64,000 nucleotides of DNA from an uncultured Bdellovibrionales bacterium (GTDB lineage Bacteria; Bdellovibrionota; Bdellovibrionia; Bdellovibrionales; UBA1609). The translations under genes and the position numbers were made by a program. Within the stretch, counting starts at the first letter, position 1; each line of letters begins with the position of its first letter. Positions 1-64,000 of the stretch are shown in pieces. The stretch is taken from assembly GCA_903833275.1 (NCBI GenBank), contig CAILEP010000020.1:124001-188000 (forward strand). Reading direction: 5' to 3'. A model generated the notes under the pieces. The model did not search any database. It was not told where the DNA came from and worked only from the letters and a program-made list of their open reading frames with translations.

Positions 1-618
1 TACGGTGCGGTCGTACTGCTTTTCGATTTCGTTCAAATTATCGTCATTGTTTTTGAAGCGATAGGGCAACTCGTCATATTTCTGGCCAAGCTTTGCCGTG
101 ATAATGGCTCCGCGGAGCAAATCAAGGCGCGCATTCGCGGCGTCTTTTTTGCCAGCGACCGCGCGCTCGGCCGCGAGCAAGCCTTCGTGGGCTTTTTCAG
201 CTTGGTCTTTGTGCGCTTGAACCCCGTCAAATAGGGCGCGGGCTTGATCACGTTTTTTTTCTGCAGCACTTAATTGGGCGCGAAGAGTCGAGTCGCCACT
301 CCAGAAATTGTGATAATTGCTTGAGCCATCAACCGCAGACTGAAGGCCGGTCACCTCAGCTTGCGCTTTTTGCACGGCAATAGAGTATTCGTTTAGCAAT
401 TTTGTAGCCTGTGCATCGTCTTTTTCATATTGGGTTTTCGCATCATTTGCATTTTTAAAAGCCAAATCAATTTGAGCCTGAGATTCGCTCAGCGAGGCGG
501 GCAAGGCGGGCTGGCTCAGCCCGAGGGCGTTGTACCTTTTATTCATATCGTCGCGATCAGCGTGGGCTGAAAGACCAAATGAGAAAGTGAGAAGCGAAGT
601 TAAGATAAGCGAGTTCAT
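1..618 (-). CDS. Secreted coiled-coil protein, partial (3' end outside window)
   Basis: The reading frame is open from the ATG at 616-618 to the window edge, giving 206 residues with no stop. The start has an AGGA ribosome-binding site a few bases upstream. The N-terminus is a typical Sec signal peptide (about 20 residues, ending S-A-H-A before D-R-D-D). The rest is rich in A, Q, K, E and D, with long stretches predicted by eye to be helical and coiled-coil (for example around residues 55-95 and 125-165). I do not recognise a family. It is likely periplasmic or outer-membrane associated. It is divergently arranged to the small membrane protein at 807. Confidence 0.75.
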   Translation of the reverse strand, partial: MNSLILTSLLTFSFGLSAHADRDDMNKRYNALGLSQPALPASLSESQAQIDLAFKNANDAKTQYEKDDAQATKLLNEYSIAVQKAQAEVTGLQSAVDGSSNYHNFWSGDSTLRAQLSAAEKKRDQARALFDGVQAHKDQAEKAHEGLLAAERAVAGKKDAANARLDLLRGAIITAKLGQKYDELPYRFKNNDDNLNEIEKQYDRTV

Positions 619-806
619 AATATCCTTTCGATAAGTTACGCATCGGCGACAGTGAAACAAAGACTACCCATTTAGGTTACCGAAAGTTAGGCACAGGCCG
701 CAACGGGCGCGCTGATAAAACTTCAAAAATTGCCCTTCTGGCAGGACATTCGTCTGGGTGTCATTTGCCCCCTAAGGGCCAGAGCTTGGGGTGCCGATAA
801 ATAAAT

Positions 807-1028
807 ATGACCTATCAGCAAATTGATTTTATATTTCCGTTTATCGTCTTGGGTTACGGTTCGTTGATGACTTTTGTGCTCAATATTCGCCCGCTGGCGG
901 AGCTGGCCGAGCGACGCCTGCCGCCGCAATTACTACAGCAAATGAACGTACATCGGACTTTTGCGGTCATTTCGCTCGTCATTGGCGCCTTATGGTCGCT
1001 GCAGAATATCTGGTTTAAGAATCTATAG
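807..1028 (+). CDS. Small two-helix membrane protein, unknown function
   Basis: A 73-residue protein starting at ATG 807. Two hydrophobic segments are visible, roughly residues 8-27 and 51-68, joined by a charged, Leu/Arg-rich loop, so an inner-membrane hairpin with a soluble middle is likely. The Shine-Dalgarno sequence is not strong. The gene lies upstream of xseA on the same strand with about 70 bp between. The family is not recognised. Hydrophobic pattern and position support it as real, but it is short. Confidence 0.55.
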   Translation: MTYQQIDFIFPFIVLGYGSLMTFVLNIRPLAELAERRLPPQLLQQMNVHRTFAVISLVIGALWSLQNIWFKNL

Positions 1029-1101
1029 CCTTTCGCGACCAAATGATTGACCGTATGCCTCTGCTCGCCTAGTTTTGCCGGCTGGAGCACAAAAACACCA
1101 A

Positions 1102-2490
1102 ATGAGCGACGATCAATCCCAATTTAGTTTTGACTCGGCCGTTGAGCGCGACGAAGTGGCCGAAGAGATTTTTGACGAGCCGACGGTTTATTCAGTTGGC
1201 GAGTTAAATTCGGTTATTCGCCAAATGCTTGAAGGTGAATTCGGCGAAGTTTGGGTGCGTGGTGAAATTTCGAATTTTAAGCCGCACACTTCGGGCCATT
1301 ATTATTTCAGTCTTAAAGACGACCGCGCCCAAGTAAGCGCCGTGATGTTTCGAGGGTTTAATTCTAAATTAAAATTTAAACCCGAGAACGGCCTCGAAGT
1401 TATTGTGCGCGGCAAAATTACGGTTTATGAACCGCGCGGCAATTATCAAGTCTATTGTGAATTTATGGAGCCCGTCGGCGCCGGGGCTTTGCAAAAAGCA
1501 TTCGAACAATTGAAAGCAAAGCTTCAGGCTGAAGGTTTATTTGAACAGGCTCGCAAGCGACCGTTGCCGCCTTACCCAAGACACATCGGGATTGTGACCT
1601 CGCCAACCGGTGCGGCCATTCAAGATATTTTAAATGTTTTGCGTCGGCGCTATCGATCGGCGCGGGTAACATTGGCGCCCGCTGTTGTTCAGGGTGATTC
1701 GGCCGCAGATTCGATTGTGGCGGCGATTCAATTGATAAATCGCGTGAAAGATATCGATGTGTTGATCGTCGGTCGCGGTGGTGGCTCTATCGAAGACATG
1801 TGGTGCTTTAACGAAGAGCGTGTGGCGCGCGCTATTGTGGCGTCGAGAATCCCGGTTGTGTCGGCGGTTGGGCATGAAATTGATTTCACCATCGCCGACT
1901 TCGTTGCCGATTTGCGAGCGCCGACCCCATCGGCTGCGGCTGAGCTTGTTGCAAAAAGTGCCGGAGAGTTGATTGATAAAATTCAATCGCAGAAGGCGCG
2001 GCTGTGGCAGGCATTCAAAGGGCAAATGACCGAAATGGCGTCGCGCTTTGATGGTTTGCTGAGACGCTTGGTTAGCCCGGAGAAGCGGCTGCAAGATCTT
2101 CAACAGCGCAATGATGAGATTATTGGCCGCCTTGAAGCTGCGGTTTTTCGATATTTGGCCGCGCGTGATCAGTATGTTGAGTTGGTGACCCAGAAGCTGG
2201 GGACTCCGCGAGAAGTTATTTCGCGACTTGCGAAGCGAGCTGAAATGGCCGCGATGAAAATGAAAAATGCTTGGCAGCGCGGTTTAGAGTTTAAGCGTTC
2301 GCGATTGCAGCACACGATGGGCCGCCTTGATGCCATGAGCCCGTTGCGTGTTGTTGAGCGCGGTTATTCAATCGTTGAGGTGGCGGACACCTCGAAAATT
2401 ATTAAGTCAGCAGAAGATTTAAAGATCGGTGAATTGTTGAAAATTCGATTTGCTAAGGGCGAGGCCCAGGCACGAGTCGAAAAATTATAA
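1102..2490 (+). CDS. xseA: Exodeoxyribonuclease VII large subunit
   Basis: XseA is the large subunit of exonuclease VII, which with XseB degrades single-stranded DNA to short oligonucleotides in repair. The 462-residue protein has the N-terminal OB-fold (from Y-S-V-G-E-L-N-S, with the conserved G-E-I-S-N-F and H-Y-Y-F-S-L-K-D segments), then the catalytic domain with I-G-I-V-T-S-P-T-G-A-A-I-Q-D, the G-R-G-G-G-S-I-E-D loop and S-A-V-G-H-E-I-D, and a long C-terminal coiled coil. The frame can be extended to a TTG at 1075, but ATG 1102 has a GGAG sequence upstream and matches the family N-terminus better. It is first in an operon with xseB (13 bp gap) and ispA. Confidence 0.95.
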   Translation: MSDDQSQFSFDSAVERDEVAEEIFDEPTVYSVGELNSVIRQMLEGEFGEVWVRGEISNFKPHTSGHYYFSLKDDRAQVSAVMFRGFNSKLKFKPENGLEVIVRGKITVYEPRGNYQVYCEFMEPVGAGALQKAFEQLKAKLQAEGLFEQARKRPLPPYPRHIGIVTSPTGAAIQDILNVLRRRYRSARVTLAPAVVQGDSAADSIVAAIQLINRVKDIDVLIVGRGGGSIEDMWCFNEERVARAIVASRIPVVSAVGHEIDFTIADFVADLRAPTPSAAAELVAKSAGELIDKIQSQKARLWQAFKGQMTEMASRFDGLLRRLVSPEKRLQDLQQRNDEIIGRLEAAVFRYLAARDQYVELVTQKLGTPREVISRLAKRAEMAAMKMKNAWQRGLEFKRSRLQHTMGRLDAMSPLRVVERGYSIVEVADTSKIIKSAEDLKIGELLKIRFAKGEAQARVEKL

Positions 2491-2503
2491 GGAGACCACT
2501 CAG

Positions 2504-2716
2504 ATGGACTTTGAAAAAAAATTGGCTCGGCTCGAAGAAATTGTGACAAAGATGGAGGGCGGCAGCCTTTCTCTTGAAGACTCTTTGAAGCTTTTTGAAG
2601 AGGGCGTTAAGCACTCTCGCGAATTGCAAAAAACTTTGGCGGATGCCGAAGAAAAAGTAAAAGTATTATTGAAGGTTGACGCCGACGGGACAGCCGTGAC
2701 GAAAGATTTCGAGTGA
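2504..2716 (+). CDS. xseB: Exodeoxyribonuclease VII small subunit
   Basis: A 70-residue protein starting at ATG 2504 with an AAGGAG ribosome-binding site at 2489-2494. It shows the XseB signature F-E-K-K-L-A-R-L-E-E-I-V followed by L-S-L-E-D-S-L-K-L-F-E-E-G, a helical hairpin that binds the XseA coiled coil. The length is normal for the family. Its TGA stop overlaps the GTG start of ispA, so the two genes are translationally coupled. Confidence 0.95.
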   Translation: MDFEKKLARLEEIVTKMEGGSLSLEDSLKLFEEGVKHSRELQKTLADAEEKVKVLLKVDADGTAVTKDFE

Positions 2717-3648
2717 TTGTGAGCACCTCAACACGAACTGATTCGACGGGCGTTACCGTTTTAGAAGCATTCGAAGACTTTATGCGATTGCATCTAAGCG
2801 CGCGCGAAGCAGGCGGCGGCACAGCCGGTGCAGCGTCGCGGTCGTTGTTCGAGTCTGTGCGTTACTCCTTATTTTCTGGCGGTAAACGTTTTCGCCCGCA
2901 AGTCGCGTTTGCGGTGGCCCAAATGTTGGGCCTCGCTGAAGCGCGCGTATATCCGCTGGCGGCGGCGATTGAGTTTATACACACATACTCGTTGATACAT
3001 GACGATTTGCCTTGCATGGACGACGACGATGTTCGGCGCGGTAAACCAACCAATCATCGTGTGTACGGCGAGGCCACAGCTCTTCTTGCTGGTGACGCGC
3101 TTTTAACTGAAGCGTTTGAATTGCTGGCTTCGGGTTACGTTGGTGCCCCTGAAATCGGCCTTGAACTTGTGCGCCTTCTTTCAGAGGCGGCCGGGTTAAT
3201 CGGGATGGTCGCCGGTCAAGCTCGCGATATGGCAATGCAAGACATCTCTAAATCTCTGGCGGCATCGACGGCGACGGCAGCGACGGCGACTATGGGTGGC
3301 CCATCGGCCCCCGATCTTCTTAAAATGTTGTCACTTAAAACCGGCGCGTTGATTCGTATTTCAGTTGAAGGGGTTGCTGTTGTGGCACGTGCCCCAACCC
3401 ACGAGCGCAAAAATTTGCGAGAGCTCGGTGCGCTTATCGGTCTCGCCTTTCAACTTGCGGATGACTTGCTTGATTACGACCCCGCAGCTGTTGAGCCATC
3501 AGGCTTACCCGCGATCGTTGGTGTCGAGGCTACAAGAGAGAAGCTTGCTGAGACCAGCGAGGCCGCGGCGGCATTGTTGCGGCCCTTCGGGGCGCGAGCA
3601 GAACCCTTGCGCAAATTGATTAGTTTAAATTTAGACCGAAAGATTTAG
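2713..3648 (+). CDS. ispA: Geranyl/farnesyl diphosphate synthase (polyprenyl synthetase)
   Basis: An E-type prenyl diphosphate synthase that condenses IPP with DMAPP/GPP in the cytoplasm, feeding undecaprenyl phosphate and quinone synthesis and possibly heme O farnesylation. The first Asp-rich motif is in L-I-H-D-D-L-P-C-M-D-D-D-D with R-R-G-K-P-T after it, and the second is L-A-F-Q-L-A-D-D-L-L-D-Y-D. At 311 residues it is the usual IspA length. The start is probably GTG 2713, overlapping the xseB stop by 4 nt (GTG 2719 is an alternative). There is no dxs immediately downstream, although xseA-xseB-ispA-dxs is common elsewhere. An Ala/Thr-rich insertion lies near residues 183-196. The stop codon sits inside a 14-bp tandem repeat. 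Confidence 0.93.
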   Translation: MIVSTSTRTDSTGVTVLEAFEDFMRLHLSAREAGGGTAGAASRSLFESVRYSLFSGGKRFRPQVAFAVAQMLGLAEARVYPLAAAIEFIHTYSLIHDDLPCMDDDDVRRGKPTNHRVYGEATALLAGDALLTEAFELLASGYVGAPEIGLELVRLLSEAAGLIGMVAGQARDMAMQDISKSLAASTATAATATMGGPSAPDLLKMLSLKTGALIRISVEGVAVVARAPTHERKNLRELGALIGLAFQLADDLLDYDPAAVEPSGLPAIVGVEATREKLAETSEAAAALLRPFGARAEPLRKLISLNLDRKI

Positions 3649-3658
3649 ACCGAAAGAT
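3631..3658. repeat. 14-bp perfect tandem duplication across the ispA stop
   Basis: The sequence TTAGACCGAAAGAT occurs at 3631-3644 and again directly at 3645-3658. The ispA stop (TAG 3646-3648) lies in the second copy. The unit is not a multiple of three, so a duplication or deletion here would change the last residues and the stop. This looks like a recent slippage event or a simple tandem duplication. Confidence 0.8.
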
Positions 3659-3697
3659 TAAGCTCCAAAAACCCAAATAGCTAAGTCTTAAGTTCGC

Positions 3698-3722
3698 CCC
3701 CGCCCGCTGTTAGCGAGTGGGG
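3698..3722. terminator. GC-rich hairpin between convergent genes
   Basis: An 11-bp stem with one mismatch and one G-T pair, loop GTT at 3709-3711, lies between the convergent ends of ispA and the large secreted-protein gene. There is no clear T-run on either side, so it may only be a weak or Rho-assisted terminator. Confidence 0.35.
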
Positions 3723-3731
3723 ACGTCAAGC

Positions 3732-6362
3732 TTACTTCGTCTGTTTGTTGCCGTTGCTGGTGCCCGAGGCGCTTCCGCTCGGTGTACAGGCAGAAGGGTC
3801 TTCGTAAGTATAAGAAATATATTTTGTTTCATCCGGGCTCAGGGGGTAGACAAATTGGCAGCGAGCTCGTTTGTCTGGCCCGCTGTCGGGGCATTGGCGT
3901 TGAAATTCGGCGCAAATGCCAGATTTATCGCCGGGGCGACAACCTTTCGCTTGTGGAGAGTTGGGGAAGGTCGTCAGAGTCGGGATATCGGTTTCGCCGT
4001 TATTGTAGAACGTTCGAATCTGATTGTAGAGATTTTTGCCATCAGCTTGGTCGCGCGGGTTAACAAAAACGGCGGCGCGGCCCACGGTCTGTTGGCCATT
4101 TCTGGGGTCGTTGAAGGTGCGCTCTTCGTATTGTTTTGAAATGCTGCACGAGCCGGTCTCCCAAAGAACGGCGGGCACGCCTTGTTTTAATTGGTCGATC
4201 ATCCGATTGTACGCATTCGGATTGTAACCCGTGCCCATGGTGGTGCTGCGAAAACAATAGTTGGTGCCCGGGGCGTAGAGTTCGTTGGCATTTTTATTTG
4301 ATTCTTTGAAGCACGCGAGCAGAGGGTTGCCCGCGTTGCCCGATTTGCCGTTGGGTGATTTGGTTAATTCAACGCCCAGTGTAGGCAAGGTTTTTTCAAA
4401 ACGCGCGCGGGTGGCCGCAATCCAATTTGGGTCGCACTTTTGCATCGCGCTCTTTTCGTCGACCGCTTTCACTCGACCAGTCCAAAAAGTTTTCGAAACA
4501 CGGCTTGGGTCACAGAATAATTTGGTCGCGTGATCGTAAGAAATACCATAAACGCGGGCGAAATCTTTGTTCATGTCGGGCTCAGATTTTTTGCCCTTGT
4601 TGACCCGTTTTTCTTCGCGACGTGCGATGCGCCCACAATTATTTTTTTCGTATTTTTCAAAATAATTGGCTTTGGCTTCATCGCTACGATTTGACCAGAA
4701 GCCTTGATCAGACCAGGTGCGCGTCAAAAACGTATCGCACTGGCTCAGCTGTTCGACGGTAATCGGGTCGCCGCCCGGGTCATTGGCCATATCTTCGCGC
4801 ATCGAAGCGTCCATGTTTCGGCCGGCAGGGTCCCAATCGTAAGTGTCGCCGCTGCAATGGCCAAAGGCCATAATGTAGCAGCCCATAACATCAGCGTGCA
4901 CAGCCGAGTTGTTGGCAACGCCATCGCCGCAAGCAAGTGTCATAGTGCTCAAGAGGCCAAACCATTTCGTTGAAGCTGAATAATACTTGTGATTGTCGTA
5001 AGCGGCCGCATCGCCTTGATGGTTGTCGGCGGCGCGTGACATTGCACGTTCGGCCATGCAAACCATGCAGCGCGCAGCCGGGTGCTCAAGATGGTTTTCA
5101 ATTCTACCCACATTGCTCGAGCAGCCGGTTGTTGTTACTTCAGTGTTATCAACGCGAAGGGGTGGGGTCGGTTGCGGTGGTGCACCGTTTGGCGGAGTCT
5201 GCACCGGCCCCGACTGTACGGCAGCACCAATAGCTGCGGAGGCAGCGGCGATTCGAACTTTTGCACTTCGACACTCGTCAATTTCAAGAACATTTTCAAT
5301 CGTTGGGGCGACGCCTGAATCGAGCGCCTTGAGCGCATCGATACGTTGCTTCTCGAGCTCCCACGCTTTGCGGCCCATTTGTTCGGCGCGCTGGGCCCAT
5401 TTCGGGTCACGAAGATTTTTAATTTCAGCAGCCGAAAGGGTGTGCTCGCAATGGCTAACATAACTTGAAGAAATCTGCGTCAGAGCAGTTTGCGCCCAAT
5501 TAAATTCGTTGCTGAATTTAGTTGGGTCAATCGAAGCGTATTGGTCTTCAAGGCCCGCGGTGGGCAAGGGGGCCCCCGCCTGTTTGTAAATCGCAAGAAG
5601 CATTGTGCGTTCAGCAAACGAGGCGTCGATATAGGCCGTGTCGGTCAGATCTTTAAGAATAGCCTTGGCTTCATCGCTCTGGAGGTCGGCCGGGGTCAAT
5701 TGTGATTGCCGACCTGAAGCACTAAAAAACTTCGAAGCCCGAGCAATGGCCTGGTTTGACTTATCGATATTCGGTTTGTTGCTCGCCATTTCTTGGCGCA
5801 GGGTTTCGCATTCGACAGTTGAGTGATAGGCAAGAGAAGCCGGTATGCACGAGCGCGGGTCACTGGCCGGTATGCCCGAAAATTTATCGCAGCGAACGCC
5901 GGGGCCGTTTGAGCCTGTGCATTTTTCTTTTACTTGGCAAAGAAAGGGCTGGCGCTTACCTGACTCAGTGTTGGGGTAGGTGCTGATGGCGTAAGCCGAA
6001 ATGCACTTATCGGTGGCTTCGCGACCACGGCCGCCGTCAGAGTTGTCGTCGTTGGCAGCATAGGCCTCTTCGCCTAAAATTGTGGCAAAGAGCTCTTCAA
6101 ACTGCTGTCGCGATTTGAGCGAGCCCGCATCCGCATAAAGTGAGCCGCGAAAAGAGAACTGCATTTTTTCGGTGTCGACAATTAAACGTCGAAGCGCACG
6201 AACGTATTTTGTACGCTGAACGAGCTCGAGTTTTGCGACTTCATTGTGCGGAATAAAATGGATTTGGTAGGGGCTCGCTAGAACCGTCTGGGCGGCGTTC
6301 AAAAACCCAGCAGGGGCAAGAGTTAGAAGGATAAAGAGAAGTGAACCGATAAGTCGAAACAT
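3732..6362 (-). CDS. Large secreted Cys-rich protein, unknown function
   Basis: An 876-residue protein with a clear Sec signal peptide (residues 1 to about 23, L-L-F-I-L-L-T-L-A-P-A-G-F-L-N-A). The mature part holds many cysteines, spaced in pairs across the length, suggesting several disulfides in the periplasm or outside the cell. There is a Pro-rich linker near residues 390-410 (Q-T-P-P-N-G-A-P-P-Q-P-T-P-P) that may separate two domains. The tail is Ser/Gly/Asn-rich. I do not recognise a family and see no convincing catalytic motif. It is alone on this strand, convergent with ispA and divergent from the patatin-like gene. Confidence 0.85.
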   Translation of the reverse strand: MFRLIGSLLFILLTLAPAGFLNAAQTVLASPYQIHFIPHNEVAKLELVQRTKYVRALRRLIVDTEKMQFSFRGSLYADAGSLKSRQQFEELFATILGEEAYAANDDNSDGGRGREATDKCISAYAISTYPNTESGKRQPFLCQVKEKCTGSNGPGVRCDKFSGIPASDPRSCIPASLAYHSTVECETLRQEMASNKPNIDKSNQAIARASKFFSASGRQSQLTPADLQSDEAKAILKDLTDTAYIDASFAERTMLLAIYKQAGAPLPTAGLEDQYASIDPTKFSNEFNWAQTALTQISSSYVSHCEHTLSAAEIKNLRDPKWAQRAEQMGRKAWELEKQRIDALKALDSGVAPTIENVLEIDECRSAKVRIAAASAAIGAAVQSGPVQTPPNGAPPQPTPPLRVDNTEVTTTGCSSNVGRIENHLEHPAARCMVCMAERAMSRAADNHQGDAAAYDNHKYYSASTKWFGLLSTMTLACGDGVANNSAVHADVMGCYIMAFGHCSGDTYDWDPAGRNMDASMREDMANDPGGDPITVEQLSQCDTFLTRTWSDQGFWSNRSDEAKANYFEKYEKNNCGRIARREEKRVNKGKKSEPDMNKDFARVYGISYDHATKLFCDPSRVSKTFWTGRVKAVDEKSAMQKCDPNWIAATRARFEKTLPTLGVELTKSPNGKSGNAGNPLLACFKESNKNANELYAPGTNYCFRSTTMGTGYNPNAYNRMIDQLKQGVPAVLWETGSCSISKQYEERTFNDPRNGQQTVGRAAVFVNPRDQADGKNLYNQIRTFYNNGETDIPTLTTFPNSPQAKGCRPGDKSGICAEFQRQCPDSGPDKRARCQFVYPLSPDETKYISYTYEDPSACTPSGSASGTSNGNKQTK

Positions 6363-6572
6363 GGGTGTGCTCCAGCCGAAAAATGATTAATTGGGGCTCA
6401 CTAATATTGTATAAATTGGCGACAGAAAAAGCGACTTGATCGATACTTTGTGGCTGAGTTGTCGACCAAGGTCTGATCAGATATTCATCAACTCACCCCG
6501 TTGTAGAACGTGCTGCTTGCGGCGAGGTGGGCGTCAGGGCAATATGGTGAGTCTATAAGGAGCCCCCCGACT

Positions 6573-7592
6573 ATGCCCCGAATACTAAAAGCCCGAATGT
6601 TGACGTTGCCCACATTAATCGCAGCTTTAGTCACAGCTTTAATAGCAATGTCATCAGCGGCAATTTTCTTGGCGGGTTGCTCAGAGATAGCTGTGCGCTC
6701 GAACCATAATTCAGACAGCCCATTTGAGGGTGGCGGCAACCAAAATAACCAAGGCGGGGCTCGGCCTCCGATAGTGATACCCTCAACTGGCAGCGGCGGG
6801 GCCACTGTGGCAACCGCGCCGGCGGCGGCGAATAAAAAGGTGGCGGTGATTTTGGGCCCCGGTGGTTTTAAGGCCTTCGCACATGCAGGCGTCATTAAAG
6901 AATTGCGAAAAGCCAATATCCCGATCGACACCATCGTTGGCGTTGAATGGGGCGCTCTGGTGGCGGGGCTCTATGCTCAGCACGCCCAAATTCATGAAGC
7001 CGAATGGAAGCTCTATAAGCTCGAAAAATTAGATTTAACCTCAACCGTATTTTTTTCGCGAAAGCATGAAGTGAAATCGCTCAAGGCTCTACAGGGTTTT
7101 CTGGCTGAAAACTTAGGTACGCGCGACGCCGCCCAGTCGACGACCCCGTTCTATTGCCCGAGCATTCAAGTCTCTAAGGGTGTGCCGGTTTTGCAAAAAT
7201 CGGGCCCCATTAACCGCGTGGTTGAGAACTGTTTGGCGTCGCCGCCGCTGTTTACTCCGCAATACGAATATGTCGCTGACATGTTTAATCTCGACGAAAT
7301 TATACGTGGGCTAAAAAATAGCGGGTTTGGCATCGTTATTCTGGTCAATGTGCTGGGCGAGGGTAACCTTTTTGACAAAATTGATTATAATGAGGATTAT
7401 GCGACAGCCCTACTCTGGGATGAAGCTCGTCGAGCGATTTGGCAGGCGAAATCGCAGGCCACTGACAATATCGACGTGACGACCCAGGGTATTGCAATGA
7501 ATGATTTTGAATCGCGAAAAATTTTAGTGACGGCGGGTGAGGCGGCTGGCGAAAAAGCGGCGCATCTTCTGTTAGGCAAATACGGCTTTTAA
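6573..7592 (+). CDS. Patatin-like lipoprotein with degenerate active site
   Basis: A 339-residue protein starting at ATG 6573 with an ATAAGGAG ribosome-binding site; the frame stays open further upstream but lacks such a site there. It has a long lipoprotein signal ending F-L-A-G-C (Cys36), then a Gly/Asn/Pro-rich linker to about residue 87. The rest follows the patatin/RssA fold: K-V-A-V-I-L-G-P-G-G-F-K-A-F-A-H-A-G-V-I (oxyanion loop) and then G-V-E-W-G at 123-127, where active patatins have G-x-S-x-G. The catalytic serine is thus glutamate. The second catalytic motif, D-G-G/A in active enzymes, aligns with V-A-D-M (234-237). Phospholipase activity is therefore unlikely. It may be a binding or scaffold lipoprotein in the periplasm. 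The pepP-like gene follows after 12 bp. Confidence 0.85.
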   Translation: MPRILKARMLTLPTLIAALVTALIAMSSAAIFLAGCSEIAVRSNHNSDSPFEGGGNQNNQGGARPPIVIPSTGSGGATVATAPAAANKKVAVILGPGGFKAFAHAGVIKELRKANIPIDTIVGVEWGALVAGLYAQHAQIHEAEWKLYKLEKLDLTSTVFFSRKHEVKSLKALQGFLAENLGTRDAAQSTTPFYCPSIQVSKGVPVLQKSGPINRVVENCLASPPLFTPQYEYVADMFNLDEIIRGLKNSGFGIVILVNVLGEGNLFDKIDYNEDYATALLWDEARRAIWQAKSQATDNIDVTTQGIAMNDFESRKILVTAGEAAGEKAAHLLLGKYGF

Positions 7593-7604
7593 AGAGGTAT
7601 TAAA

Positions 7605-8921
7605 ATGCGAACACCCCAATACGATATTTCAATATTTACTGGCCGACGAAAAGAACTTGGGCAGAAAATAAAAGGGTCAGTTTATATCATCGCGGCCAAC
7701 CCTGAGTACTATCGCAATAACGATGTTCATCATCCGTATCGTCAAGATTCAAACATGTTTTACTTCACGGGTTTTGAAGAGCCGAATTCGATTCTTGTTT
7801 TTCGACCAGGGCGAACCCCTGAAGCTATAATGTTCGTGCAAGAAAAAGACGTGAGCCAAGAAACTTGGACGGGCTTTCGCTATGGCCCAGAGGGTGTGAA
7901 GAAAAATTATGCGGTTGATGAGGCTTTTAAAATAAGTCAGTTCGAACAAGAGTTGCCGAAGCTTTTGAAAGATGTAGATCAAGTTTATTACACCATGTTT
8001 ATCAATCGCGAACTCGATGCGAAGGTGATGAAAATCGTCGAGCAATCGGCTTGGGCGCGCTCGAGAACAAATAAGGGCAACATTTCAATTGTCGACCCGC
8101 GCGTGGTCACGGGCGAGCTGCGCATTCGAAAAAGTAAATACGAAGCCGACATGCAAAGACGTGCGTGCGAAATTTCAGCTGAGGCGCACATTGAAGTCAT
8201 GAAGGCGACAAAGCCGGGCATCAATGAGCGAGCGCTTCACGGCGTTTTTCTGCGCGCGATTATGGAGCGTGGCTGCGCGCGCGAAGGCTATGGCACAATT
8301 GTCGCAACAGGCAATGGCGCAACGACGCTACATTATGTTTTCAATGACCAAACTTGTCGCGCCGGCGAGATGCTTTTGGTCGATGCAGGTGGCGAATTTA
8401 ATTATTTTGGTGGTGATATAACGCGCACTTATCCGGTGAGCGGAAAGTTTAACCCAACTCAAAAACGCGTTTATCAAAAAATTCTCGATTTGCAGAAGAA
8501 ATTAGTGGCCGCAGTTCGACCGGGGCAAACCCGCGATCTATTGCAAAAAGAGGCAGTGTCGGGTCTCACAGATATTATGATTGATGAGAAGCTATTGATG
8601 GGGCGAAAAGAAGAGCTTATCGAAAAACGCGAGTTTGCTAAATTCTATCCGCACGGGGTTGGGCATTGGCTCGGCATGGATGTGCATGATGCCGGCCTCA
8701 CCGATATCAACGGCGAACCGCGCTTGCTCGAGCCGGGGTTTGTTTTGACCATTGAGCCAGGGCTTTATGTTCCGCACGATGCGCCGGGCGTACCCGATGA
8801 CCTGCGCGGCCTAGGAATTCGAATCGAAGATGACATTCTTGTCACCGAAACCGGTTACGAGAATCTCACCGTTAAATGCCCAAAAGAAATTTCTGAATTA
8901 GAATCGCTGATCGGGCAATAA
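7605..8921 (+). CDS. pepP: Xaa-Pro aminopeptidase (aminopeptidase P, M24B)
   Basis: A cytoplasmic dimetal aminopeptidase that removes N-terminal residues before proline. At 438 residues it has the usual two-domain length. The N-terminal AMP_N domain starts near R-R-K-E-L-G and includes Y-R-Q-D-S-N-M-F-Y-F-T-G-F. The C-terminal pita-bread domain has the metal ligands: D-A-G-G-E-F...G-G-D-I-T-R-T-Y-P, H-G-V-G-H-W-L-G-M-D-V-H-D, T-I-E-P-G-L-Y and G-I-R-I-E-D-D. The start has an AGAGG site. It sits 12 bp downstream of the patatin-like gene, so the two are probably co-transcribed. Confidence 0.93.
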   Translation: MRTPQYDISIFTGRRKELGQKIKGSVYIIAANPEYYRNNDVHHPYRQDSNMFYFTGFEEPNSILVFRPGRTPEAIMFVQEKDVSQETWTGFRYGPEGVKKNYAVDEAFKISQFEQELPKLLKDVDQVYYTMFINRELDAKVMKIVEQSAWARSRTNKGNISIVDPRVVTGELRIRKSKYEADMQRRACEISAEAHIEVMKATKPGINERALHGVFLRAIMERGCAREGYGTIVATGNGATTLHYVFNDQTCRAGEMLLVDAGGEFNYFGGDITRTYPVSGKFNPTQKRVYQKILDLQKKLVAAVRPGQTRDLLQKEAVSGLTDIMIDEKLLMGRKEELIEKREFAKFYPHGVGHWLGMDVHDAGLTDINGEPRLLEPGFVLTIEPGLYVPHDAPGVPDDLRGLGIRIEDDILVTETGYENLTVKCPKEISELESLIGQ

Positions 8922-9011
8922 TACCCGGCCGTCGGCGGGCCCCACGCGCCGTTGGCGCTGTCCCGCTCGACTTGGTTGGCGCCGCATCAATTTGCGGTGC
9001 CGGCGGCAAGA

Positions 9012-9422
9012 TTAATCACCCCAATTATAAGCACCAGCTTTATTGCAATCGTCGATCAGTTTTAGAGCTTGCTCATGCAGCTCGAGGTCAGCGCGTACTT
9101 TTGCGTCCGTGGCCTTATTTTCTTCGGCCGTCTTTTCTTTTTTATTCAGCTTGCGCTGGTTATCTATCTGAGTTTCGCATTTTACATCAAAACTGATTAC
9201 GTCGTCGGTGAGCACAGAAACCTGCCCAGCGGCGATGCAAAGTTGCGGAGTCGTTAGGTCAATTTTTGGATCCATCGTGATACTTAGAATTGATTTTAGA
9301 GTGATTACGCGCGATTTCGCTTCTTCGCAGGGGCCAGCGAACGCAGAGGCGGTCGTCGCTAGAATGGCTGCGGCGGTTAGCGCTAGTGCGAAAAATTTAA
9401 CAATGCTTTTTGAAACAGACAT
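9012..9422 (-). CDS. Small secreted protein, unknown function
   Basis: A 136-residue protein taken from ATG 9422; the frame extends 14 residues further upstream but the signal peptide fits this start (M-S-V-S-K-S-I-V-K-F-F, a hydrophobic core, then A-S-A-F-A before G-P). The mature part is charged and helical, with four Cys (two near the ends) that could form disulfides. The family is not recognised. It is convergent with pepP. Confidence 0.7.
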   Translation of the reverse strand: MSVSKSIVKFFALALTAAAILATTASAFAGPCEEAKSRVITLKSILSITMDPKIDLTTPQLCIAAGQVSVLTDDVISFDVKCETQIDNQRKLNKKEKTAEENKATDAKVRADLELHEQALKLIDDCNKAGAYNWGD

Positions 9423-9516
9423 AATAGGCCTCGCGGTTAAATGGTTGCCGAGGCAATATACCAAAAAGCCATGCGATTTTCGCCTGTTATGATTCTAGAC
9501 AGTTTGTGAAAAAAAC

Positions 9517-10272
9517 TTACGGTCGGTAAACGTGAAAGTACCAGCCACGCTTACGGGCGACTTCAACAAGCTTCTGCTCGCTCTCGCGATTGGCGTGTTC
9601 GGGCCCGACGGCGGCATTAACGACGCGAAAGTGTGTGGCGCAGTCGAGTAAGGCGAGATCGCCCATAGTGTTGCCGGCGCAAAGAAATGGGCGTCTACGC
9701 CCGGTGGCCTCAAGAAGCCCTGTTACTTTGCCTTCGCGCCAGGTGACGATGGGCCCGGGCCGATCGGTGACGATTCCGTCGACAACTTCGGTTTGCACCC
9801 CGATTACATTTTCGGCTGGTATGCCGATAAATTCGGCGGCAGGTTCGACGGCCCACTTGATCGAGGCGGTCACAACATAAACGTCGACGCCAAATTTCTT
9901 TAAGTCGGTGACGAGGTCTTTCATCTCACCAAAAATGGGCACGGGTTTGATGGCTTCAAAGGCCGAATGCGCCCATTCGCGAACGGTTGAAAGTTTGATT
10001 CCGCGATTTATTTGAGCGAGCCAAAGAAAGGCGGCCGGAGTATCGCGCTTGTGCAAATCTAAATAGTACTGCCAGGGGTCATCGGGCATGTTCGCCAATA
10101 GCTTGTTGGCGATTTGATATTCGAAGAAGGTTTCGCCCATATCCATATCCCAAAGTGTACCGTCGGCATCAAAGGCCGCCAAAGGTTCGGCGCCGTCTTT
10201 GAGTGCCGCTTCGGCAGCTTTTCGGATTTTAAGCATTTTATCGAATGAAAATGGCGTATAATTTCGACTCAT
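9517..10272 (-). CDS. HAD-superfamily phosphatase (phosphoserine phosphatase-like)
   Basis: A 251-residue HAD hydrolase. Motif I is A-A-F-D-A-D-G-T-L-W (nucleophile Asp35, acid/base Asp37). Motif II is the Thr/Ser of V-Y-V-V-T-A-S, and the later A-G-N-T-M-G-D-L-A-L-L motif carries the Mg-binding Asp. The cap is inserted between motifs I and II, as in the HAD-IB phosphoserine phosphatase group. The substrate cannot be told from sequence. It is divergent from the small GNAT-like gene across a 69-bp gap. Confidence 0.85.
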   Translation of the reverse strand: MSRNYTPFSFDKMLKIRKAAEAALKDGAEPLAAFDADGTLWDMDMGETFFEYQIANKLLANMPDDPWQYYLDLHKRDTPAAFLWLAQINRGIKLSTVREWAHSAFEAIKPVPIFGEMKDLVTDLKKFGVDVYVVTASIKWAVEPAAEFIGIPAENVIGVQTEVVDGIVTDRPGPIVTWREGKVTGLLEATGRRRPFLCAGNTMGDLALLDCATHFRVVNAAVGPEHANRESEQKLVEVARKRGWYFHVYRP

Positions 10273-10286
10273 GTGTCTAAATTAAA

Positions 10287-10307
10287 GTACAAAAGCAAAA
10301 ACTGTAC
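10287..10307. promoter_or_regulatory. Short inverted repeat in a divergent intergenic region
   Basis: GTACA (10287-10291) and TGTAC (10303-10307) form an inverted repeat between the divergent HAD and GNAT-like genes. It is a possible operator, but the arms are short and could be chance. Confidence 0.25.
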
Positions 10308-10341
10308 AAGTTGAATTCGATTTTTGCTAAAAGCGGTCATC

Positions 10342-10719
10342 ATGTCTGAAATTAAAGTTCTACAGCTTAAAAACGCCGATGAGATCTTAACACTTGAACG
10401 AGGCCTGCTGGCCGCAATTGAGCCCGACGAAACCGAACGCGAATTTCGCAGTTGGCACGCCAGTTGGCGTAGTGAGTCGCTTGAACACTATTTGCCGCTC
10501 GGCTGGAGCTTCGGGGTTTGGCACGACAAAACACTCGTGGGCTACTATCTCGCCCAGCCCCAACTCTTTACCCGAAGTCAGACCCAGACCTTGTGGGTTG
10601 AACAATTGACAGCCACGACCGAGGCACTGAAAAATGAATTGAAAGATGTTGCGCGACGGATTGCGCGCGAAAAACATTTTCAAAAAGTCATTTTCAATGG
10701 CGACGAAGTGAAAGATTAG
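10342..10719 (+). CDS. Small GNAT-acetyltransferase-like protein
   Basis: A 125-residue protein taken from ATG 10342 (an in-frame TTG lies at 10324). The middle, W-S-F-G-V-W-H-D-K-T-L-V-G-Y-Y-L-A-Q-P, resembles the beta-2/beta-4 core of GNAT acetyltransferases, and the helix near the end (V-A-R-R-I-A-R-E-K-H-F-Q-K-V-I-F) resembles the late GNAT helix and strand. The usual acetyl-CoA loop (R/Q-x-x-G-x-G/A) is not visible, so it may be a reduced, non-catalytic member. It is 16 bp upstream of glpD on the same strand. Confidence 0.6.
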   Translation: MSEIKVLQLKNADEILTLERGLLAAIEPDETEREFRSWHASWRSESLEHYLPLGWSFGVWHDKTLVGYYLAQPQLFTRSQTQTLWVEQLTATTEALKNELKDVARRIAREKHFQKVIFNGDEVKD

Positions 10720-10735
10720 GAAGCGAGAGATTAGT

Positions 10736-12397
10736 ATGGCTTACTCACCTGAAACGCGAAAAAAGAACATTGCTAAACTTCAAAGTGAAGAGTTCGACAT
10801 AGCCATTATCGGCGGCGGCATAACTGGCGCCGGCGTCGCGCGCGATGCCGCGAGCCGCGGGCTGAAAGTGGCCCTTATCGAGGCCGATGATTTTGCTTCG
10901 GGCACAAGCTCACGCTCGAGCAAATTGATTCATGGCGGGATTCGTTATTTAGAAAATCTTGAATTCGGGTTGGTATTTGAGGCCCTGCGAGAGCGTAGAA
11001 ATCTTTTTGAAATTGCTCCGCATTTGGTGCATCCGCTGCGTTTTGTTTTGCCAATCTATAAAAGCTCGCGTGTTGGCATGTTTAAGATGGGCCTCGGTAT
11101 GTTTCTCTACGACGCGCTTTCAATGTTCGAAGCACCAGAGCTGCATGAGAGTTTGACCTCTCGCGCGACCATCGAGCGGGTTTCAATGTTAAAGCCCGAT
11201 GGGTTAAGTGGTAGCTACGTTTATTCAGATGCTTACATGGACGACGATCGCTTGGTGATTGAAACGTTGCGATCGGCCGCCAATTTCGGCGCTTGCACGG
11301 CAAATTATGTGCGAGCCACAGGGGCCAAGTATGACTCGAGCCCCAACTCACAGGGCGCACTGACGGCGTTGCTTTGCAATGACACAGAAAGCGGAAAGTC
11401 GTTCGAGGTTAAAGCGCGCCATTTTATCAGCACAGTGGGGCCCTGGACGGACCGGGTGGGCGAACTATTACTTAAAAACAATTGGCGAAGAATGCTTCGG
11501 CCGTCCAAAGGCATTCATTTGACGTTTCGTCGCGATAGACTTCAGCTAAACGATGCGGTGGTAATGGCCACCGACGATCAGAAGAGAATTATTTTTGCGA
11601 TCCCGCGGCATGAGATGATCGTAGTGGGCACAACCGACACCGATTACCCCGGTGACCCGGGCGATGTGCATTCAACAACAGAAGACGTCGATTATCTGCT
11701 CAATATCGTAAATGAGTATTTTCCGGGTGCGAATTTGTCGCGACTTGATATTTTGGCGAGCTACTCAGGCGTACGGCCGCTGGTTGATGATGGCGCCGAA
11801 ACCGAGAGCAAAACCAGTCGAGAGCATGTCATTACGACCTTGCCGCAAAAAGTAACCTTCGTGGCGGGCGGCAAATATACGACCTATCGGCAAATGGCTG
11901 AAGACACTGTTCTCAATGTTTTAGCAACTTTCAGTTTAGAAGACCGAATTCGCTTTTCAAAAACACGCACTCTTGAGCCGCTCAACCCCCTGGCCACCGA
12001 GGCCACGTTATGGCGGTCTGAGCAGATGGCTGAAAGCTGGGCAAGTGAGGCGGGCATTGATGTTGACACTGCCCACTTTCTCGTCGAACGGCACGGCGAA
12101 GAGGCAATTAAAATCGTTGAAAGCTTTGCGCTGAAGGGGTTCAGCAGCCTTCAGAAAAATCTTCGGTGGCATATTGAAGCCCAGCATGCCATTCGTGACA
12201 CCATGTGCTTGCACCTTCGTGATTATTATTTGCGCCGTTCGCCGCTGTTTCTGGCGCGCCCCGATCACGGGTTGATCATGGTCAACGAAATTGCCCAGGT
12301 TTTTCAGCACGAACTGGGCTGGAGTGACGAAACCAAAGCCACAGAAATTGAAGCGCTGCGCAAACATCTTAAACAAGAGATGGGTTGGCGCGGTTGA
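10736..12397 (+). CDS. glpD: Glycerol-3-phosphate dehydrogenase, FAD-dependent
   Basis: A membrane-associated flavoprotein that oxidises glycerol-3-phosphate to DHAP and passes electrons to quinone. At 553 residues it is the normal length. The Rossmann FAD motif is D-I-A-I-I-G-G-G-I-T-G-A-G-V-A-R-D; next come G-T-S-S-R-S-S-K-L-I-H-G-G-I-R-Y-L and the late Y-S-G-V-R-P-L and A-G-G-K-Y-T-T-Y-R motifs, all typical of the family. The C-terminal helical domain is present. Neither glpK nor glpF is adjacent. It may be co-transcribed with the GNAT-like gene upstream. mreB follows 32 bp later. Confidence 0.95.
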   Translation: MAYSPETRKKNIAKLQSEEFDIAIIGGGITGAGVARDAASRGLKVALIEADDFASGTSSRSSKLIHGGIRYLENLEFGLVFEALRERRNLFEIAPHLVHPLRFVLPIYKSSRVGMFKMGLGMFLYDALSMFEAPELHESLTSRATIERVSMLKPDGLSGSYVYSDAYMDDDRLVIETLRSAANFGACTANYVRATGAKYDSSPNSQGALTALLCNDTESGKSFEVKARHFISTVGPWTDRVGELLLKNNWRRMLRPSKGIHLTFRRDRLQLNDAVVMATDDQKRIIFAIPRHEMIVVGTTDTDYPGDPGDVHSTTEDVDYLLNIVNEYFPGANLSRLDILASYSGVRPLVDDGAETESKTSREHVITTLPQKVTFVAGGKYTTYRQMAEDTVLNVLATFSLEDRIRFSKTRTLEPLNPLATEATLWRSEQMAESWASEAGIDVDTAHFLVERHGEEAIKIVESFALKGFSSLQKNLRWHIEAQHAIRDTMCLHLRDYYLRRSPLFLARPDHGLIMVNEIAQVFQHELGWSDETKATEIEALRKHLKQEMGWRG

Positions 12398-12429
12398 CTC
12401 TGTTTTCGTCAACAAACTAGAATCGATAA

Positions 12430-13479
<1,050 letters not shown>

Positions 13480-13490
13480 GGAGAGCCTTA

Positions 13491-13958
13491 ATGCTCTCAG
13501 ATGCGCTTCTTGAAAAGGTAGCCCTCTTCTATTACTTCGCCTTACTCGATGAGGCGAAGGCACAAGCCGCAACATCTAATACAATTAAAAGTTTATTAAA
13601 AGCCGGGGTCGGTGAAAGCACTGAGCCCAGCGAAGCGGACATTATCTTTGTGCGCGAGACTTCAGAATTTTTTAACAAATCGCGCTCTGAACATAAAACC
13701 ACAAGTTTTAGTTTTTCGGCCGGCCATATTGTGTTGCCTGAAAAATCTAACTGGGGCCCATGGTTTGAATTTCGAAAAATGGCAGACGAACGAGACTATC
13801 TGGCCGTTCTATATGAAAAAGTATTGGGAGTTAAAGAAGACCTTATCGCCAAGGGCTTGAAGCTTCCGATTGGCACCGTTCGACATCGTCTTGGCCGAGG
13901 GCTAAAGGTGCTCGGGCGCATTTGCCAATCGAGCGGCATCGAGGCTATCGATGCTTAA
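13491..13958 (+). CDS. Sigma-factor region-4-like protein
   Basis: A 155-residue protein starting at ATG 13491, 11 bp after mreB. The C-terminus (about residues 100-145) resembles a sigma-70 region 4 helix-turn-helix: V-K-E-D-L-I-A-K-G-L-K-L-P-I-G-T-V-R-H-R-L-G-R-G-L-K, close to the pattern of ECF sigma factors (L-G-I-P-x-G-T-V-K-S-R-L-x-R-A). The N-terminal 95 residues do not show a recognisable region 2 (-10 binding) sequence. It may be a degenerate ECF factor or a DNA-binding regulator. Its last codons overlap the start of the next gene by 8 nt, as is usual for sigma/anti-sigma pairs. Confidence 0.65.
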   Translation: MLSDALLEKVALFYYFALLDEAKAQAATSNTIKSLLKAGVGESTEPSEADIIFVRETSEFFNKSRSEHKTTSFSFSAGHIVLPEKSNWGPWFEFRKMADERDYLAVLYEKVLGVKEDLIAKGLKLPIGTVRHRLGRGLKVLGRICQSSGIEAIDA

Positions 13959-14880
13959 AACAGATGAGCGCCTGACTCGAAAGCAACGCCAGCTCTCGCG
14001 GTTTATGTGCCAAGAGATGCTTTATGATTATATGATCGGCGAGCTCGATGATGATCGTCGCGCAGCGGTCGAGCAGTATTTGAGCTACGCACCCGATATT
14101 CAGTCTGAGCTTAAATTAATGAAGTTAGCCGAGCAATATTGCGGGCAGCTTGCGAAAACGCGAACGTCGTCGACCCATCTTGAAGAACTAAAAAATGTAA
14201 AATCATTTGCGGCTGTTGTGATAGATCGTCTGCGTTGGGTGAATTGGCCCGAAACATTACGTTGGGCGACCCAGGCACTGGTCATCTCATTTCTGGTGGC
14301 CATGATTGCGCTCGTTATACCTTGGAGCCACCTTAGTTTTAAATTTCCGAAGCGCGAATCTTCACCTGCGACAGCAGCTAAACGCGGAGACTTACCCGAA
14401 GAGCCGACCGAGGCGACGCTTGCCAAGTTACCAACGACTGCCGAATCTACACCAGCCGTTGCTGCGCCTAGCGTAGCGGCGACGGCGGCACCCGCTGAAG
14501 GCTCAACAAAAAGTGCGGCTAAAAATACTGTGGCGGCTGCGATTGAAAGCCCGAGCACTCCGCAAAAAACCAAAACGATTCAGCTTCAGGGCAATCTTTT
14601 CAGAATGATGATGACCATAGAAAAAGCCGGTGAGCTCACGCCTGAGATCACCGAAAAAATTCTTAAGCTTGGGGGCGAAAAAGCCGGGCAGGTGGACTTA
14701 GGTTGGCGAAAAGAATCTCCAGTCGGAAGTTACTATCATTTCAAAATGCCAGAGGCTAATTACGATGAGCTTGTTAAGACTTTGGGCGCGTACGGTCCAG
14801 TCCGGATCTATAAGAATCCGCACGAGCGACTAATGCCTCCAGGTGAAATTCGCATTATTCTATTTATTGAAGACAAGTAA
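13951..14880 (+). CDS. Membrane anti-sigma-like protein
   Basis: A 309-residue protein overlapping the previous gene by 8 nt. Residues 18-65 (C-Q-E-M-L-Y-D-Y-M-I-G-E-L-D-D-D-R-R-A-A) resemble the N-terminal anti-sigma domain that starts with a short helix, an L-D/G-E-L-x-x-x-x turn and another helix. The H-x-x-x-C-x-x-C zinc ligands of ZAS proteins are absent; only Cys20 and Cys64 are seen. One membrane segment spans about 107-125, followed by an Ala/Pro/Thr-rich periplasmic linker (to about 205) and a C-terminal domain I cannot name. Inferred role: holds the sigma-like protein at the inner membrane and senses a periplasmic signal. Confidence 0.65.
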   Translation: MLKTDERLTRKQRQLSRFMCQEMLYDYMIGELDDDRRAAVEQYLSYAPDIQSELKLMKLAEQYCGQLAKTRTSSTHLEELKNVKSFAAVVIDRLRWVNWPETLRWATQALVISFLVAMIALVIPWSHLSFKFPKRESSPATAAKRGDLPEEPTEATLAKLPTTAESTPAVAAPSVAATAAPAEGSTKSAAKNTVAAAIESPSTPQKTKTIQLQGNLFRMMMTIEKAGELTPEITEKILKLGGEKAGQVDLGWRKESPVGSYYHFKMPEANYDELVKTLGAYGPVRIYKNPHERLMPPGEIRIILFIEDK

Positions 14881-14926
14881 CTAAAAGAGTCTCAATAAAA
14901 ACTCATTTTAACTGAGTGATATAGCG

Positions 14927-16858
14927 ATGGCCCAGCAGCGTTCGAAGACCACGAAAAAACCCAAGCGCTCACTTCGCACCATCTTGATGATGTGGCTGCT
15001 GATGTTTTCTGTTGTGCCCCTTGCATTTATCACCGGCTACTCGTTGGTCAAATATGAACAGGCAATCGATCAAGAGTTGAGTCAGAGATTGCGCGCCAAT
15101 CATCGCGAAATTCAAAACGTCTTTCAAGAATTTCAGGGCGACCTTAGCGCGCGCAATCAGCAGCACGCGCGCGACAAAACTTTAGCCTACTATCTTTCTG
15201 CCAACTCGATTGCTTCAGCTCGCGAATTGGCGTCGCGCTGGATAAAAGGGCAATTCGCTCACAGGCTCTCGATCTTTAATCGCGAGGGGCGGCTGCTTGT
15301 GGCGCTCGCTCAAAATTCTCACGGCGACATTTTTAGACAAGAAAAACTAGAGAATGGCGATGTTTTTCTATCTGAAGCGACACTGAAAGAAGCCGGTAAG
15401 CGCGAACAGCAATTCTTTATTGATTTCACCAAAGACGGCAATATTGATCTGGTCGCATTTTCAAGAATATTTGCCAGCAACAATTCTTTAGTGGGTTACA
15501 TCGAAGAGGTTTTAACAATCGACAGTGCTTTTCTGGGTGCGATCAAAAAAAGAATGAATCTTGAGGTCGCTTTGTCGGCAGAAGATGGCAGCCGAACCGT
15601 TTCAAGCAATGAAGATCTGCAGCACTATCGCCAGGGTTTTTTCTCGGATCAAATGTCACAATCAAAAGATGGTTTTTTTGAGCTCAAGGTTCGCGGCGAC
15701 CCCTACGGCTTTATGATTTCAATCATCCCCTGGGGTGATCACAAATTTTACATTGCCATCGGAGCGTCGAAGCAGGCCTCCAAAGAGGTCTTGCGAAACG
15801 TAAACTCGGTCACCGTCGCAATGGTGGGCACGATTGCCTTGCTTTCGATTCTGTTAAGCTTTTTCATTTCAAAGATTCTACTACGACCAGTTAAAGAACT
15901 CGTTGAGGTCGTGCAAAACGTCAATTTCGAAAATGAGCCCGAGCCATTGACCAACCGATCAGATACCGAATTTGGTATTTTAACGACGGCATTTAACGAA
16001 ATGGGCCGCCGGGTTTACTCGGCACAAAAAGAACTACGCGAAAATATTAAGAAACTTGAGGCCGCCAATCTCGAGATTCGTGCAACTCAGTCAAAATTGG
16101 TGCACACGGCGAAAATGGCGAGCCTCGGTCAACTCGTTGCCGGGGTTGCCCACGAACTCAATAACCCGATCGGGTTCATTTATAGCAATATGGAGCACTT
16201 GAGCGACTATTCACATCGTTTGATCGCGCTCGTTCGGGCCGCAGAAAAGGGTGGCGCTGATTTTTCAAAAGCCAAAGAAGAAAAAGAGTTCGATTATATT
16301 GTGGCCGATATGCCAAAACTAATTAAATCTTGCGAAGAGGGCGCGCGACGAACTCGAGACATCGTTTTGGGTTTACGAAACTTTTCGCGGCTTGATGAAG
16401 CAAAACTTAAAGAGGTCGATATTCACGAGGGGATTGAAAGTACATTGGCGCTTTTGGGCGGCGAATTTAAATCACGAATCAAGGTGACCAAAAATTTTGC
16501 TAAGCTGCCGGCCGTGCAGTGTTACCCGAGCCAATTGAATCAAGTGTTTATGAACATCCTTTCAAATGCCGCCCATGCGATTCGCGACCAGGGTGAGATT
16601 ACAATCACCACAAAACTACTTGAGCGTGACAAAATTGAAATTCGAATTCGCGATACTGGCGAGGGTATGAGTGCAGAAACCAAAGAGAAGATCTTTGACC
16701 CCTTCTTTACCACTAAAGATCATGGCCAGGGCACCGGTCTCGGCATGAGTATCGCTTTTGGGGTCATCGAAAAGCATATGGGTAAAATTCAAATAACCTC
16801 TGAACTGGGGCGCGGCACCGAGTTTATAATCAGCCTGCCAATTCATCAAAAAACCTAA
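14927..16858 (+). CDS. Sensor histidine kinase
   Basis: A 643-residue membrane kinase. TM1 is near residues 20-40 and TM2 near 293-315, bounding an extracytoplasmic sensor of about 250 residues (dCache-like by size). A HAMP-like region and a coiled coil follow, then the H-box K-M-A-S-L-G-Q-L-V-A-G-V-A-H-E-L-N-N-P with phospho-acceptor His409. The ATPase domain shows N-A-A-H-A-I (N box), D-T-G-E-G-M (G1), F-D-P-F-F-T-T-K and G-T-G-L-G-M-S (G2). No response regulator is encoded nearby, so it is an orphan kinase here. It starts 46 bp after the anti-sigma-like gene. Confidence 0.92.
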   Translation: MAQQRSKTTKKPKRSLRTILMMWLLMFSVVPLAFITGYSLVKYEQAIDQELSQRLRANHREIQNVFQEFQGDLSARNQQHARDKTLAYYLSANSIASARELASRWIKGQFAHRLSIFNREGRLLVALAQNSHGDIFRQEKLENGDVFLSEATLKEAGKREQQFFIDFTKDGNIDLVAFSRIFASNNSLVGYIEEVLTIDSAFLGAIKKRMNLEVALSAEDGSRTVSSNEDLQHYRQGFFSDQMSQSKDGFFELKVRGDPYGFMISIIPWGDHKFYIAIGASKQASKEVLRNVNSVTVAMVGTIALLSILLSFFISKILLRPVKELVEVVQNVNFENEPEPLTNRSDTEFGILTTAFNEMGRRVYSAQKELRENIKKLEAANLEIRATQSKLVHTAKMASLGQLVAGVAHELNNPIGFIYSNMEHLSDYSHRLIALVRAAEKGGADFSKAKEEKEFDYIVADMPKLIKSCEEGARRTRDIVLGLRNFSRLDEAKLKEVDIHEGIESTLALLGGEFKSRIKVTKNFAKLPAVQCYPSQLNQVFMNILSNAAHAIRDQGEITITTKLLERDKIEIRIRDTGEGMSAETKEKIFDPFFTTKDHGQGTGLGMSIAFGVIEKHMGKIQITSELGRGTEFIISLPIHQKT

Positions 16859-16888
16859 AAAAGCCGATAAGAATTTAGGTGAATCAAA

Positions 16889-17611
16889 ATGAGCCATATT
16901 GATCAAAAACCTAAATCGCCGAACGACAAGCGTCGCCAAAAGCGCGCGGTGAGTGCCCAGAGCAATAGCGAGCGCGATGATCAGGGCCGCGTTGGGCTCG
17001 TGCTAATACTATTGGCACTGATTTTGGCCTTTGCAGCTTACCTTTGGCCGCAGACCCCAATGGGCAGGCGAAGTGGGCGCCTAGGTGCCGCAACTGATAC
17101 AAATTCAATCGAGCAGAATTCGTTACAGCCGCTGTCTGGTCATCTTCCGTCGGCGGCGATACGTCGAATCAATGAGCATTTGAAAGAGACTCAGGTTGAA
17201 TCAGATATTAAATTGCAAAGCACAGAAATCGAAAATTCGCTCGCCCCTAAAGTTCATTCAGTGACGCCCAATGACGCTGAGGCCCTCAACGAAAATACGA
17301 ACCCACTTGTTCTTGACCAAGTGAACCCGAGTTCGCGAGTTATGCAAGACATCAAGGGCAGCAGCCCCTCGGGCAGTGCGGGCTCGACTCCTGACCAGAA
17401 GATATCGTCTAAGTTAGCTAAAGAGCGCTGGGTGCAAAAATACGAAAAAGAATATCAGGACGAATACGTAAGGCAATTTAAAGAAAATGCTCGCAAAGAT
17501 GGGCTAGATATAAGAGTCAATAAAGACCTCGACGTGACGGGCATTGGCGAAACCCCAGTCGAGCGGCCTATTCGCCTGCCACAGTCAGTGTCCCCGTCCG
17601 ACAACAAATAA
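16889..17611 (+). CDS. Single-pass membrane protein, unknown function
   Basis: A 240-residue protein starting at ATG 16889. The first 33 residues are basic and polar, followed by one membrane segment (about 35-53, V-G-L-V-L-I-L-L-A-L-I-L-A-F-A-A-Y). The remaining 185 residues should be periplasmic, low in complexity up to about 175, with a charged helix near 180-210 (R-W-V-Q-K-Y-E-K-E-Y-Q-D-E-Y). The layout, a bitopic anchor with a long flexible periplasmic arm, is like divisome or TonB-type proteins, but no family is recognised. It lies 30 bp after the kinase and is probably co-transcribed. Confidence 0.7.
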   Translation: MSHIDQKPKSPNDKRRQKRAVSAQSNSERDDQGRVGLVLILLALILAFAAYLWPQTPMGRRSGRLGAATDTNSIEQNSLQPLSGHLPSAAIRRINEHLKETQVESDIKLQSTEIENSLAPKVHSVTPNDAEALNENTNPLVLDQVNPSSRVMQDIKGSSPSGSAGSTPDQKISSKLAKERWVQKYEKEYQDEYVRQFKENARKDGLDIRVNKDLDVTGIGETPVERPIRLPQSVSPSDNK

Positions 17612-17704
17612 CCAGACACAGCGAAAGTTGACACTCGAATCAGAGATCGTCACCATAGACGTTCTTGTGATTGGTTCTTGTCAAAAATAAGGAGATCTTT
17701 GGCT

Positions 17705-18307
17705 ATGAAAAAATTAATTCGCATTGTTTGTTTGTTAGGTGTTGGGCTTGCGCTTGCTAACTGTGGCCCGAAGGCATTTGTTCATGGTGATTACGATAAG
17801 AACCCTGAGAGCGAAAACCTCATGAACGATCGTTGGTCAGAAACGGATATGCAGCATGCCGTAAAAGATCTCGTAGCCAGTGCGCTTGTGCACCCCACAA
17901 TCAGCGCCGCAAAGCGCCCCCCGATTGTTATGGTGACAAAGCTTCAAAATAAAACCAGCGAAGTGATCGACACTCAAAATATCACAGACATGATTACAGT
18001 CGACCTTACCAATAGTGGTAAAGTTCAATTCGTAGATAAAGCGGCGCGAGAAGATATTTCTGAAGAATACAATTATCAAGATTCAGGCACGGTTTCGCGC
18101 GAGACCAAAAAAGGCAAAGGCAAACAAGTCGGTGCTGACTTGATTCTTAACGGCCGTATTGATTCGATCGTTCAAGAGGTCGGTAAAGACAAAACGGTTT
18201 ATTACAAAATCACTTTGAATATGACGAATCTTTCGACCGGTCTCATTGTATGGACTGATCAAAAGCAAATCCGCAAAACGTTTCGCAAACAGTCTGTAGG
18301 GCTGTGA
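17705..18307 (+). CDS. lpoB: LpoB-like outer-membrane lipoprotein (PBP activator)
   Basis: A 200-residue lipoprotein starting at ATG 17705 with an AAGGAG site at 17689. The signal ends L-A-L-A-N-C (Cys20). The mature domain matches the LpoB family: P-P-I-V-M-V-T-K-L-Q-N-K-T, then I-D-T-Q-N-I-T-D-M-I, G-A-D-L-I-L-N-G-R-I and a final strand with W-T-D-Q-K-Q-I-R-K-T. In Escherichia coli LpoB reaches through the periplasm to activate PBP1b; that role is inferred here. A perfect TTGACA hexamer is at 17628-17633, but I see no good -10 at the right spacing. Its stop overlaps the GTG start of the next gene by 4 nt. Confidence 0.85.
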   Translation: MKKLIRIVCLLGVGLALANCGPKAFVHGDYDKNPESENLMNDRWSETDMQHAVKDLVASALVHPTISAAKRPPIVMVTKLQNKTSEVIDTQNITDMITVDLTNSGKVQFVDKAAREDISEEYNYQDSGTVSRETKKGKGKQVGADLILNGRIDSIVQEVGKDKTVYYKITLNMTNLSTGLIVWTDQKQIRKTFRKQSVGL

Positions 18308-19524
18308 CCAAAAAGTTACCTTATATTCTTATTTTTCTGCTGGTGGGTTGTGCGACCTACCAGGGGAAGGTCGATAGCGCCCGCAAGCTAATGGCCGATA
18401 ACAATGCCGAGGGTGCCGCCAAAGCTCTTGAGCCGCTGGCCAAAGAAGAAGACAAAGACCAACTGGTTTACCTCTTTGATTACGCGACAGCACTTCAGGT
18501 CGCTGGTAAGTACAAAGAGAGTAATGTCGCTTTTCTCGCTGCCGATCGCCTTTCCGACCTTAAAAATTACCACAGTGTTTCGCGCATCGCGGGCTCGTTG
18601 GTATTGAACGAAGAGATGGTTCAGTACAAGGGCGAAGACTATGAGCGCTTGATGATTAATGTTATGGCAGGCCTCAATTTCTTAATGATGGGCGATCACG
18701 AGAATGCGCTGGTCGAAATTCGCGCTCTTAACGACAAGCTTGAATATTATCGAATCGAAGAAAAGCGCGAATACGAACAGAACACCATGGCCCTCTATTT
18801 GAGCGGAATGATGTGGGAGGACGATCGTAATTACGACTCGGCCTACATCAATTACGAAAAGGCATATAAGCGTGACCCCAGCATCCCGATTCTTCACGAA
18901 GACCTTGTTCGCCTTGCGCGTTTAGCCGATCGCCCCGAGGCCTATGATAAATGGCGAAAGCAATTTGGGGTCGATTTCAAGCCGGAGTGGAAGAATAAAA
19001 GCTTCGGTGAGGTCATCCTGATCTACCAACAAGGCTGGGGCCCCAGAAAGTACCCTCGCCCAGAAGCCCCCCGCTTTCCGAAACTCTTTGCCCAGTCGAG
19101 CTTCACGAGAACGGCCCGTCTCGACATCGAGGGCCGCCCCAGCGTTACGAGTGAGCCCGTTTACAGCGTGCAAGACGTCGCCATTAAGACGCTTGAGGAT
19201 GGTTATGCGGCCTTAGTGGCAAAGCGTGTTGCAGGGATGGTAACGAAAGGAGTGGTCGCGAGCCAGGTTGGGCAGAAGAACCAAGCCCTTGGAGTTCTCG
19301 TCGATATTGCACTCAATATTTCTGACCGTGCGGATTTGCGTCAGTGGTCAACGCTGCCCGAAACTTTTCAGGTTGCCCGGGTTTTTGTGCCGGCTGGTAA
19401 ATACAAAGTATCAGCTCAGGGCCTTTCGTCGACCGGTACGCCGACAGGTGAATCATGGCCTGCGCATGAGCTTGACGTGCGGCCTAACAAGAAGACAATC
19501 TTTGTTTGGCGCTCGTATCATTGA
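18304..19524 (+). CDS. COG3014-like lipoprotein with TPR-like repeats
   Basis: A 406-residue lipoprotein starting with GTG 18304 inside the LpoB stop. The signal is short, ending L-L-V-G-C (Cys16). Residues 20-215 form TPR-like helical pairs (for example A-A-K-A-L-E-P-L-A-K and N-Y-D-S-A-Y-I-N-Y-E-K-A-Y-K-R-D-P). The C-terminal part (about 225-406) is beta-rich and ends in W-R-S-Y-H. This fits the COG3014 family, which I recall being encoded beside LpoB-like lipoproteins in other bacteria. It probably acts with the LpoB-like protein at the outer membrane; molecular role unknown. Confidence 0.78.
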   Translation: MTKKLPYILIFLLVGCATYQGKVDSARKLMADNNAEGAAKALEPLAKEEDKDQLVYLFDYATALQVAGKYKESNVAFLAADRLSDLKNYHSVSRIAGSLVLNEEMVQYKGEDYERLMINVMAGLNFLMMGDHENALVEIRALNDKLEYYRIEEKREYEQNTMALYLSGMMWEDDRNYDSAYINYEKAYKRDPSIPILHEDLVRLARLADRPEAYDKWRKQFGVDFKPEWKNKSFGEVILIYQQGWGPRKYPRPEAPRFPKLFAQSSFTRTARLDIEGRPSVTSEPVYSVQDVAIKTLEDGYAALVAKRVAGMVTKGVVASQVGQKNQALGVLVDIALNISDRADLRQWSTLPETFQVARVFVPAGKYKVSAQGLSSTGTPTGESWPAHELDVRPNKKTIFVWRSYH

Positions 19525-19535
19525 GGCATAAAAAA

Positions 19536-19558
19536 ACCCAAGCCTTTCGAGCTTGGGT
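19536..19558 (-). terminator. Rho-independent terminator of the PhaR-like gene
   Basis: ACCCAAGC / GCTTGGGT stem (19536-19543 with 19551-19558), 7-nt loop. On the minus strand it is followed by a run of Ts (the A-run at 19531-19536), so it ends the phaR-like transcript. It also lies 12 bp after the COG3014-like stop and may reduce read-through on the plus strand. Confidence 0.75.
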
Positions 19559-19585
19559 CTTGATATTCAATAACCAGACTTAGTT

Positions 19586-20140
19586 TTAGTTATTTAAACC
19601 ACGATTTGACGTGGGGAGGTCTGGAGTTACTTCAGCGGTGCTTGTGCCAAATGCAGTTTTAGTTGCCGTGCTAGCCGCTTTCGTGGCTGCAGCAGCTGAA
19701 ACAACGCGCTCGTCCAACGTCTGTTTAAGATCGTCGTAAGAAGCTTTTGTAGTCTTAAGTGCTGCATCTGCTGCGGCGTCACGCGCCTGTGCTGCTTGCT
19801 TTTCAGCATAATCGGCCGGGAAGGCGCCTAATTTTGCCAAATAGTTCGAAATGCTACCGCTACCAGTCTGAATAATTTCGCGAAGTGTAAAAAGCGGGGC
19901 GTATTGAGCCACTTTTTTCTCTGATTCAAAAATGATCTGGGTCAGAGTCGCTGCCGTGATGTCGTTTTTGCTTTTGTTGTCGATGACCATAACGTCTTCG
20001 CTGGCGCGAATCATTTTAGCGATGTCATCAAGCGTAACGTAACAGCTCTGCTGAGTGTCATAAAGTTTTCGGTTCTGATATCTCTTGATAATCTTTGTTC
20101 TCATATTTGTTTTTCCTGTCATTGTAGTTTCTTGGTTCAC
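19586..20140 (-). CDS. phaR: PhaR-like polyhydroxyalkanoate regulator
   Basis: A 184-residue protein. Residues 14-75 match the PHB/PHA accumulation regulator DNA-binding domain: I-I-K-R-Y-Q-N-R-K-L-Y-D-T-Q-Q-S-C-Y-V-T with L-D-D-I-A-K-M-I and L-T-Q-I-I-F-E-S-E. The C-terminal third is Ala/Thr-rich and helical, rather like a phasin. The start given is GTG 20140 with GGGAGG upstream; ATG 20122 and ATG 20104 (AGGAAA before it) are alternatives. No PHA synthase, phasin or depolymerase gene is nearby. Confidence 0.82.
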   Translation of the reverse strand: MNQETTMTGKTNMRTKIIKRYQNRKLYDTQQSCYVTLDDIAKMIRASEDVMVIDNKSKNDITAATLTQIIFESEKKVAQYAPLFTLREIIQTGSGSISNYLAKLGAFPADYAEKQAAQARDAAADAALKTTKASYDDLKQTLDERVVSAAAATKAASTATKTAFGTSTAEVTPDLPTSNRGLNN

Positions 20141-20223
20141 CAGGAGCCTCCCTCTCGTATCAAGTCATCGTGATCGGGCGCAACATATCCGCCGGTGTCA
20201 CGGCCTGTCAAGCCCCGCTGGTC

Positions 20224-20243
20224 TTGAATTTCAATAAATTCAA
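20224..20243. promoter_or_regulatory. Perfect inverted repeat upstream of phaR-like gene
   Basis: TTGAATTT (20224-20231) and AAATTCAA (20236-20243) are perfect 8-bp arms around CAAT. It lies about 85 bp upstream of the phaR-like start and 145 bp upstream of the pseudopilin-like gene. It could be an operator for either gene. The AT-rich content means chance is possible. Confidence 0.4.
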
Positions 20244-20387
20244 CGCCTTAAAAGACGCCACGCATAAGCACCCATACAGAACGACGATGCATTAAGTCAA
20301 AAAGGTTATTAAATAGCTGAAAAAATTCCTAAAGTTTCAATTTTTCTGGGCCGATCAGTAGTTAGACCAAAGTCCAGAGAGATAATA

Positions 20388-20873
20388 ATGAGTATTATAA
20401 ATACCGAAGAAAAACATATATTTACAACATCAGACACGGTCACTGTGCTTGGCCTGATGCTTGGGGTTGGTCTTTTGGTTTTTAGCATCGTAACTAATGC
20501 CATGAATAATCAAACTACCGGTAAGGCCCAGATCGAAACGCAACGACTTGCTTTGCAAATATTAAGCGGTGGTTACCAGTTTAAAGGCCTCGATAAGAAC
20601 CAGACCGAGGTCAGGGGCCTTGCCTCTGAGCGCCGCGTCGAACCCGGCCTGACCCCTTCTGGGCGTATCGGAGTTGATCCATGGGGCGAGCCCTACTTTT
20701 ACAGAAGTTTTATTGATCAAAGCGGTCAAAAGGTCGCTGTGGTCTATTCGAGCGGCCCGGATCTCAAGTCAGAAACCAGCGAATCAAGCTTTGTAACCGA
20801 CAAAGACGGCCACCTAGTTTCAGTTCGCTTTGAGGGCGATGACATTGGTTCTATACAAAAGTCCATGCAATAG
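20388..20873 (+). CDS. Pseudopilin (GspG)-like membrane protein, degenerate leader
   Basis: A 161-residue protein starting at ATG 20388. A hydrophobic helix spans about 17-38. The part after it resembles major pseudopilins of type II secretion: G-V-D-P-W-G-E-P-Y-F-Y-R-S (96-107), then A-V-V-Y-S-S-G-P-D. GspG proteins have D-P-W-G-x-P-Y and a similar Y-S-x-G-x-D. The prepilin-peptidase site is degenerate: around Phe12 the sequence is I-F-T-T-S-D, where pilins have G-F-T-L-x-E, so processing by PilD looks unlikely. No other secretion genes are adjacent. It may be a pilin-fold membrane protein with another role. Confidence 0.65.
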   Translation: MSIINTEEKHIFTTSDTVTVLGLMLGVGLLVFSIVTNAMNNQTTGKAQIETQRLALQILSGGYQFKGLDKNQTEVRGLASERRVEPGLTPSGRIGVDPWGEPYFYRSFIDQSGQKVAVVYSSGPDLKSETSESSFVTDKDGHLVSVRFEGDDIGSIQKSMQ

Positions 20874-20994
20874 CCGAGCAATTTGGCGTTCTGGGCAGTC
20901 GCAACTCGACCTTTCGACGCAACATCCCGACTTAAGAAATCCCATTTAAACACCGATCTTTACCTTAGCAGAGACTCTTTCAAATGAGTGTGGG

Positions 20995-22845
20995 ATGGGT
21001 TTTACAGAACATCGATCGAAATTATTAATAGCCTCAGGTGTACCCGTCGCATTGGCTCTTCTGGTGGGCTGCTCAGCGGCCCCAGTAAAATCGAGCGAAG
21101 GCCTTGTGCCAAATTCGGTTTTTAGCAATATGAACCCAGCACCGAAAAATATGACTCCGCCCGATGTTGACGGCGAAAAAGCCGTTGTCGATGAAATGCA
21201 AATGCACACACAGGCCGATTATCACTTTTCGTTGGGTGAAAGCTATAGCCTCGACGGCAATTCGCAACGTGCGATTGAAGAATTTAAGCTCACGATGGTT
21301 TATGACGCGAAATCGGCGTCTGTTCGCCTTCGGTTGGCTGGCGAATATCTAAAAATGGGTTTGATAAATGAAGCGGTCGAACATGCGGAGCAAGCTGAAA
21401 AATTAAGCCCCGACGATACTGAAGTTCATATGTTTTTGGGTGGCCTTTACAATGCCCTTAAAATGTACAAGCAGGCGCTTGATCATTATCAGTATGTCTA
21501 TAAGAAAGACCCAAAAGACCAAGAAGTGCCGATTTACATTGGCGCTATCTATGCCGAGCAAGAGCGCTTCGAAGAGGCTGAGAAGTTCTTTCTGAAGGCG
21601 ACCCAAGAAGATAATGATAAGGCTCACTTAGCTTATTATTACATTGGCAAGATGCGCGTTGAGCAAGCGACTCCTGATCTGAAGGCAGCCGAGAAGGCTT
21701 ATCGAAAAAGCCTCGAAATTAAGCCCGATTTCGAAGAGGGCGCGCTCGCTCTTTATGATCTTTATAATCAGAAAAAAGAAAGCTCAAAGGGCATCAAACT
21801 GCTCGAGTCTTACCAGCAGCAATTTGGTCCTAAAAAATCAGTGGCCTATCAGCTAAGCCAAGCTTACCTCGAGGCTGAAGATTTCAGTCATGCCTTTAAG
21901 CATTTGCGCACGCTTGAGTCTTTTGAGCCGGCTAATTTAAACGTAAAAGTAAAAATCGCTCTGATCTTGATTGAAAAAAAGCAATATGACGAGGCGATTG
22001 AAAAGCTTGAAGAGATTGTCGCCATAGCGCCGGGCTCAGATAAAATCCGCTTCTATTTAGCGGCCGTTTATGAAGAGACTTTGCATGCCGACCTTGCGGT
22101 AGATAACTATAAGAAAATCGATCAGGCCAGCACCTACTATCCAGATGCGATTGTTCATGCCGCCTATTTGTATCGCAAAAAACAAGATATTAAGTCGGCG
22201 AGTGACCTTTTGCAGAAAGCCATTGCGACCCGTGCGGATGTACCACAGTTTTACTCTTTCTATGCGTCGCTTCTTGATGAAGAACATGATTTTAAAAAAG
22301 GGATTAATTTGTTAGAGGGCGCCGTTAAAAAGTTTCCGGAAAACACCCAGCTTCATTTCTATCTTGGCTCAATGTACGATCGAGTCGGCCGAACAGCCGA
22401 TACAATTGCTGAAATGCGACGTGTCTTGGCGGTGGATGGTGAATATATCCAGGCGTTGAATTATCTAGCTTACCTTTTTGCGGAGCAAGGCAAGAACCTT
22501 GAAGAAGCTGAAACGCTAGGGCGCAAGGCAATGGCTTTGCAGCCGAAAGACCCCTTTATATTAGATACGATTGGTTGGGTGCTGTTCAAAAAAGGCCGTA
22601 CCGAAGAGTCGATTCAATACTTAGAGGCTGCGTATAAACTTAAAATGGAAGAGAGCGTGATTGCAGAACACCTCGGCGACGCCTATTATGTTTTCGAGCT
22701 CAGTGAAAAGGCTCGCGAAATGTATTTAAAGGCGGCGGCAACAGAAAATGACCCATCAAAAGCTTCTAAAATTCGTGCCAAAATTTCTTCGATCGATGTG
22801 CGCGTTCGTAGTGATCGTAAGCCTGCGGCCGTATCGGGCCACTAA
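20995..22845 (+). CDS. TPR-repeat lipoprotein
   Basis: A 616-residue lipoprotein; the signal ends L-A-L-L-V-G-C (Cys26). From about residue 75 to 600 the protein is a long run of tetratricopeptide repeats with the usual W/L-G-Y-A-F-A-P spacing (for example Y-D-E-A-I-E-K-L-E-E-I-V-A-I-A-P and L-H-F-Y-L-G-S-M-Y). A superhelical scaffold on the inner face of the outer membrane is likely. The start codon is ATG 20995 with a weak ribosome-binding site. The downstream LolB-like gene begins within its last 35 nt, suggesting coupling. Confidence 0.88.
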   Translation: MGFTEHRSKLLIASGVPVALALLVGCSAAPVKSSEGLVPNSVFSNMNPAPKNMTPPDVDGEKAVVDEMQMHTQADYHFSLGESYSLDGNSQRAIEEFKLTMVYDAKSASVRLRLAGEYLKMGLINEAVEHAEQAEKLSPDDTEVHMFLGGLYNALKMYKQALDHYQYVYKKDPKDQEVPIYIGAIYAEQERFEEAEKFFLKATQEDNDKAHLAYYYIGKMRVEQATPDLKAAEKAYRKSLEIKPDFEEGALALYDLYNQKKESSKGIKLLESYQQQFGPKKSVAYQLSQAYLEAEDFSHAFKHLRTLESFEPANLNVKVKIALILIEKKQYDEAIEKLEEIVAIAPGSDKIRFYLAAVYEETLHADLAVDNYKKIDQASTYYPDAIVHAAYLYRKKQDIKSASDLLQKAIATRADVPQFYSFYASLLDEEHDFKKGINLLEGAVKKFPENTQLHFYLGSMYDRVGRTADTIAEMRRVLAVDGEYIQALNYLAYLFAEQGKNLEEAETLGRKAMALQPKDPFILDTIGWVLFKKGRTEESIQYLEAAYKLKMEESVIAEHLGDAYYVFELSEKAREMYLKAAATENDPSKASKIRAKISSIDVRVRSDRKPAAVSGH

Positions 22846-23482
22846 TTCATTTTCAAAACTAGTTCTTTTTTCGATGGTTGTGACATCAGCTACCTTTTTG
22901 TTCGGCTTGTTCGGTTGCGCGACAGCTCCAAAAAATTTTTCTGAATATAAAGAAGGTTCGTGGCAGGGCAAAGTGCTGGTGCATGACAAAAAAGAAGGTC
23001 ATAGCGCTATACTCAATTTGAATGTACGGGCCGTAGATGGCAGTCTTTTGCGACTCGACATCACTTCACCGACCGGCACCCATTTGGGCTCTCTTTTGAT
23101 TAAGAATTCTGAAGTGCTCTATATGAATGTGGGCGAACGTACAGTGACAAAGTCGAAGTTAGACCATGCGGCTTTACAGTCGGTAATGCGGGTCCCGCTC
23201 GAGGCGAGTCTTCTTTTTAACATACTATTCGATCGCGCCCCATTTCAGAAGAACTGGGAATGCAAAGCTGATCAGAGCGAAATGTTAAAAACTTGCACCG
23301 ACAGCAAGGCCGGTATCCTGGTAAATTGGGTCAGGCGCGAGCGTGATCAGCGTACAATTGAAATTGACCATTCAGCCGCGAATTTGCAGATGAGCCTTTA
23401 TGGGTTTAACCCGAAAATCGCTGACCCCGAAAAGGCATTTGAATTGAAAGTGCCGTCGGCGTTTAGGGTTATTAACAAGTAG
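22811..23482 (+). CDS. LolB-like outer-membrane lipoprotein
   Basis: The mature protein starts at the lipobox cysteine of L-F-G-L-F-G-C-A-T-A-P. It then shows a LolB-like beta barrel start (W-Q-G-K-V-L-V-H, S-A-I-L-N-L-N-V-R, L-R-L-D-I-T-S-P-T-G). LolB inserts lipoproteins into the outer membrane; whether this one does so or only shares the fold is uncertain. The start is ambiguous: the frame is open back to 22748, GTG 22811 leaves a basic n-region before the signal helix, and ATG 22874 would give a very short uncharged one. I chose GTG 22811. It overlaps the TPR gene. Confidence 0.7.
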   Translation: MIVSLRPYRATNSFSKLVLFSMVVTSATFLFGLFGCATAPKNFSEYKEGSWQGKVLVHDKKEGHSAILNLNVRAVDGSLLRLDITSPTGTHLGSLLIKNSEVLYMNVGERTVTKSKLDHAALQSVMRVPLEASLLFNILFDRAPFQKNWECKADQSEMLKTCTDSKAGILVNWVRRERDQRTIEIDHSAANLQMSLYGFNPKIADPEKAFELKVPSAFRVINK

Positions 23483-23584
23483 GGCGGTCGCGGGCAGACT
23501 AAAGGCGAGCTAGCCGTCCAGTTCTGAGACATTCCATCGAAAATTATCCAGCCGTTGGGCATAATCTAGAGAGGGGGCTCTATT

Positions 23585-25672
23585 ATGGCAGCAGACTGGG
23601 GTTCGATCAATTTTCAGACAATGTTAAAAGACTGGGTTAGCTCGAAAGAATACCGCGATCTCAATTGGGTCGGTAGTTTCAGCGATTACGTCAATCTGGT
23701 AAAAAAACACCCAAAGGTTACACGTAATGCCTTTCAGCGGCTCTACGATCTCATCACCGAAAAGGGCCAAGAAGAATACGTAGACGTAAAAAAACACGTG
23801 GTTCATTACAAGTTTTTTGACGACGAAGAGGCCGGCGGGCGAGATGCGGTTTTTGGTCTCGATATTTCGCTTATGAAATTGGTAAATGTACTACGGGCGG
23901 CGGCACAAGGTTACGGCGCCGAGAAGCGCGTTATTTTATTGCACGGCCCGGTGGGCAGCGCGAAGTCAACCGTTTGTCGAATGATCAAAAAGGGCGTGGA
24001 GGCCTATTCGCGCACTGATCAGGGCGCGCTTTACACTTTTGAGTGGGTAGATGAAGCTGGCGACCATGAAGACATTTTTGGTAAAGGCGTTCGTGTCTAC
24101 CCAAGCCCCATGCACGAAGAGCCACTGTTATTAGTGCCCGAAGAAATGCGCGCTAAAATGTGCGAAGAGCTTAATCGTGGGGTGCGCGACGACTTTCGCG
24201 TACAAATCGTCGGCGAGCTCTGCCCGCCCAGTCGTTATATCATGCGCCGTCTGCTCGAAAAATATAATGGCAACTACGAGCGAGTTTTTAACCACGTGCG
24301 CGTAAAGAGAATGATTTTGTCTGAGGCCGATCGCATCGGCATAGGCACCTTTCAGCCGAAAGATGAAAAAAACCAAGATAGCACCGAGCTCACGGGTGAT
24401 CTCAACTATCGCAAAATCGCTGAGTACGGTTCAGACTCTGACCCGCGTGCTTTTAACTTCGATGGCGAATTTAACATTGCCAATCGCGGTGTCATCGAAT
24501 TCGTCGAGGTTCTTAAACTTGATGTGGCGTTCTTATACGATCTTTTGGGCGCTTCGCAAGAGCATCGAGTGAAGCCCAAGAAGTTCGCGCAAACACATAT
24601 TGATGAAGTGATCATTGGCCACACGAACGAGCCTGAATTTCGTCGCTTACAAGACAATGAGTTTATGGAGGCCTTGCGCGACAGAACGGTGCGCATTGAT
24701 ATTCCGTATATTACAAAGTGGCACCAAGAAATTAAGATCTATAAAAAGGATTTTAATAGTAAGCGCTTGCGCGGCGTGAGCATCGCCCCGCATACAATCG
24801 AAATGGCCGCCATGTGGGCGGTATTGACTCGAATAGAAAAGCCGAAAAAAGCCAATTTATCGCGAGTTCAAAAACTGAAGTTGTATGACGGTAAAGCCAT
24901 CCCGAACTTTACTGAAGACAATGTGAAAGAGCTTCGCAAAGAGGCGAAGCGTGAAGGCCTTGACGGTATTTCGCCACGGTACATTCAAGATAAAATTTCA
25001 AACTCGATTGTAATGGCACAGCAAATGAGTCGCGGTTCGGTCAGCCCCTTTATGGTGCTCAATGAACTTGATTCAGGTTTGAAAAATAATCCGCTGATGG
25101 CCAATAATGAAGATGTGCGTAACGACTATCGCGAATTGATTGCGATTGTGAAGCAAGAGTACGAAGAGATCATAAAAGGTGAAGTGCAGCGCGCTGTCAG
25201 CAATGACGAAGGTGCCCTTGAGCGTCTTTGCTCAAACTATATCGAAAATTTGCGAGCGTTTACCCAGGGCGATAAAGTCAAAGGCGGGTCGGGCGCATCT
25301 GAAGAGCCGGATGAGCGGCTGATGCGGGCCATTGAAGAGAAAATTGAAATCCCAGAGTCGCGTAAAGACGACTTTAGACGCGAAATTATGAATTATCTCA
25401 ATGCGCTGACCCTTGAGGGTAAAAAATTCGATTATAAAACCAACGAACGTTTACATCGCGCCTTTGAACGAAAGCTTTTTGAAGATCAGCGAGACACAAT
25501 AAAGCTGACTTCGCGGGGCTCATCTAGCGACAGTAAAGACACGAAAGAAAAAATCGATCTTGTGCGTTCGCGTCTTATTAAAGAGTTCGGCTATGATGAG
25601 GTTTCGGCTCATGATGTTCTCGAGCACGTGGCGGGGATTTTCGCGCGCGGCGATGTTAAAGAGAAAAAGTGA
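23585..25672 (+). CDS. prkA: PrkA-family serine protein kinase (YeaG)
   Basis: A 695-residue cytoplasmic protein of the PrkA/YeaG family: an AAA+ domain with Walker A in [12 protein letters not shown] (about residues 117-128) and a C-terminal PrkA kinase domain. The family is tied to stationary-phase, nitrogen-starvation and sporulation responses in other bacteria. GAGGGGG upstream of ATG 23585 is a good ribosome-binding site. The next gene begins 3 bp after the stop. With yeaH and spoVR it forms the well-known three-gene operon. Confidence 0.94.
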
Positions 25673-25675
25673 GCT

Positions 25676-26773
25676 ATGTCGATTTTAGAAGACCATCGAC
25701 GATTTCGTGAAATCATCAAGGGTCGAATAAAACAACATTTTAAAAAATATGTCACCCAAGGTGAGATGATTGGCAAACAAGAGAAAGAGTTTGTCAAAAT
25801 CCCGGTGCCGTCGATTGAGATCCCTAAATTTAAATATGGGCCTAAAGATCAGGGTGGTGTAGGCCAAGGGCAGGGTCAGCCGGGCGATGCCGTTCAGGGC
25901 CAGCAAGGTGAGGGGCGTGGCCAGGCCGGCGATACCTCGGGCAGCCACATGCTTGAAGTCGATGTCTCTCTCGAAGAGCTCGCTGACATTTTGGGCGAAG
26001 AGCTCGCGTTGCCTCGAATTCAACCTAAGGGCAATAAGTCGATTGAGACCGTGCAAACCAAATACACGGGGCGCTCGCCAATTGGCCCGAATTCGTTGCG
26101 CCTATTTAAGCAGAGCTACAAAGAAGCTCTTAAGCGCCAAATTACAGACGGAACGTATAATCCCGAAGACCCGGTTGTCGTGCCGATCAAGCATGATATG
26201 CGATTTCGAACTTTTAAGAAGGTGACGCGCCCGCAAGCGAACGCCGTGGTTATTTACATGATGGACGTGTCGGGTTCAATGGGCGACGAGCAAAAAGAGA
26301 TTGTTCGCCTTGAGAGTTTCTGGATCAATACTTGGCTGCGCCGAAACTATCGCGGGCTAGAGACGCGGTTTATTATTCACGATGCGGCGGCGAAAGAGGT
26401 TGATGAAAAGACCTTCTTTTCGACCAGCGAATCGGGCGGCACTCTCATCTCGTCGGCTTATAAGTTGGCAAAAAAAATAATTGAAGAAGAGTACCCAGTT
26501 CACGAATGGAATATCTACCCCTTTCATTTTAGCGACGGTGACAACTGGAGTGGTGAAGACACCAGGGTCTGTCTTTCGTTACTTAAAGACTTTTTCTTGC
26601 CCAATGCCAATATTTTCGGCTACGGCCAGGTCGAATCTAAGTATGGTTCGGGGCAGTTCTTAAAAGATCTCGAAAAGGCCTTTGTGGCTGACGACCGGCT
26701 GATAATGAGTAAGATTGAGAATCGCGATAAGATTATGCAGTCGATTAAAGAATTTTTAGGTCGAGGCAGGTAA
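25676..26773 (+). CDS. yeaH: YeaH/YhbH family protein (DUF444, VWA-like)
   Basis: A 365-residue member of the DUF444 family. A Gly/Gln-rich segment (about 60-90) separates an N-terminal helical part from a C-terminal von Willebrand-like domain with the MIDAS motif M-M-D-V-S-G-S-M-G. The family is always near PrkA and SpoVR homologues. The stop TAA overlaps the ATG of spoVR by one base, indicating coupling. The biochemical role is unknown. Confidence 0.93.
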
Positions 26774-28194
26774 TGGCTAAGTTAACCCCTGAACTTGAAA
26801 AAGCTCAAAAAGAAATTCGCGCCGTGGCCATCGGCCAGGGCCTTGATTTTTACGAGACGGTATTTGAGATCGTCACCTATAAACAGCTCAATGAGGTGGC
26901 CGCTAAGGGTGGGTTTCCGAATCGCTATCCACACTGGCGCTTTGGCATGGATTACGAACAGCTTTCGAAAAGCTATGAATTTGGATTATCGAAAATTTAC
27001 GAACTCGTTATTAACAACGACCCCTGCTATGCCTACCTGATGGAGGGCAACGATTTCGTCGATCAAAAGCTCGTGATGGCCCACGTTTACGGGCATTGCG
27101 ATTTTTTTAAAAACAATAAATGGTTCGCGCACACTCATCGCAAAATGATGGATGAGATGGGCAATCACGCGGTTCGTATTCGTCGTTACATTGACGAGTA
27201 CGGTGTTGATATGGTTGAAGACTTTGTCGACAAATGTCTGAGTGTCGAAAATCTTGTCGATGCCTACAGTGTTTATAAAAAGCTTGAGAAGCCCGCGCCC
27301 CATCATGGCGGCAAAGAGAGTGGCCCAACGCTCGATCGCGTGCAGCGCGACGTGCTGAAGTACTTGTTAGATTATGCTCCTCTCGAAGAGTGGCAATACG
27401 ATGTGCTTTCGATTGTTCGAGAAGAGGCCTATTATTTTGCCCCCCAGGCCATGACTAAAATTATGAATGAGGGCTGGGCTTCATATTGGCATGCAAAACT
27501 GATGACAGAGAAAATACTGCACGATTGCGAAATTGTCGACTTCGCTGATCGACATAGCGGCGCCATGGTGATGCCTCCGTCGGGTTTTAACCCCTATAAA
27601 ATAGGCATTGAGCTCTTTCGAAATATCGAAGAGCGCTGGAATAAAGGTCAGTTCGGCAAAGAGTGGTCTGACTGCGACGACATGGCCGCCCGCGTGAAGT
27701 GGGACACTAAGGCTGGCCAGGGACGCGAAAAAATATTTCAGGTGCGGCGCGATTACAACGATGTCACTTTCATTGACGAGTTTTTAACTGAAGAATTTTG
27801 TCACGAGCACAAGATGTTTGTTTATCGATTCAACAAACGCACGGGGCAGTTTGAGGTCGACAACCGCGACTTTGGCGTTATTAAAAAGAAATTTCTTTTT
27901 CAGATAACCAACATGGGCATGCCGATTATTAATGTTGTCGACGGAAACTTTAACGGCAAAGGTGAACTTTTGCTGACGCATCTTTTTGAGGGCGTTGAAA
28001 TGCAGCCTGATTATATGAAAGCCACAATGGAGAATATCTTCGCGATCTGGAAGAAGCCCGTCAATATTGCTACGGTGATGGAAGGTGAAGGTCGCATATT
28101 TTCGTGGGATGGCCAAGACTATCGCCATCAACCGTTTGGCGACTATAAAGTCGATCAGCCTGAAGTTGAAGACACAGAAAAAGAAGATACGTAG
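26773..28194 (+). CDS. spoVR: SpoVR family protein (YcgB)
   Basis: A 473-residue SpoVR-family protein, close to the usual length of about 500. Typical stretches include N-R-Y-P-H-W-R-F-G-M-D-Y-E and N-E-G-W-A-S-Y-W-H-A. Conserved His residues in H-V-Y-G-H-C-D-F-F and E-E-F-C-H-E-H suggest a metal site. It needs no spore context: the prkA-yeaH-spoVR set is common in non-sporulating proteobacteria. Its stop lies 1 bp from the convergent end of the zinc-ribbon gene. Confidence 0.93.
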   Translation: MAKLTPELEKAQKEIRAVAIGQGLDFYETVFEIVTYKQLNEVAAKGGFPNRYPHWRFGMDYEQLSKSYEFGLSKIYELVINNDPCYAYLMEGNDFVDQKLVMAHVYGHCDFFKNNKWFAHTHRKMMDEMGNHAVRIRRYIDEYGVDMVEDFVDKCLSVENLVDAYSVYKKLEKPAPHHGGKESGPTLDRVQRDVLKYLLDYAPLEEWQYDVLSIVREEAYYFAPQAMTKIMNEGWASYWHAKLMTEKILHDCEIVDFADRHSGAMVMPPSGFNPYKIGIELFRNIEERWNKGQFGKEWSDCDDMAARVKWDTKAGQGREKIFQVRRDYNDVTFIDEFLTEEFCHEHKMFVYRFNKRTGQFEVDNRDFGVIKKKFLFQITNMGMPIINVVDGNFNGKGELLLTHLFEGVEMQPDYMKATMENIFAIWKKPVNIATVMEGEGRIFSWDGQDYRHQPFGDYKVDQPEVEDTEKEDT

Positions 28195-28195
28195 T

Positions 28196-28585
28196 TCAAG
28201 TGTTGGCTAATTTTTCGACGCCGATATCAATTTGGCAGGTAGCGCAGCGAACCCAAATGGGCCACTGATCGTCGTGGCGCGAAATCGCGATGGATGATTT
28301 GCACTGATCGCAGGTTAATTCGCCCGCCGAAATTTCGATATCATCAATGTAGCCGTTGGCCGTCATAAATAATCCAAGCAGAAAAAAGCCTGGCACAATT
28401 ACAAAGTGCAGCATGGGCACGAAAATCCCAGCGATCATTAGCGTCCAGCAAATGGCTAAATTACGAACCGCCTTTTTAATTCGGCGAGGTTTTGATATTG
28501 CCGAGATAATGACGTGGCCTTGGCCCACGATTTGGCCCGAAGAGCGACCGACGACTTCAATGTTATTGTTTGCTTCGCTTGGCAT
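28196..28585 (-). CDS. Membrane protein with C-terminal zinc ribbon
   Basis: A 129-residue protein taken from ATG 28585; the frame runs on to a TTG at 28651 without a better start. Residues about 45-77 hold two adjacent membrane helices (I-C-W-T-L-M-I-A-G-I-F-V-P and F-V-I-V-P-G-F-F-L-L-G-L-F). The C-terminus has C-D-Q-C and later C-A-T-C, which should bind one zinc. The family is not recognised. Its end nearly abuts spoVR. Confidence 0.65.
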   Translation of the reverse strand: MPSEANNNIEVVGRSSGQIVGQGHVIISAISKPRRIKKAVRNLAICWTLMIAGIFVPMLHFVIVPGFFLLGLFMTANGYIDDIEISAGELTCDQCKSSIAISRHDDQWPIWVRCATCQIDIGVEKLANT

Positions 28586-28701
28586 GGCCGAGACAATATT
28601 CGTTCGACAGGCCGACGTCAAATATGAGGACAAATATAGAGCCCGCCTCAATTTGAATAGGCTCGGTTCTTTCTTCTTTTAGTGGAGTATTTGGGGGTAA
28701 T

Positions 28702-28759
28702 AACAGTTTCAGTCCGCAGACGGCAGCCCTCGGTAGCGGGGCAGTTGCTGAAACCTGTT
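28702..28759. other. Long imperfect inverted repeat, possible structured RNA
   Basis: AACAGTTTCAG (28702-28712) pairs with CTGAAACCTGTT (28748-28759): 11 base pairs with one bulged base. Inside, GCCC (28726-28729) can pair with GGGC (28738-28741). This could be a structured non-coding RNA or an attenuator. There is no T-run directly after the outer stem, so a simple terminator is less likely. Confidence 0.35.
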
Positions 28760-28963
28760 GCGGGGGCCGAGACCCGGTCTAGCTAATTTTCCACAAAAAG
28801 AAGAAAGATCGAAAATGCTCACTAGTTTTTGGTCGGTGTTAGTAAATTCAACAGCCAGATATCTCAAATTGCTGGGCGAGTGGCATGTAGAGTGCAACTT
28901 AATCTAGCGAGGTTGCTGCGCTTTGGGTGACCTGGCTTAAGGGTTGTTTCAAAATGAGACAGT

Positions 28964-28992
28964 TTGAGGCCGGGGGCGATGAAAGATAATAT
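28964..28992 (+). promoter_or_regulatory. Sigma-70-like promoter for the RCC1-repeat gene
   Basis: TTGAGG (28964-28969), a 17-bp spacer and TAATAT (28987-28992). The -35 matches 4 of 6 consensus bases and the spacing is ideal. The expected start of transcription is near 29000, giving a leader of roughly 28 nt before GTG 29028. Confidence 0.5.
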
Positions 28993-29027
28993 AGATATTA
29001 GATAAGACACAAGATTCAGGGGGATTA

Positions 29028-30572
29028 GTGAAAAACCGTAAGCCGATATATATGATTGCGATTGCGGCAGCTGCGACAGCGATGTTTTTTCAAAACTGCG
29101 CGGGCAATTATAATCCGGGCGCTTATACCAACCAAAATAGTGTTGCTATGCCCACGCCGAGCCCCACAGCGACTGCGCCAATTTCGGCTACCGGCCAAAA
29201 TTGCGTTATAGCGGCAGGCACCCAGTGGACTGTTGGCGGCAATACATGTGTTAGTGGCGCGGCCGTTACAATCGTGCCGGGGGCAGTGGGTTCAATTACG
29301 ACCGCGGCTACGGGCGGTTTGACGGGGACAATTACTTACTCATGTTCTGCGACTGGCGCGCCGCTTGCGCAAACGGCACAGGCGGTGTGTGTTAGTACTG
29401 CAGCTCAAGTTTCAGTCGGTCTCGGTTTTTCTTGCGCGGTAAAAAATGACGGCACGCCAGAATGTTGGGGCGTAAATGCCAGTGGCGAACTGGGGGTTGG
29501 GGCCACTTCTACCACCGCGACCCTAAGGCCGGCATTCGTTAGCACGGCATTAAAATTTATTAAAATTTCTTCGGGTGGCTCGAGTTCGTGCGGTGTTACA
29601 ACGGCTGGCGCGGTTTATTGTTGGGGTAGCAATGTTTACGGGCAGATCGGCCCGGCAATTGCGATGACGACAACGACCGCTTCTGCTCCTCAATTGGTGT
29701 CAGGGTTATCGGCCGCCAGCGACGTGAAAGTAGGTGCCGGTTTTGCGTGTGCGCTTACGACGGCGGGCAATGTTTATTGTTGGGGTGATAACTCGGCGAA
29801 AGAGTTAGCGTCGCCGACGATTACGACGACTAATATTCCAACCTTAGTGCCGGGTCTCTCTGGCATCGTGAGTTTAGATGTTTCGCGTGGCACCGAGCTT
29901 CTGGTCTATAATGGCATTGTGAGCACAAATCGCGCGTGTGCGGTTAATGCGAGTGGCTCACTCTATTGCTGGGGGTTTAACCCGACGGCGGTATTGAACG
30001 GCGTTGCGACGCCAACAGTAACTTTGGTTAGCGGAGTGCCGGCCCTAACTTCAGTTTCAGTGGGTCAACAGTTTAACTGCGGTGTTACGACAGCAAAAAC
30101 TGTGGTTTGTTGGGGCGATCAATACTCGGGTGAACTTGGCAATGCTGTCGCAAGCGGCGCTTATGGTACCTACCCGGCCGTGCCATACACATTAGCGCTT
30201 TCGAATGTTTCTGAAGTCGCGTCAGGCCCCGCACAATCCTGCGCCGTTTATGGCTCGGGTCAGGTGGCTTGTTGGGGCGCGAATTGGATTTCTCTTTTGA
30301 CAATCTCAATCGGAATTACCGGAGGAGGTGGTTCAACTTCTTTGCCCACCGGGCAATTGGGGCTCGATCCAAATGTGGCGGCAAATGAGATAGTGGCGAC
30401 CCCGCATGATTTAGGTGTTAGTGGTGCCGTGCACGTGAGCGTCGGTGTAGAGCAAACCTGTTTTTCGAGTGCGAATAATGTTGTGCAATGTTTGGGTTAT
30501 AACGGTAATGGACAGCTTGGTAATGGCGGGGTAACGGCAAGCTATTTGCCGGTGCCAGCTGTTTTGCAATAG
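29028..30572 (+). CDS. RCC1-repeat surface lipoprotein
   Basis: A 514-residue protein starting at GTG 29028, with AGGGGG upstream. The lipoprotein signal ends M-F-F-Q-N-C. After a Thr/Pro/Ser-rich linker (to about residue 125) there are roughly seven RCC1-type repeats, recognised by the recurring pattern C-A-V/L-x-x-x-G-x-V-Y-C-W-G-x-N and G-Q-L-G; they should fold as a beta propeller. Regular Cys pairs in the repeats may form disulfides. It is composition-biased (A, T, S, V, G). Function is not known; a surface adhesin or binding protein is plausible. Confidence 0.88.
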   Translation: MKNRKPIYMIAIAAAATAMFFQNCAGNYNPGAYTNQNSVAMPTPSPTATAPISATGQNCVIAAGTQWTVGGNTCVSGAAVTIVPGAVGSITTAATGGLTGTITYSCSATGAPLAQTAQAVCVSTAAQVSVGLGFSCAVKNDGTPECWGVNASGELGVGATSTTATLRPAFVSTALKFIKISSGGSSSCGVTTAGAVYCWGSNVYGQIGPAIAMTTTTASAPQLVSGLSAASDVKVGAGFACALTTAGNVYCWGDNSAKELASPTITTTNIPTLVPGLSGIVSLDVSRGTELLVYNGIVSTNRACAVNASGSLYCWGFNPTAVLNGVATPTVTLVSGVPALTSVSVGQQFNCGVTTAKTVVCWGDQYSGELGNAVASGAYGTYPAVPYTLALSNVSEVASGPAQSCAVYGSGQVACWGANWISLLTISIGITGGGGSTSLPTGQLGLDPNVAANEIVATPHDLGVSGAVHVSVGVEQTCFSSANNVVQCLGYNGNGQLGNGGVTASYLPVPAVLQ

Positions 30573-30629
30573 GCCATTTAGAGGCCTGCGACGAGCTACG
30601 CACCCGTCGCGGCATTGATCAAATAATAT

Positions 30630-31235
30630 TTAAGCGGCGCCTTCAGCTTTGAGGGCGGCTTGCACTCCAGGGCGTGAGGATACTTTTTCGACATAACCCA
30701 TGAGTACGGGCCATTTCGAAAGGTCGATATTTAAATGCTTAGTCCAATTTAGAACGGTATGTAGGTAACCGTCGGCAACTGTAAACTGATTGCCCATCAA
30801 ATAATCGTGACCTTTTAATTGCGCCGAAAGGTAATCGAATTTTTTGCCAAGGTTGGCGCGAAAAATTTCTTTTGCGGCTTCGGGCATATCTTTATTGAAG
30901 AGCGGGCTGAAGCCCTTATGCACTTCAGCGGCGATGTAGTTGAGCCATTCTTGCGCTTTATAGCGCTCCCACGTGCCAGCTTTCGGCATCAATTTTTTGT
31001 CAGGTGCTTGATCGGCAATATATTGCATGATGGCCGAACCTTCAGTTAGCAGCTCGCCTTTGTCACTTAACAAAGCTGGTACTTGGCTCTTTGGCGTAAT
31101 TTTATAGTAGTCTTCACCACTTTTGGTTTTTTTAGTTTTGGGATCGAGTTGCTCGGCCTCAAATTTTAGACCTGATTCGTAAAGCGCGATGTGTGAGGCG
31201 CGCGAGCAGGCGCCAGGTGCGAAAAATAGTTTCAT
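30630..31235 (-). CDS. Glutathione S-transferase (beta class-like)
   Basis: A 201-residue GST. The N-terminal thioredoxin-like domain has M-K-L-F-F-A-P-G-A-C-S-R-A-S-H-I-A-L, where Cys10 is the mixed-disulfide cysteine of beta-class GSTs. S-Q-V-P-A-L-L and T-E-G-S-A-I-M-Q-Y-I form the glutathione site. The C-terminal helical domain has G-N-Q-F-T-V-A-D-G-Y-L (N-capping box). Probably a cytosolic detoxification enzyme; substrate unknown. It lies downstream of the K+ channel-like gene on the same strand with a 122-bp gap. Confidence 0.92.
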   Translation of the reverse strand: MKLFFAPGACSRASHIALYESGLKFEAEQLDPKTKKTKSGEDYYKITPKSQVPALLSDKGELLTEGSAIMQYIADQAPDKKLMPKAGTWERYKAQEWLNYIAAEVHKGFSPLFNKDMPEAAKEIFRANLGKKFDYLSAQLKGHDYLMGNQFTVADGYLHTVLNWTKHLNIDLSKWPVLMGYVEKVSSRPGVQAALKAEGAA

Positions 31236-31357
31236 AGAACCTCCTGAGTATGTTTGCGTGAGCTTCAGATGTTGCTATCGAAAGTGGGCAGCGACAAGTC
31301 CTGACGTGTTGTTTATTTTGTCGATTTAAACGCGGGACAAAAGCCTTGCGTAGAATA

Positions 31358-32557
31358 TTAGGCGGCGCGCTGATTGGCGATTTCGTTTACGTGTGCCGCA
31401 AAGTCAGGAAAGCGTTTAAGAGCGCTTTCGAAGTCTTCGCGATTGAGAGCGAAAAGGTCGCAGTACCCGACCGAGCGCGCTGTTGCGCTGCGAGATTTGG
31501 CGGTTAACAGTGCGAGTTCACCGAAGAAGGCGCCCTGTGTTAGTACGGCTAGGCGTTCGCCGGTGTGCGAGAGAATTTCAATTTCGCCACGATGGATAAA
31601 ATACATTGCGTCGCCCGGCTCGCCGGCGTGAAACACTTGTTCGCTCGGCACACAAATCACCGACTGAAGTTTTAACACAAGATCGCGAATGAGATCGATG
31701 TTGGCGCCCTTTAGCAGCGGTACTTTCTCTATCATTTCTGCGCTCAGAAACACCGCAATATCGCGGCGTAAATGGATCGGGATCTCATCTAGAATCGATT
31801 TGTCGTCGTAGCCGCGATGAGACTCCCACATATATTGGTAATAGGAGCGAAGTTTAAAGCGAAGGTCATTAGGTACCTTATAGTGACGAAAGAAACTTTC
31901 GATTTTATCAAGTCGGGCTAGGTGTGATTCTCGAGCCGCATCCAAGCGAGAGAGTAAGCTTGCGATATTACTCAACACGTAACCGAAGAAGGCGACGCCG
32001 ACGATTTGCGTTCCGTTTGCGTAGAGCATTTGTACTGGCGTTTTTGGTGCGATATCACCATACCCGACGGTGGTGAGGGTGGTAATACACCAATAAACGG
32101 CCGAAATGTACCGCGTAATGTCGTCGGGGTTATCAACAAGAGTCATGCCGCCCACCGCAATCCAGCCGCAAGCAACAAAGTGAATAACAACCGGCATTGT
32201 GACGGCCACGGGCACCAGGCGCAAAAGAACTGGGTGAAGGTTGGGGTAGTTTTCGAGCTGTCGATTGATTTTAAAAATATAGAAAAAGGCCAGTAACTTA
32301 AAGACCATTACGTAATTAAACCAACTCAAATCAAAAAATTGGCCGAGAATTGTAAGTGGCAAGAAAAGTGGCACGCGCCAAAGCAGCTTAATTGAAGAGC
32401 TCTGATTGTAAGCCGAAATAGTGCCCCGCAAATAAATCAGGCTGAGAATATCAACCAAAGTATCGCCGAACGGCATATGAATGTGAAAAAGCATTCGGAT
32501 CGGTATCCAAATACACATCACAACAGCAATAACAATTTCAGCCCATCCCAAAAACAT
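31358..32557 (-). CDS. Cyclic-nucleotide-gated K+ channel-like protein
   Basis: A 399-residue protein with a six-helix channel layout. The pore has I-T-T-L-T-T-V-G-Y-G-D-I-A, the K+ selectivity filter. A C-linker follows, then a cyclic-nucleotide-binding domain (about 285-395) with G-E-P-G-D-A-M-Y-F-I-H-R-G-E-I-E, G-A-F-F-G-E-L-A-L-L and R-S-A-T-A-R; the last Arg contacts the phosphate in the family. The S4-like helix lacks a regular row of arginines, so voltage gating is doubtful. It starts at ATG 32557 and is divergent from the MFS gene across 76 bp. Confidence 0.9.
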   Translation of the reverse strand: MFLGWAEIVIAVVMCIWIPIRMLFHIHMPFGDTLVDILSLIYLRGTISAYNQSSSIKLLWRVPLFLPLTILGQFFDLSWFNYVMVFKLLAFFYIFKINRQLENYPNLHPVLLRLVPVAVTMPVVIHFVACGWIAVGGMTLVDNPDDITRYISAVYWCITTLTTVGYGDIAPKTPVQMLYANGTQIVGVAFFGYVLSNIASLLSRLDAARESHLARLDKIESFFRHYKVPNDLRFKLRSYYQYMWESHRGYDDKSILDEIPIHLRRDIAVFLSAEMIEKVPLLKGANIDLIRDLVLKLQSVICVPSEQVFHAGEPGDAMYFIHRGEIEILSHTGERLAVLTQGAFFGELALLTAKSRSATARSVGYCDLFALNREDFESALKRFPDFAAHVNEIANQRAA

Positions 32558-32633
32558 GTTATATACTTATCGGTAATCTATCGCGGCTCTCGAGTCGCAA
32601 GTCGGTTTCAGTTAAAAAAAAGAAAGTGCCAAG

Positions 32634-33848
32634 ATGCCTCGCGATTTTAAAATTCTGATGAGTTCTCGCTTCTGTTTTACTTTGGCCGTGGCCATGCAGG
32701 CTGTAATGCTTGGTTGGCGAATGTACGACCTGACACACGACCCCTTATTTTTGGGTCTCATAGGTCTAGCCGAGGCCTTGCCGGCCCTTAGTCTGGCGTT
32801 ATTTGCTGGCTATATCGTCGATCGATCGCGCCCGCTGCTAACTTATAAATTTGTCGTCTTCGGCAGCTTTACTTCGGCCTGCGTGATGCTTGTTTCTCAA
32901 ATGCCCGAGATGGGCCTTAATATTCACCAACAAATTATAGGGTTATTTCTCGCCTCGTTCATGACGGGTGTTGCGCGAAGTTTCTCGCAACCTTCGATGT
33001 ACGCTTTAGTGCCCCGTTTGGTGAGTCGTGAAGAGCAGCATAAGACATCGGCCTGGATGGTGATGTCTTTGCAGGTCGCGCGAATTTCGGGCCCGGCCGC
33101 CGGTGGGTTCGCTTTCGGTTTTTTAGGGCTTACGTTTTCAGAAATAATTGTCTGCTCTATGCTATTGGTTGGGTTGATCGTTCTTTACTTTATTCGCGCC
33201 AACCCGTTGCCACCGGCACAAATGACCGAAAAGAAATCGATTCGCCACGAGCTCTTACTTGGGGTGCGCTTTGTTTTTAGCCACCCCATTCTTTTGCCCG
33301 CACTCTCGCTTGATATGGTGGCCGTGCTTTTTGGCGGGGTCACAGCCCTCCTTCCGTTTTATGCCGGCGAAATTTTGCACATTGGCCCGAGAGGCCTGGG
33401 CCTTTTGCGAGCGGCCCCTGCGCTTGGCGCCGCGCTGACAAGCATAACACTGACTCGCCGAGATATTCGCGCCCACGCGGGCAGCTTGCTGTTCTTTGCG
33501 GTGGGCGGTTTTGGTTGTAGCATTCTGGTGTTTTCAGTCAGCCACGATATCTATCTCTCTATTATTAGTCTCGCCTTCAGCGGCGCGTTCGACAGTGTCA
33601 GCATGATCATTCGCTCTGCCGCGGTTCAGCTTGCTTCGCCTGAAAATATGCGCGGCCGAATTTCAGCCGTGAACTCAATTTTTATTGGCTCATCAAATGA
33701 GCTCGGTGAGTTCGAGTCGGGTGTGGCGGCGCGCTTGCTCGGGGTTGTACCATCAGCCGTTATCGGCGCGGTGATTTGTTTGCTGGCCACCGGGGCTGTG
33801 GCGATTTTATCACCCACGTTGCGAAAATTAAATTTGCATAAGATTTAG
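32634..33848 (+). CDS. MFS transporter (EntS/MFS_3-like)
   Basis: A 404-residue protein with about 12 hydrophobic segments. It belongs to the major facilitator group that contains EntS-like exporters, judged from L-G-L-I-G-L-A-E-A-L-P-A-L with a G-Y-I-V-D-R-S-R-P loop after TM2 and R-G-R-I-S-A-V-N near the end. The substrate cannot be inferred. The next gene starts 9 bp after the stop, so they form an operon. Confidence 0.85.
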   Translation: MPRDFKILMSSRFCFTLAVAMQAVMLGWRMYDLTHDPLFLGLIGLAEALPALSLALFAGYIVDRSRPLLTYKFVVFGSFTSACVMLVSQMPEMGLNIHQQIIGLFLASFMTGVARSFSQPSMYALVPRLVSREEQHKTSAWMVMSLQVARISGPAAGGFAFGFLGLTFSEIIVCSMLLVGLIVLYFIRANPLPPAQMTEKKSIRHELLLGVRFVFSHPILLPALSLDMVAVLFGGVTALLPFYAGEILHIGPRGLGLLRAAPALGAALTSITLTRRDIRAHAGSLLFFAVGGFGCSILVFSVSHDIYLSIISLAFSGAFDSVSMIIRSAAVQLASPENMRGRISAVNSIFIGSSNELGEFESGVAARLLGVVPSAVIGAVICLLATGAVAILSPTLRKLNLHKI

Positions 33849-33857
33849 AGGGGCGGA

Positions 33858-34811
33858 GTGGCTGAAAAGTTAGAAATAAAGAAAGCCAAGCTGCCGTTTC
33901 ATTTTGACGAAAATGGTAAGGTCGCAATCGATCTCGGCCCTCGCCCAGGGACGTTAACTAAATTTTTGCTTTCACTTTCAAAAGTTTTACATCGGCCACT
34001 TAATCTTCATAATTTTGAAGCGGCGGTTTTGCGGCTTCGCGCGGACAATCGAGCCCATGTACCGTTTTGGACAAAGCTTTCTGTGGCGTATGGTCAGAAA
34101 GTTGAGTTTGATTCGAGACTTCTTGAGTCAATCCCGAAAAATGGACCACTTTTGATCGCTTCAAATCACCCTCTTAACGGAGTCGAGGGCATCGCCATCG
34201 CCGCAATGATTTCGCAGGTACGCCCTGACGTGCTCGTAGTGATGACGCCATTTTTAGATTCGGTGCCGGGCATGGCTAAAAATGCGATTTACATGAGCCC
34301 CGATGGCGGCCGTGATTCTGTCGCACTCAACAGACAGGCGCGGCATGAATTAGCGCTGGCGTTGAAATCTGGCAAGTGCGTGGTGATGTTTCCGTCGGGC
34401 CAAGTTTCACTGAAGAAAAAGCTTTCAGATAAAGAGGTCTTTGACAGTGTTTGGAAGCCAACGGTGGCCAAAATACTAAGCGAGGCAAAAGAATCAAAGG
34501 TTCTTTTAATTTTTGTTGATGGCCAATCGAGCCGCTATTTTCAAATGGCTAAAAAACTTGAAGAGCTCGTGCCTTCGAAGTTTAAAGGGCTTCGAATGGC
34601 GATCAACATACCTATGCATGTTCGTGAAATTGGAAGTCATTTTGACAAAGCAGTGAAGTTGATTATCGGGCCCGTGCTTTCGGCCGAGAAACTGCTGAGT
34701 CTCTCAAATGCCGACTTGGCGCATACTTTGCGAACAGCGACCTATGATTTGAAGAACAGCACCCAGCCGAGTGCGCAAACCCAGCCGTTTCTGTGGCAAG
34801 AGCGCGACTAA
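33858..34811 (+). CDS. PlsC-like acyltransferase
   Basis: A 317-residue protein starting with GTG 33858 (GGGGCGGAG before it). It has a glycerolipid acyltransferase-like core: L-I-A-S-N-H-P-L-N-G-V-E-G, a variant of the N-H-x4-D motif in which the second acid is Glu and one residue further on, and C-V-V-M-F-P-S-G-Q-V-S, like the F-P-E-G motif. This resembles hemolysin-type (OlsA/COG3176) acyltransferases more than PlsC itself. It probably acts on lipids at the inner membrane, in an operon with the MFS transporter. Its end overlaps the convergent SDR gene by 4 nt. Confidence 0.72.
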   Translation: MAEKLEIKKAKLPFHFDENGKVAIDLGPRPGTLTKFLLSLSKVLHRPLNLHNFEAAVLRLRADNRAHVPFWTKLSVAYGQKVEFDSRLLESIPKNGPLLIASNHPLNGVEGIAIAAMISQVRPDVLVVMTPFLDSVPGMAKNAIYMSPDGGRDSVALNRQARHELALALKSGKCVVMFPSGQVSLKKKLSDKEVFDSVWKPTVAKILSEAKESKVLLIFVDGQSSRYFQMAKKLEELVPSKFKGLRMAINIPMHVREIGSHFDKAVKLIIGPVLSAEKLLSLSNADLAHTLRTATYDLKNSTQPSAQTQPFLWQERD

Positions 34812-35545
34812 AGGCTTTTCATCTTTCCGCCATCAACAGCAATAGATTGGCCAGTGATGTAGCTTGCAAGGGGTGAACATAAAAAGGCGGCGAGGGCTCC
34901 GATGTCTTCGGGCTCGCCGATGCGACCGGCGGGTACCAAAGAACGAATCTTCTCTTCGCTCCAGTTATTTTCGCGAATACGACGCGTGTTAATATAGCCG
35001 GGCTGTAGCGTGTTTATGGTAATGCCATGCGAGGCATACTCAGTCGAAACCGACTTCGCGAGCCCCGTGAGGCCGGCGCGAAAGCCATTTGAAGTCGTAA
35101 GGCTCGGTATTGGCTCTTTTGCCGCTGACGAGGTAATTAATATCACCCGGCCGTAATTTCGTTTTTGCATTTCTGGTAGAGCGGCCCGCAAACTGTCGAC
35201 CACGCTCATCCATAGATTCTGAAAATCGAGCGCCCATTGAGCGTCTGTAATCTCGGCGAATTGACCGCGCGCAGGGCCGCCGGTGTTAGTGACCAAAATA
35301 TCGATTGAGCCAAAGTCGCGTACAAAATTTTCAACAAGTCGGGTGGCGGCGCCCGGCTTCGAAAGGTCTGTGGCGTAATATTTTTTGGCGCCGATTTCTT
35401 TGGCGACGGCAGACAGTTTTTCTTCGTTGCGCGCGACGAGTGCAACGTGAACACCTTCAGCGATTAAGGATTCGGCGATGCCACGGCCGATGCCTTCAGA
35501 TGAGCCCATAACGAGTGCTGTTTTCTTTTCGATCTTAAAGTGCAT
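34808..35545 (-). CDS. Short-chain dehydrogenase/reductase
   Basis: A 245-residue classical SDR. The cofactor motif is [12 protein letters not shown] (T-G-x3-G-x-G variant), with N-T-G-G, the catalytic Ser in I-T-S-S-A-A and a further catalytic residue position after it. The expected Y-x-x-x-K is not obvious: the segment reads [12 protein letters not shown], where Tyr and Lys are replaced (Phe and Gly/Leu). So the active site may be altered. It overlaps the ACMSD gene by 11 nt and closes the minus-strand kynurenine operon. Its step in the pathway is not known. Confidence 0.82.
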
Positions 35546-36575
35546 TGAGGCGACCTCTTTTTGCTAAATCGCGTTTAAATTTTGGCCCGAGCCACTCGAG
35601 GGCCGCGCCCGACAAGAGCTCTTTCTTCGTCTGTGCATCGAAAGCACACTGTTCAATTGTCGAGCCCGGCTTTTCTTCGCCTAACGGAAACGGATAATCG
35701 GTGCCTAAACAAACACGATTCGCTCCAAATAATTTAACAACATGTTTAAGCACAGCTGGGTCGTGAACAAGTGAGTCGACAAAAAAGCGCCCGAGATAAT
35801 CTTTCGGAGGCACGTCGCAGTCGATCGCACAAAGATCGGGTCGCGAATCGAAGCCGTGTTGTATTCGCCCCCAGGTCATCGGAAACGACCCACCGCCGTG
35901 AGCAAAGGCCACACGCAAGCGCGGAAAGCGCTTGAAAACCCCGCCAAAGATAAAAGAGCAAATGGCGCGAGAAACTTCTGAGGGCATGCCCACCAACCAG
36001 GGCAGCCAATAGTCTTTCATGTCTTTTTGCCCCATCATATCCCAAGGGTGAACAAAGATGGGGGCGTCCATGGCTTGGCACATTTCAAAAAACGGCGTGA
36101 ACTTTGGGTCAGACAAATTTTCTTGGTTTACATTTGTGCCGATTTGAAACCCAACAAGCCCCAGGGCTGAAATAGCCCGTTCACCTTCTTTAACTGCCAG
36201 GGCCGGGTCTTGCATAGGCACAGTCGCAAGGCCCGCGAAATTTCTTTGATAGCTATCGACGATGCCAGCGAGATGGTCGTTGAGAAATTGTGAAACGTAA
36301 AGACCATCTTTGGGTTTTGCCCAATAAGAAAACATAACAGGCACCGTCGAAAGAACCTGCAGGGTGACCTTGCTTTGAGCGCACTCTTTAATTCGAACTT
36401 TGGGGTCACAGCAATTGGGCATAATTCGTCTGAAAAACTTGCCCGTATCATCGTACATATCTGAATGTTTGCCGCCGGGGGCGTGACGAAGCTCAACAAA
36501 GCCGCCATAGCCGAACTGATCTTTAAATTTCGGGATATTGGGTGGCAAAATATGGGTGTGGATATCAATTTTCAT
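35535..36575 (-). CDS. nbaD: Aminocarboxymuconate-semialdehyde decarboxylase (ACMSD)
   Basis: A 346-residue amidohydrolase-fold enzyme. It removes CO2 from 2-amino-3-carboxymuconate semialdehyde, sending the kynurenine pathway away from quinolinate. The zinc ligands are seen in D-I-H-T-H-I-L-P (His6, His8), [19 protein letters not shown] and L-G-T-D-Y-P-F-P. The length matches the family. The start overlaps the dioxygenase stop by a base. Confidence 0.94.
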
Positions 36576-37135
36576 TATTTTGGAATCGCCTCAGGCTTGG
36601 TATTTTTTGGTACTTTCGAAGTGACCTCGCCGCATTTCTTGCACTTGGTAAATTCGCTTTTATAGAAGCGCTCGAACACGGCCGGAAACTGAGTTTCAAT
36701 ATTGGTCAGAGCAAAGTACTCTTCGTACAATTTGTTGCCACAGCCCTCACAAAACCAGAGCAGCCCGTCTTTCTGATGCGGCAGTCGTTTATGTTCAATT
36801 ACGAGGCCGATACTTTCAGCTGGTCGTTGTGGTGAGTGCGGTGTTTTTGGCGGCAATAAATAAACTTCGCCGGGCTCAATCTTCAGGTCGCGAAAATGGC
36901 CATTGTCATCGACGATCTTTAAAGTGAGAGTGCCTTCGATTTGCTGAAAAAACTCTTCGCCCTCGTTGTAGTGATAGTCGGTGCGAGCGTTGGGGCCGCC
37001 AACGACCATTACAATAAGATCACGATCTTGCCAGATCACCTTGTTGCCAACTGGCGGCTTGAGCAAGTGGCGGTTTTCGCGAACCCATTTGTTAAAATTA
37101 ATCGGAGTGTATTTATCAAAAAGCGGCTCGTTCAT
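36575..37135 (-). CDS. nbaC: 3-hydroxyanthranilate 3,4-dioxygenase
   Basis: A 186-residue cupin that opens the ring of 3-hydroxyanthranilate. The Fe ligands are in D-Y-H-Y-N-E-G-E-E (His55, Glu61) and P-K-T-P-H-S-P (His100). A C-terminal rubredoxin-like site is present with C-E-G-C-G and C-K-K-C-G, as in bacterial enzymes. Overlaps both neighbours (1 nt downstream, 4 nt upstream), so translation is coupled. Confidence 0.95.
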
Positions 37136-37581
37136 TTTGCCTCTCTCGGTATAGGCGAAGTATCAGAAATGGTCGCGACACACTTGAGCTCAATGGCGAT
37201 CGGGGTGGGTAGCGCCGTTACTTCAACGGTCGTTCGACAGGGTTGGCAGTCTTTAAAGTATTCAGCGTAAAGACGATTGTAGGTCGAAAAATCATCTTTC
37301 ATGTTGGTGAGATAAACCGTGACATCGACGAGCTGCGACCATGATGAGCCGACATCTTCGAGTATATTTCGCACATTCTCGAAAACGCTTCGGCACTGGG
37401 TTTCAATATCGTAACTCAAAATTTGGCCGTCGCTGTCAAGCTTGACGCCCGGGATTTCTTTGCTGGCAAGTTTGCGAGGGCCGACCCCCGAAAGAAATAA
37501 TAAAGACCCAACACGTTTAGCGTGAGGGTAAAGACCAACGGCTTGTGGTGCCCGCTTTGAATTTAAATTTTCAACCTTCAT
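37132..37581 (-). CDS. RidA-family 2-aminomuconate deaminase
   Basis: A 149-residue YjgF/RidA-type protein: [14 protein letters not shown], a central strand-helix unit and [11 protein letters not shown] near the end, with the family Arg. In this operon, between 2-aminomuconate semialdehyde dehydrogenase and the dioxygenase, it is most likely the deaminase that converts 2-aminomuconate to 4-oxalocrotonate. That function is inferred from context. Confidence 0.88.
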
Positions 37582-39053
37582 TTAGTCACAGCCATGCAAA
37601 TATTTTTTACTTCAGAGAAAAACTTGAGAGATTCAACCCCGCCCTCGCGGCCCATGCCAGAGTCTTTGACTCCGCCAAACGGTGTGCGCAAGTCGCGTAA
37701 CATCCAAGTGTTAACCCACACTACGCCGGCTTCTATCTCGCGCGAAACTCGTTGGGCGCGTTCGGCGTCGAGTGTCCAAATTGAAGCCGAGAGCCCGTAG
37801 CGAGTTGAGTTGGCGAGTTCGATAGCGTCTGCTTCGGTGTCAAAGGGTTCAATCGTTACAACGGCACCGAAAATTTCTTCTTGGTTCGTGCGGCAGCTCC
37901 AATTAAGCCCCTCAATAACAGTTGGTAAAATAAAATAACCATCGCGATTTGCGCCGCCATTAGTGTCGCCCAGGTCGGCCCGAGCACCGCCGCACAAAAC
38001 TTTGCCACCCTCGGTTTTTGCAAGTTCAATATACGATAAAACTTTTTTCATATGGGCTTCTGAAACAACGGCGCCTTGCTCGGTCGTTGGGTCTTGGGGG
38101 TCGCCGATTTTTAGTTTTTTTGCACGCTCAACGAGCGCGTCGCGAAAGCGTACATATATTTTGCGTTCAACATAAATGCGCGACCCGCAAAGGCAAATCT
38201 GCCCCTGGTTGTCGAAGCTTGATTTTACGGTCATCTCAAGGGCTTTATCAAAATCGCAATCCGCGAAAATGATATTTGGATTTTTACCGCCCATCTCAAG
38301 AGAGACGCGCTTAAATTGCGAAGCGGCTACTTGCGCAATCTTTTGACCCGTTGCAGTGCTGCCCGTGAACGAAACCGCTCGCACATCGCGATGAGAGGCC
38401 AATTCATGACCGGCGACGGGGCCTTGGCCATGCACAATATTGAGAACGCCGGGTGGTAAACCGATTTCATTGGCAATTTTGCCCAATAAGAAGGCTGTGT
38501 AAGGCGTCAGCTCTGAAGGTTTCGCGACAACCGTGTTACCTGCAGCCAGTGCGGGGGCGATCTTCCAGGTTAAAAGATAAAGCGGTAGATTCCAGGGCGA
38601 AATACAGGCCACAACCCCAAGCGGAGTGTGATCGGTTTTGTTAAGGGCCGCCGGCCGCGCCGTAGTCGCGTCGGTCAGAAAAGACTCGCCGTGAAAGTGG
38701 GTGAGAGTATCGGCAAAAAACGAAAAATTGGTGGCGCTGCGCGGGATATCAAGATTTCGGGCCAAGGAGTAGGGTTTGCCGTTGTCGTGGGCCTCGGCCT
38801 TGGCGAGCTCGTCTAACCTTTCGAGAATCTTTTTTGAAAGGCTGCGGAGGTAGTCCGCGCGTTTCAGGTAGGAGACCGCTGCCCAGGCTGGCGCGGCTCG
38901 TTTCGCCGCGGCCACAGCGTTCTCGACGTCAATTTTGTCTGAATCGGGGACCTTCGAATAGACCTTGCCGTACGCCGGCGCATAATTATCAAGGTAGCGC
39001 TGGCTGTTAGGGCCAACGAATTCGCCATTAATGTAGTTTTTTATTTGCTCCAT
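37578..39053 (-). CDS. nbaE: 2-aminomuconic semialdehyde dehydrogenase
   Basis: A 491-residue NAD-dependent aldehyde dehydrogenase taken from ATG 39053 (M-E-Q-I-K-N-Y-I-N-G). The frame extends 25 residues further, but that stretch does not look like family sequence. Catalytic Glu is in V-S-L-E-M-G-G-K-N-P-N and catalytic Cys in F-D-N-Q-G-Q-I-C-L-C-G. The cofactor loop is V-S-F-T-G-S-T-A-T-G. It is the first gene of the minus-strand operon. The weak ribosome-binding site (GGGA) and the short distance to the divergent kynU are notable. Confidence 0.93.
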   Translation of the reverse strand: MEQIKNYINGEFVGPNSQRYLDNYAPAYGKVYSKVPDSDKIDVENAVAAAKRAAPAWAAVSYLKRADYLRSLSKKILERLDELAKAEAHDNGKPYSLARNLDIPRSATNFSFFADTLTHFHGESFLTDATTARPAALNKTDHTPLGVVACISPWNLPLYLLTWKIAPALAAGNTVVAKPSELTPYTAFLLGKIANEIGLPPGVLNIVHGQGPVAGHELASHRDVRAVSFTGSTATGQKIAQVAASQFKRVSLEMGGKNPNIIFADCDFDKALEMTVKSSFDNQGQICLCGSRIYVERKIYVRFRDALVERAKKLKIGDPQDPTTEQGAVVSEAHMKKVLSYIELAKTEGGKVLCGGARADLGDTNGGANRDGYFILPTVIEGLNWSCRTNQEEIFGAVVTIEPFDTEADAIELANSTRYGLSASIWTLDAERAQRVSREIEAGVVWVNTWMLRDLRTPFGGVKDSGMGREGGVESLKFFSEVKNICMAVTK

Positions 39054-39061
39054 AGAATCCC

Positions 39062-39077
39062 GCTGGTAAAAACTAGC
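39062..39077. promoter_or_regulatory. Imperfect palindrome in the 31-bp gap between divergent kynurenine operons
   Basis: GCTGGT (39062-39067), AAAA, ACTAGC (39072-39077): six-base arms with one mismatch, centred between the start codons of nbaE (39053) and kynU (39085). A regulator bound here would block both operons. The evidence is only the position and symmetry. Confidence 0.3.
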
Positions 39078-39084
39078 ATAACAA

Positions 39085-40374
39085 ATGAATGCAAAGCTAG
39101 AATTTTCACCTGAGCTCAATTCACTCAAAGCCGCGCGCGGTTTAGATACGCGAGATGAACTGCGTGATTTTCGTTCGCAATTTCACCTGCCCGTCGCGAG
39201 AGGTTCACAAAAGGCACTTTACTTTGCTGGCCACTCGTTGGGGCTTATGCCCAAAAAAGCGCGAAGCTACATCGACACCGAGCTAGATGATTGGGCGAAA
39301 TTTGCCGTAGAGGGTCATTTTCACGCGCGACACCCCTGGTTGCCTTATCACGAAGAAGTAACGGACAGTCTTTCGCGCTTGGTTGGCGCCAATCCTGCCG
39401 AAGTTGTCGCTATGAACACCCTAACGGTGAATTTGCATCTTATGATGGTGAGTTTTTACCGCCCAACCAAAAAGCGTTACAAAATTCTAATTGAGAAAAA
39501 CACCTTCCCCTCAGACAAATACGCTGTTGATTCACAAGCCCGCTTTCACGGGCTCGACCCCCGCGATGCCATTGTCGAACTAAAAGGCGAGGGTTTGACA
39601 ATCGACGCTGACAGCGTGCTCGAGCAGATCCGAGAATTGGGTGATTCTCTGGCCCTTGTTATGTTGGGCGACTGCAATTATCTATCGGGGCAGTATTTTG
39701 ATATTGATAGAATTGTCGAGGCTTCGCATAAGACCGGGGCGCTCTGTGGGTTCAATCTCGCGCATGGCGCAGGCAATTTAAAATTATCATTGCACAACAG
39801 CGGTGTTGATTTTGCGGTTTGGTGTTCGTACAAATATTTAAATTCGGGCCCTGGCGCAATTGCTGGAGCATTCGTTCACGAAAGACACCACAAGAAGGCA
39901 GGCCCACGTTTCGAAGGCTGGTGGGGTCACGATAAAAAAACTCGCTTTCAAATGGGCCCGCATTTTCAGGGTATCCCGACGGTTGAAGCCTGGCAGTTGA
40001 GCAACCCACCGATTTTTCAATTAGCAGCGCTCAGAGCATCACTCGAAATTTTTGATTCAGCTAAAATTTCGCGCCTTCGAAAAAAAGGTGACGCTTTGAC
40101 CTTTTATCTTGAGGGTTTGCTGCGCACGACTCTTGGTTCGCAGGCCGAGATTGTGACTCCGGCGGCGCGAGGCTCAATGCTCTGTGTGCGCATTCGTGGT
40201 CAGAACAAGGCCATCATGAAAAAGCTTGAGGCCCACAATACGTTCATCGATTTTCGCGAGCCCGATATTTTTCGAATGACGCCGGCCCCACTTTATAATT
40301 CATACGAAGACTGTTTTCGTCTGGTGCAAAAATTGGACGAAGTGCTCAATCACAAGGGCAAGGGGTCGAAATAA
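39085..40374 (+). CDS. kynU: Kynureninase
   Basis: A PLP enzyme of 429 residues that cleaves kynurenine or 3-hydroxykynurenine to anthranilate or 3-hydroxyanthranilate plus alanine. Typical features: F-A-G-H-S-L-G-L-M-P near the N-terminus, M-N-T-L-T-V-N-L-H, and the PLP lysine in W-C-S-Y-K-Y-L-N-S-G-P-G. No Shine-Dalgarno is visible before ATG 39085 and only 31 bp separate it from the divergent gene, so translation may be leaderless or nearly so. The stop codon overlaps the start of kmo by 1 base. Confidence 0.95.
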   Translation: MNAKLEFSPELNSLKAARGLDTRDELRDFRSQFHLPVARGSQKALYFAGHSLGLMPKKARSYIDTELDDWAKFAVEGHFHARHPWLPYHEEVTDSLSRLVGANPAEVVAMNTLTVNLHLMMVSFYRPTKKRYKILIEKNTFPSDKYAVDSQARFHGLDPRDAIVELKGEGLTIDADSVLEQIRELGDSLALVMLGDCNYLSGQYFDIDRIVEASHKTGALCGFNLAHGAGNLKLSLHNSGVDFAVWCSYKYLNSGPGAIAGAFVHERHHKKAGPRFEGWWGHDKKTRFQMGPHFQGIPTVEAWQLSNPPIFQLAALRASLEIFDSAKISRLRKKGDALTFYLEGLLRTTLGSQAEIVTPAARGSMLCVRIRGQNKAIMKKLEAHNTFIDFREPDIFRMTPAPLYNSYEDCFRLVQKLDEVLNHKGKGSK

Positions 40375-41798
40375 TGTTGCCCGCAGAAAGACGAATTACC
40401 ATCGTCGGTGCGGGTCTCGTTGGTTCTTTTCTCGCCATTTGCCTTAAACACAAAGGTTACGAGGTCGAGATTTTCGAAAAGCGCCCAGACCCACGGGCTG
40501 GCAAGGGGGCTTCGGCCGGGCGATCGATTAATTTAATCGTTACCTCGCGTGGACTAAATGCGCTTGAAAACGCCGGCCTTCTGCCAGAAGTAATGAAAAT
40601 TGTCGTCCCGGTTTACGGGCGCGCTATACATTCGCGCGAGGGGCAAATCGCATTTCAGCCCTACGGCCGCGATCGCAGCGAATGTAACTATTCAATTTCA
40701 AGAGCGCGGTTAAATGAGTTTCTAATCGACGAAGCGGAGCGAATCGGCGTGAAAATTCATTTTTCCAAAGCGCTCTCTAGCTTAAATCTCGAACAAAAAA
40801 TGGCGCAGTTTGAAGGCGGCCCATTGGGGGGCACGGTTTCGATCGCCTATGATTTAATGCTTGTTGCTGAGGGGGCGGGTTCAGTGGCGCGCCACGAATT
40901 AGTTAAGGCTCTTGGGCCGAGCGAGCACGAAGCGACGACCTGGCTCTCAGCCGACTATAAAGAGCTTTTGATGCCCGTCGAAACGAACCAGAGCGTTGGC
41001 CTCGAGCCGCTCGATAAAAACGCGTTGCACATTTGGCCGCGCGGCTCGCATATGCTTATGGGCCTACCGAACCTCGATGGCAGTTTTACCATGACTCTTT
41101 ATTTACCCAAGCGCGGCGGGGCGACGAGCTTTGAAAAAGTAAAACGCGCCGCCGACGTCAGGAGCCTTTTTGAATCTGAATTTATCGACGCGGCCAAGCG
41201 AATGCCGAGCTATATCGACGAGTTTTTAGACCACCCGCAGGGGGCGCTTGGTACCGTGCGCACGACGAAGTGGGTTTTTAAAGATTCGCTTGCTCTGATC
41301 GGTGACGCCGCTCATGCCATTGTCCCGTTCTTCGGGCAGGGGATGAATTTGGGTTTTGAAGATTGCACTTGTTTAATGCGCGCCCTCGAAAACTCGGGTG
41401 GAGATTGGGCGAAGGCCCTCGAGCACTATGATCGCGAACAGCGGCCCAATGCTAATGCTATTGCCGACATGGCCCTCGAAAACTTTATTGAAATGGGTGA
41501 CAAGGCCGGCCGCGCTGACTTTCAACTGCGTAAAAAAATCGAATCCGCAATTGAAAGCAAATATCCCGATATTTATCGTTCGCGGTACGGGATGATCACT
41601 TACACGTTAATACCCTACGCTCTGGCGCAAGAGGCTGGTCGAATTCAAGATACAATTCTCGATGAAATTTGCGCTTCGACTCCCGAGGTGGCCGCAATCA
41701 ATTTTGCTCAAGCAAAGCATTTGATTGAGCAAAAGCTGGTGCCGTATATGAAAGCTAATAATTTAAATATCGAAAAATATAGACCGAAACGAGGTTAG
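40374..41798 (+). CDS. kmo: Kynurenine 3-monooxygenase
   Basis: A 474-residue FAD monooxygenase that hydroxylates kynurenine. The N-terminal Rossmann motif is I-T-I-V-G-A-G-L-V-G-S-F-L-A; the FAD/NADPH motif is L-I-G-D-A-A-H-A-I-V-P-F-F-G-Q-G-M-N. The segment S-A-G-R-S-I-N-L-I matches KMO proteins. Eukaryotic KMO has a C-terminal membrane anchor; the C-terminus here is helical and not strongly hydrophobic. Overlaps kynU by a base. Confidence 0.93.
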   Translation: MLPAERRITIVGAGLVGSFLAICLKHKGYEVEIFEKRPDPRAGKGASAGRSINLIVTSRGLNALENAGLLPEVMKIVVPVYGRAIHSREGQIAFQPYGRDRSECNYSISRARLNEFLIDEAERIGVKIHFSKALSSLNLEQKMAQFEGGPLGGTVSIAYDLMLVAEGAGSVARHELVKALGPSEHEATTWLSADYKELLMPVETNQSVGLEPLDKNALHIWPRGSHMLMGLPNLDGSFTMTLYLPKRGGATSFEKVKRAADVRSLFESEFIDAAKRMPSYIDEFLDHPQGALGTVRTTKWVFKDSLALIGDAAHAIVPFFGQGMNLGFEDCTCLMRALENSGGDWAKALEHYDREQRPNANAIADMALENFIEMGDKAGRADFQLRKKIESAIESKYPDIYRSRYGMITYTLIPYALAQEAGRIQDTILDEICASTPEVAAINFAQAKHLIEQKLVPYMKANNLNIEKYRPKRG

Positions 41799-41819
41799 GG
41801 CATTGCAGATAATGCCCTA
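41796..41819. terminator. Hairpin at the convergent ends of kmo and the GcvH-like gene
   Basis: TAGGGCATT / AATGCCCTA perfect 9-bp stem with a 6-nt loop, overlapping the kmo stop codon. There is no T-run beyond it on either strand, so termination strength is uncertain. It is between converging genes. Confidence 0.45.
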
Positions 41820-41823
41820 GCGA

Positions 41824-42276
41824 CTACTCTTCGTCGTGCTCTTCGTCAGATGATTTCTCATCATCTTCATCTTCGTCGTCTTCTTCCTCTTCGTCATCAT
41901 CATCATCATCATCGTCGTCGTCAGTGCTGTGGGCGCGAAGCGAAAGGCGATCCAATTTATCCGGGTCGTCGGCTTCGACTTTAAAAAGCCAGCCCTCATC
42001 CATCGGGTCTTCTTGTAGAAGCTCAGGGTTTTCAATCACCGAATCATTAATCTCAATCACCGTACCTGAAACCGGGCTGTATAAATTAATCGTACCGTTG
42101 TCAGACTCAACTTCGCCGCAAACTTTGCCGGCCAAGACGCTGTCATCGAGTGTAGGTAAATTTAAAACAATCTGATCGGTAAGATCTGAGACCGAATCTT
42201 CGTTCAGGCCAACGGTAACGATGCCATCCTCGATCGTGATCCATTCGTAACCCATGTAGGTCATTGGTTCGCTCAT
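41824..42276 (-). CDS. GcvH-like protein without the lipoyl lysine, polyacidic tail
   Basis: A 150-residue protein. Residues 8-110 align by eye with the glycine cleavage H protein: Y-E-W-I-T-I-E-D-G-I-V-T-V-G-L, V-L-A-G-K-V-C-G-E-V-E-S-D-N-G, L-Y-S-P-V-S-G-T-V-I-E-I-N and E-G-W-L-F-K-V. In active H proteins the lipoylated lysine lies in E-S-V-K-A-A; here the segment reads E-S-D-N-G-T, so Asn60 replaces it and it cannot be lipoylated at that place. The tail from 119 is almost all Asp and Glu, which is not normal for GcvH. No gcvT or gcvP gene is near. Probably a repurposed H-fold protein; partner unknown. Confidence 0.85.
   Translation of the reverse strand: MSEPMTYMGYEWITIEDGIVTVGLNEDSVSDLTDQIVLNLPTLDDSVLAGKVCGEVESDNGTINLYSPVSGTVIEINDSVIENPELLQEDPMDEGWLFKVEADDPDKLDRLSLRAHSTDDDDDDDDDDEEEEDDEDEDDEKSSDEEHDEE
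41893..41922. repeat. TCA/TCG trinucleotide repeat in the acidic tail
   Basis: On the plus strand a run of TCA triplets followed by TCG triplets encodes the poly-Asp stretch of the GcvH-like protein on the minus strand. Such in-frame triplet repeats can change length by slippage without breaking the frame. Confidence 0.8.
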
Positions 42277-42429
42277 AAGTCCTCAAATAATTTAATTTTG
42301 CTTTTAAAAACCGACTGTTCTTTGGCCCGCAAATTAAGCGTTCAAAAAGTCGCACAAATTGTCACCCATGTCTATTATTTACAGGGTTGAAGAACGAAAA
42401 AGCTAACCTTTGCGGCCAGTTAATTCGCC

Positions 42430-43197
42430 ATGAAGGCCCGGCCTGGCATACGGTCTGCACTCAAACGAATCATGAAGCAGAAGGGTCTTTTGAGGTTCAA
42501 TTTCACAATTGTTTTGACGCCTTTTTTGGTGGTCGTGGGGGCGTTTGCTGACCCCAAAACAGATTGTGCGAGCCAACTCAAGAGCCAAGAGCGTGCGGTC
42601 GAGATTGCTGGGCCGGCGGAGCGTCTGGCGATTACCGACACCTTCGCGGGTCGGCCGATCGTTTATTTAAAACCGCAAATTAACAAAGAGGCCTACGCGC
42701 GGCGCGCTGCTTTTCGCTGGCCTGAAATATTAGCGCCAAATGAGCTCACGATCGGGTTCACCGATCGCGGGCATGTCTTTTTGCAATACGATGGCCGACA
42801 AATTGAAAGCGTTGTTAGGCCAGTGCTGAAAATGAAAACGATGGTGACGGCCTCGAAATACATTCAGCCGGGGTACTTATTTGTGATCAAGAATTTACCG
42901 CCCGCGCTCGATGCGAATTTTTGCGCGTTACTGTCGCAGCTGGAGGGCGGTCGCGTTTCTTGGCTGACCACCTGTGCGCGAATCGCAGGAGTGACTCTGC
43001 AGGATTTGGGTGTCAACTTGCCGTGGGTTAATTATCAACCGGCAAAAATGGCGCAATATTTTTTCGAACTGAAGCAGCGGCACCCTGATGAGGTTGATTT
43101 GATTAACCTCTCGCAATTGCGACCGGATTCATTTTTGAATAATGTCCGCGAGTGGCAATTTAAATGGGCAAAAGCCTCAGTTGGGGTCGAGCCGTAA
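42430..43197 (+). CDS. Secreted protein, unknown function
   Basis: A 255-residue protein. A Sec-type signal helix is visible (F-T-I-V-L-T-P-F-L-V-V-V-G-A-F-A before D-P-K). The first ATG is 42430, but ATG 42472 gives a more ordinary signal peptide; neither has a clear ribosome-binding site. The mature domain has four Cys; I see no catalytic motif. It starts 153 bp from the divergent GcvH-like gene. Confidence 0.72.
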   Translation: MKARPGIRSALKRIMKQKGLLRFNFTIVLTPFLVVVGAFADPKTDCASQLKSQERAVEIAGPAERLAITDTFAGRPIVYLKPQINKEAYARRAAFRWPEILAPNELTIGFTDRGHVFLQYDGRQIESVVRPVLKMKTMVTASKYIQPGYLFVIKNLPPALDANFCALLSQLEGGRVSWLTTCARIAGVTLQDLGVNLPWVNYQPAKMAQYFFELKQRHPDEVDLINLSQLRPDSFLNNVREWQFKWAKASVGVEP

Positions 43198-43228
43198 CGC
43201 GTTTCTACCCGGCCACTCCGCAAAAAAA

Positions 43229-43250
43229 AGGCGTCGATATCTCGACGCCT
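43229..43250 (-). terminator. Hairpin terminator, second of two after glnA
   Basis: AGGCGTCGA (43229-43237), loop TATC, TCGACGCCT (43242-43250). On the minus strand it is followed by a run of eight Ts. It also follows the plus-strand gene at 42430 by about 30 bp and may serve it, although its plus-strand T-run is broken. Confidence 0.75.
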
Positions 43251-43284
43251 CTTTCGCGATCAGTGGCTGTTCGCGGGTTTAAGG

Positions 43285-43309
43285 AAAAAAGGTACGGCGT
43301 ACCTTTTTT
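43285..43309. terminator. Bidirectional Rho-independent terminator
   Basis: GGTAC-GGC-GTACC stem extended by A6 on the left and T6 on the right. It lies just after the glnA stop (minus strand, 43313) and 88 bp after the secreted-protein stop (plus strand), with T-runs on both strands. Confidence 0.85.
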
Positions 43310-43312
43310 CTT

Positions 43313-44728
43313 TTATAGGTCGTAGTACAGGTGAAATTCGTACGGCACAGGGCGGGCCTGCATCGGGCGAACTTCGCGTTCGATCTTGTAAGAGGTCCAA
43401 GCTTCGAGAAGATCTTTTGAAAACACATCGCCTTTAAGTAAGAAAGCATGATCTTTCTCCATGCAGGCCAGCGCGTCTTCAAGCGAACCAGGTATCGACG
43501 GGATTTTCGCCAACTCTTGTGGAGGCAATCCATAAATGTCTTTGTCGAGTGGCTCGCCCGGTAGAATTTTATTCTGAATCCCGTCGATGCCGGCCATAAG
43601 CAGGGCGGCAAATGAGGTGTATACATTGGCGCTCGGGTCTGGGGTTCTGAACTCAATGCGCTTTGCTTTCGGGTTCGGGCCACTGTTCGGGATGCGAATC
43701 GCAGCCGAACGGTTCTTGTAACTGTACGCCAACTTGATCGGCGCTTCGAAACCAGGCACGAGTCGTTTGTACGAATTGGTGGTCGGGTTGGTGAACGCGC
43801 AAGTGGCCGGGGCATGCTTCAAAATACCGCCGATAAAATACAGCGCTAATTCTGAGAGGCCTGCATATTTATTGCCGGCAAAAAGCGGCTGGCCGTTCTT
43901 CCACAAAGAAATGTGAGTGTGCATGCCAGAACCGTTATCGCCAAAAATCGGCTTCGGCATAAAGGTCGCTGTTTTATTGTGACGACGGGCGACGTTTTTC
44001 ACGATGTATTTGAACCACATCATTTTGTCGGCCATCTCAAGAATTGAATCGAAGCGAATGTCGATTTCGCCTTGGCCGGCGGTGGCCACTTCGTGATGTT
44101 GTCGCTCAACGATCATTCCGCATTTTTCGAGCTCAATGCAGATTTCGGTTCGCAAGTTGTGAGTGGCATCAACCGGTAGAACGGGAAAGTAACCTTCTTT
44201 AAAGCGCGGCTTGTGGCCAAGATTGCGCCCGCCTTCTTCGCGGCCCGAGTTCCAGGTCGCTTCGTCAGAATCAATCTGATAAAAACCACCGTAAGGGCTT
44301 TGTTCGTAGCGAATAGAATCAAAAATAAAAAATTCAGCTTCAGGGCCAAAGAACGCGGTGTCGGCAATGCCAGTTGACTGCAAATAGGCCACAGCCTTTT
44401 TCACAATCTGCCGAGGGTCGCGATTGTAGGGTTCGCCGGTATCGGGGTTTGTGACGTCACAAATGAGAGAAAGTGTAGGCACATCCATAAAGGGGTCGAT
44501 TTTGCCGGTCTTGGGGTCAGGCACGACGAGCATGTCAGAATCTTCAATGCTCTTCCAGCCGCGAATCGAGCTGCCGTCAAAGCCGAGGCCATTTTCGAAG
44601 ACCTCTTCGGTCAGTTCGTAAATAGGAATGGTAAAATGTTGCCACGTACCAGGTAGATCGACAAATTTGAAGTCGACCATTCTTACTCCGCGATCTTTTG
44701 CATTTTTGATCACTTCGCTTGGGGTCAT
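43313..44728 (-). CDS. glnA: Glutamine synthetase, type I
   Basis: A 471-residue GSI-beta type enzyme that forms glutamine from glutamate and ammonia. Signatures: [21 protein letters not shown], the latch [10 protein letters not shown] and the N-R-S-A-A-I-R-I-P segment. The adenylylation tyrosine lies in D-I-Y-G-L-P-P, like the N-L-Y-D-L-P site, so control by GlnE is expected. It is downstream of glnB with 66 bp between and likely co-transcribed, ending at a strong terminator. Confidence 0.97.
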
Positions 44729-44794
44729 GGGGCCTCCTTATATAGGTTTGTTAAATTACAGGTTAAAAAAATTTTAAAAATCAAAACGATCGAA

Positions 44795-45175
<381 letters not shown>

Positions 45176-45288
45176 CTAAGTTAATTATGACGCGTTAAAA
45201 AATTTTTTTGGTCGTGATTTGCAGTTTGCCCTCCTCGGTGGGTTTTGGTAACTCGAACGCTCTTGAAAATTAACGGGGGGGCCTGATA

Positions 45289-45582
45289 ATGCAGACAACG
45301 ATGCCGGCAACGGCAGAGCAATTGCACGAGATACAAGAGCTTGAGTCGCAAACGACTAGTATTCGAAAGGCGATTCCGCAATCCATAGAAGCCTTGGTTC
45401 ATGAACTCACTTCTCGCCAAGCAGGCTACGTAAAGCGCTTGAGCCAGATTTTGGGTCGCGAAATCGTGCCCATCGACCTGGATTTATACCGCGAACTGTT
45501 AAAACTTGGCCTTATCATCGACAAAGGTCGCCGGTTGGCGCTAACGAAGCTTGGCAAAGAGGTTGCGGCGGCGCTACCTTAG
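45289..45582 (+). CDS. Small cytoplasmic protein, winged-helix-like end
   Basis: A 97-residue protein starting at ATG 45289 after a G-rich stretch (AACGGGGGGG). The second half (L-Y-R-E-L-L-K-L-G-L-I-I-D-K-G-R-R-L-A-L) looks like a helix-turn followed by a wing, as in small DNA-binding domains, but I do not recognise a family. It lies 5 bp upstream of trmL and is probably co-transcribed. Confidence 0.65.
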   Translation: MQTTMPATAEQLHEIQELESQTTSIRKAIPQSIEALVHELTSRQAGYVKRLSQILGREIVPIDLDLYRELLKLGLIIDKGRRLALTKLGKEVAAALP

Positions 45583-45587
45583 GCGCA

Positions 45588-46070
45588 ATGGCTGGCTTCT
45601 ACCCTGAGACACTGTTTAATGTAGTTTTAATCGAACCCGAGATACCCAACAATACGGGTAATATCGGTCGCACTTGCGTTGGGCTGTGGTCGAAACTGCA
45701 TTTGGTGGCGCCATTGGGTTTCTCAATCGATGACAAGCAGCTAAAGCGTGCTGGGCTTGATTATTGGGAGCATCTCGATTTTCAGTACCACCCCTCGCGA
45801 AAGCAATGGGCGGACAATTTACCGGCCGGCGCCCGTGTTCACCTCATTGAAACTACCGGGACCAAAAGTATCTACGACATTGATTTTCAACCCGGCGACC
45901 ATGTGGTGTTCGGGCGAGAAACCACGGGGATACCAAAAGATATTTTAGATAAATTTGAGGGGAGTGTTTATCGAATCCCCTTTCCGGGGCAATTGCGCAG
46001 CTTTAACCTTTCAAATTGCGTGGCAATGGTGCTCGGCGAGGCCTGGCGCCAATTGCAAACAAAGAGGTGA
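45588..46070 (+). CDS. trmL: tRNA (cytidine(34)-2'-O)-methyltransferase
   Basis: A 160-residue SPOUT methyltransferase. Motifs: E-P-E-I-P-N-N-T-G-N-I-G-R-T, F-G-R-E-T-T-G-I-P, and the knot region R-I-P-F-P-G-Q-L-R-S-F-N-L-S-N. The length is typical for TrmL (YibK), which methylates the wobble 2'-OH of some leucine tRNAs. The downstream gene starts with a TTG 4 bp after its stop. Confidence 0.94.
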   Translation: MAGFYPETLFNVVLIEPEIPNNTGNIGRTCVGLWSKLHLVAPLGFSIDDKQLKRAGLDYWEHLDFQYHPSRKQWADNLPAGARVHLIETTGTKSIYDIDFQPGDHVVFGRETTGIPKDILDKFEGSVYRIPFPGQLRSFNLSNCVAMVLGEAWRQLQTKR

Positions 46071-46074
46071 GACT

Positions 46075-46542
46075 TTGAGTCGATTAGAAATCGTGAAAGA
46101 AGCTGGTGCGACCCAGCCGTTGACGGCCGAACGGCCTTCAAAAAATCAGAGATCACTTTTTATCGTGGCCGTGTTGGGGGCGCTATTTGGTGCCTATTTG
46201 CTAATTGCGCAGTTCGTGTTTGTGATGAAAGCACAGCAGGTTGAGGGGCATGTTGTTGCGCGCGACGAAGTTAATTTCACACTGAAGTACAGTGTTGCTG
46301 GCCACGATTACCAAATTTCAGAAAATCTACCGAGTGCGAAAGGTTTTAATCCGAGCACTGACTTATTGGTCGGCAATTCGGCCTTTGTGCTCTACGACCC
46401 GAGTGCCCCAGAGAAAGCACAATGGCGAAGCGGGCGCAATTGGGCGTTTCCGACCATAATTGTAATTATGAGTAGCCTTTTTGCTCTCACAATTCTTTAC
46501 CCAAAGATACTAACTGGCCAGATGAAGTTCTTTCGCCGTTAG
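46075..46542 (+). CDS. DUF3592-like membrane protein
   Basis: A 155-residue protein starting at TTG 46075, with AAAGAGGTGA immediately upstream; the same frame continues back through trmL, but that part is shadow. Two membrane segments are visible (about 25-47 and 120-143) flanking a periplasmic beta-rich domain with Y-S-V-A-G-H-D-Y, much like DUF3592. Function unknown. Its last 33 nt overlap the convergent phospholipase-D-like gene. Confidence 0.7.
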   Translation: MSRLEIVKEAGATQPLTAERPSKNQRSLFIVAVLGALFGAYLLIAQFVFVMKAQQVEGHVVARDEVNFTLKYSVAGHDYQISENLPSAKGFNPSTDLLVGNSAFVLYDPSAPEKAQWRSGRNWAFPTIIVIMSSLFALTILYPKILTGQMKFFRR

Positions 46543-47820
46543 GTTTTTAAACAAATTCGACGACACCTTTTTCGCTCTCGACTTTGTCGAAGAAGATTTT
46601 TTCACCGCCGACACTTTTTTTGTCGGCGTCACTTTTTTGGTAATCGATGAACCCGCCTCAGAGCTTGAGTCTGTGGTGGGGCTTAAACTTGAGCCTGAGT
46701 CGGCCGTTGGTTGTGTGGTTGAATCCGGAGCCAATTCGATGGCCTTACACTTGGTTTGTGGCGGGATATTATTTATATCTTGAGCTGCGGCCCAGTCCGT
46801 CGCGAAATTTTGTTCAACCACGGCCGTCGTTTCGTCGACCTTCACAATGACGCCGATTTCGCGAGCGGCAGAAAGCGAGTTCATTGAGAAATTCTCAGAG
46901 CCGACAAAAAATCGGGCGCCATCAACTATAATCATTTTCTGGTGCATGTAGGGCATTGCAGCCGTGGCGGGGTAGCCCATTGCGCGAGCCTGCACTCCGG
47001 CGCTGCTCAATTGTTTTAATCCGGGGACATTGTAACCTGAATTTGGGTTCATATCGCAAAGCGGGGTAATCACTTTTACGTCGACGCCGCGAGCATGGGT
47101 CGCAATGAGGGCGGCGATAACATCACGTTGACCCAAATTCTCAACCGTCAGTTCAATCGACTGTTGGGCCGAATTAATGAGAGCCAAAATCTCGCTCGTT
47201 GAATCGGTTGGGCTTATCACTAAGTTTGAATTCGAAAGTGACGGTGTCTCGCTGCCTCCGCTTTGAGAATTTCTTAAATCCGCAGCGAAAAGCGTTTGCA
47301 GATCGGCTACGATCGAAGCGTCACTGGTTTCGACGCCAGTATCTCGCTGAACCGGAAAGTTTTTGGTTAAGTTCAGTGTCATAATGTAGGCTCGGCTGTC
47401 GTCGACAATAAAAGTTTTAGCATGAGAAAGGCTGAAGGCTTTACTGGCTTGGTTGATTGTGATGCCGCGAGTTGCCTGAAGGTCATTGACGAAGGCATTG
47501 GTGCCCTTAAACATCCCCTTGTCGAAAATTATCTCAATAGTGACGCCTTTGCCGGCGGCAGTTTTCAGGGCGCTAATAACCTCGGGGTTCGACATTGAAA
47601 ACATCCACATCTGGATTTTATGCTGTGCGCTCAATATCGCGTTGATAACGGGCCTTTGGCTGTCAGGCCCTGGAGTCGAAAACACCGCCTCAGCGGTGAT
47701 GGGCTGGTCTGAGGTAAGACCCGATCTTGGTAGAGTTGCGCCCGCAAAAGCGAAGACCGCCACCATCTGCAGAAGCACCACATTCTTTGTGAACTTAAGA
47801 ACTGAATTTAGATTTTTCAT
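46510..47820 (-). CDS. Secreted phospholipase D-like protein
   Basis: A 436-residue protein taken from ATG 47820 with a GGAGG site upstream. A signal peptide is present (V-V-L-L-Q-M-V-A-V-F-A-F-A). Two PLD motifs are seen: H-A-K-T-F-I-V-D-D and H-Q-K-M-I-I-V-D-G followed by G-S-E-N-F. Two H-K-D motifs in one chain match bacterial PLD/nuclease proteins, which cleave phosphodiesters of DNA or lipids. The C-terminal 45 residues are rich in Lys, Ser and Thr and may bind nucleic acid or membrane. Secretion suggests action on host or environmental polymers, which is an inference. Confidence 0.88.
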   Translation of the reverse strand: MKNLNSVLKFTKNVVLLQMVAVFAFAGATLPRSGLTSDQPITAEAVFSTPGPDSQRPVINAILSAQHKIQMWMFSMSNPEVISALKTAAGKGVTIEIIFDKGMFKGTNAFVNDLQATRGITINQASKAFSLSHAKTFIVDDSRAYIMTLNLTKNFPVQRDTGVETSDASIVADLQTLFAADLRNSQSGGSETPSLSNSNLVISPTDSTSEILALINSAQQSIELTVENLGQRDVIAALIATHARGVDVKVITPLCDMNPNSGYNVPGLKQLSSAGVQARAMGYPATAAMPYMHQKMIIVDGARFFVGSENFSMNSLSAAREIGVIVKVDETTAVVEQNFATDWAAAQDINNIPPQTKCKAIELAPDSTTQPTADSGSSLSPTTDSSSEAGSSITKKVTPTKKVSAVKKSSSTKSRAKKVSSNLFKNLTAKELHLAS

Positions 47821-47932
47821 GAAAGCCCCTCCTGCCGGGCAAAGTAAGCTGAAAAGGGGGGCGGGCGCAAGCCATGTGTGCCTTATAATTAGCTTTTGAC
47901 TCACATCTTTCGCCCCTGATAGATTCACCAGA

Positions 47933-50701
47933 ATGGTTAATAAGGTATTCACTAAAATTTTCGGCACCAGTCATGAACGCGAAATGCGCCGGTTGCAGCC
48001 TCAAGTCGAATTGATTCGTTCTTTTGAGCCCAAAATTCAGGGGCTTACGGACGCGCAACTCGTTGCCAAAACAGCAGAGTTTAAAGAACGCTATTCGCGC
48101 GGCGAAACAGTTGATTCTCTTTTGCCAGAAGCCTTTGCTGTCGTTCGTGAAGCCGGCAAGCGTGTTCTTGGTATGCGTCACTATGACGTTCAAATGATCG
48201 GCGGGATCGTGTTAAATCGCGGTGGCATTGCCGAGATGCGCACAGGCGAAGGTAAAACACTCGTTGCGACTTTGCCGATGTATCTCAATGCATTGACGGG
48301 CAAAGGCGCGCACCTTGTTACAGTTAATGATTACTTGGCCAAGCGCGATTGCGAGTGGATGGGTCGAATCTATAATTTTTTGGGTCTTTCGACTGGCACA
48401 ATTGTGCATGAGCGAACTGATGCTGAACGCAAAGCGGCCTATGGTGCTGATATAACTTATGGCACCAATAACGAATTCGGCTTTGATTATCTGCGCGATA
48501 ACATGAAATTTGATCTCGAAGATTACGTTCAGAGACCTCATCATTTCGCAATTGTCGATGAGTGCGATTCAATATTGGTTGATGAGGCACGTACGCCGTT
48601 GATTATTTCAGGATCGTCTGAAGATTCGACCGAGAAGTATTACGAGATCAACAAGTTGATACCGCAGTTGAAGCGCGATGTCCATTTTACGATGGAAGAG
48701 AAATCGCGTTCGGTTTCAATCACCGAAGAGGGTAACGCCAAGTGCGAAGAGCTTTTGGGCGTTGGCAACATGTATGAGCCCCAAAACATCGAGCTAATTC
48801 ATCACATTTATCAAGGCCTCAAGGCCCACCATCTTTATCATCGCGACGTTGAGTATATGATCAGCAATGGTGAAGTTGTGATCGTTGATGAGTTCACTGG
48901 CCGTCTAATGCCAGGTCGCCGCTGGAGTGATGGAATGCATCAAGCTGTCGAAGCCAAAGAGGGCGTCGAAGTGCGAAGCGAGAACCAAACGCTGGCGACA
49001 ATTACTTTTCAAAATTTCTTTAGAATGTACGAAAAGCTATCGGGCATGACAGGGACGGCTGAGACTGAAGCTGTTGAATTTAAGAAGATCTATAATCTAG
49101 ATGTCACGGTGATCCCGACCAACAAACCGGTTCAGCGTAAAGACGAAGAAGACATTGTTTACAAAAACGAAGCCGCGAAATTTCGCGCCATCATTAAAGA
49201 TATTAACGAGCGAAATACCAAGGGCCAACCAGTGTTGGTCGGTACCGTTAGCATCGAGCGCTCAGAGCGAATCAGTAATCTCTTGAAAAAAGAAGGCGTC
49301 AAACACAACGTCTTAAATGCCAAACACCATGAGCGAGAGGCTGAAATTGTATCTCAGGCTGGGCGCAAAGGCGCGATTACGATCGCCACGAACATGGCTG
49401 GTCGAGGTACCGATATCGTTTTGGGTGGTAACCCAGAGGCGTTGGCCAAAAATGACGCCGGATCTGAAACTGAAAACGACGCCTACGTAGAGGCTGTTGC
49501 GAAATATAAAACCATTTGCGCTCAAGAAAAAGAAGACGTGGTTGCGGCTGGTGGTCTTTATATTATCGGAACCGAACGCCATGAAGCGCGACGCATCGAC
49601 AATCAGTTGCGGGGTCGTGCCGGTCGTCAAGGTGACCCTGGCGAATCGCGCTTTTATCTATCTTTAGAAGACGATTTGATGCGTAAGTTTAACGGCGAAC
49701 GCATTCAAAAAATAATGAATATGATGAATGTGCCAGAAGACGAGCCGATCATGGCTCGCATGGTGAGCAATGCCATTGAGGGTGCCCAACGTAAAGTTGA
49801 AGGGCACAACTTTGATATTCGAAAACATCTTCTCGAATATGACGATGTGATGAACAAGCAGCGCACCGTGATTTACGGGCTGCGCCGAAAAGTTCTCAAC
49901 GGTGTCGAGAGTGAACTTGATCAAATTCTTTTAGACATGCTGAGCGACACGACCTCGAACCTTCTCGATAAATTTGCTGACGAAAAAACGAAGCCGCAGC
50001 TTTGGGATGTCAACGGCATGCAGATCGCCCTTCAGCAGCAGTTTGGTGTGACTGTACAGATCGAGCCCTCGCAAATGACTGTCGAAGGCCTTACCCAGGC
50101 GGTAAAAAATGCTGTTAAATCGCACTATGATCTACAGCGCGAAACCCTAGGGGATTTCTGGCGTCAGATGCAAAAAATGATTTTGCTTCAGACCATCGAC
50201 GCCCGCTGGAAGGATCACTTAAAAATCATCGATTATCTACAAGATGCCGTTCGTCTTCGTTATACAGCTCAAAAAGACCCGCTCGTTGAATACAAAAAAG
50301 AGGGTTTTGCGGCTTTCGAACGGATGAATGATACAATTGCCTCTGAGGTCGTTGAAAAAATTATGAAGGTGAGGCTTGTGTCGCGTGAAAATGCCGACGA
50401 AGCCATTGCGGAGCAAGAGCAGCGCCGCCGCCAACAGCAGAAGTTGAATTACCAAGGCAGCGAGGCTTCAGAAGCGGCCAGTGTATTGAAGCGAGCAACC
50501 CCTGGCCCCGTGGCGAACGCGCCGATGGGTTCGGCAGGTGGTGGTGGTGGGCTTGAAGGTTTGCCTCCGGGCTTTCCGTCAAGATCAGGGCGTCAGCCCG
50601 AGCGTCAGGGTGGCTCATTAGACCGATCTCCAGACGATGGTCCAAAGTTAAATCGGCAGCAACGCCGTGAAATCGAAAAGAAAAAGAATAAACGCGTCTA
50701 G
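47933..50701 (+). CDS. secA: Preprotein translocase ATPase SecA
   Basis: A 922-residue SecA motor. The Walker A motif is M-R-T-G-E-G-K-T-L-V, the DEAD-like box is V-D-E-C-D-S-I-L-V-D-E-A, and the second nucleotide-binding fold has N-M-A-G-R-G-T-D-I-V-L-G-G and R-G-R-A-G-R-Q-G-D-P-G. The C-terminal end lacks the C-x-C-x8-C-H/C zinc site found in many SecAs; it ends in a Gly-rich linker and a basic tail (R-R-E-I-E-K-K-K-N-K-R-V). It is divergent from the phospholipase-D-like gene. Confidence 0.97.
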   Translation: MVNKVFTKIFGTSHEREMRRLQPQVELIRSFEPKIQGLTDAQLVAKTAEFKERYSRGETVDSLLPEAFAVVREAGKRVLGMRHYDVQMIGGIVLNRGGIAEMRTGEGKTLVATLPMYLNALTGKGAHLVTVNDYLAKRDCEWMGRIYNFLGLSTGTIVHERTDAERKAAYGADITYGTNNEFGFDYLRDNMKFDLEDYVQRPHHFAIVDECDSILVDEARTPLIISGSSEDSTEKYYEINKLIPQLKRDVHFTMEEKSRSVSITEEGNAKCEELLGVGNMYEPQNIELIHHIYQGLKAHHLYHRDVEYMISNGEVVIVDEFTGRLMPGRRWSDGMHQAVEAKEGVEVRSENQTLATITFQNFFRMYEKLSGMTGTAETEAVEFKKIYNLDVTVIPTNKPVQRKDEEDIVYKNEAAKFRAIIKDINERNTKGQPVLVGTVSIERSERISNLLKKEGVKHNVLNAKHHEREAEIVSQAGRKGAITIATNMAGRGTDIVLGGNPEALAKNDAGSETENDAYVEAVAKYKTICAQEKEDVVAAGGLYIIGTERHEARRIDNQLRGRAGRQGDPGESRFYLSLEDDLMRKFNGERIQKIMNMMNVPEDEPIMARMVSNAIEGAQRKVEGHNFDIRKHLLEYDDVMNKQRTVIYGLRRKVLNGVESELDQILLDMLSDTTSNLLDKFADEKTKPQLWDVNGMQIALQQQFGVTVQIEPSQMTVEGLTQAVKNAVKSHYDLQRETLGDFWRQMQKMILLQTIDARWKDHLKIIDYLQDAVRLRYTAQKDPLVEYKKEGFAAFERMNDTIASEVVEKIMKVRLVSRENADEAIAEQEQRRRQQQKLNYQGSEASEAASVLKRATPGPVANAPMGSAGGGGGLEGLPPGFPSRSGRQPERQGGSLDRSPDDGPKLNRQQRREIEKKKNKRV

Positions 50702-50742
50702 GGGCGCTTTGTTGCCAAGATTCACTGTAATACAATGTGAAC

Positions 50743-51375
50743 ATGGCGAATTGCCCTAAATGTCAGAGTGAAATCCCCGATGACTTCGGCTTGGTGACCT
50801 GCGCGAGTTGCGGAAACCAAGTGCTCATTAATTTTGATGGTCAGGTGACAGTTAATGAGAAAGCCGATGGGCCTCCTGCCGGGATGGCCATTGACCCTGG
50901 CAGCAACGTGACATCAGACACGGCGGTAAAAAGAATGATGGATCGCCAGCACTCAGTGGTGGGCCAATTGTCTGAACAACTCTCGGTCGAAATTTCGCAA
51001 GGCCCACCGGCACATTTAACGGGTGATTTGCAAGAGCTCAGCCCAATTGAGCCCGAAGTGAAGCGCATCGTGACCTCTGACATGAGTGACGTGGCCGACT
51101 TTGCAAACTCGCCGATGTCACAAGCGCGCGAGGGCTCGTTGCTATTTGATATTTATATCACGGGAGTAGATACGGCCGATATTCGACAGCGTGTTAAAGA
51201 GGTCCTGACCGATATACGATTTGTTTGGGACGCCGATGCGCACTTTGCAAAACTTCGCAATGGTGAGCTTCGGCTCAAAAATATTTCAGCAATTAAGTCA
51301 GCAATTATCATTCAGAGGCTTCGTTCGGTTCCGGTAGAAGTCAGGTGGGAGCAACATGCCATTCATCAAGCGTAG
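50743..51375 (+). CDS. Zinc-ribbon protein, unknown function
   Basis: A 210-residue protein. A C-P-K-C-Q-S-E-I-P and C-A-S-C-G-N-Q ribbon opens the sequence, then a mostly disordered middle and a C-terminal alpha/beta domain (about 125-210) that I cannot name. ATG 50743 is chosen; an in-frame GTG lies at 50737. Starts 41 bp after secA. Its end overlaps the next gene by 20 nt. Confidence 0.7.
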   Translation: MANCPKCQSEIPDDFGLVTCASCGNQVLINFDGQVTVNEKADGPPAGMAIDPGSNVTSDTAVKRMMDRQHSVVGQLSEQLSVEISQGPPAHLTGDLQELSPIEPEVKRIVTSDMSDVADFANSPMSQAREGSLLFDIYITGVDTADIRQRVKEVLTDIRFVWDADAHFAKLRNGELRLKNISAIKSAIIIQRLRSVPVEVRWEQHAIHQA

Positions 51376-52084
51376 ACCCTTAAGCTTTCGACTCGATTTG
51401 TATTTCGGAGGCTTGTTTTTGACCAGCTTAATAATGGGGAGTGGCCTTTTTTTGAGCCCCAATTGCGCTTTAGCCGAAGAAGAAAAGCCGGCTGCAGAAA
51501 AATCGGAAGGCGGCAAAGCCGAAGAGGGTAAGGCTGAAGAGGGTAAGGGCGAAGAAGGCAAGGCCAAGCCCGAGGGCTCAGATCGCGAATGGGCTAAGCG
51601 CACAACCAAGCTCAATGTTCTTCAGGCTAAAATAAAAGGGCTTAACGAAGAGCTGATAACTTACGTGAAGGCGAAAAACGGGGGCTACGTTATCGCCGAT
51701 GAAAAAGGCGTTAAAATCGACGTCATGAAAAAAATTGGTGAATCTCAGAGAGAGCTGATTAAGGCTCTCGGGGATTATAATCACGACAAAGACGAGTTAA
51801 AGTACCGTTACCCCGAAGAAGGGGCCTTGATTGAGCGCAAATATGTACCCATGCGAGGGCAAACCGTCGAGCAGGTTGAAAAAGAACTGGGGCTCAATGG
51901 CGATTTAACCAGAACAAAGCAGGCCGTTGATAAAAAATATGAAGCTTTTGTTGGTGAAAAACCGATTCTAGCACCAAAAGCGACAGTGAACCCTGAGGCC
52001 ACGTTGAAAAAGACGCACTCAAAAAAATCGTCTCACGAGCCGGCAAATGGCGAGAAGCCTGAACGTCTAAAGCTCAGCCAGTAG
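51356..52084 (+). CDS. Secreted charged protein with E-E-G-K-A repeats
   Basis: A 242-residue protein starting at ATG 51356 inside the previous gene's end. A signal peptide (F-G-G-L-F-L-T-S-L-I-M-G-S-G-L-F-L) leads to A-L-A. A short repetitive section A-E-E-G-K-A-E-E-G-K-G-E-E-G-K-A follows, then a helical coiled-coil domain (about 80-200) and a basic Ser/Lys tail. Probably periplasmic. Not recognised. Confidence 0.7.
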   Translation: MPFIKRRPLSFRLDLYFGGLFLTSLIMGSGLFLSPNCALAEEEKPAAEKSEGGKAEEGKAEEGKGEEGKAKPEGSDREWAKRTTKLNVLQAKIKGLNEELITYVKAKNGGYVIADEKGVKIDVMKKIGESQRELIKALGDYNHDKDELKYRYPEEGALIERKYVPMRGQTVEQVEKELGLNGDLTRTKQAVDKKYEAFVGEKPILAPKATVNPEATLKKTHSKKSSHEPANGEKPERLKLSQ

Positions 52085-52106
52085 AACGAGTCGTTGGCAA
52101 AAATAT

Positions 52107-52469
52107 CTATTCGCCGACCGGCTTAAAAGTTTTGTCATCGGGCTTTGCGATCGGCGTTAGCTTTATCGGGGTCTCAGATGGGCCGACATAAGTGACATGA
52201 CCATCGGAAAAAAATACGTAAGTCGTTTCGCCATCGTGAGCCTCTTCGGAGCGATTGACATAAACCCATCGATCTTGCCCATGTTCGCGCCCGGTGCGTG
52301 TGGGGCTACCGACTGTGGCTAGCACATCAGGCTTGGTCATTCCGACTTCAACCTTGCGCAGGGCTTGGCTTTGAGCCGTTGAGCATGAAACGGCGCTGGC
52401 TAACAAAGCGGCACATGCGGCGAGGCTAAAGAAAGAAAATATTTTTCGACAAAAACTGATTTGCATCAC
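52107..52469 (-). CDS. BamE/OmlA-like lipoprotein
   Basis: A 120-residue lipoprotein; signal ends A-V-S-C. The mature part has the SmpA/OmlA pattern: L-R-K-V-E-V-G-M-T-K-P-D-V-L-A-T-V-G-S-P and D-R-W-V-Y-V, then T-T-Y-V-F-F-S-D-G-H-V. BamE stabilises the outer-membrane protein assembly machine; this could be BamE or a related single-domain lipoprotein. The start is uncertain (GTG 52469 or ATG 52466). It is convergent with the gene at 51356. Confidence 0.8.
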   Translation of the reverse strand: MMQISFCRKIFSFFSLAACAALLASAVSCSTAQSQALRKVEVGMTKPDVLATVGSPTRTGREHGQDRWVYVNRSEEAHDGETTYVFFSDGHVTYVGPSETPIKLTPIAKPDDKTFKPVGE

Positions 52470-52632
52470 CTCTTAAGTTTATCGGCAAAGGGCGCCCGCT
52501 GAAAACACAATTCGCAAATCTGGGCGGCCAGAATATTCCTCTATCAACGCATTGCACTAGCGATAGTTATTCTTATGGCCCCTAATATATATCTCTATAG
52601 ACAACTAACATCAGAAAATTCGGAAGTGCTCA

Positions 52633-53181
52633 ATGGATTACAACCGTGAAGATTACAACAAGGGCGGGCTTATTGCTTTTATGGGCTCCGTGCTTTTTTG
52701 TCTGGGCTTTTTTGTTTACATTTCATTCATACACCCCGGCGTTGATCTAAAAGAAATCCCCGAACAGGTTGCCGGTAGTGACATGAATTTAGCGGCGAAT
52801 ACTCAAGCCGCAGACCCAGACGTATCGAAGGTCGCAAAACCTTGGGAAGAAAACGCCGACATGCTGGCTCATGGTAAAGTTGTTTTTAAAAACAATTGTG
52901 AAATCTGCCATGGCGTCGAAGGCAAAGGCGATGGCGTTGCCGGTAAAGCTCTTCAGCCCCCACCGCGAAATTTTGTTGAGGGCAAGTGGAAGAAAGGTGG
53001 CGCCTCTCAAGAGCTCTACCTCACCATCCAAAACGGGCTCGAGGGCAGCTCAATGGCTTCGTTTAAGCATCTGCCAAAAAATGATCGCTGGGCGGTTATT
53101 CAGTTTATTCGCTCGATCACTCAAAATAAAACCAAAGATGATTCGGCGAAGCTCGAAGCTTTTGCGCAGAAAGCAGAATAA
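52633..53181 (+). CDS. Membrane-anchored monoheme cytochrome c
   Basis: A 182-residue protein with an N-terminal membrane helix (about 13-33) and one class-I cytochrome c domain. The heme site is N-C-E-I-C-H-G; a likely Met ligand is in G-S-S-M-A-S-F. It opens the caa3 oxidase operon and is a plausible electron donor to the subunit II cytochrome. Preceded by a 163-bp intergenic region; a weak promoter with TTGCAC at 52552 is possible. Confidence 0.88.
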   Translation: MDYNREDYNKGGLIAFMGSVLFCLGFFVYISFIHPGVDLKEIPEQVAGSDMNLAANTQAADPDVSKVAKPWEENADMLAHGKVVFKNNCEICHGVEGKGDGVAGKALQPPPRNFVEGKWKKGGASQELYLTIQNGLEGSSMASFKHLPKNDRWAVIQFIRSITQNKTKDDSAKLEAFAQKAE

Positions 53182-53204
53182 CCAATGATGGGTAATCAAC
53201 TTTA

Positions 53205-54062
53205 ATGAACAGAATTTTGGCCGCATCGATTTTTTCATTGGTCTGCACAGCCGGTCTTTCGGCGTGGGCTTATGATATTAATCATACTCCGCGACAGACG
53301 TCTGATCAGAAACCAGTTGAGTTGCAAGATGTCGGTGTCACTGAACACCGCGGCCAAAATTTAAATCTTGATCTCGAATTTCAAAACGAAATGGGTGCTA
53401 AGGTAAAATTGGGCGAATACTTTAATCACGGTCGCCCCGTTATGATGGCGATGGTCTACTTTGACTGTCCGAATCTCTGTAACATGCAGCTCAATGGGTT
53501 TGTTGATACGATTAAAAAAATGAATTTAAGACTCGGCCAAGATTACGATCTTGTCGCCGTCAGCATGGATTCAAAAGAAACGCCGATGCTAGCCGCAAAG
53601 AAAAAGGCGAATTACATTAAAGCTCTAGGCCTTGTCGATGCGGGCGAAATTGCGCGCATTGAAAGTTCTTGGCATTTTCTTGTTGGCCAAGAGGCCCCGG
53701 TAAAAGAACTCGCTCAAAAATTGGGCTTTTCGTACAAGTGGGATGCTGATCAAAAGCAATTTTCACATGCGGCGGCCACTTATCTGATCACCCCGAATGG
53801 CGAAATATCTCGCTATATATATGGCATCGAATTTCAGCCCGACACCATGCGCTTGGGCCTCGTTGAAGCCGGGCAGGGGCGTATCGGCACGATCGTCGAT
53901 GAAATTACACTTTTCTGTTTTCAATTTAATCCGCATAAAAATAAATATGTGCTTTACTCGTTCAACTTGATGCGAGTGGGGGCACTTTTGACAGTGATTT
54001 TATTGGCCATCGCTTTAATTCCATTTTGGTGGAGAGAAAGACGACGGCGCCCAGTTGGCTGA
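53205..54062 (+). CDS. SCO1/SenC-family copper chaperone
   Basis: A 285-residue protein with a signal peptide and the thioredoxin-like SCO domain. The copper site is D-C-P-N-L-C-N-M (C-x3-C) with the conserved His in Q-F-S-H-A-A-A-T-Y. A membrane helix near the C-terminus (L-L-T-V-I-L-L-A-I-A-L-I-P-F-W) anchors it, so it is unusual in having the anchor at the C-terminal end. It supplies or reduces copper for the CuA site of subunit II. Its place between cytochrome c and coxB supports this. Confidence 0.92.
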   Translation: MNRILAASIFSLVCTAGLSAWAYDINHTPRQTSDQKPVELQDVGVTEHRGQNLNLDLEFQNEMGAKVKLGEYFNHGRPVMMAMVYFDCPNLCNMQLNGFVDTIKKMNLRLGQDYDLVAVSMDSKETPMLAAKKKANYIKALGLVDAGEIARIESSWHFLVGQEAPVKELAQKLGFSYKWDADQKQFSHAAATYLITPNGEISRYIYGIEFQPDTMRLGLVEAGQGRIGTIVDEITLFCFQFNPHKNKYVLYSFNLMRVGALLTVILLAIALIPFWWRERRRRPVG

Positions 54063-54088
54063 TTGATAGGTTAAAGGAGTAGTTCATC

Positions 54089-55072
54089 ATGAGTTTGGCG
54101 ACGGTCATAGCTTCAATCAATACGCTTTTTATAAGCGTTGTTTCGCACGCGGCCGGCGGATCGTTCATGCCACCTCAGGGCACGAAGGTCGCTGAAAAAG
54201 TCGATTCGTTATATAGGTTTCTTGCCGGGGCAAGTGTCATATCTTGCATTCTCGTTTTTGCGAGCATGTGCATTTTTGCTTATCAATATCGACGCCGCCC
54301 AGGTGTTAAGTCGGCTTATATTTCACACAATACGCTGGCTGAATTTCTTTGGAGCTTCATCCCCTTCTGTATTTTTATGGTGGCCTTTGCGTGGGGCTGG
54401 TACGTTTATCACGACCTTCGCACAATGCCGAAAAATGCCTTTGAGGTTCACGTTCACGGTCAAAAGTGGAATTGGACTTTCGAATACAAGAGCGGCCGCA
54501 AATCGGCGGGCGAACTCTATGTCCCAGTAAATACGCCAGTTAGAATGATTATGGATTCAGCTGACGTCATTCACAGCTTTTACATCCCGGCGTTCAGAAC
54601 AAAACAAGATGTGGTGCCCGGCCGTTATTCAAATATTTGGTTCGATATCGAAAAGCCTGGCAACTACCAGGTTTTCTGCGCCGAATATTGCGGCCAAGGT
54701 CACTCGGCAATGTTAGCTAAAATTCACGCTTTACCGAAAGATAAATTCGACGAGTGGCTTCAGAATGACCCCTATAAGGGTTTGACGCCTGTGCAAGTTG
54801 GCGAAGCGGTTTTTAAAGCAAGGTGCACGGCTTGTCACAATGCCACTGCTGAGAAAAAAGTCGGCCCGGGCCTTCAAGGCGTTTTTGGTCACCAAGTTGA
54901 CCTTGAAGGCGGCGATAAAGTCACAGCTGATGAGAATTACATTCGCGAGTCAATTTTGTATCCGGCAGCGAAAATTGTTAAAGGGTTTCCGAATGCAATG
55001 ACGCCATTTTTGGGTCAGCTCGGCGAACAAGAGCTATCGGGTGTCATCGAATATATTAAGAGTCTGCAATAG
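54089..55072 (+). CDS. coxB: Cytochrome c oxidase subunit II with fused cytochrome c
   Basis: A 327-residue subunit II. Two membrane helices (about 45-65 and 85-107) precede the cupredoxin domain with the CuA motif C-A-E-Y-C-G-Q-G-H-S-A-M. A C-terminal cytochrome c domain has C-T-A-C-H-N, so this is the caa3 layout. It accepts electrons from the cytochrome c and passes them to heme a in subunit I. An AAGGAG ribosome-binding site precedes the start. Confidence 0.96.
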   Translation: MSLATVIASINTLFISVVSHAAGGSFMPPQGTKVAEKVDSLYRFLAGASVISCILVFASMCIFAYQYRRRPGVKSAYISHNTLAEFLWSFIPFCIFMVAFAWGWYVYHDLRTMPKNAFEVHVHGQKWNWTFEYKSGRKSAGELYVPVNTPVRMIMDSADVIHSFYIPAFRTKQDVVPGRYSNIWFDIEKPGNYQVFCAEYCGQGHSAMLAKIHALPKDKFDEWLQNDPYKGLTPVQVGEAVFKARCTACHNATAEKKVGPGLQGVFGHQVDLEGGDKVTADENYIRESILYPAAKIVKGFPNAMTPFLGQLGEQELSGVIEYIKSLQ

Positions 55073-55081
55073 GGAGTCGTC

Positions 55082-56674
55082 ATGGCCACAGCACAAGTAG
55101 TTAGTGAAAAAAATTATCTCAACGAAAGTAAGGGCCTCTGGTCTTGGCTGACGACGCTTGATCATAAGCGCATTGGCCTTCTTTATATGGTGGCTGTTCT
55201 CACGTTTTTCTTGCTCGGTGGTCTCTTTGCAATGCTTCTGCGAGTTGAGTTGTTTGCGCCCGGCAAAACCATAATGGATGCGAGCCAATACAATCAGGTG
55301 ATGACTTTGCACGGTACGATCATGGTGTTTATGGTGATCATTCCGGGTATCCCCGCTTTCTTGGGTAACTTTATTTTACCGCTTCATATCGGCGCAAAAG
55401 ATGTCGCCTTTCCGCGAATCAATTTGCTGAGTTGGTATTGTTTGATCACAGGCGCGAGCATCGCGTTTTTCTCTTTGTTTAAGAATGGCGTTGATACGGG
55501 CTGGACGTTCTACACGCCGTATTCAATTCAAACTTCAAACGGTACGACCTTCGTGGTTCTCGGCGCTTTCGTTATGGGCTTTTCGTCAATTTTGACGGGT
55601 CTTAATTTTATCGTGACGATTCACACCTTGCGCGCACCCGGCATGAGCTTTTGGCGCCTGCCACTTTTTGTATGGGCGCTTTACTCGACGGCGGTTATTC
55701 AGGTTTTGGCGACTCCAATTCTCGCAATTACGCTGCTTTTAATAGCCGCCGAGAGACTTCTTGGCATTGGTATTTTCGACCCGAAGCTTGGCGGCGACCC
55801 GGTGTTATTTGAGCATTTCTTTTGGTTCTACTCTCACCCAGCTGTTTACATCATGATTTTGCCCGCCATGGGTGTTGTGAGCGAACTCATTACTGCTTTT
55901 TCTCATAAGACGATCTTTGGCTATAAAGCGATCGCCATGTCTTCAATCGGCATCGCTGCGGTTAGCTTTTTTGTTTGGGGCCATCACCTTTTCGTCGCAG
56001 GCCAATCAGAAGTCGCCGGCATCGTATTTTCTTTTATCACCATGCTGGTGGGTGTGCCGACCGCAATTAAGACATTCAATTGGATCGCGACGCTCTACAA
56101 AGGTTCAATTCAGTTTCAATCGCCAATGCTCTTTGCACTCGGATTTTTGTTTCTTTTCACCATCGGCGGCGTGACCGGGATTATTTTGGCCACGATTGGC
56201 GTCGATGTGCACTTTCATGACACTTATTTCGTCGTTGCCCATTTTCACTACGTGATGGTCGGCGGGACTTTAATGGCGATCATGGGCGGGATCTATTATT
56301 GGTTTCCGAAAATATTTGGCAGAATGTACAACGAATTCTGGGCGCGTGTGACGTTCGTTCTTATTTTTGTGGGTTTCAACGTAACGTTCTATCCACAGTT
56401 TGTTTTGGGTTCGATGGGGATGCCTCGGCGATACTATGACTATTTGCCAGAATACACTTCGCTCAACCGAATCTCGTCTGTCGGCGCCTGGACAATCGGC
56501 ACCGGTTTTCTTATTGCCCTTTTTGTTATTATCCATGGTTTGTTGAAAGGCAAAAAAGCTGAAATGAACCCTTGGGGTGCAAAAACTTTAGAGTGGACGA
56601 CGTCGTCGCCACCACCACACGAAAATTTTATTAACGAACCCATCGTAACGGCAGGCCCATATGAGTACCGCTAA
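55082..56674 (+). CDS. coxA: Cytochrome c oxidase subunit I, subtype A2
   Basis: A 530-residue heme-copper oxidase core with 12 helices. Heme and CuB ligands are seen in [24 protein letters not shown] and [13 protein letters not shown]. In most A-type enzymes the H-P-x-V-Y segment has Glu (proton gating); here it is Ala with a preceding Tyr-Ser, the Y-S-H-P signature of subtype A2. The stop overlaps the coxC start by 14 nt. Confidence 0.96.
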
Positions 56675-57314
56675 TTCGCATTCACATAATTCGAACCTCG
56701 CGCACCACTTTAAGTCGCTCGATCAGCAGTTCGATGCAGCCAAACTCGGGGTTTGGCTATTTCTCGCCACTGAAATCTTGATGTTCGGCGGTTTATTTGT
56801 TGGTTACATAATATTTCATGGTCTCTACCCTGAAATGTTCGCTGAAGGCGCGAAGCACTTAGATTGGCGCTTGGGCGCAACGAATACTTTAGTGCTACTC
56901 TTGAGCTCGTTTACAATGGCCTCTGGGGTTCAATACGCCCAAACCAATCAGAAAAAGAAATGTGTTACGGCTTTGGTCATTACATTTCTGTGCGGCTGTG
57001 CCTTTTTGCTCATCAAGTACTTCGAATACAGTCATAAAATACACGACGGTCTATTGCCCGGTAAGTTCTTCTCGAATCACGAAGCCGAACACGCCAACCT
57101 CGCTATGTATTTCTCGTTTTACTTTTGTATGACGGGGTTGCACGCTTCACACGTGATCGCGGGTATGTGCCTGATCGCATGGGTGGCCGTACGAGCTTCA
57201 AAAGGCCAATTTAACTCTGAGTTTTACACTCCGGTTGAAGGCGTTGGTCTTTTTTGGCATTTGGTCGATTTGATTTGGATCTATTTGTTTCCGTTACTTT
57301 ATCTGGTTGGTTGA
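56661..57314 (+). CDS. coxC: Cytochrome c oxidase subunit III
   Basis: A 217-residue subunit III with five to six membrane helices, beginning after a polar His/Asn-rich tail. Typical stretches are [15 protein letters not shown], with the conserved Glu, and [11 protein letters not shown] near the end with W-H-L-V-D-L-I-W-I. It overlaps coxA by 14 nt. Confidence 0.94.
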
Positions 57315-57339
57315 TTTTTAGTAGTTTAAGGAGTTTTTC

Positions 57340-57678
57340 ATGGCACACGGCGATCAAAATCAGGCTCATCACGGTCATCACATAACCCCAATTGCGACTT
57401 ACGCAAAAATCTTGGGGCTTCTAGTGATTTTGACAATCTTAACAGTCGCCGTAGCTCGACCGGTCTCAGGGTTCGATGCCGGCATTTTAAACGCAGGCAT
57501 AGCATTTCTAATTGCTTCGGTGAAGGCCGCCATGGTGCTCGCGATCTTCATGGGCCTTAAGTACGACAAGAAGATTCATCTTGCGATTTTCATATCTGCG
57601 GTATTCTTTCTTATCGTGATGTTTACGTTTAGTGTTCTTGATATTTACACGCGTATTCATGTAGAAAGCACTCTGTAG
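57340..57678 (+). CDS. Cytochrome c oxidase subunit IV family protein
   Basis: A 112-residue protein, His-rich at the N-terminus (G-D-Q-N-Q-A-H-H-G-H-H-I), then three hydrophobic helices. The central K-A-A-M-V-L-A-I-F-M-G-L-K and length match the bacterial COX4 (prokaryotic subunit IV) family. AAGGAG precedes ATG 57340. Confidence 0.9.
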   Translation: MAHGDQNQAHHGHHITPIATYAKILGLLVILTILTVAVARPVSGFDAGILNAGIAFLIASVKAAMVLAIFMGLKYDKKIHLAIFISAVFFLIVMFTFSVLDIYTRIHVESTL

Positions 57679-57713
57679 ACGCCGCCAGTATTGGCTTGCG
57701 TAAGCAGAGGGCT

Positions 57714-58583
57714 ATGAAAGCATATTTAAAACTCACCAAGTTTGGCATCACACTTTTTGTCATGATTAGCGGCCTCGCAGGTTACGCGGTCAGCTTGCCG
57801 CTTGGCATGCGCCCCGACTTTGGCGAGCCACTGTATCTTTTGATCGGGCTTTACTTGGTAAGCGCCGGGAGTTTTGCGATCAATCAAGCCCAAGAGTGGC
57901 AGCTCGACCAGCGTATGCAACGCACACAAGGGCGACCCATCCCAAGTGGCCAATTGAATTCAGCCCAGGCTTATATCATAGGGGCTATACTAGCTCTGGC
58001 TGGCTGCGGATTGTTGCTATTGATCTCTCCGCTTTCGTCGGCACTCGCCCTGCTGACTGTGATTCTTTACAACGGCATCTACACACTTTACTGGAAGAAA
58101 AAATGGGCTTTCGGCGCCGTCCCGGGTGCTATACCCGGCGCGATGCCTGCGCTTATCGGCTATTCGGTCAATTCAACGCATCTTCTGTCACCCGATGCGA
58201 TCTATATGTTTCTGATTATGTTCTTGTGGCAGATGCCGCACTTTTGGGCTCTAGCGGTTCGATTCAAAGACGATTACGCGCGCGGTGGCTTTCCGGTTTT
58301 ACCCGTACAAATTGGTGTCGAGCGTACGCTTTATCACGTTGGCCTCTACACGTTTGCCTACGTTGGTCTCGCACTGGTCGCGCCCCTATTCGTAAGCACC
58401 CACGTGCTATATCTGATTTTTGTTATGCCGTTTGCGCTCAAAGTTTTGTACGAGTTTTTCAAATATTATGGTCACCACGAGCGATGGCTGCCATTTTTTA
58501 TGTGGGTCAACTTCAGCATGCTGGTGTTCATTTGTGTGCCGGTTCTTGATCGTTGGTTCTACTATTTCGTCGGATTGAATTAA
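57714..58583 (+). CDS. ctaB: Protoheme IX farnesyltransferase (heme O synthase)
   Basis: A 289-residue UbiA-family membrane enzyme, taken from ATG 57714 (AGAGG before it). The first Asp-rich site is N-Q-A-Q-E-W-Q-L-D-Q-R-M-Q-R-T-Q-G-R-P, with Glu in place of one usual Asp, and the second is around F-K-D-D-Y-A-R-G-G-F-P. It adds a farnesyl group to heme b, giving heme O for CtaA. Confidence 0.93.
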   Translation: MKAYLKLTKFGITLFVMISGLAGYAVSLPLGMRPDFGEPLYLLIGLYLVSAGSFAINQAQEWQLDQRMQRTQGRPIPSGQLNSAQAYIIGAILALAGCGLLLLISPLSSALALLTVILYNGIYTLYWKKKWAFGAVPGAIPGAMPALIGYSVNSTHLLSPDAIYMFLIMFLWQMPHFWALAVRFKDDYARGGFPVLPVQIGVERTLYHVGLYTFAYVGLALVAPLFVSTHVLYLIFVMPFALKVLYEFFKYYGHHERWLPFFMWVNFSMLVFICVPVLDRWFYYFVGLN

Positions 58584-58584
58584 A

Positions 58585-59556
58585 ATGAGCGCACCGGTTA
58601 GTGCAACCGTAAAGTCGTCGAAGCACGAATCCGAAAAACTATTTTCGCGGTTCTCGTCGGCATTTCAAGTTTCAATTCAATCCACGATATTTCTACGAAT
58701 CTATAAATATTTTTGCATCGGTGTCTTTGGGCTTATTTCGCTCGGGGGCGCCGTTCGCGCTATGAATGCCGGTCTTTCTTGCCCCGATTGGCCACTTTGT
58801 TTTGGCCAAGTGATACCAGATTATCACCCCCAAGTTTATTTCGAGTTTATACATCGTGTGGTGGCGGGCCTCGTTTCGATTTTGGCATTAGCGCTGAATA
58901 TTAAAATTATGTTGTCAAAAGAGGCGACTTCTTCGGTGAAGTGGGTGGCCGGTGGCGCCCTTTTACTTCTTTTTGGCCAAGTGATCATGGGCGGTCTTAC
59001 CGTGCTGCTGCAGTTGCACGACAAGATTGTGGCGGGCCATTTGGCTCTCGGCACAGGGTTTTTTGCGCTTTCGTTGTGGGTGTATCTTTCTGTTGAGTAT
59101 AGCCGAAGCTACCCAGGGTCGGCCGCTACGGCGCAGGGGCGCCCGGCCGCGACACTCATATTGGCCAGCGTTTACGCTCAAATTCTCTTGGGCGGATTAG
59201 TCGCCTCGAACTACGCCGCTCTGGTCTGCACCGAGTTTCCGCTCTGTCATGGCGAGTTTATACCCACGTTTCACGGTATTATCGGCCTACATGTCATTCA
59301 TCGTTTGGGGGCCTACACGCTAGCAATTATCATTACTAGCGCCGTAGTTTCGATTTTAAGAAAAAATTCGTGTGTCGAATTTAAGAAGTGGGCCAAGGTT
59401 ATTTTAGCTTTAGTATTTGTACAAATCGGTATTGGTATCGCCAATGTGCTTTTTTTGACTCCACCGTTGATCACAGTTTTACATCTCGCCACGGGCACGT
59501 TGCTTTTAGCCGTTTCGATTCGATTGCTTCGTCTTAGTACTTTTCTTCGATATTGA
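58585..59556 (+). CDS. ctaA: Heme A synthase (COX15/CtaA)
   Basis: A 323-residue membrane protein of the CtaA/COX15 family. Four conserved His-containing helices are seen: F-I-H-R-V-V-A-G, K-I-V-A-G-H-L-A-L, F-H-G-I-I-G-L-H-V-I-H-R and T-V-L-H-L-A-T-G. Two Cys-bearing loops (L-S-C-P-D-W-P-L-C-F-G and V-C-T-E-F-P-L-C-H-G) fit the type with periplasmic disulfides. Starts 1 bp after ctaB; its last 23 nt overlap the convergent dipeptidase gene. Confidence 0.94.
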   Translation: MSAPVSATVKSSKHESEKLFSRFSSAFQVSIQSTIFLRIYKYFCIGVFGLISLGGAVRAMNAGLSCPDWPLCFGQVIPDYHPQVYFEFIHRVVAGLVSILALALNIKIMLSKEATSSVKWVAGGALLLLFGQVIMGGLTVLLQLHDKIVAGHLALGTGFFALSLWVYLSVEYSRSYPGSAATAQGRPAATLILASVYAQILLGGLVASNYAALVCTEFPLCHGEFIPTFHGIIGLHVIHRLGAYTLAIIITSAVVSILRKNSCVEFKKWAKVILALVFVQIGIGIANVLFLTPPLITVLHLATGTLLLAVSIRLLRLSTFLRY

Positions 59557-60295
59557 AATCGAAATAGATATTCGGGTAGGGCTCGTCATTAAGAGTGAAG
59601 TGCCACCACTCTTTTTCATAATTCTTAAACCCATGCTTTTCCATTAATGACTTAAGTCGGTCGCGGTTTTCGCGAGCGACCCCAATCACAGAGGGGTCGG
59701 CAGTTGCAGATCGCGGGCTAAAAAAATCATAAGGCGTGCCCATATCGAGAGGGGCATTTTCATTTTTTAGGTTCACCAAAGTCAGGTCGACTGTCGAGCC
59801 GCGAGTGTGCCCCGAACGAGAAGCTACATAGCCGAGCTCAAATACTTTGCTTTTGTCGACATTGGGGTAGAATTCGGCTTTGGTCTTTTGATCATTTGGG
59901 TTTTTCGACCACGCAATAAAATCATCCACGGCCTTTTGGGGCCGGTAGCAATCATAGACGCGCAATGAGAGCCCGTCTTTTTCGAGCTCTTGTTGCACCC
60001 GCAAAAGCCCGAAAGCCGCTTCGCGGGTCAGGTAGCAAGTGGCGCTTTTGTAGCCTGCGATGGGCCGTCCAACGAAATTGTTAAAACCGAAGTAGCGCAT
60101 TTCGGTTTGAATAGTCGGTGATACTTTTTTAACCGAAACAAAGTGTGACGAATCGGCCGAAACAATAGTGTCTTTGGTGATTCGGCTCGAACAAGAAACA
60201 CTGAAGCTAAGCGCAAGGGCCAGAGGCGCCAGAAGGTTGATTCCCGAAAACGTTTTATTCAACCTGGCCGGTAGAGCGAAAAAACGGGACATCAC
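59534..60295 (-). CDS. D-alanyl-D-alanine dipeptidase-like lipoprotein (VanX/DdpX)
   Basis: A 253-residue protein with a lipoprotein-like signal ending F-S-V-S-C. The zinc-dipeptidase motifs are S-G-H-T-R-G-S-T-V-D (His and Asp ligands) and E-K-E-W-W-H-F (catalytic Glu, His ligand), as in VanX/DdpX. It cleaves D-Ala-D-Ala or related dipeptides in the periplasm, probably for cell-wall recycling or prey-wall breakdown (inferred). Its start overlaps the stop of maiA by 4 nt, so it is in the same transcript. The family is known both for resistance and recycling; no van genes are nearby. Confidence 0.9.
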   Translation of the reverse strand: MMSRFFALPARLNKTFSGINLLAPLALALSFSVSCSSRITKDTIVSADSSHFVSVKKVSPTIQTEMRYFGFNNFVGRPIAGYKSATCYLTREAAFGLLRVQQELEKDGLSLRVYDCYRPQKAVDDFIAWSKNPNDQKTKAEFYPNVDKSKVFELGYVASRSGHTRGSTVDLTLVNLKNENAPLDMGTPYDFFSPRSATADPSVIGVARENRDRLKSLMEKHGFKNYEKEWWHFTLNDEPYPNIYFDFNIEEKY

Positions 60296-60948
60296 TGTGC
60301 CTGAAAGTCAGGTTGGCGAGAGGGTTCTGCCAACTGAAACGCGTCCAAGCTCTTTGTGTGCTCTTCAATTCTCAAAATTGTCGGATAGGGGGTTAAATCA
60401 AGCGAAAAGCGTCGGGCACTGAACAGCTGGGGTATCAAGAAACAGTCGGCGGCGGTGACCTGGTCACCAAGGCAATAGTCGCCAGAAGATTTTTTCAAAA
60501 TCTCTTCGAGACTTCCGAGGCCACGGGCAATCCAGTGTTGAATCCATTTAGTTTTCTGTTCAGCTTTTAACCCATAATTTTTTTCAAGTTCATTTAATAC
60601 AGCGGTATTTTGAAGAGGCTGAATGCCGCTGTTTACAATCTCACATATCTGAATGGTCAGCGCGCGGTCGTATGCAATTGATGGCAGAAGGCGTGGTTCG
60701 GGAGCCAGTTGATCAAGATAATCGATGATGGCCATAGACTGTGAAATGGGTTGATTATTATGAATCAAACAGGGCACCTGTGATTGTGGGTTCAGGCGCT
60801 TGTATTCGTCAGAGTATTGCTCGCCGCCATTTTTTACCAAGTGGACGGCTCTGTATTCAAATTTAAGATGCTTCAGGTTGAGCGCGATACGAACGCGATG
60901 CGAGGCTGAACTGCGAAAATAGCTATAGAGAATTAAGCCTGAAGACAT
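60292..60948 (-). CDS. maiA: Maleylacetoacetate isomerase (zeta-class GST)
   Basis: A 218-residue zeta-class GST, taken from ATG 60948 with AAAGGGGTGAGT upstream. The signature S-Y-F-R-S-S-A-S-H-R-V-R-I-A-L-N is that of maleylacetoacetate isomerase (S-S-x-x-x-R-V-R-I-A). N-P-Q-S-Q-V-P-C-L and Q-S-M-A-I-I-D-Y-L follow. It isomerises maleylacetoacetate to fumarylacetoacetate in tyrosine breakdown. The hydrolase for the product is the divergent gene. Confidence 0.93.
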   Translation of the reverse strand: MSSGLILYSYFRSSASHRVRIALNLKHLKFEYRAVHLVKNGGEQYSDEYKRLNPQSQVPCLIHNNQPISQSMAIIDYLDQLAPEPRLLPSIAYDRALTIQICEIVNSGIQPLQNTAVLNELEKNYGLKAEQKTKWIQHWIARGLGSLEEILKKSSGDYCLGDQVTAADCFLIPQLFSARRFSLDLTPYPTILRIEEHTKSLDAFQLAEPSRQPDFQAQ

Positions 60949-61030
60949 ACTCACCCCTTTGACGTTCGCGTTTGTACCGAGATAATCATCACGCATTATT
61001 GTTTTTGTGTCTAGGCTCCTGCGGCCTTTA

Positions 61031-61049
61031 AATTGCCTCGGCGGCAATT
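61031..61049. promoter_or_regulatory. Perfect 7-5-7 inverted repeat between maiA and fahA
   Basis: AATTGCC (61031-61037), 5-nt spacer, GGCAATT (61043-61049). It lies in the 121-bp divergent region, 20 bp before the fahA start, as expected for an operator controlling the tyrosine-catabolic genes. The regulator is not in the window. Confidence 0.5.
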
Positions 61050-61069
61050 ACAGTGTAGATCAGATAGAT

Positions 61070-62050
61070 ATGAAGCTTGCGACCCTTAAATCGAAGAATG
61101 AAAGAGATGGCCGTTTAATCGTTGTGTCAAACGACAACAGGCGCGCACTGGCGGCGACCGATGTCGCTCGCAATTTGCGAGAGGCTGTCGAGAACTGGTC
61201 GGTGGCTAAGCCAAAGCTTTTAGAGCTGGCGCGCAAAATTGAAGAGGCGGGCGTGACGGGCGCGATCGAATTGAAGCTTGGTGATCTGCATTCGCCGATG
61301 CCGCGAAGTTTTCAGTGGGTTGATGGCTCAGCATTTCTGCACCACGTGAAGCTCGTTCGACAGGCGCGCAAGGCCCCAATGCCTGAGAATCTCTATACAA
61401 CTCCGCTTATGTATCAGGGTGGCAGCGATATATTTTTAGCGCCGACCGATACAATACCTCAAGTTGATTTTGCTCACGGCACTGATTTTGAGGGCGAAGT
61501 TGCAGTCGTGACAGATGACGTGCCTATGGGCGTTTCGCCCGAGCGTGCGCTTGAACATATTATCTTAATTATGCTTGTTAATGATGTGTCACTTCGCGGG
61601 TTGATCCCTGAAGAGCTCGCGATGGGCTTTGGGTTTCTGCAGAGCAAACCGTCTTCGGCTTTTTCGCCGTTCGCGGTGACGCCTGACGCATTAGGCGAGG
61701 CGTGGAGTGGCGGGCGCGTGCACTTACCATTGCTGGTTAAATTCAACGGCGAATTTTTTGGTCGCGCCAATGCGAGTGAGATGCATTTTAATTTTGGACA
61801 GCTCATCGCACACGCCGCAAGAACGCGAGCCCTCTCAGCAGGGACAATCGTTGGCAGCGGCACCGTTTCGAACGAAGACACCACGGTCGGTTCGAGTTGT
61901 TTGGCGGAGAAAAGAATGATCGAGCAAATTCGCGACGGTAAAATGACCACAAGTTTTATGAAAGTGGGCGACCGGGTTGAAATTCAAATGCTCGATAAAA
62001 AGGGCAATGATCTTTTTGGCAAAATTGATCAAACGGTTGCGAAAGCTTAG
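61070..62050 (+). CDS. fahA: Fumarylacetoacetate hydrolase family protein
   Basis: A 326-residue protein, taken from ATG 61070; the frame is open upstream but the N-terminus M-K-L-A-T-L-K matches the family. Conserved: F-H-H-like V-D-G-S-A-F-L-H-H-V, the metal-binding D-F-E-G-E-V-A-V-V-T-D-D, I-V-G-S-G-T-V-S-N-E-D and F-M-K-V-G-D-R-V-E-I. With maiA it completes the last two steps of tyrosine degradation, releasing fumarate and acetoacetate. Homogentisate dioxygenase and HPPD are not seen. Confidence 0.92.
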   Translation: MKLATLKSKNERDGRLIVVSNDNRRALAATDVARNLREAVENWSVAKPKLLELARKIEEAGVTGAIELKLGDLHSPMPRSFQWVDGSAFLHHVKLVRQARKAPMPENLYTTPLMYQGGSDIFLAPTDTIPQVDFAHGTDFEGEVAVVTDDVPMGVSPERALEHIILIMLVNDVSLRGLIPEELAMGFGFLQSKPSSAFSPFAVTPDALGEAWSGGRVHLPLLVKFNGEFFGRANASEMHFNFGQLIAHAARTRALSAGTIVGSGTVSNEDTTVGSSCLAEKRMIEQIRDGKMTTSFMKVGDRVEIQMLDKKGNDLFGKIDQTVAKA

Positions 62051-62135
62051 CCGCGAGGGTGCCCCAACTAGACCAACGTCGGCTCGGGCCATTCGCCGAC
62101 TTCAAGACGCGGCAATCCATGAGTATGCTAAGAGT

Positions 62136-63434
62136 GTGAGATTTATATACATATCATTATCGGCAGTCGCTCTTTTGGGTTGTTCTGACTTTCGAAGCCA
62201 ATTCGAAAAAGTAGACCCGCCAGAAGTGCCCGTAATAGATTCACCCAGGCGAGCGAGACCAGTTTGTTATACAAAGCAAAGTGACAACGAAATAGATTTT
62301 TTGGAAGAGCGCTCGCTAGATAAGTCGGCGCATGATTACGTAACGCCGACTGAAAAAGTCAGTGTCTCGGAGTGGCCACCGATTGATGATGATCTTGATT
62401 TCGAAAATTTAGATTTAGCTATCGATCGCCAACTTCAACATTTTGCGAAACATCCCCCCACCGGCACCATTCAGCTTGGCGAGGATGTCTACCCACTCAA
62501 TTGGGCAATTAAGAGCCTTGAACAAATTAAGAAAATGGTCGACGGCACTCGCCATTGTATTGCCAGCGGCAATCGCGACCAGTGTCTGGCGGCCTATGGG
62601 CAAGAGTTAAAAGCAAAATATGCGATGTATCAGCCGAAGCTAGGCCCCTCAGACCCGAGGTACGGGCAAAAAGAAACGGCTTTGTTCACCGGCTATTATA
62701 CTCCGCTTATTCACACAACGACGGCACAATCTGGCAAGTTCAGCCATCCGGTCTATGGCCTGCCGTCGACAAACCGAGATCGCACTGTCGGCCGAGTGCA
62801 AATTGATTTTGAGAATAGACTGGCGGGCAAAGGTCTTGAGTTGTATTACGGGGCCGATATTTTCGAACTATACATTGCCCACATTCAGGGCAGTGCCCAC
62901 GTTGTCATCGACGGTGACAAAAGTGCTGGTCATTTTTTAAATTACGCAGGCACCAACGCACAACACTTTCAGTTTATTTCGCACTACATGGTAGAAAAGG
63001 GCTATATTAAAAATGATTCGATAGCAGCCCAAAGAGAATTTTTAGAAGCGCACCCTTCGATGCAAAAAGAAATTTACCAAAATTGCCCGTCGTATGTTTA
63101 CTTTAAGGCCACTAGGTCGCCACCAACGGGCAGTATCGGCGTGCCCGTCACCGAAAATCGTTCTATTGCGACAGACTCAAAATATTATGGTTTTAAGGGC
63201 CTCGTTAGTTTTATTTCGACCACGCGCCCAGAAGAAAACCAAAATTCAAACCAATCTTGTGATCAAGTTAAGTTTCGACCGTTTTCGCGATTTTACCTCA
63301 ATCAAGACACCGGCGGGGCCATTCGCGGCAAAGCCCGCGCCGACCTCTTTTTTGGCGAGGGGGACTATGCTGAGCTCGCCGCCTCGAACGAAGTTGAAAA
63401 AGGCAATATTTACTTTCTAATGCTGAAGCGCTAG
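62136..63434 (+). CDS. mltA: Membrane-bound lytic murein transglycosylase A
   Basis: A 432-residue lipoprotein; the signal ends V-A-L-L-G-C. The start is chosen as GTG 62136; the frame is open to 61977 but the N-terminus there is not signal-like. The MltA domain shows F-T-G-Y-Y-T-P-L-I, and the 3D domain at the C-terminus shows Q-D-T-G-G-A-I-R-G-K-A-R-A-D-L-F-F-G with its conserved aspartates. It cleaves glycan strands with 1,6-anhydro ends, acting from the outer membrane. Confidence 0.9.
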   Translation: MRFIYISLSAVALLGCSDFRSQFEKVDPPEVPVIDSPRRARPVCYTKQSDNEIDFLEERSLDKSAHDYVTPTEKVSVSEWPPIDDDLDFENLDLAIDRQLQHFAKHPPTGTIQLGEDVYPLNWAIKSLEQIKKMVDGTRHCIASGNRDQCLAAYGQELKAKYAMYQPKLGPSDPRYGQKETALFTGYYTPLIHTTTAQSGKFSHPVYGLPSTNRDRTVGRVQIDFENRLAGKGLELYYGADIFELYIAHIQGSAHVVIDGDKSAGHFLNYAGTNAQHFQFISHYMVEKGYIKNDSIAAQREFLEAHPSMQKEIYQNCPSYVYFKATRSPPTGSIGVPVTENRSIATDSKYYGFKGLVSFISTTRPEENQNSNQSCDQVKFRPFSRFYLNQDTGGAIRGKARADLFFGEGDYAELAASNEVEKGNIYFLMLKR

Positions 63435-63444
63435 GCTGCCTTAA

Positions 63445-64000
63445 ATGAAAATACTAGTTCTTGCCTCGGGCGCTGGTTCGACACTTAAGAATACGTTGGG
63501 CTATCAAATAGAAAATAAACCGAAGTGGTCAATTGCAGGCCTGGTGACCGACAACCCTAAAGCCTTAGCGTTGGATGTGGCCCGCCTAGCAAAGATACCC
63601 GCAATTATCGTAAGCCAAAAGGATTTTAGTAGTTTTACGTCTTGGGGCAATGCTCTTGCTGGCGCAATCGAAAATTTTCAACCGGACCTTATCTTTCTAA
63701 TGGGTTTTTTGAAAAAAATAGATTCAGCTACCGTTGATAAGTTTAAGAATAAAATGGTGAACACGCACCCGAGTTTACTGCCGAAATTCGGAGGGCAGGG
63801 GATGTACGGCCGAAAAGTTCACGACGCCGTATTGGCGGCTCGCGAAAAATCCACCGGAGTTTCGATTCATTTCGTAACAGATGACTATGATACGGGGCCG
63901 GTTTTGGCGCAGGCTGAAATTGAAGTGGCTGACGGCGAGTCAGCTGCTGAACTTGAATCTCGCGTGAAGGCCCTTGAGCAAAGGGTCATTATTGAATTTT
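63445..64000 (+). CDS. purN: Phosphoribosylglycinamide formyltransferase, partial
   Basis: The frame is open from ATG 63445 to the window end, giving 185 residues. It matches GART: K-I-L-V-L-A-S-G-A-G-S-T-L-K-N, V-N-T-H-P-S-L-L-P-K-F (His of the active site), and S-T-G-V-S-I-H-F-V-T-D-D-Y-D-T-G-P-V-L (catalytic Asp). It transfers a formyl group from formyl-THF in purine synthesis. Usual length is near 200, so only the end is missing. Confidence 0.93.
   Translation, partial: MKILVLASGAGSTLKNTLGYQIENKPKWSIAGLVTDNPKALALDVARLAKIPAIIVSQKDFSSFTSWGNALAGAIENFQPDLIFLMGFLKKIDSATVDKFKNKMVNTHPSLLPKFGGQGMYGRKVHDAVLAAREKSTGVSIHFVTDDYDTGPVLAQAEIEVADGESAAELESRVKALEQRVIIEF

Follow-up and report, generated by a model that had tools for sequence, protein, structure and literature searches.

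A lysine is what normally defines a lipoyl or biotinyl carrier domain. In GcvH-L of Streptococcus pyogenes (PDB 5a35), an H-protein-like paralogue, this lysine is lipoylated. A lysine is also strictly conserved in LbpA of sHdr sulfur oxidation, a lipoylated paralogue of GcvH that does not serve in glycine cleavage, which is encoded in hdr clusters and in most cases has two conserved cysteines near its termini (PMC6067878). Another H-protein paralogue is described by the family model TIGR03077 ('not_gcvH'). Here we describe a GcvH paralogue of 150 amino acids in which the lipoyl lysine is missing, encoded on the minus strand at positions 41824..42276 of the window, the 64,000-nucleotide stretch of an uncultured Bdellovibrionales genome that was analysed. 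No description of this protein was found in the open-access papers searched, and the main text of a Bdellovibrio transposon-sequencing paper (PMC6561027) makes no mention of glycine, glutamine, gcv or glnA.

The open reading frame begins with an ATG at 42276 and stops at 41824. Its product matches Pfam GCV_H (PF01597) over residues 10-112 with 85.5 bits (cut-off 22.2), and scores 85.6 bits with the NCBIfam gcvH model TIGR00527, which is below the equivalog cut-off of 115.85. Like GcvH it retains the fold along the entire chain; it is approximately 30-34% identical to solved H-proteins and keeps the structural residues W12, G23, LP, P68, G71, N77 and GW. The alignment to the solved H-proteins has no gaps, and in it the segment E57-S-D-N-G-T62 (42091..42108, minus strand) stands opposite ESVKAA; the lipoyl-lysine position is therefore occupied by Asn60 (codon 42097-42099), without any shift. 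A lysine at a displaced position was looked for in this gap-free alignment and was not found. An AlphaFold model, built with 42 orthologues, has pLDDT values above 90 across most of the core, and in it the hairpin that joins strands 52-58 and 61-67 has Asn60 at its tip. The best matches of the model in the PDB (Foldseek) are all H-proteins, with VIA-align Z scores of 15-18 against GcvH entries, and the matches beyond H-proteins are weak biotinyl- or lipoyl-type domains only. An earlier note, made from the sequence of this stretch, had proposed an H-protein fold with the lysine replaced by Asn60, and both parts of that proposal hold: Pfam, the alignment and the structural matches agree on the fold, and the residue is not lysine in any of the 42 aligned orthologues.

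The paralogue differs from each of the systems described above. In contrast to GcvH, it has E-[ST]-[DE]-x-G in place of ESVKA, falls below the curated cut-off and lies outside a gcv operon; in many of the orthologues an acidic stretch additionally replaces the end of the C-terminal region. With LbpA it shares descent as a GcvH paralogue that would act outside glycine cleavage; however, the conserved lysine and the hdr-cluster setting of LbpA are not seen for the protein in the window, and its orthologues mostly have one cysteine or none. The S. pyogenes GcvH-L is a structural match (Z 13.1), but with only 19-20% identity, and TIGR03077 is matched weakly, at 53.7 bits, far below its cut-off of 144.05. 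The protein is thus a GcvH relative that fails on the lysine, on the curated cut-off and on operon context, and is neither LbpA nor a member of TIGR03077.

The genome itself carries a second gcvH with an intact ESVKA motif, which adjoins gcvT on contig 7 (G000:C7), and a gcvP on contig 22 (G000:C22). A normal gcvH elsewhere in the genome, for which the earlier note had advised a search, is hence present, and the lysine-less gene is not the only gcvH of the cell. With normal gcvH-gcvT and gcvP located elsewhere, the paralogue is very unlikely to be the glycine-cleavage H-protein. Among the annotated neighbours around it there is no gcv or lip gene.

Orthologues were found throughout the class Bdellovibrionia, Bdellovibrio bacteriovorus included (strain kdesi, locus L116), usually alongside a normal, lysine-bearing gcvH; a search of relatives recovered the lysine-less second copy from most genomes of the order, and most near-complete genomes gave two H-protein matches, one normal and one lysine-less. 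The residue at the lipoyl position of the 42 aligned orthologues is D in 13, Q in 11, S in six, N and E in five each, and G and T in one each, and approximately eight further divergent orthologues also lack the lysine (about 50 read in total). As the lysine is missing from all 42, its absence is not a matter of chance. Gly61, on the other hand, is retained in 41 of the 42, which together with the diversity at the tip indicates that the turn of the hairpin is conserved and the residue at its tip can vary freely. No alignment column has a lysine in more than 15 of the 42 sequences, and the kdesi protein is devoid of both lysine and cysteine; covalent lysine lipoylation is thereby excluded for the kdesi protein and as a shared property of the class. 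We considered Cys53 as an alternative attachment site and rejected it, since 12 of the 42 have Ile or Leu there (Ile in Bdellovibrio). No conserved metal ligands were seen in the alignment either. The dN/dS ratio is 0.014-0.031 in close orthologue pairs and approximately 0.1 in two Bdellovibrio pairs that are further apart. Most pairs are close to saturation at synonymous sites, and one pair with a dS of 0.28 gives 0.027. The paralogue is therefore under strong purifying selection, neither decaying nor an odd single gene. It is missing, together with type-I glnA, from most of the small genomes of the window's own family, and genomes that lost it retain the normal gcvH. Two copies (G022:C8:12475-12801 and G328:C207:53638-53970) contain one in-frame TGA each, which may reflect decay, sequencing error or recoding.

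Elsewhere in the phylum, families f22 and f25-f27 contain a related clade. The lipoyl lysine is absent from f25-f27; in f22, however, eight of nine sequences (L196, L197, L198, L200, L202, L206, L213 and L215) carry lysine in the corresponding column, within an atypical motif that is typically IEG[ES]KQNFE. The notion that the paralogue is lysine-less in the whole phylum was accordingly rejected, and modification may persist in part of the wider lineage. In the phylogenetic tree the class's paralogues are united in a clade with support of 99/96 and the outer sequences in another (99/94). Both lie outside all ordinary GcvH, among which the normal H-proteins of these genomes are placed; the union of the two clades is weakly supported (89/43). 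An approximately unbiased test of a shared origin with the class's normal gcvH did not reject it (p-AU 0.13). The best reading is that this is an old paralogue rather than a recent duplicate of the class's own gcvH, a duplication that the tree disfavours and the p-AU of 0.13 leaves unrejected. Related matches outside the phylum nearly all have the lysine.

Upstream of the paralogue, on the same strand, lies glnA (43313..44728, minus strand), which encodes a type-I glutamine synthetase of 471 amino acids, preceded by a gene for a glnB/glnK-type PII protein (44795..45133, minus strand; Pfam P-II, E 2e-31). Between glnA and the paralogue the window has an open reading frame without a Pfam match on the opposite strand (42430..43197, plus strand), a counterpart of which was not seen at this place in the sampled relatives. 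Of 52 genomes that have both genes, 48 carry the paralogue in the same orientation as type-I glnA and downstream of it; the median gap is 114 bp, 38 of the genomes have gaps below 250 bp, and glnB is found upstream of glnA in many. This arrangement is part of a larger conserved block consisting of secA, a trmL-like gene, glnB, glnA, the paralogue, SpoVR, DUF444 and PrkA (secA and trmL assigned from sequence only); given that the glnBA link sits within such a block, the adjacency may reflect inherited gene order rather than function. In same-genus genomes SpoVR-DUF444-PrkA occupies the site that in the window (36575-41798, directly adjoining the paralogue) holds what resembles a kynurenine/3-hydroxyanthranilate degradation cluster, with genes read from the sequence as a dioxygenase, a RidA-like protein, an aldehyde dehydrogenase, a kynureninase and a kynurenine monooxygenase. 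A scan for promoters and terminators returned sites no more frequently than in shuffled sequences. The surroundings are different in the related clade, where the paralogue is nowhere near glnA: in f25-f27 it is followed by a gene for a HisKA-domain protein, miaB, a gene for a hexapeptide-repeat protein, and predicted guaB and guaA genes. The HisKA-domain protein is directly downstream in 10 of the 13 f25-f27 loci viewed (L226, L228, L229, L231-L235, L244 and L245); in the one such protein that was scanned, Pfam detected no ATPase domain.

The protein in the window ends in an acidic C-terminal tail (residues 119-150; 41827..41922, minus strand), of which 28 of 32 residues are Asp or Glu, as the earlier note had described. 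In the model the chain is poorly defined from approximately residue 118, and the tail has pLDDT values of 54-62 and no secondary structure. A long, strongly acidic tail is present in approximately half of the orthologues, those similar to the window's occurring in Bdellovibrio and some other lineages; the remainder end after 12-17 residues with few charges. Since about half of the family does without it, the tail is an accessory confined to certain lineages and says little about a common function. Nor is there support for added charge as the explanation of the role, as had been suggested: beyond the short, weakly acidic C-termini of that half, the core is very acidic in all aligned orthologues, and the computed pI of the normal H-protein of the same genome is likewise very low.

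Several explanations for these observations can be weighed against each other. The loss of the catalytic residue, the disappearance of the gene from reduced genomes and the in-frame TGA in the G022 copy would each fit a functionless gcvH duplicate in the course of decay. However, dN/dS is about 0.02 in close pairs and most genomes of the class have the gene intact and in the same place; for the class as a whole decay is refuted by purifying selection, and we regard its probability as close to nil. A chaperone-like, metal-binding or DNA-mimicking protein driven by the acidic tail, as the earlier note envisaged, would account for the extreme composition seen here and in the lineages with similar tails, yet a feature that is wanting in half of the orthologues cannot be their shared function, a metal role is opposed by the lack of a conserved Cys ligand, and Foldseek returns H-proteins and, beyond them, nothing but the weak carrier-type domains. 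This proposal found no support in the conserved residues, there being no metal ligands and a tip that appears free to vary, and we consider it highly improbable. An inhibitor or activator co-expressed with glnB-glnA and dedicated to glutamine synthetase I or to PII was the explanation initially favoured on the basis of gene order, with the one-strand arrangement, the short gaps and the joint absence from small genomes in its favour. It lost ground when the paralogue proved to be present in 24 of the 40 genomes that have no type-I glnA, with an unchanged location in those sampled. Furthermore, seven genomes have type-I glnA and no paralogue, the two genes are on separate contigs in three genomes (a fourth, with the genes at contig ends, may be another such case), the paralogue of the related clade is remote from glnA, and the co-occurrence of the two genes (Fisher p 0.0016) comes from a test that ignores relatedness. 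A dedicated partnership of this kind seems quite unlikely, and the data suggest that type-I glutamine synthetase is not an obligatory partner. The sampled genomes with the paralogue and without type-I glnA carry glutamine synthetases of GSIII size. Such a synthetase stands in for the missing type-I enzyme (hits in open frames of 640-776 aa) in G005, G048, G052, G053, G058, G068, G078, G082, G090 and G091, and type-I glnA has probably been exchanged for a GSIII-sized synthetase within the class more than once.

A different proposal stays closer to the chemistry of the family. As a decoy or modulator, the lysine-less H domain would bind GcvP, GcvT, Lpd or a lipoyl ligase, transferase or synthase at the customary site without being modified itself, and would tune flux or stabilise those enzymes. 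The fold and general shape of the H-protein are kept, H-proteins dock on such enzymes (the PDB matches include entries with LplA, T-protein and LIAS), and both paralogues coexist in nearly all near-complete genomes. In contrast, the annotated surroundings offer no gcv or lip gene, the normal gcvH persists where the paralogue has been lost, and the residues around the lysine that such partners would read are replaced, with a freely varying tip; we deem this proposal unlikely, although with the glutamine synthetase partner it is one of the two main rivals. What can be said with considerable confidence is that the protein is conserved, is not lipoylated and has a new role. The claim of the earlier note that loss of the modified residue signals a role other than lipoyl shuttling is in this sense upheld by the retained fold, the presence of a normal gcvH and the strong purifying selection. 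The best explanation overall, to which we tentatively assign a probability of roughly 0.4, is that a non-lipoylated H-fold protein was turned into a non-catalytic binding or adaptor protein, perhaps near glutamine or one-carbon metabolism. According to this explanation, the swinging-arm chemistry of an old H-protein paralogue would have gone with its lipoyl lysine, and the folded H domain, which was retained, would serve in protein binding without catalysis, as an adaptor or regulator that holds a partner non-covalently via the surface of the fold, the acidic tail being a putative lineage-specific accessory. The retention of the structural residues of the H-fold, set beside the replaced residues around the lysine and the variable tip, argues that the hairpin tip itself would not be the conserved contact. 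A regulatory role near glutamine or one-carbon metabolism is suggested by the usual place of the gene behind glnB-glnA and by the HisKA-domain, miaB, guaB and guaA genes that follow it in the related clade. Several observations count against the explanation: the adjacency to glnBA may be inherited order, many genomes without type-I glnA retain the gene, GlnE is encoded in the genome and already provides a usual regulator of glutamine synthetase, f22 mostly has the lysine, and a shared origin with the class's normal gcvH was not rejected. This link to nitrogen or one-carbon metabolism is plausible as a guess but is not a result, and we rate any named pathway much lower than the conserved, non-lipoylated protein with a new role. 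In its most specific form, by analogy with pseudo-enzymes, a covalent carrier widespread in Bdellovibrionota would have become a non-covalent adaptor, through which a partner protein is informed of the state of nitrogen (PII/glutamine) or one-carbon metabolism, and we judge this version to be improbable.

A paralogue whose carrier fold was kept by strong selection while the lysine disappeared class-wide, beside a normal protein, would be a clear example of a 'pseudo-carrier'. Annotations of Bdellovibrio genomes probably list the paralogue as gcvH, which bears on metabolic models of these predators, and it can be tested in a cultured, genetically tractable organism. Three further GcvH relatives were encountered in the course of the analysis. 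One genome of the Bdellovibrio group carries a third, divergent gcvH that bears the lysine in the motif ESVKN (L180; G059:C1:2627885-2628187). The two exceptions among the lysine-bearing matches outside the phylum are a GcvH-like protein with Arg in place of the lysine, which also has an acidic tail (L159:1745-2188), and one with Glu in its place, encoded directly behind an efp-like gene (L161:4962-5330).
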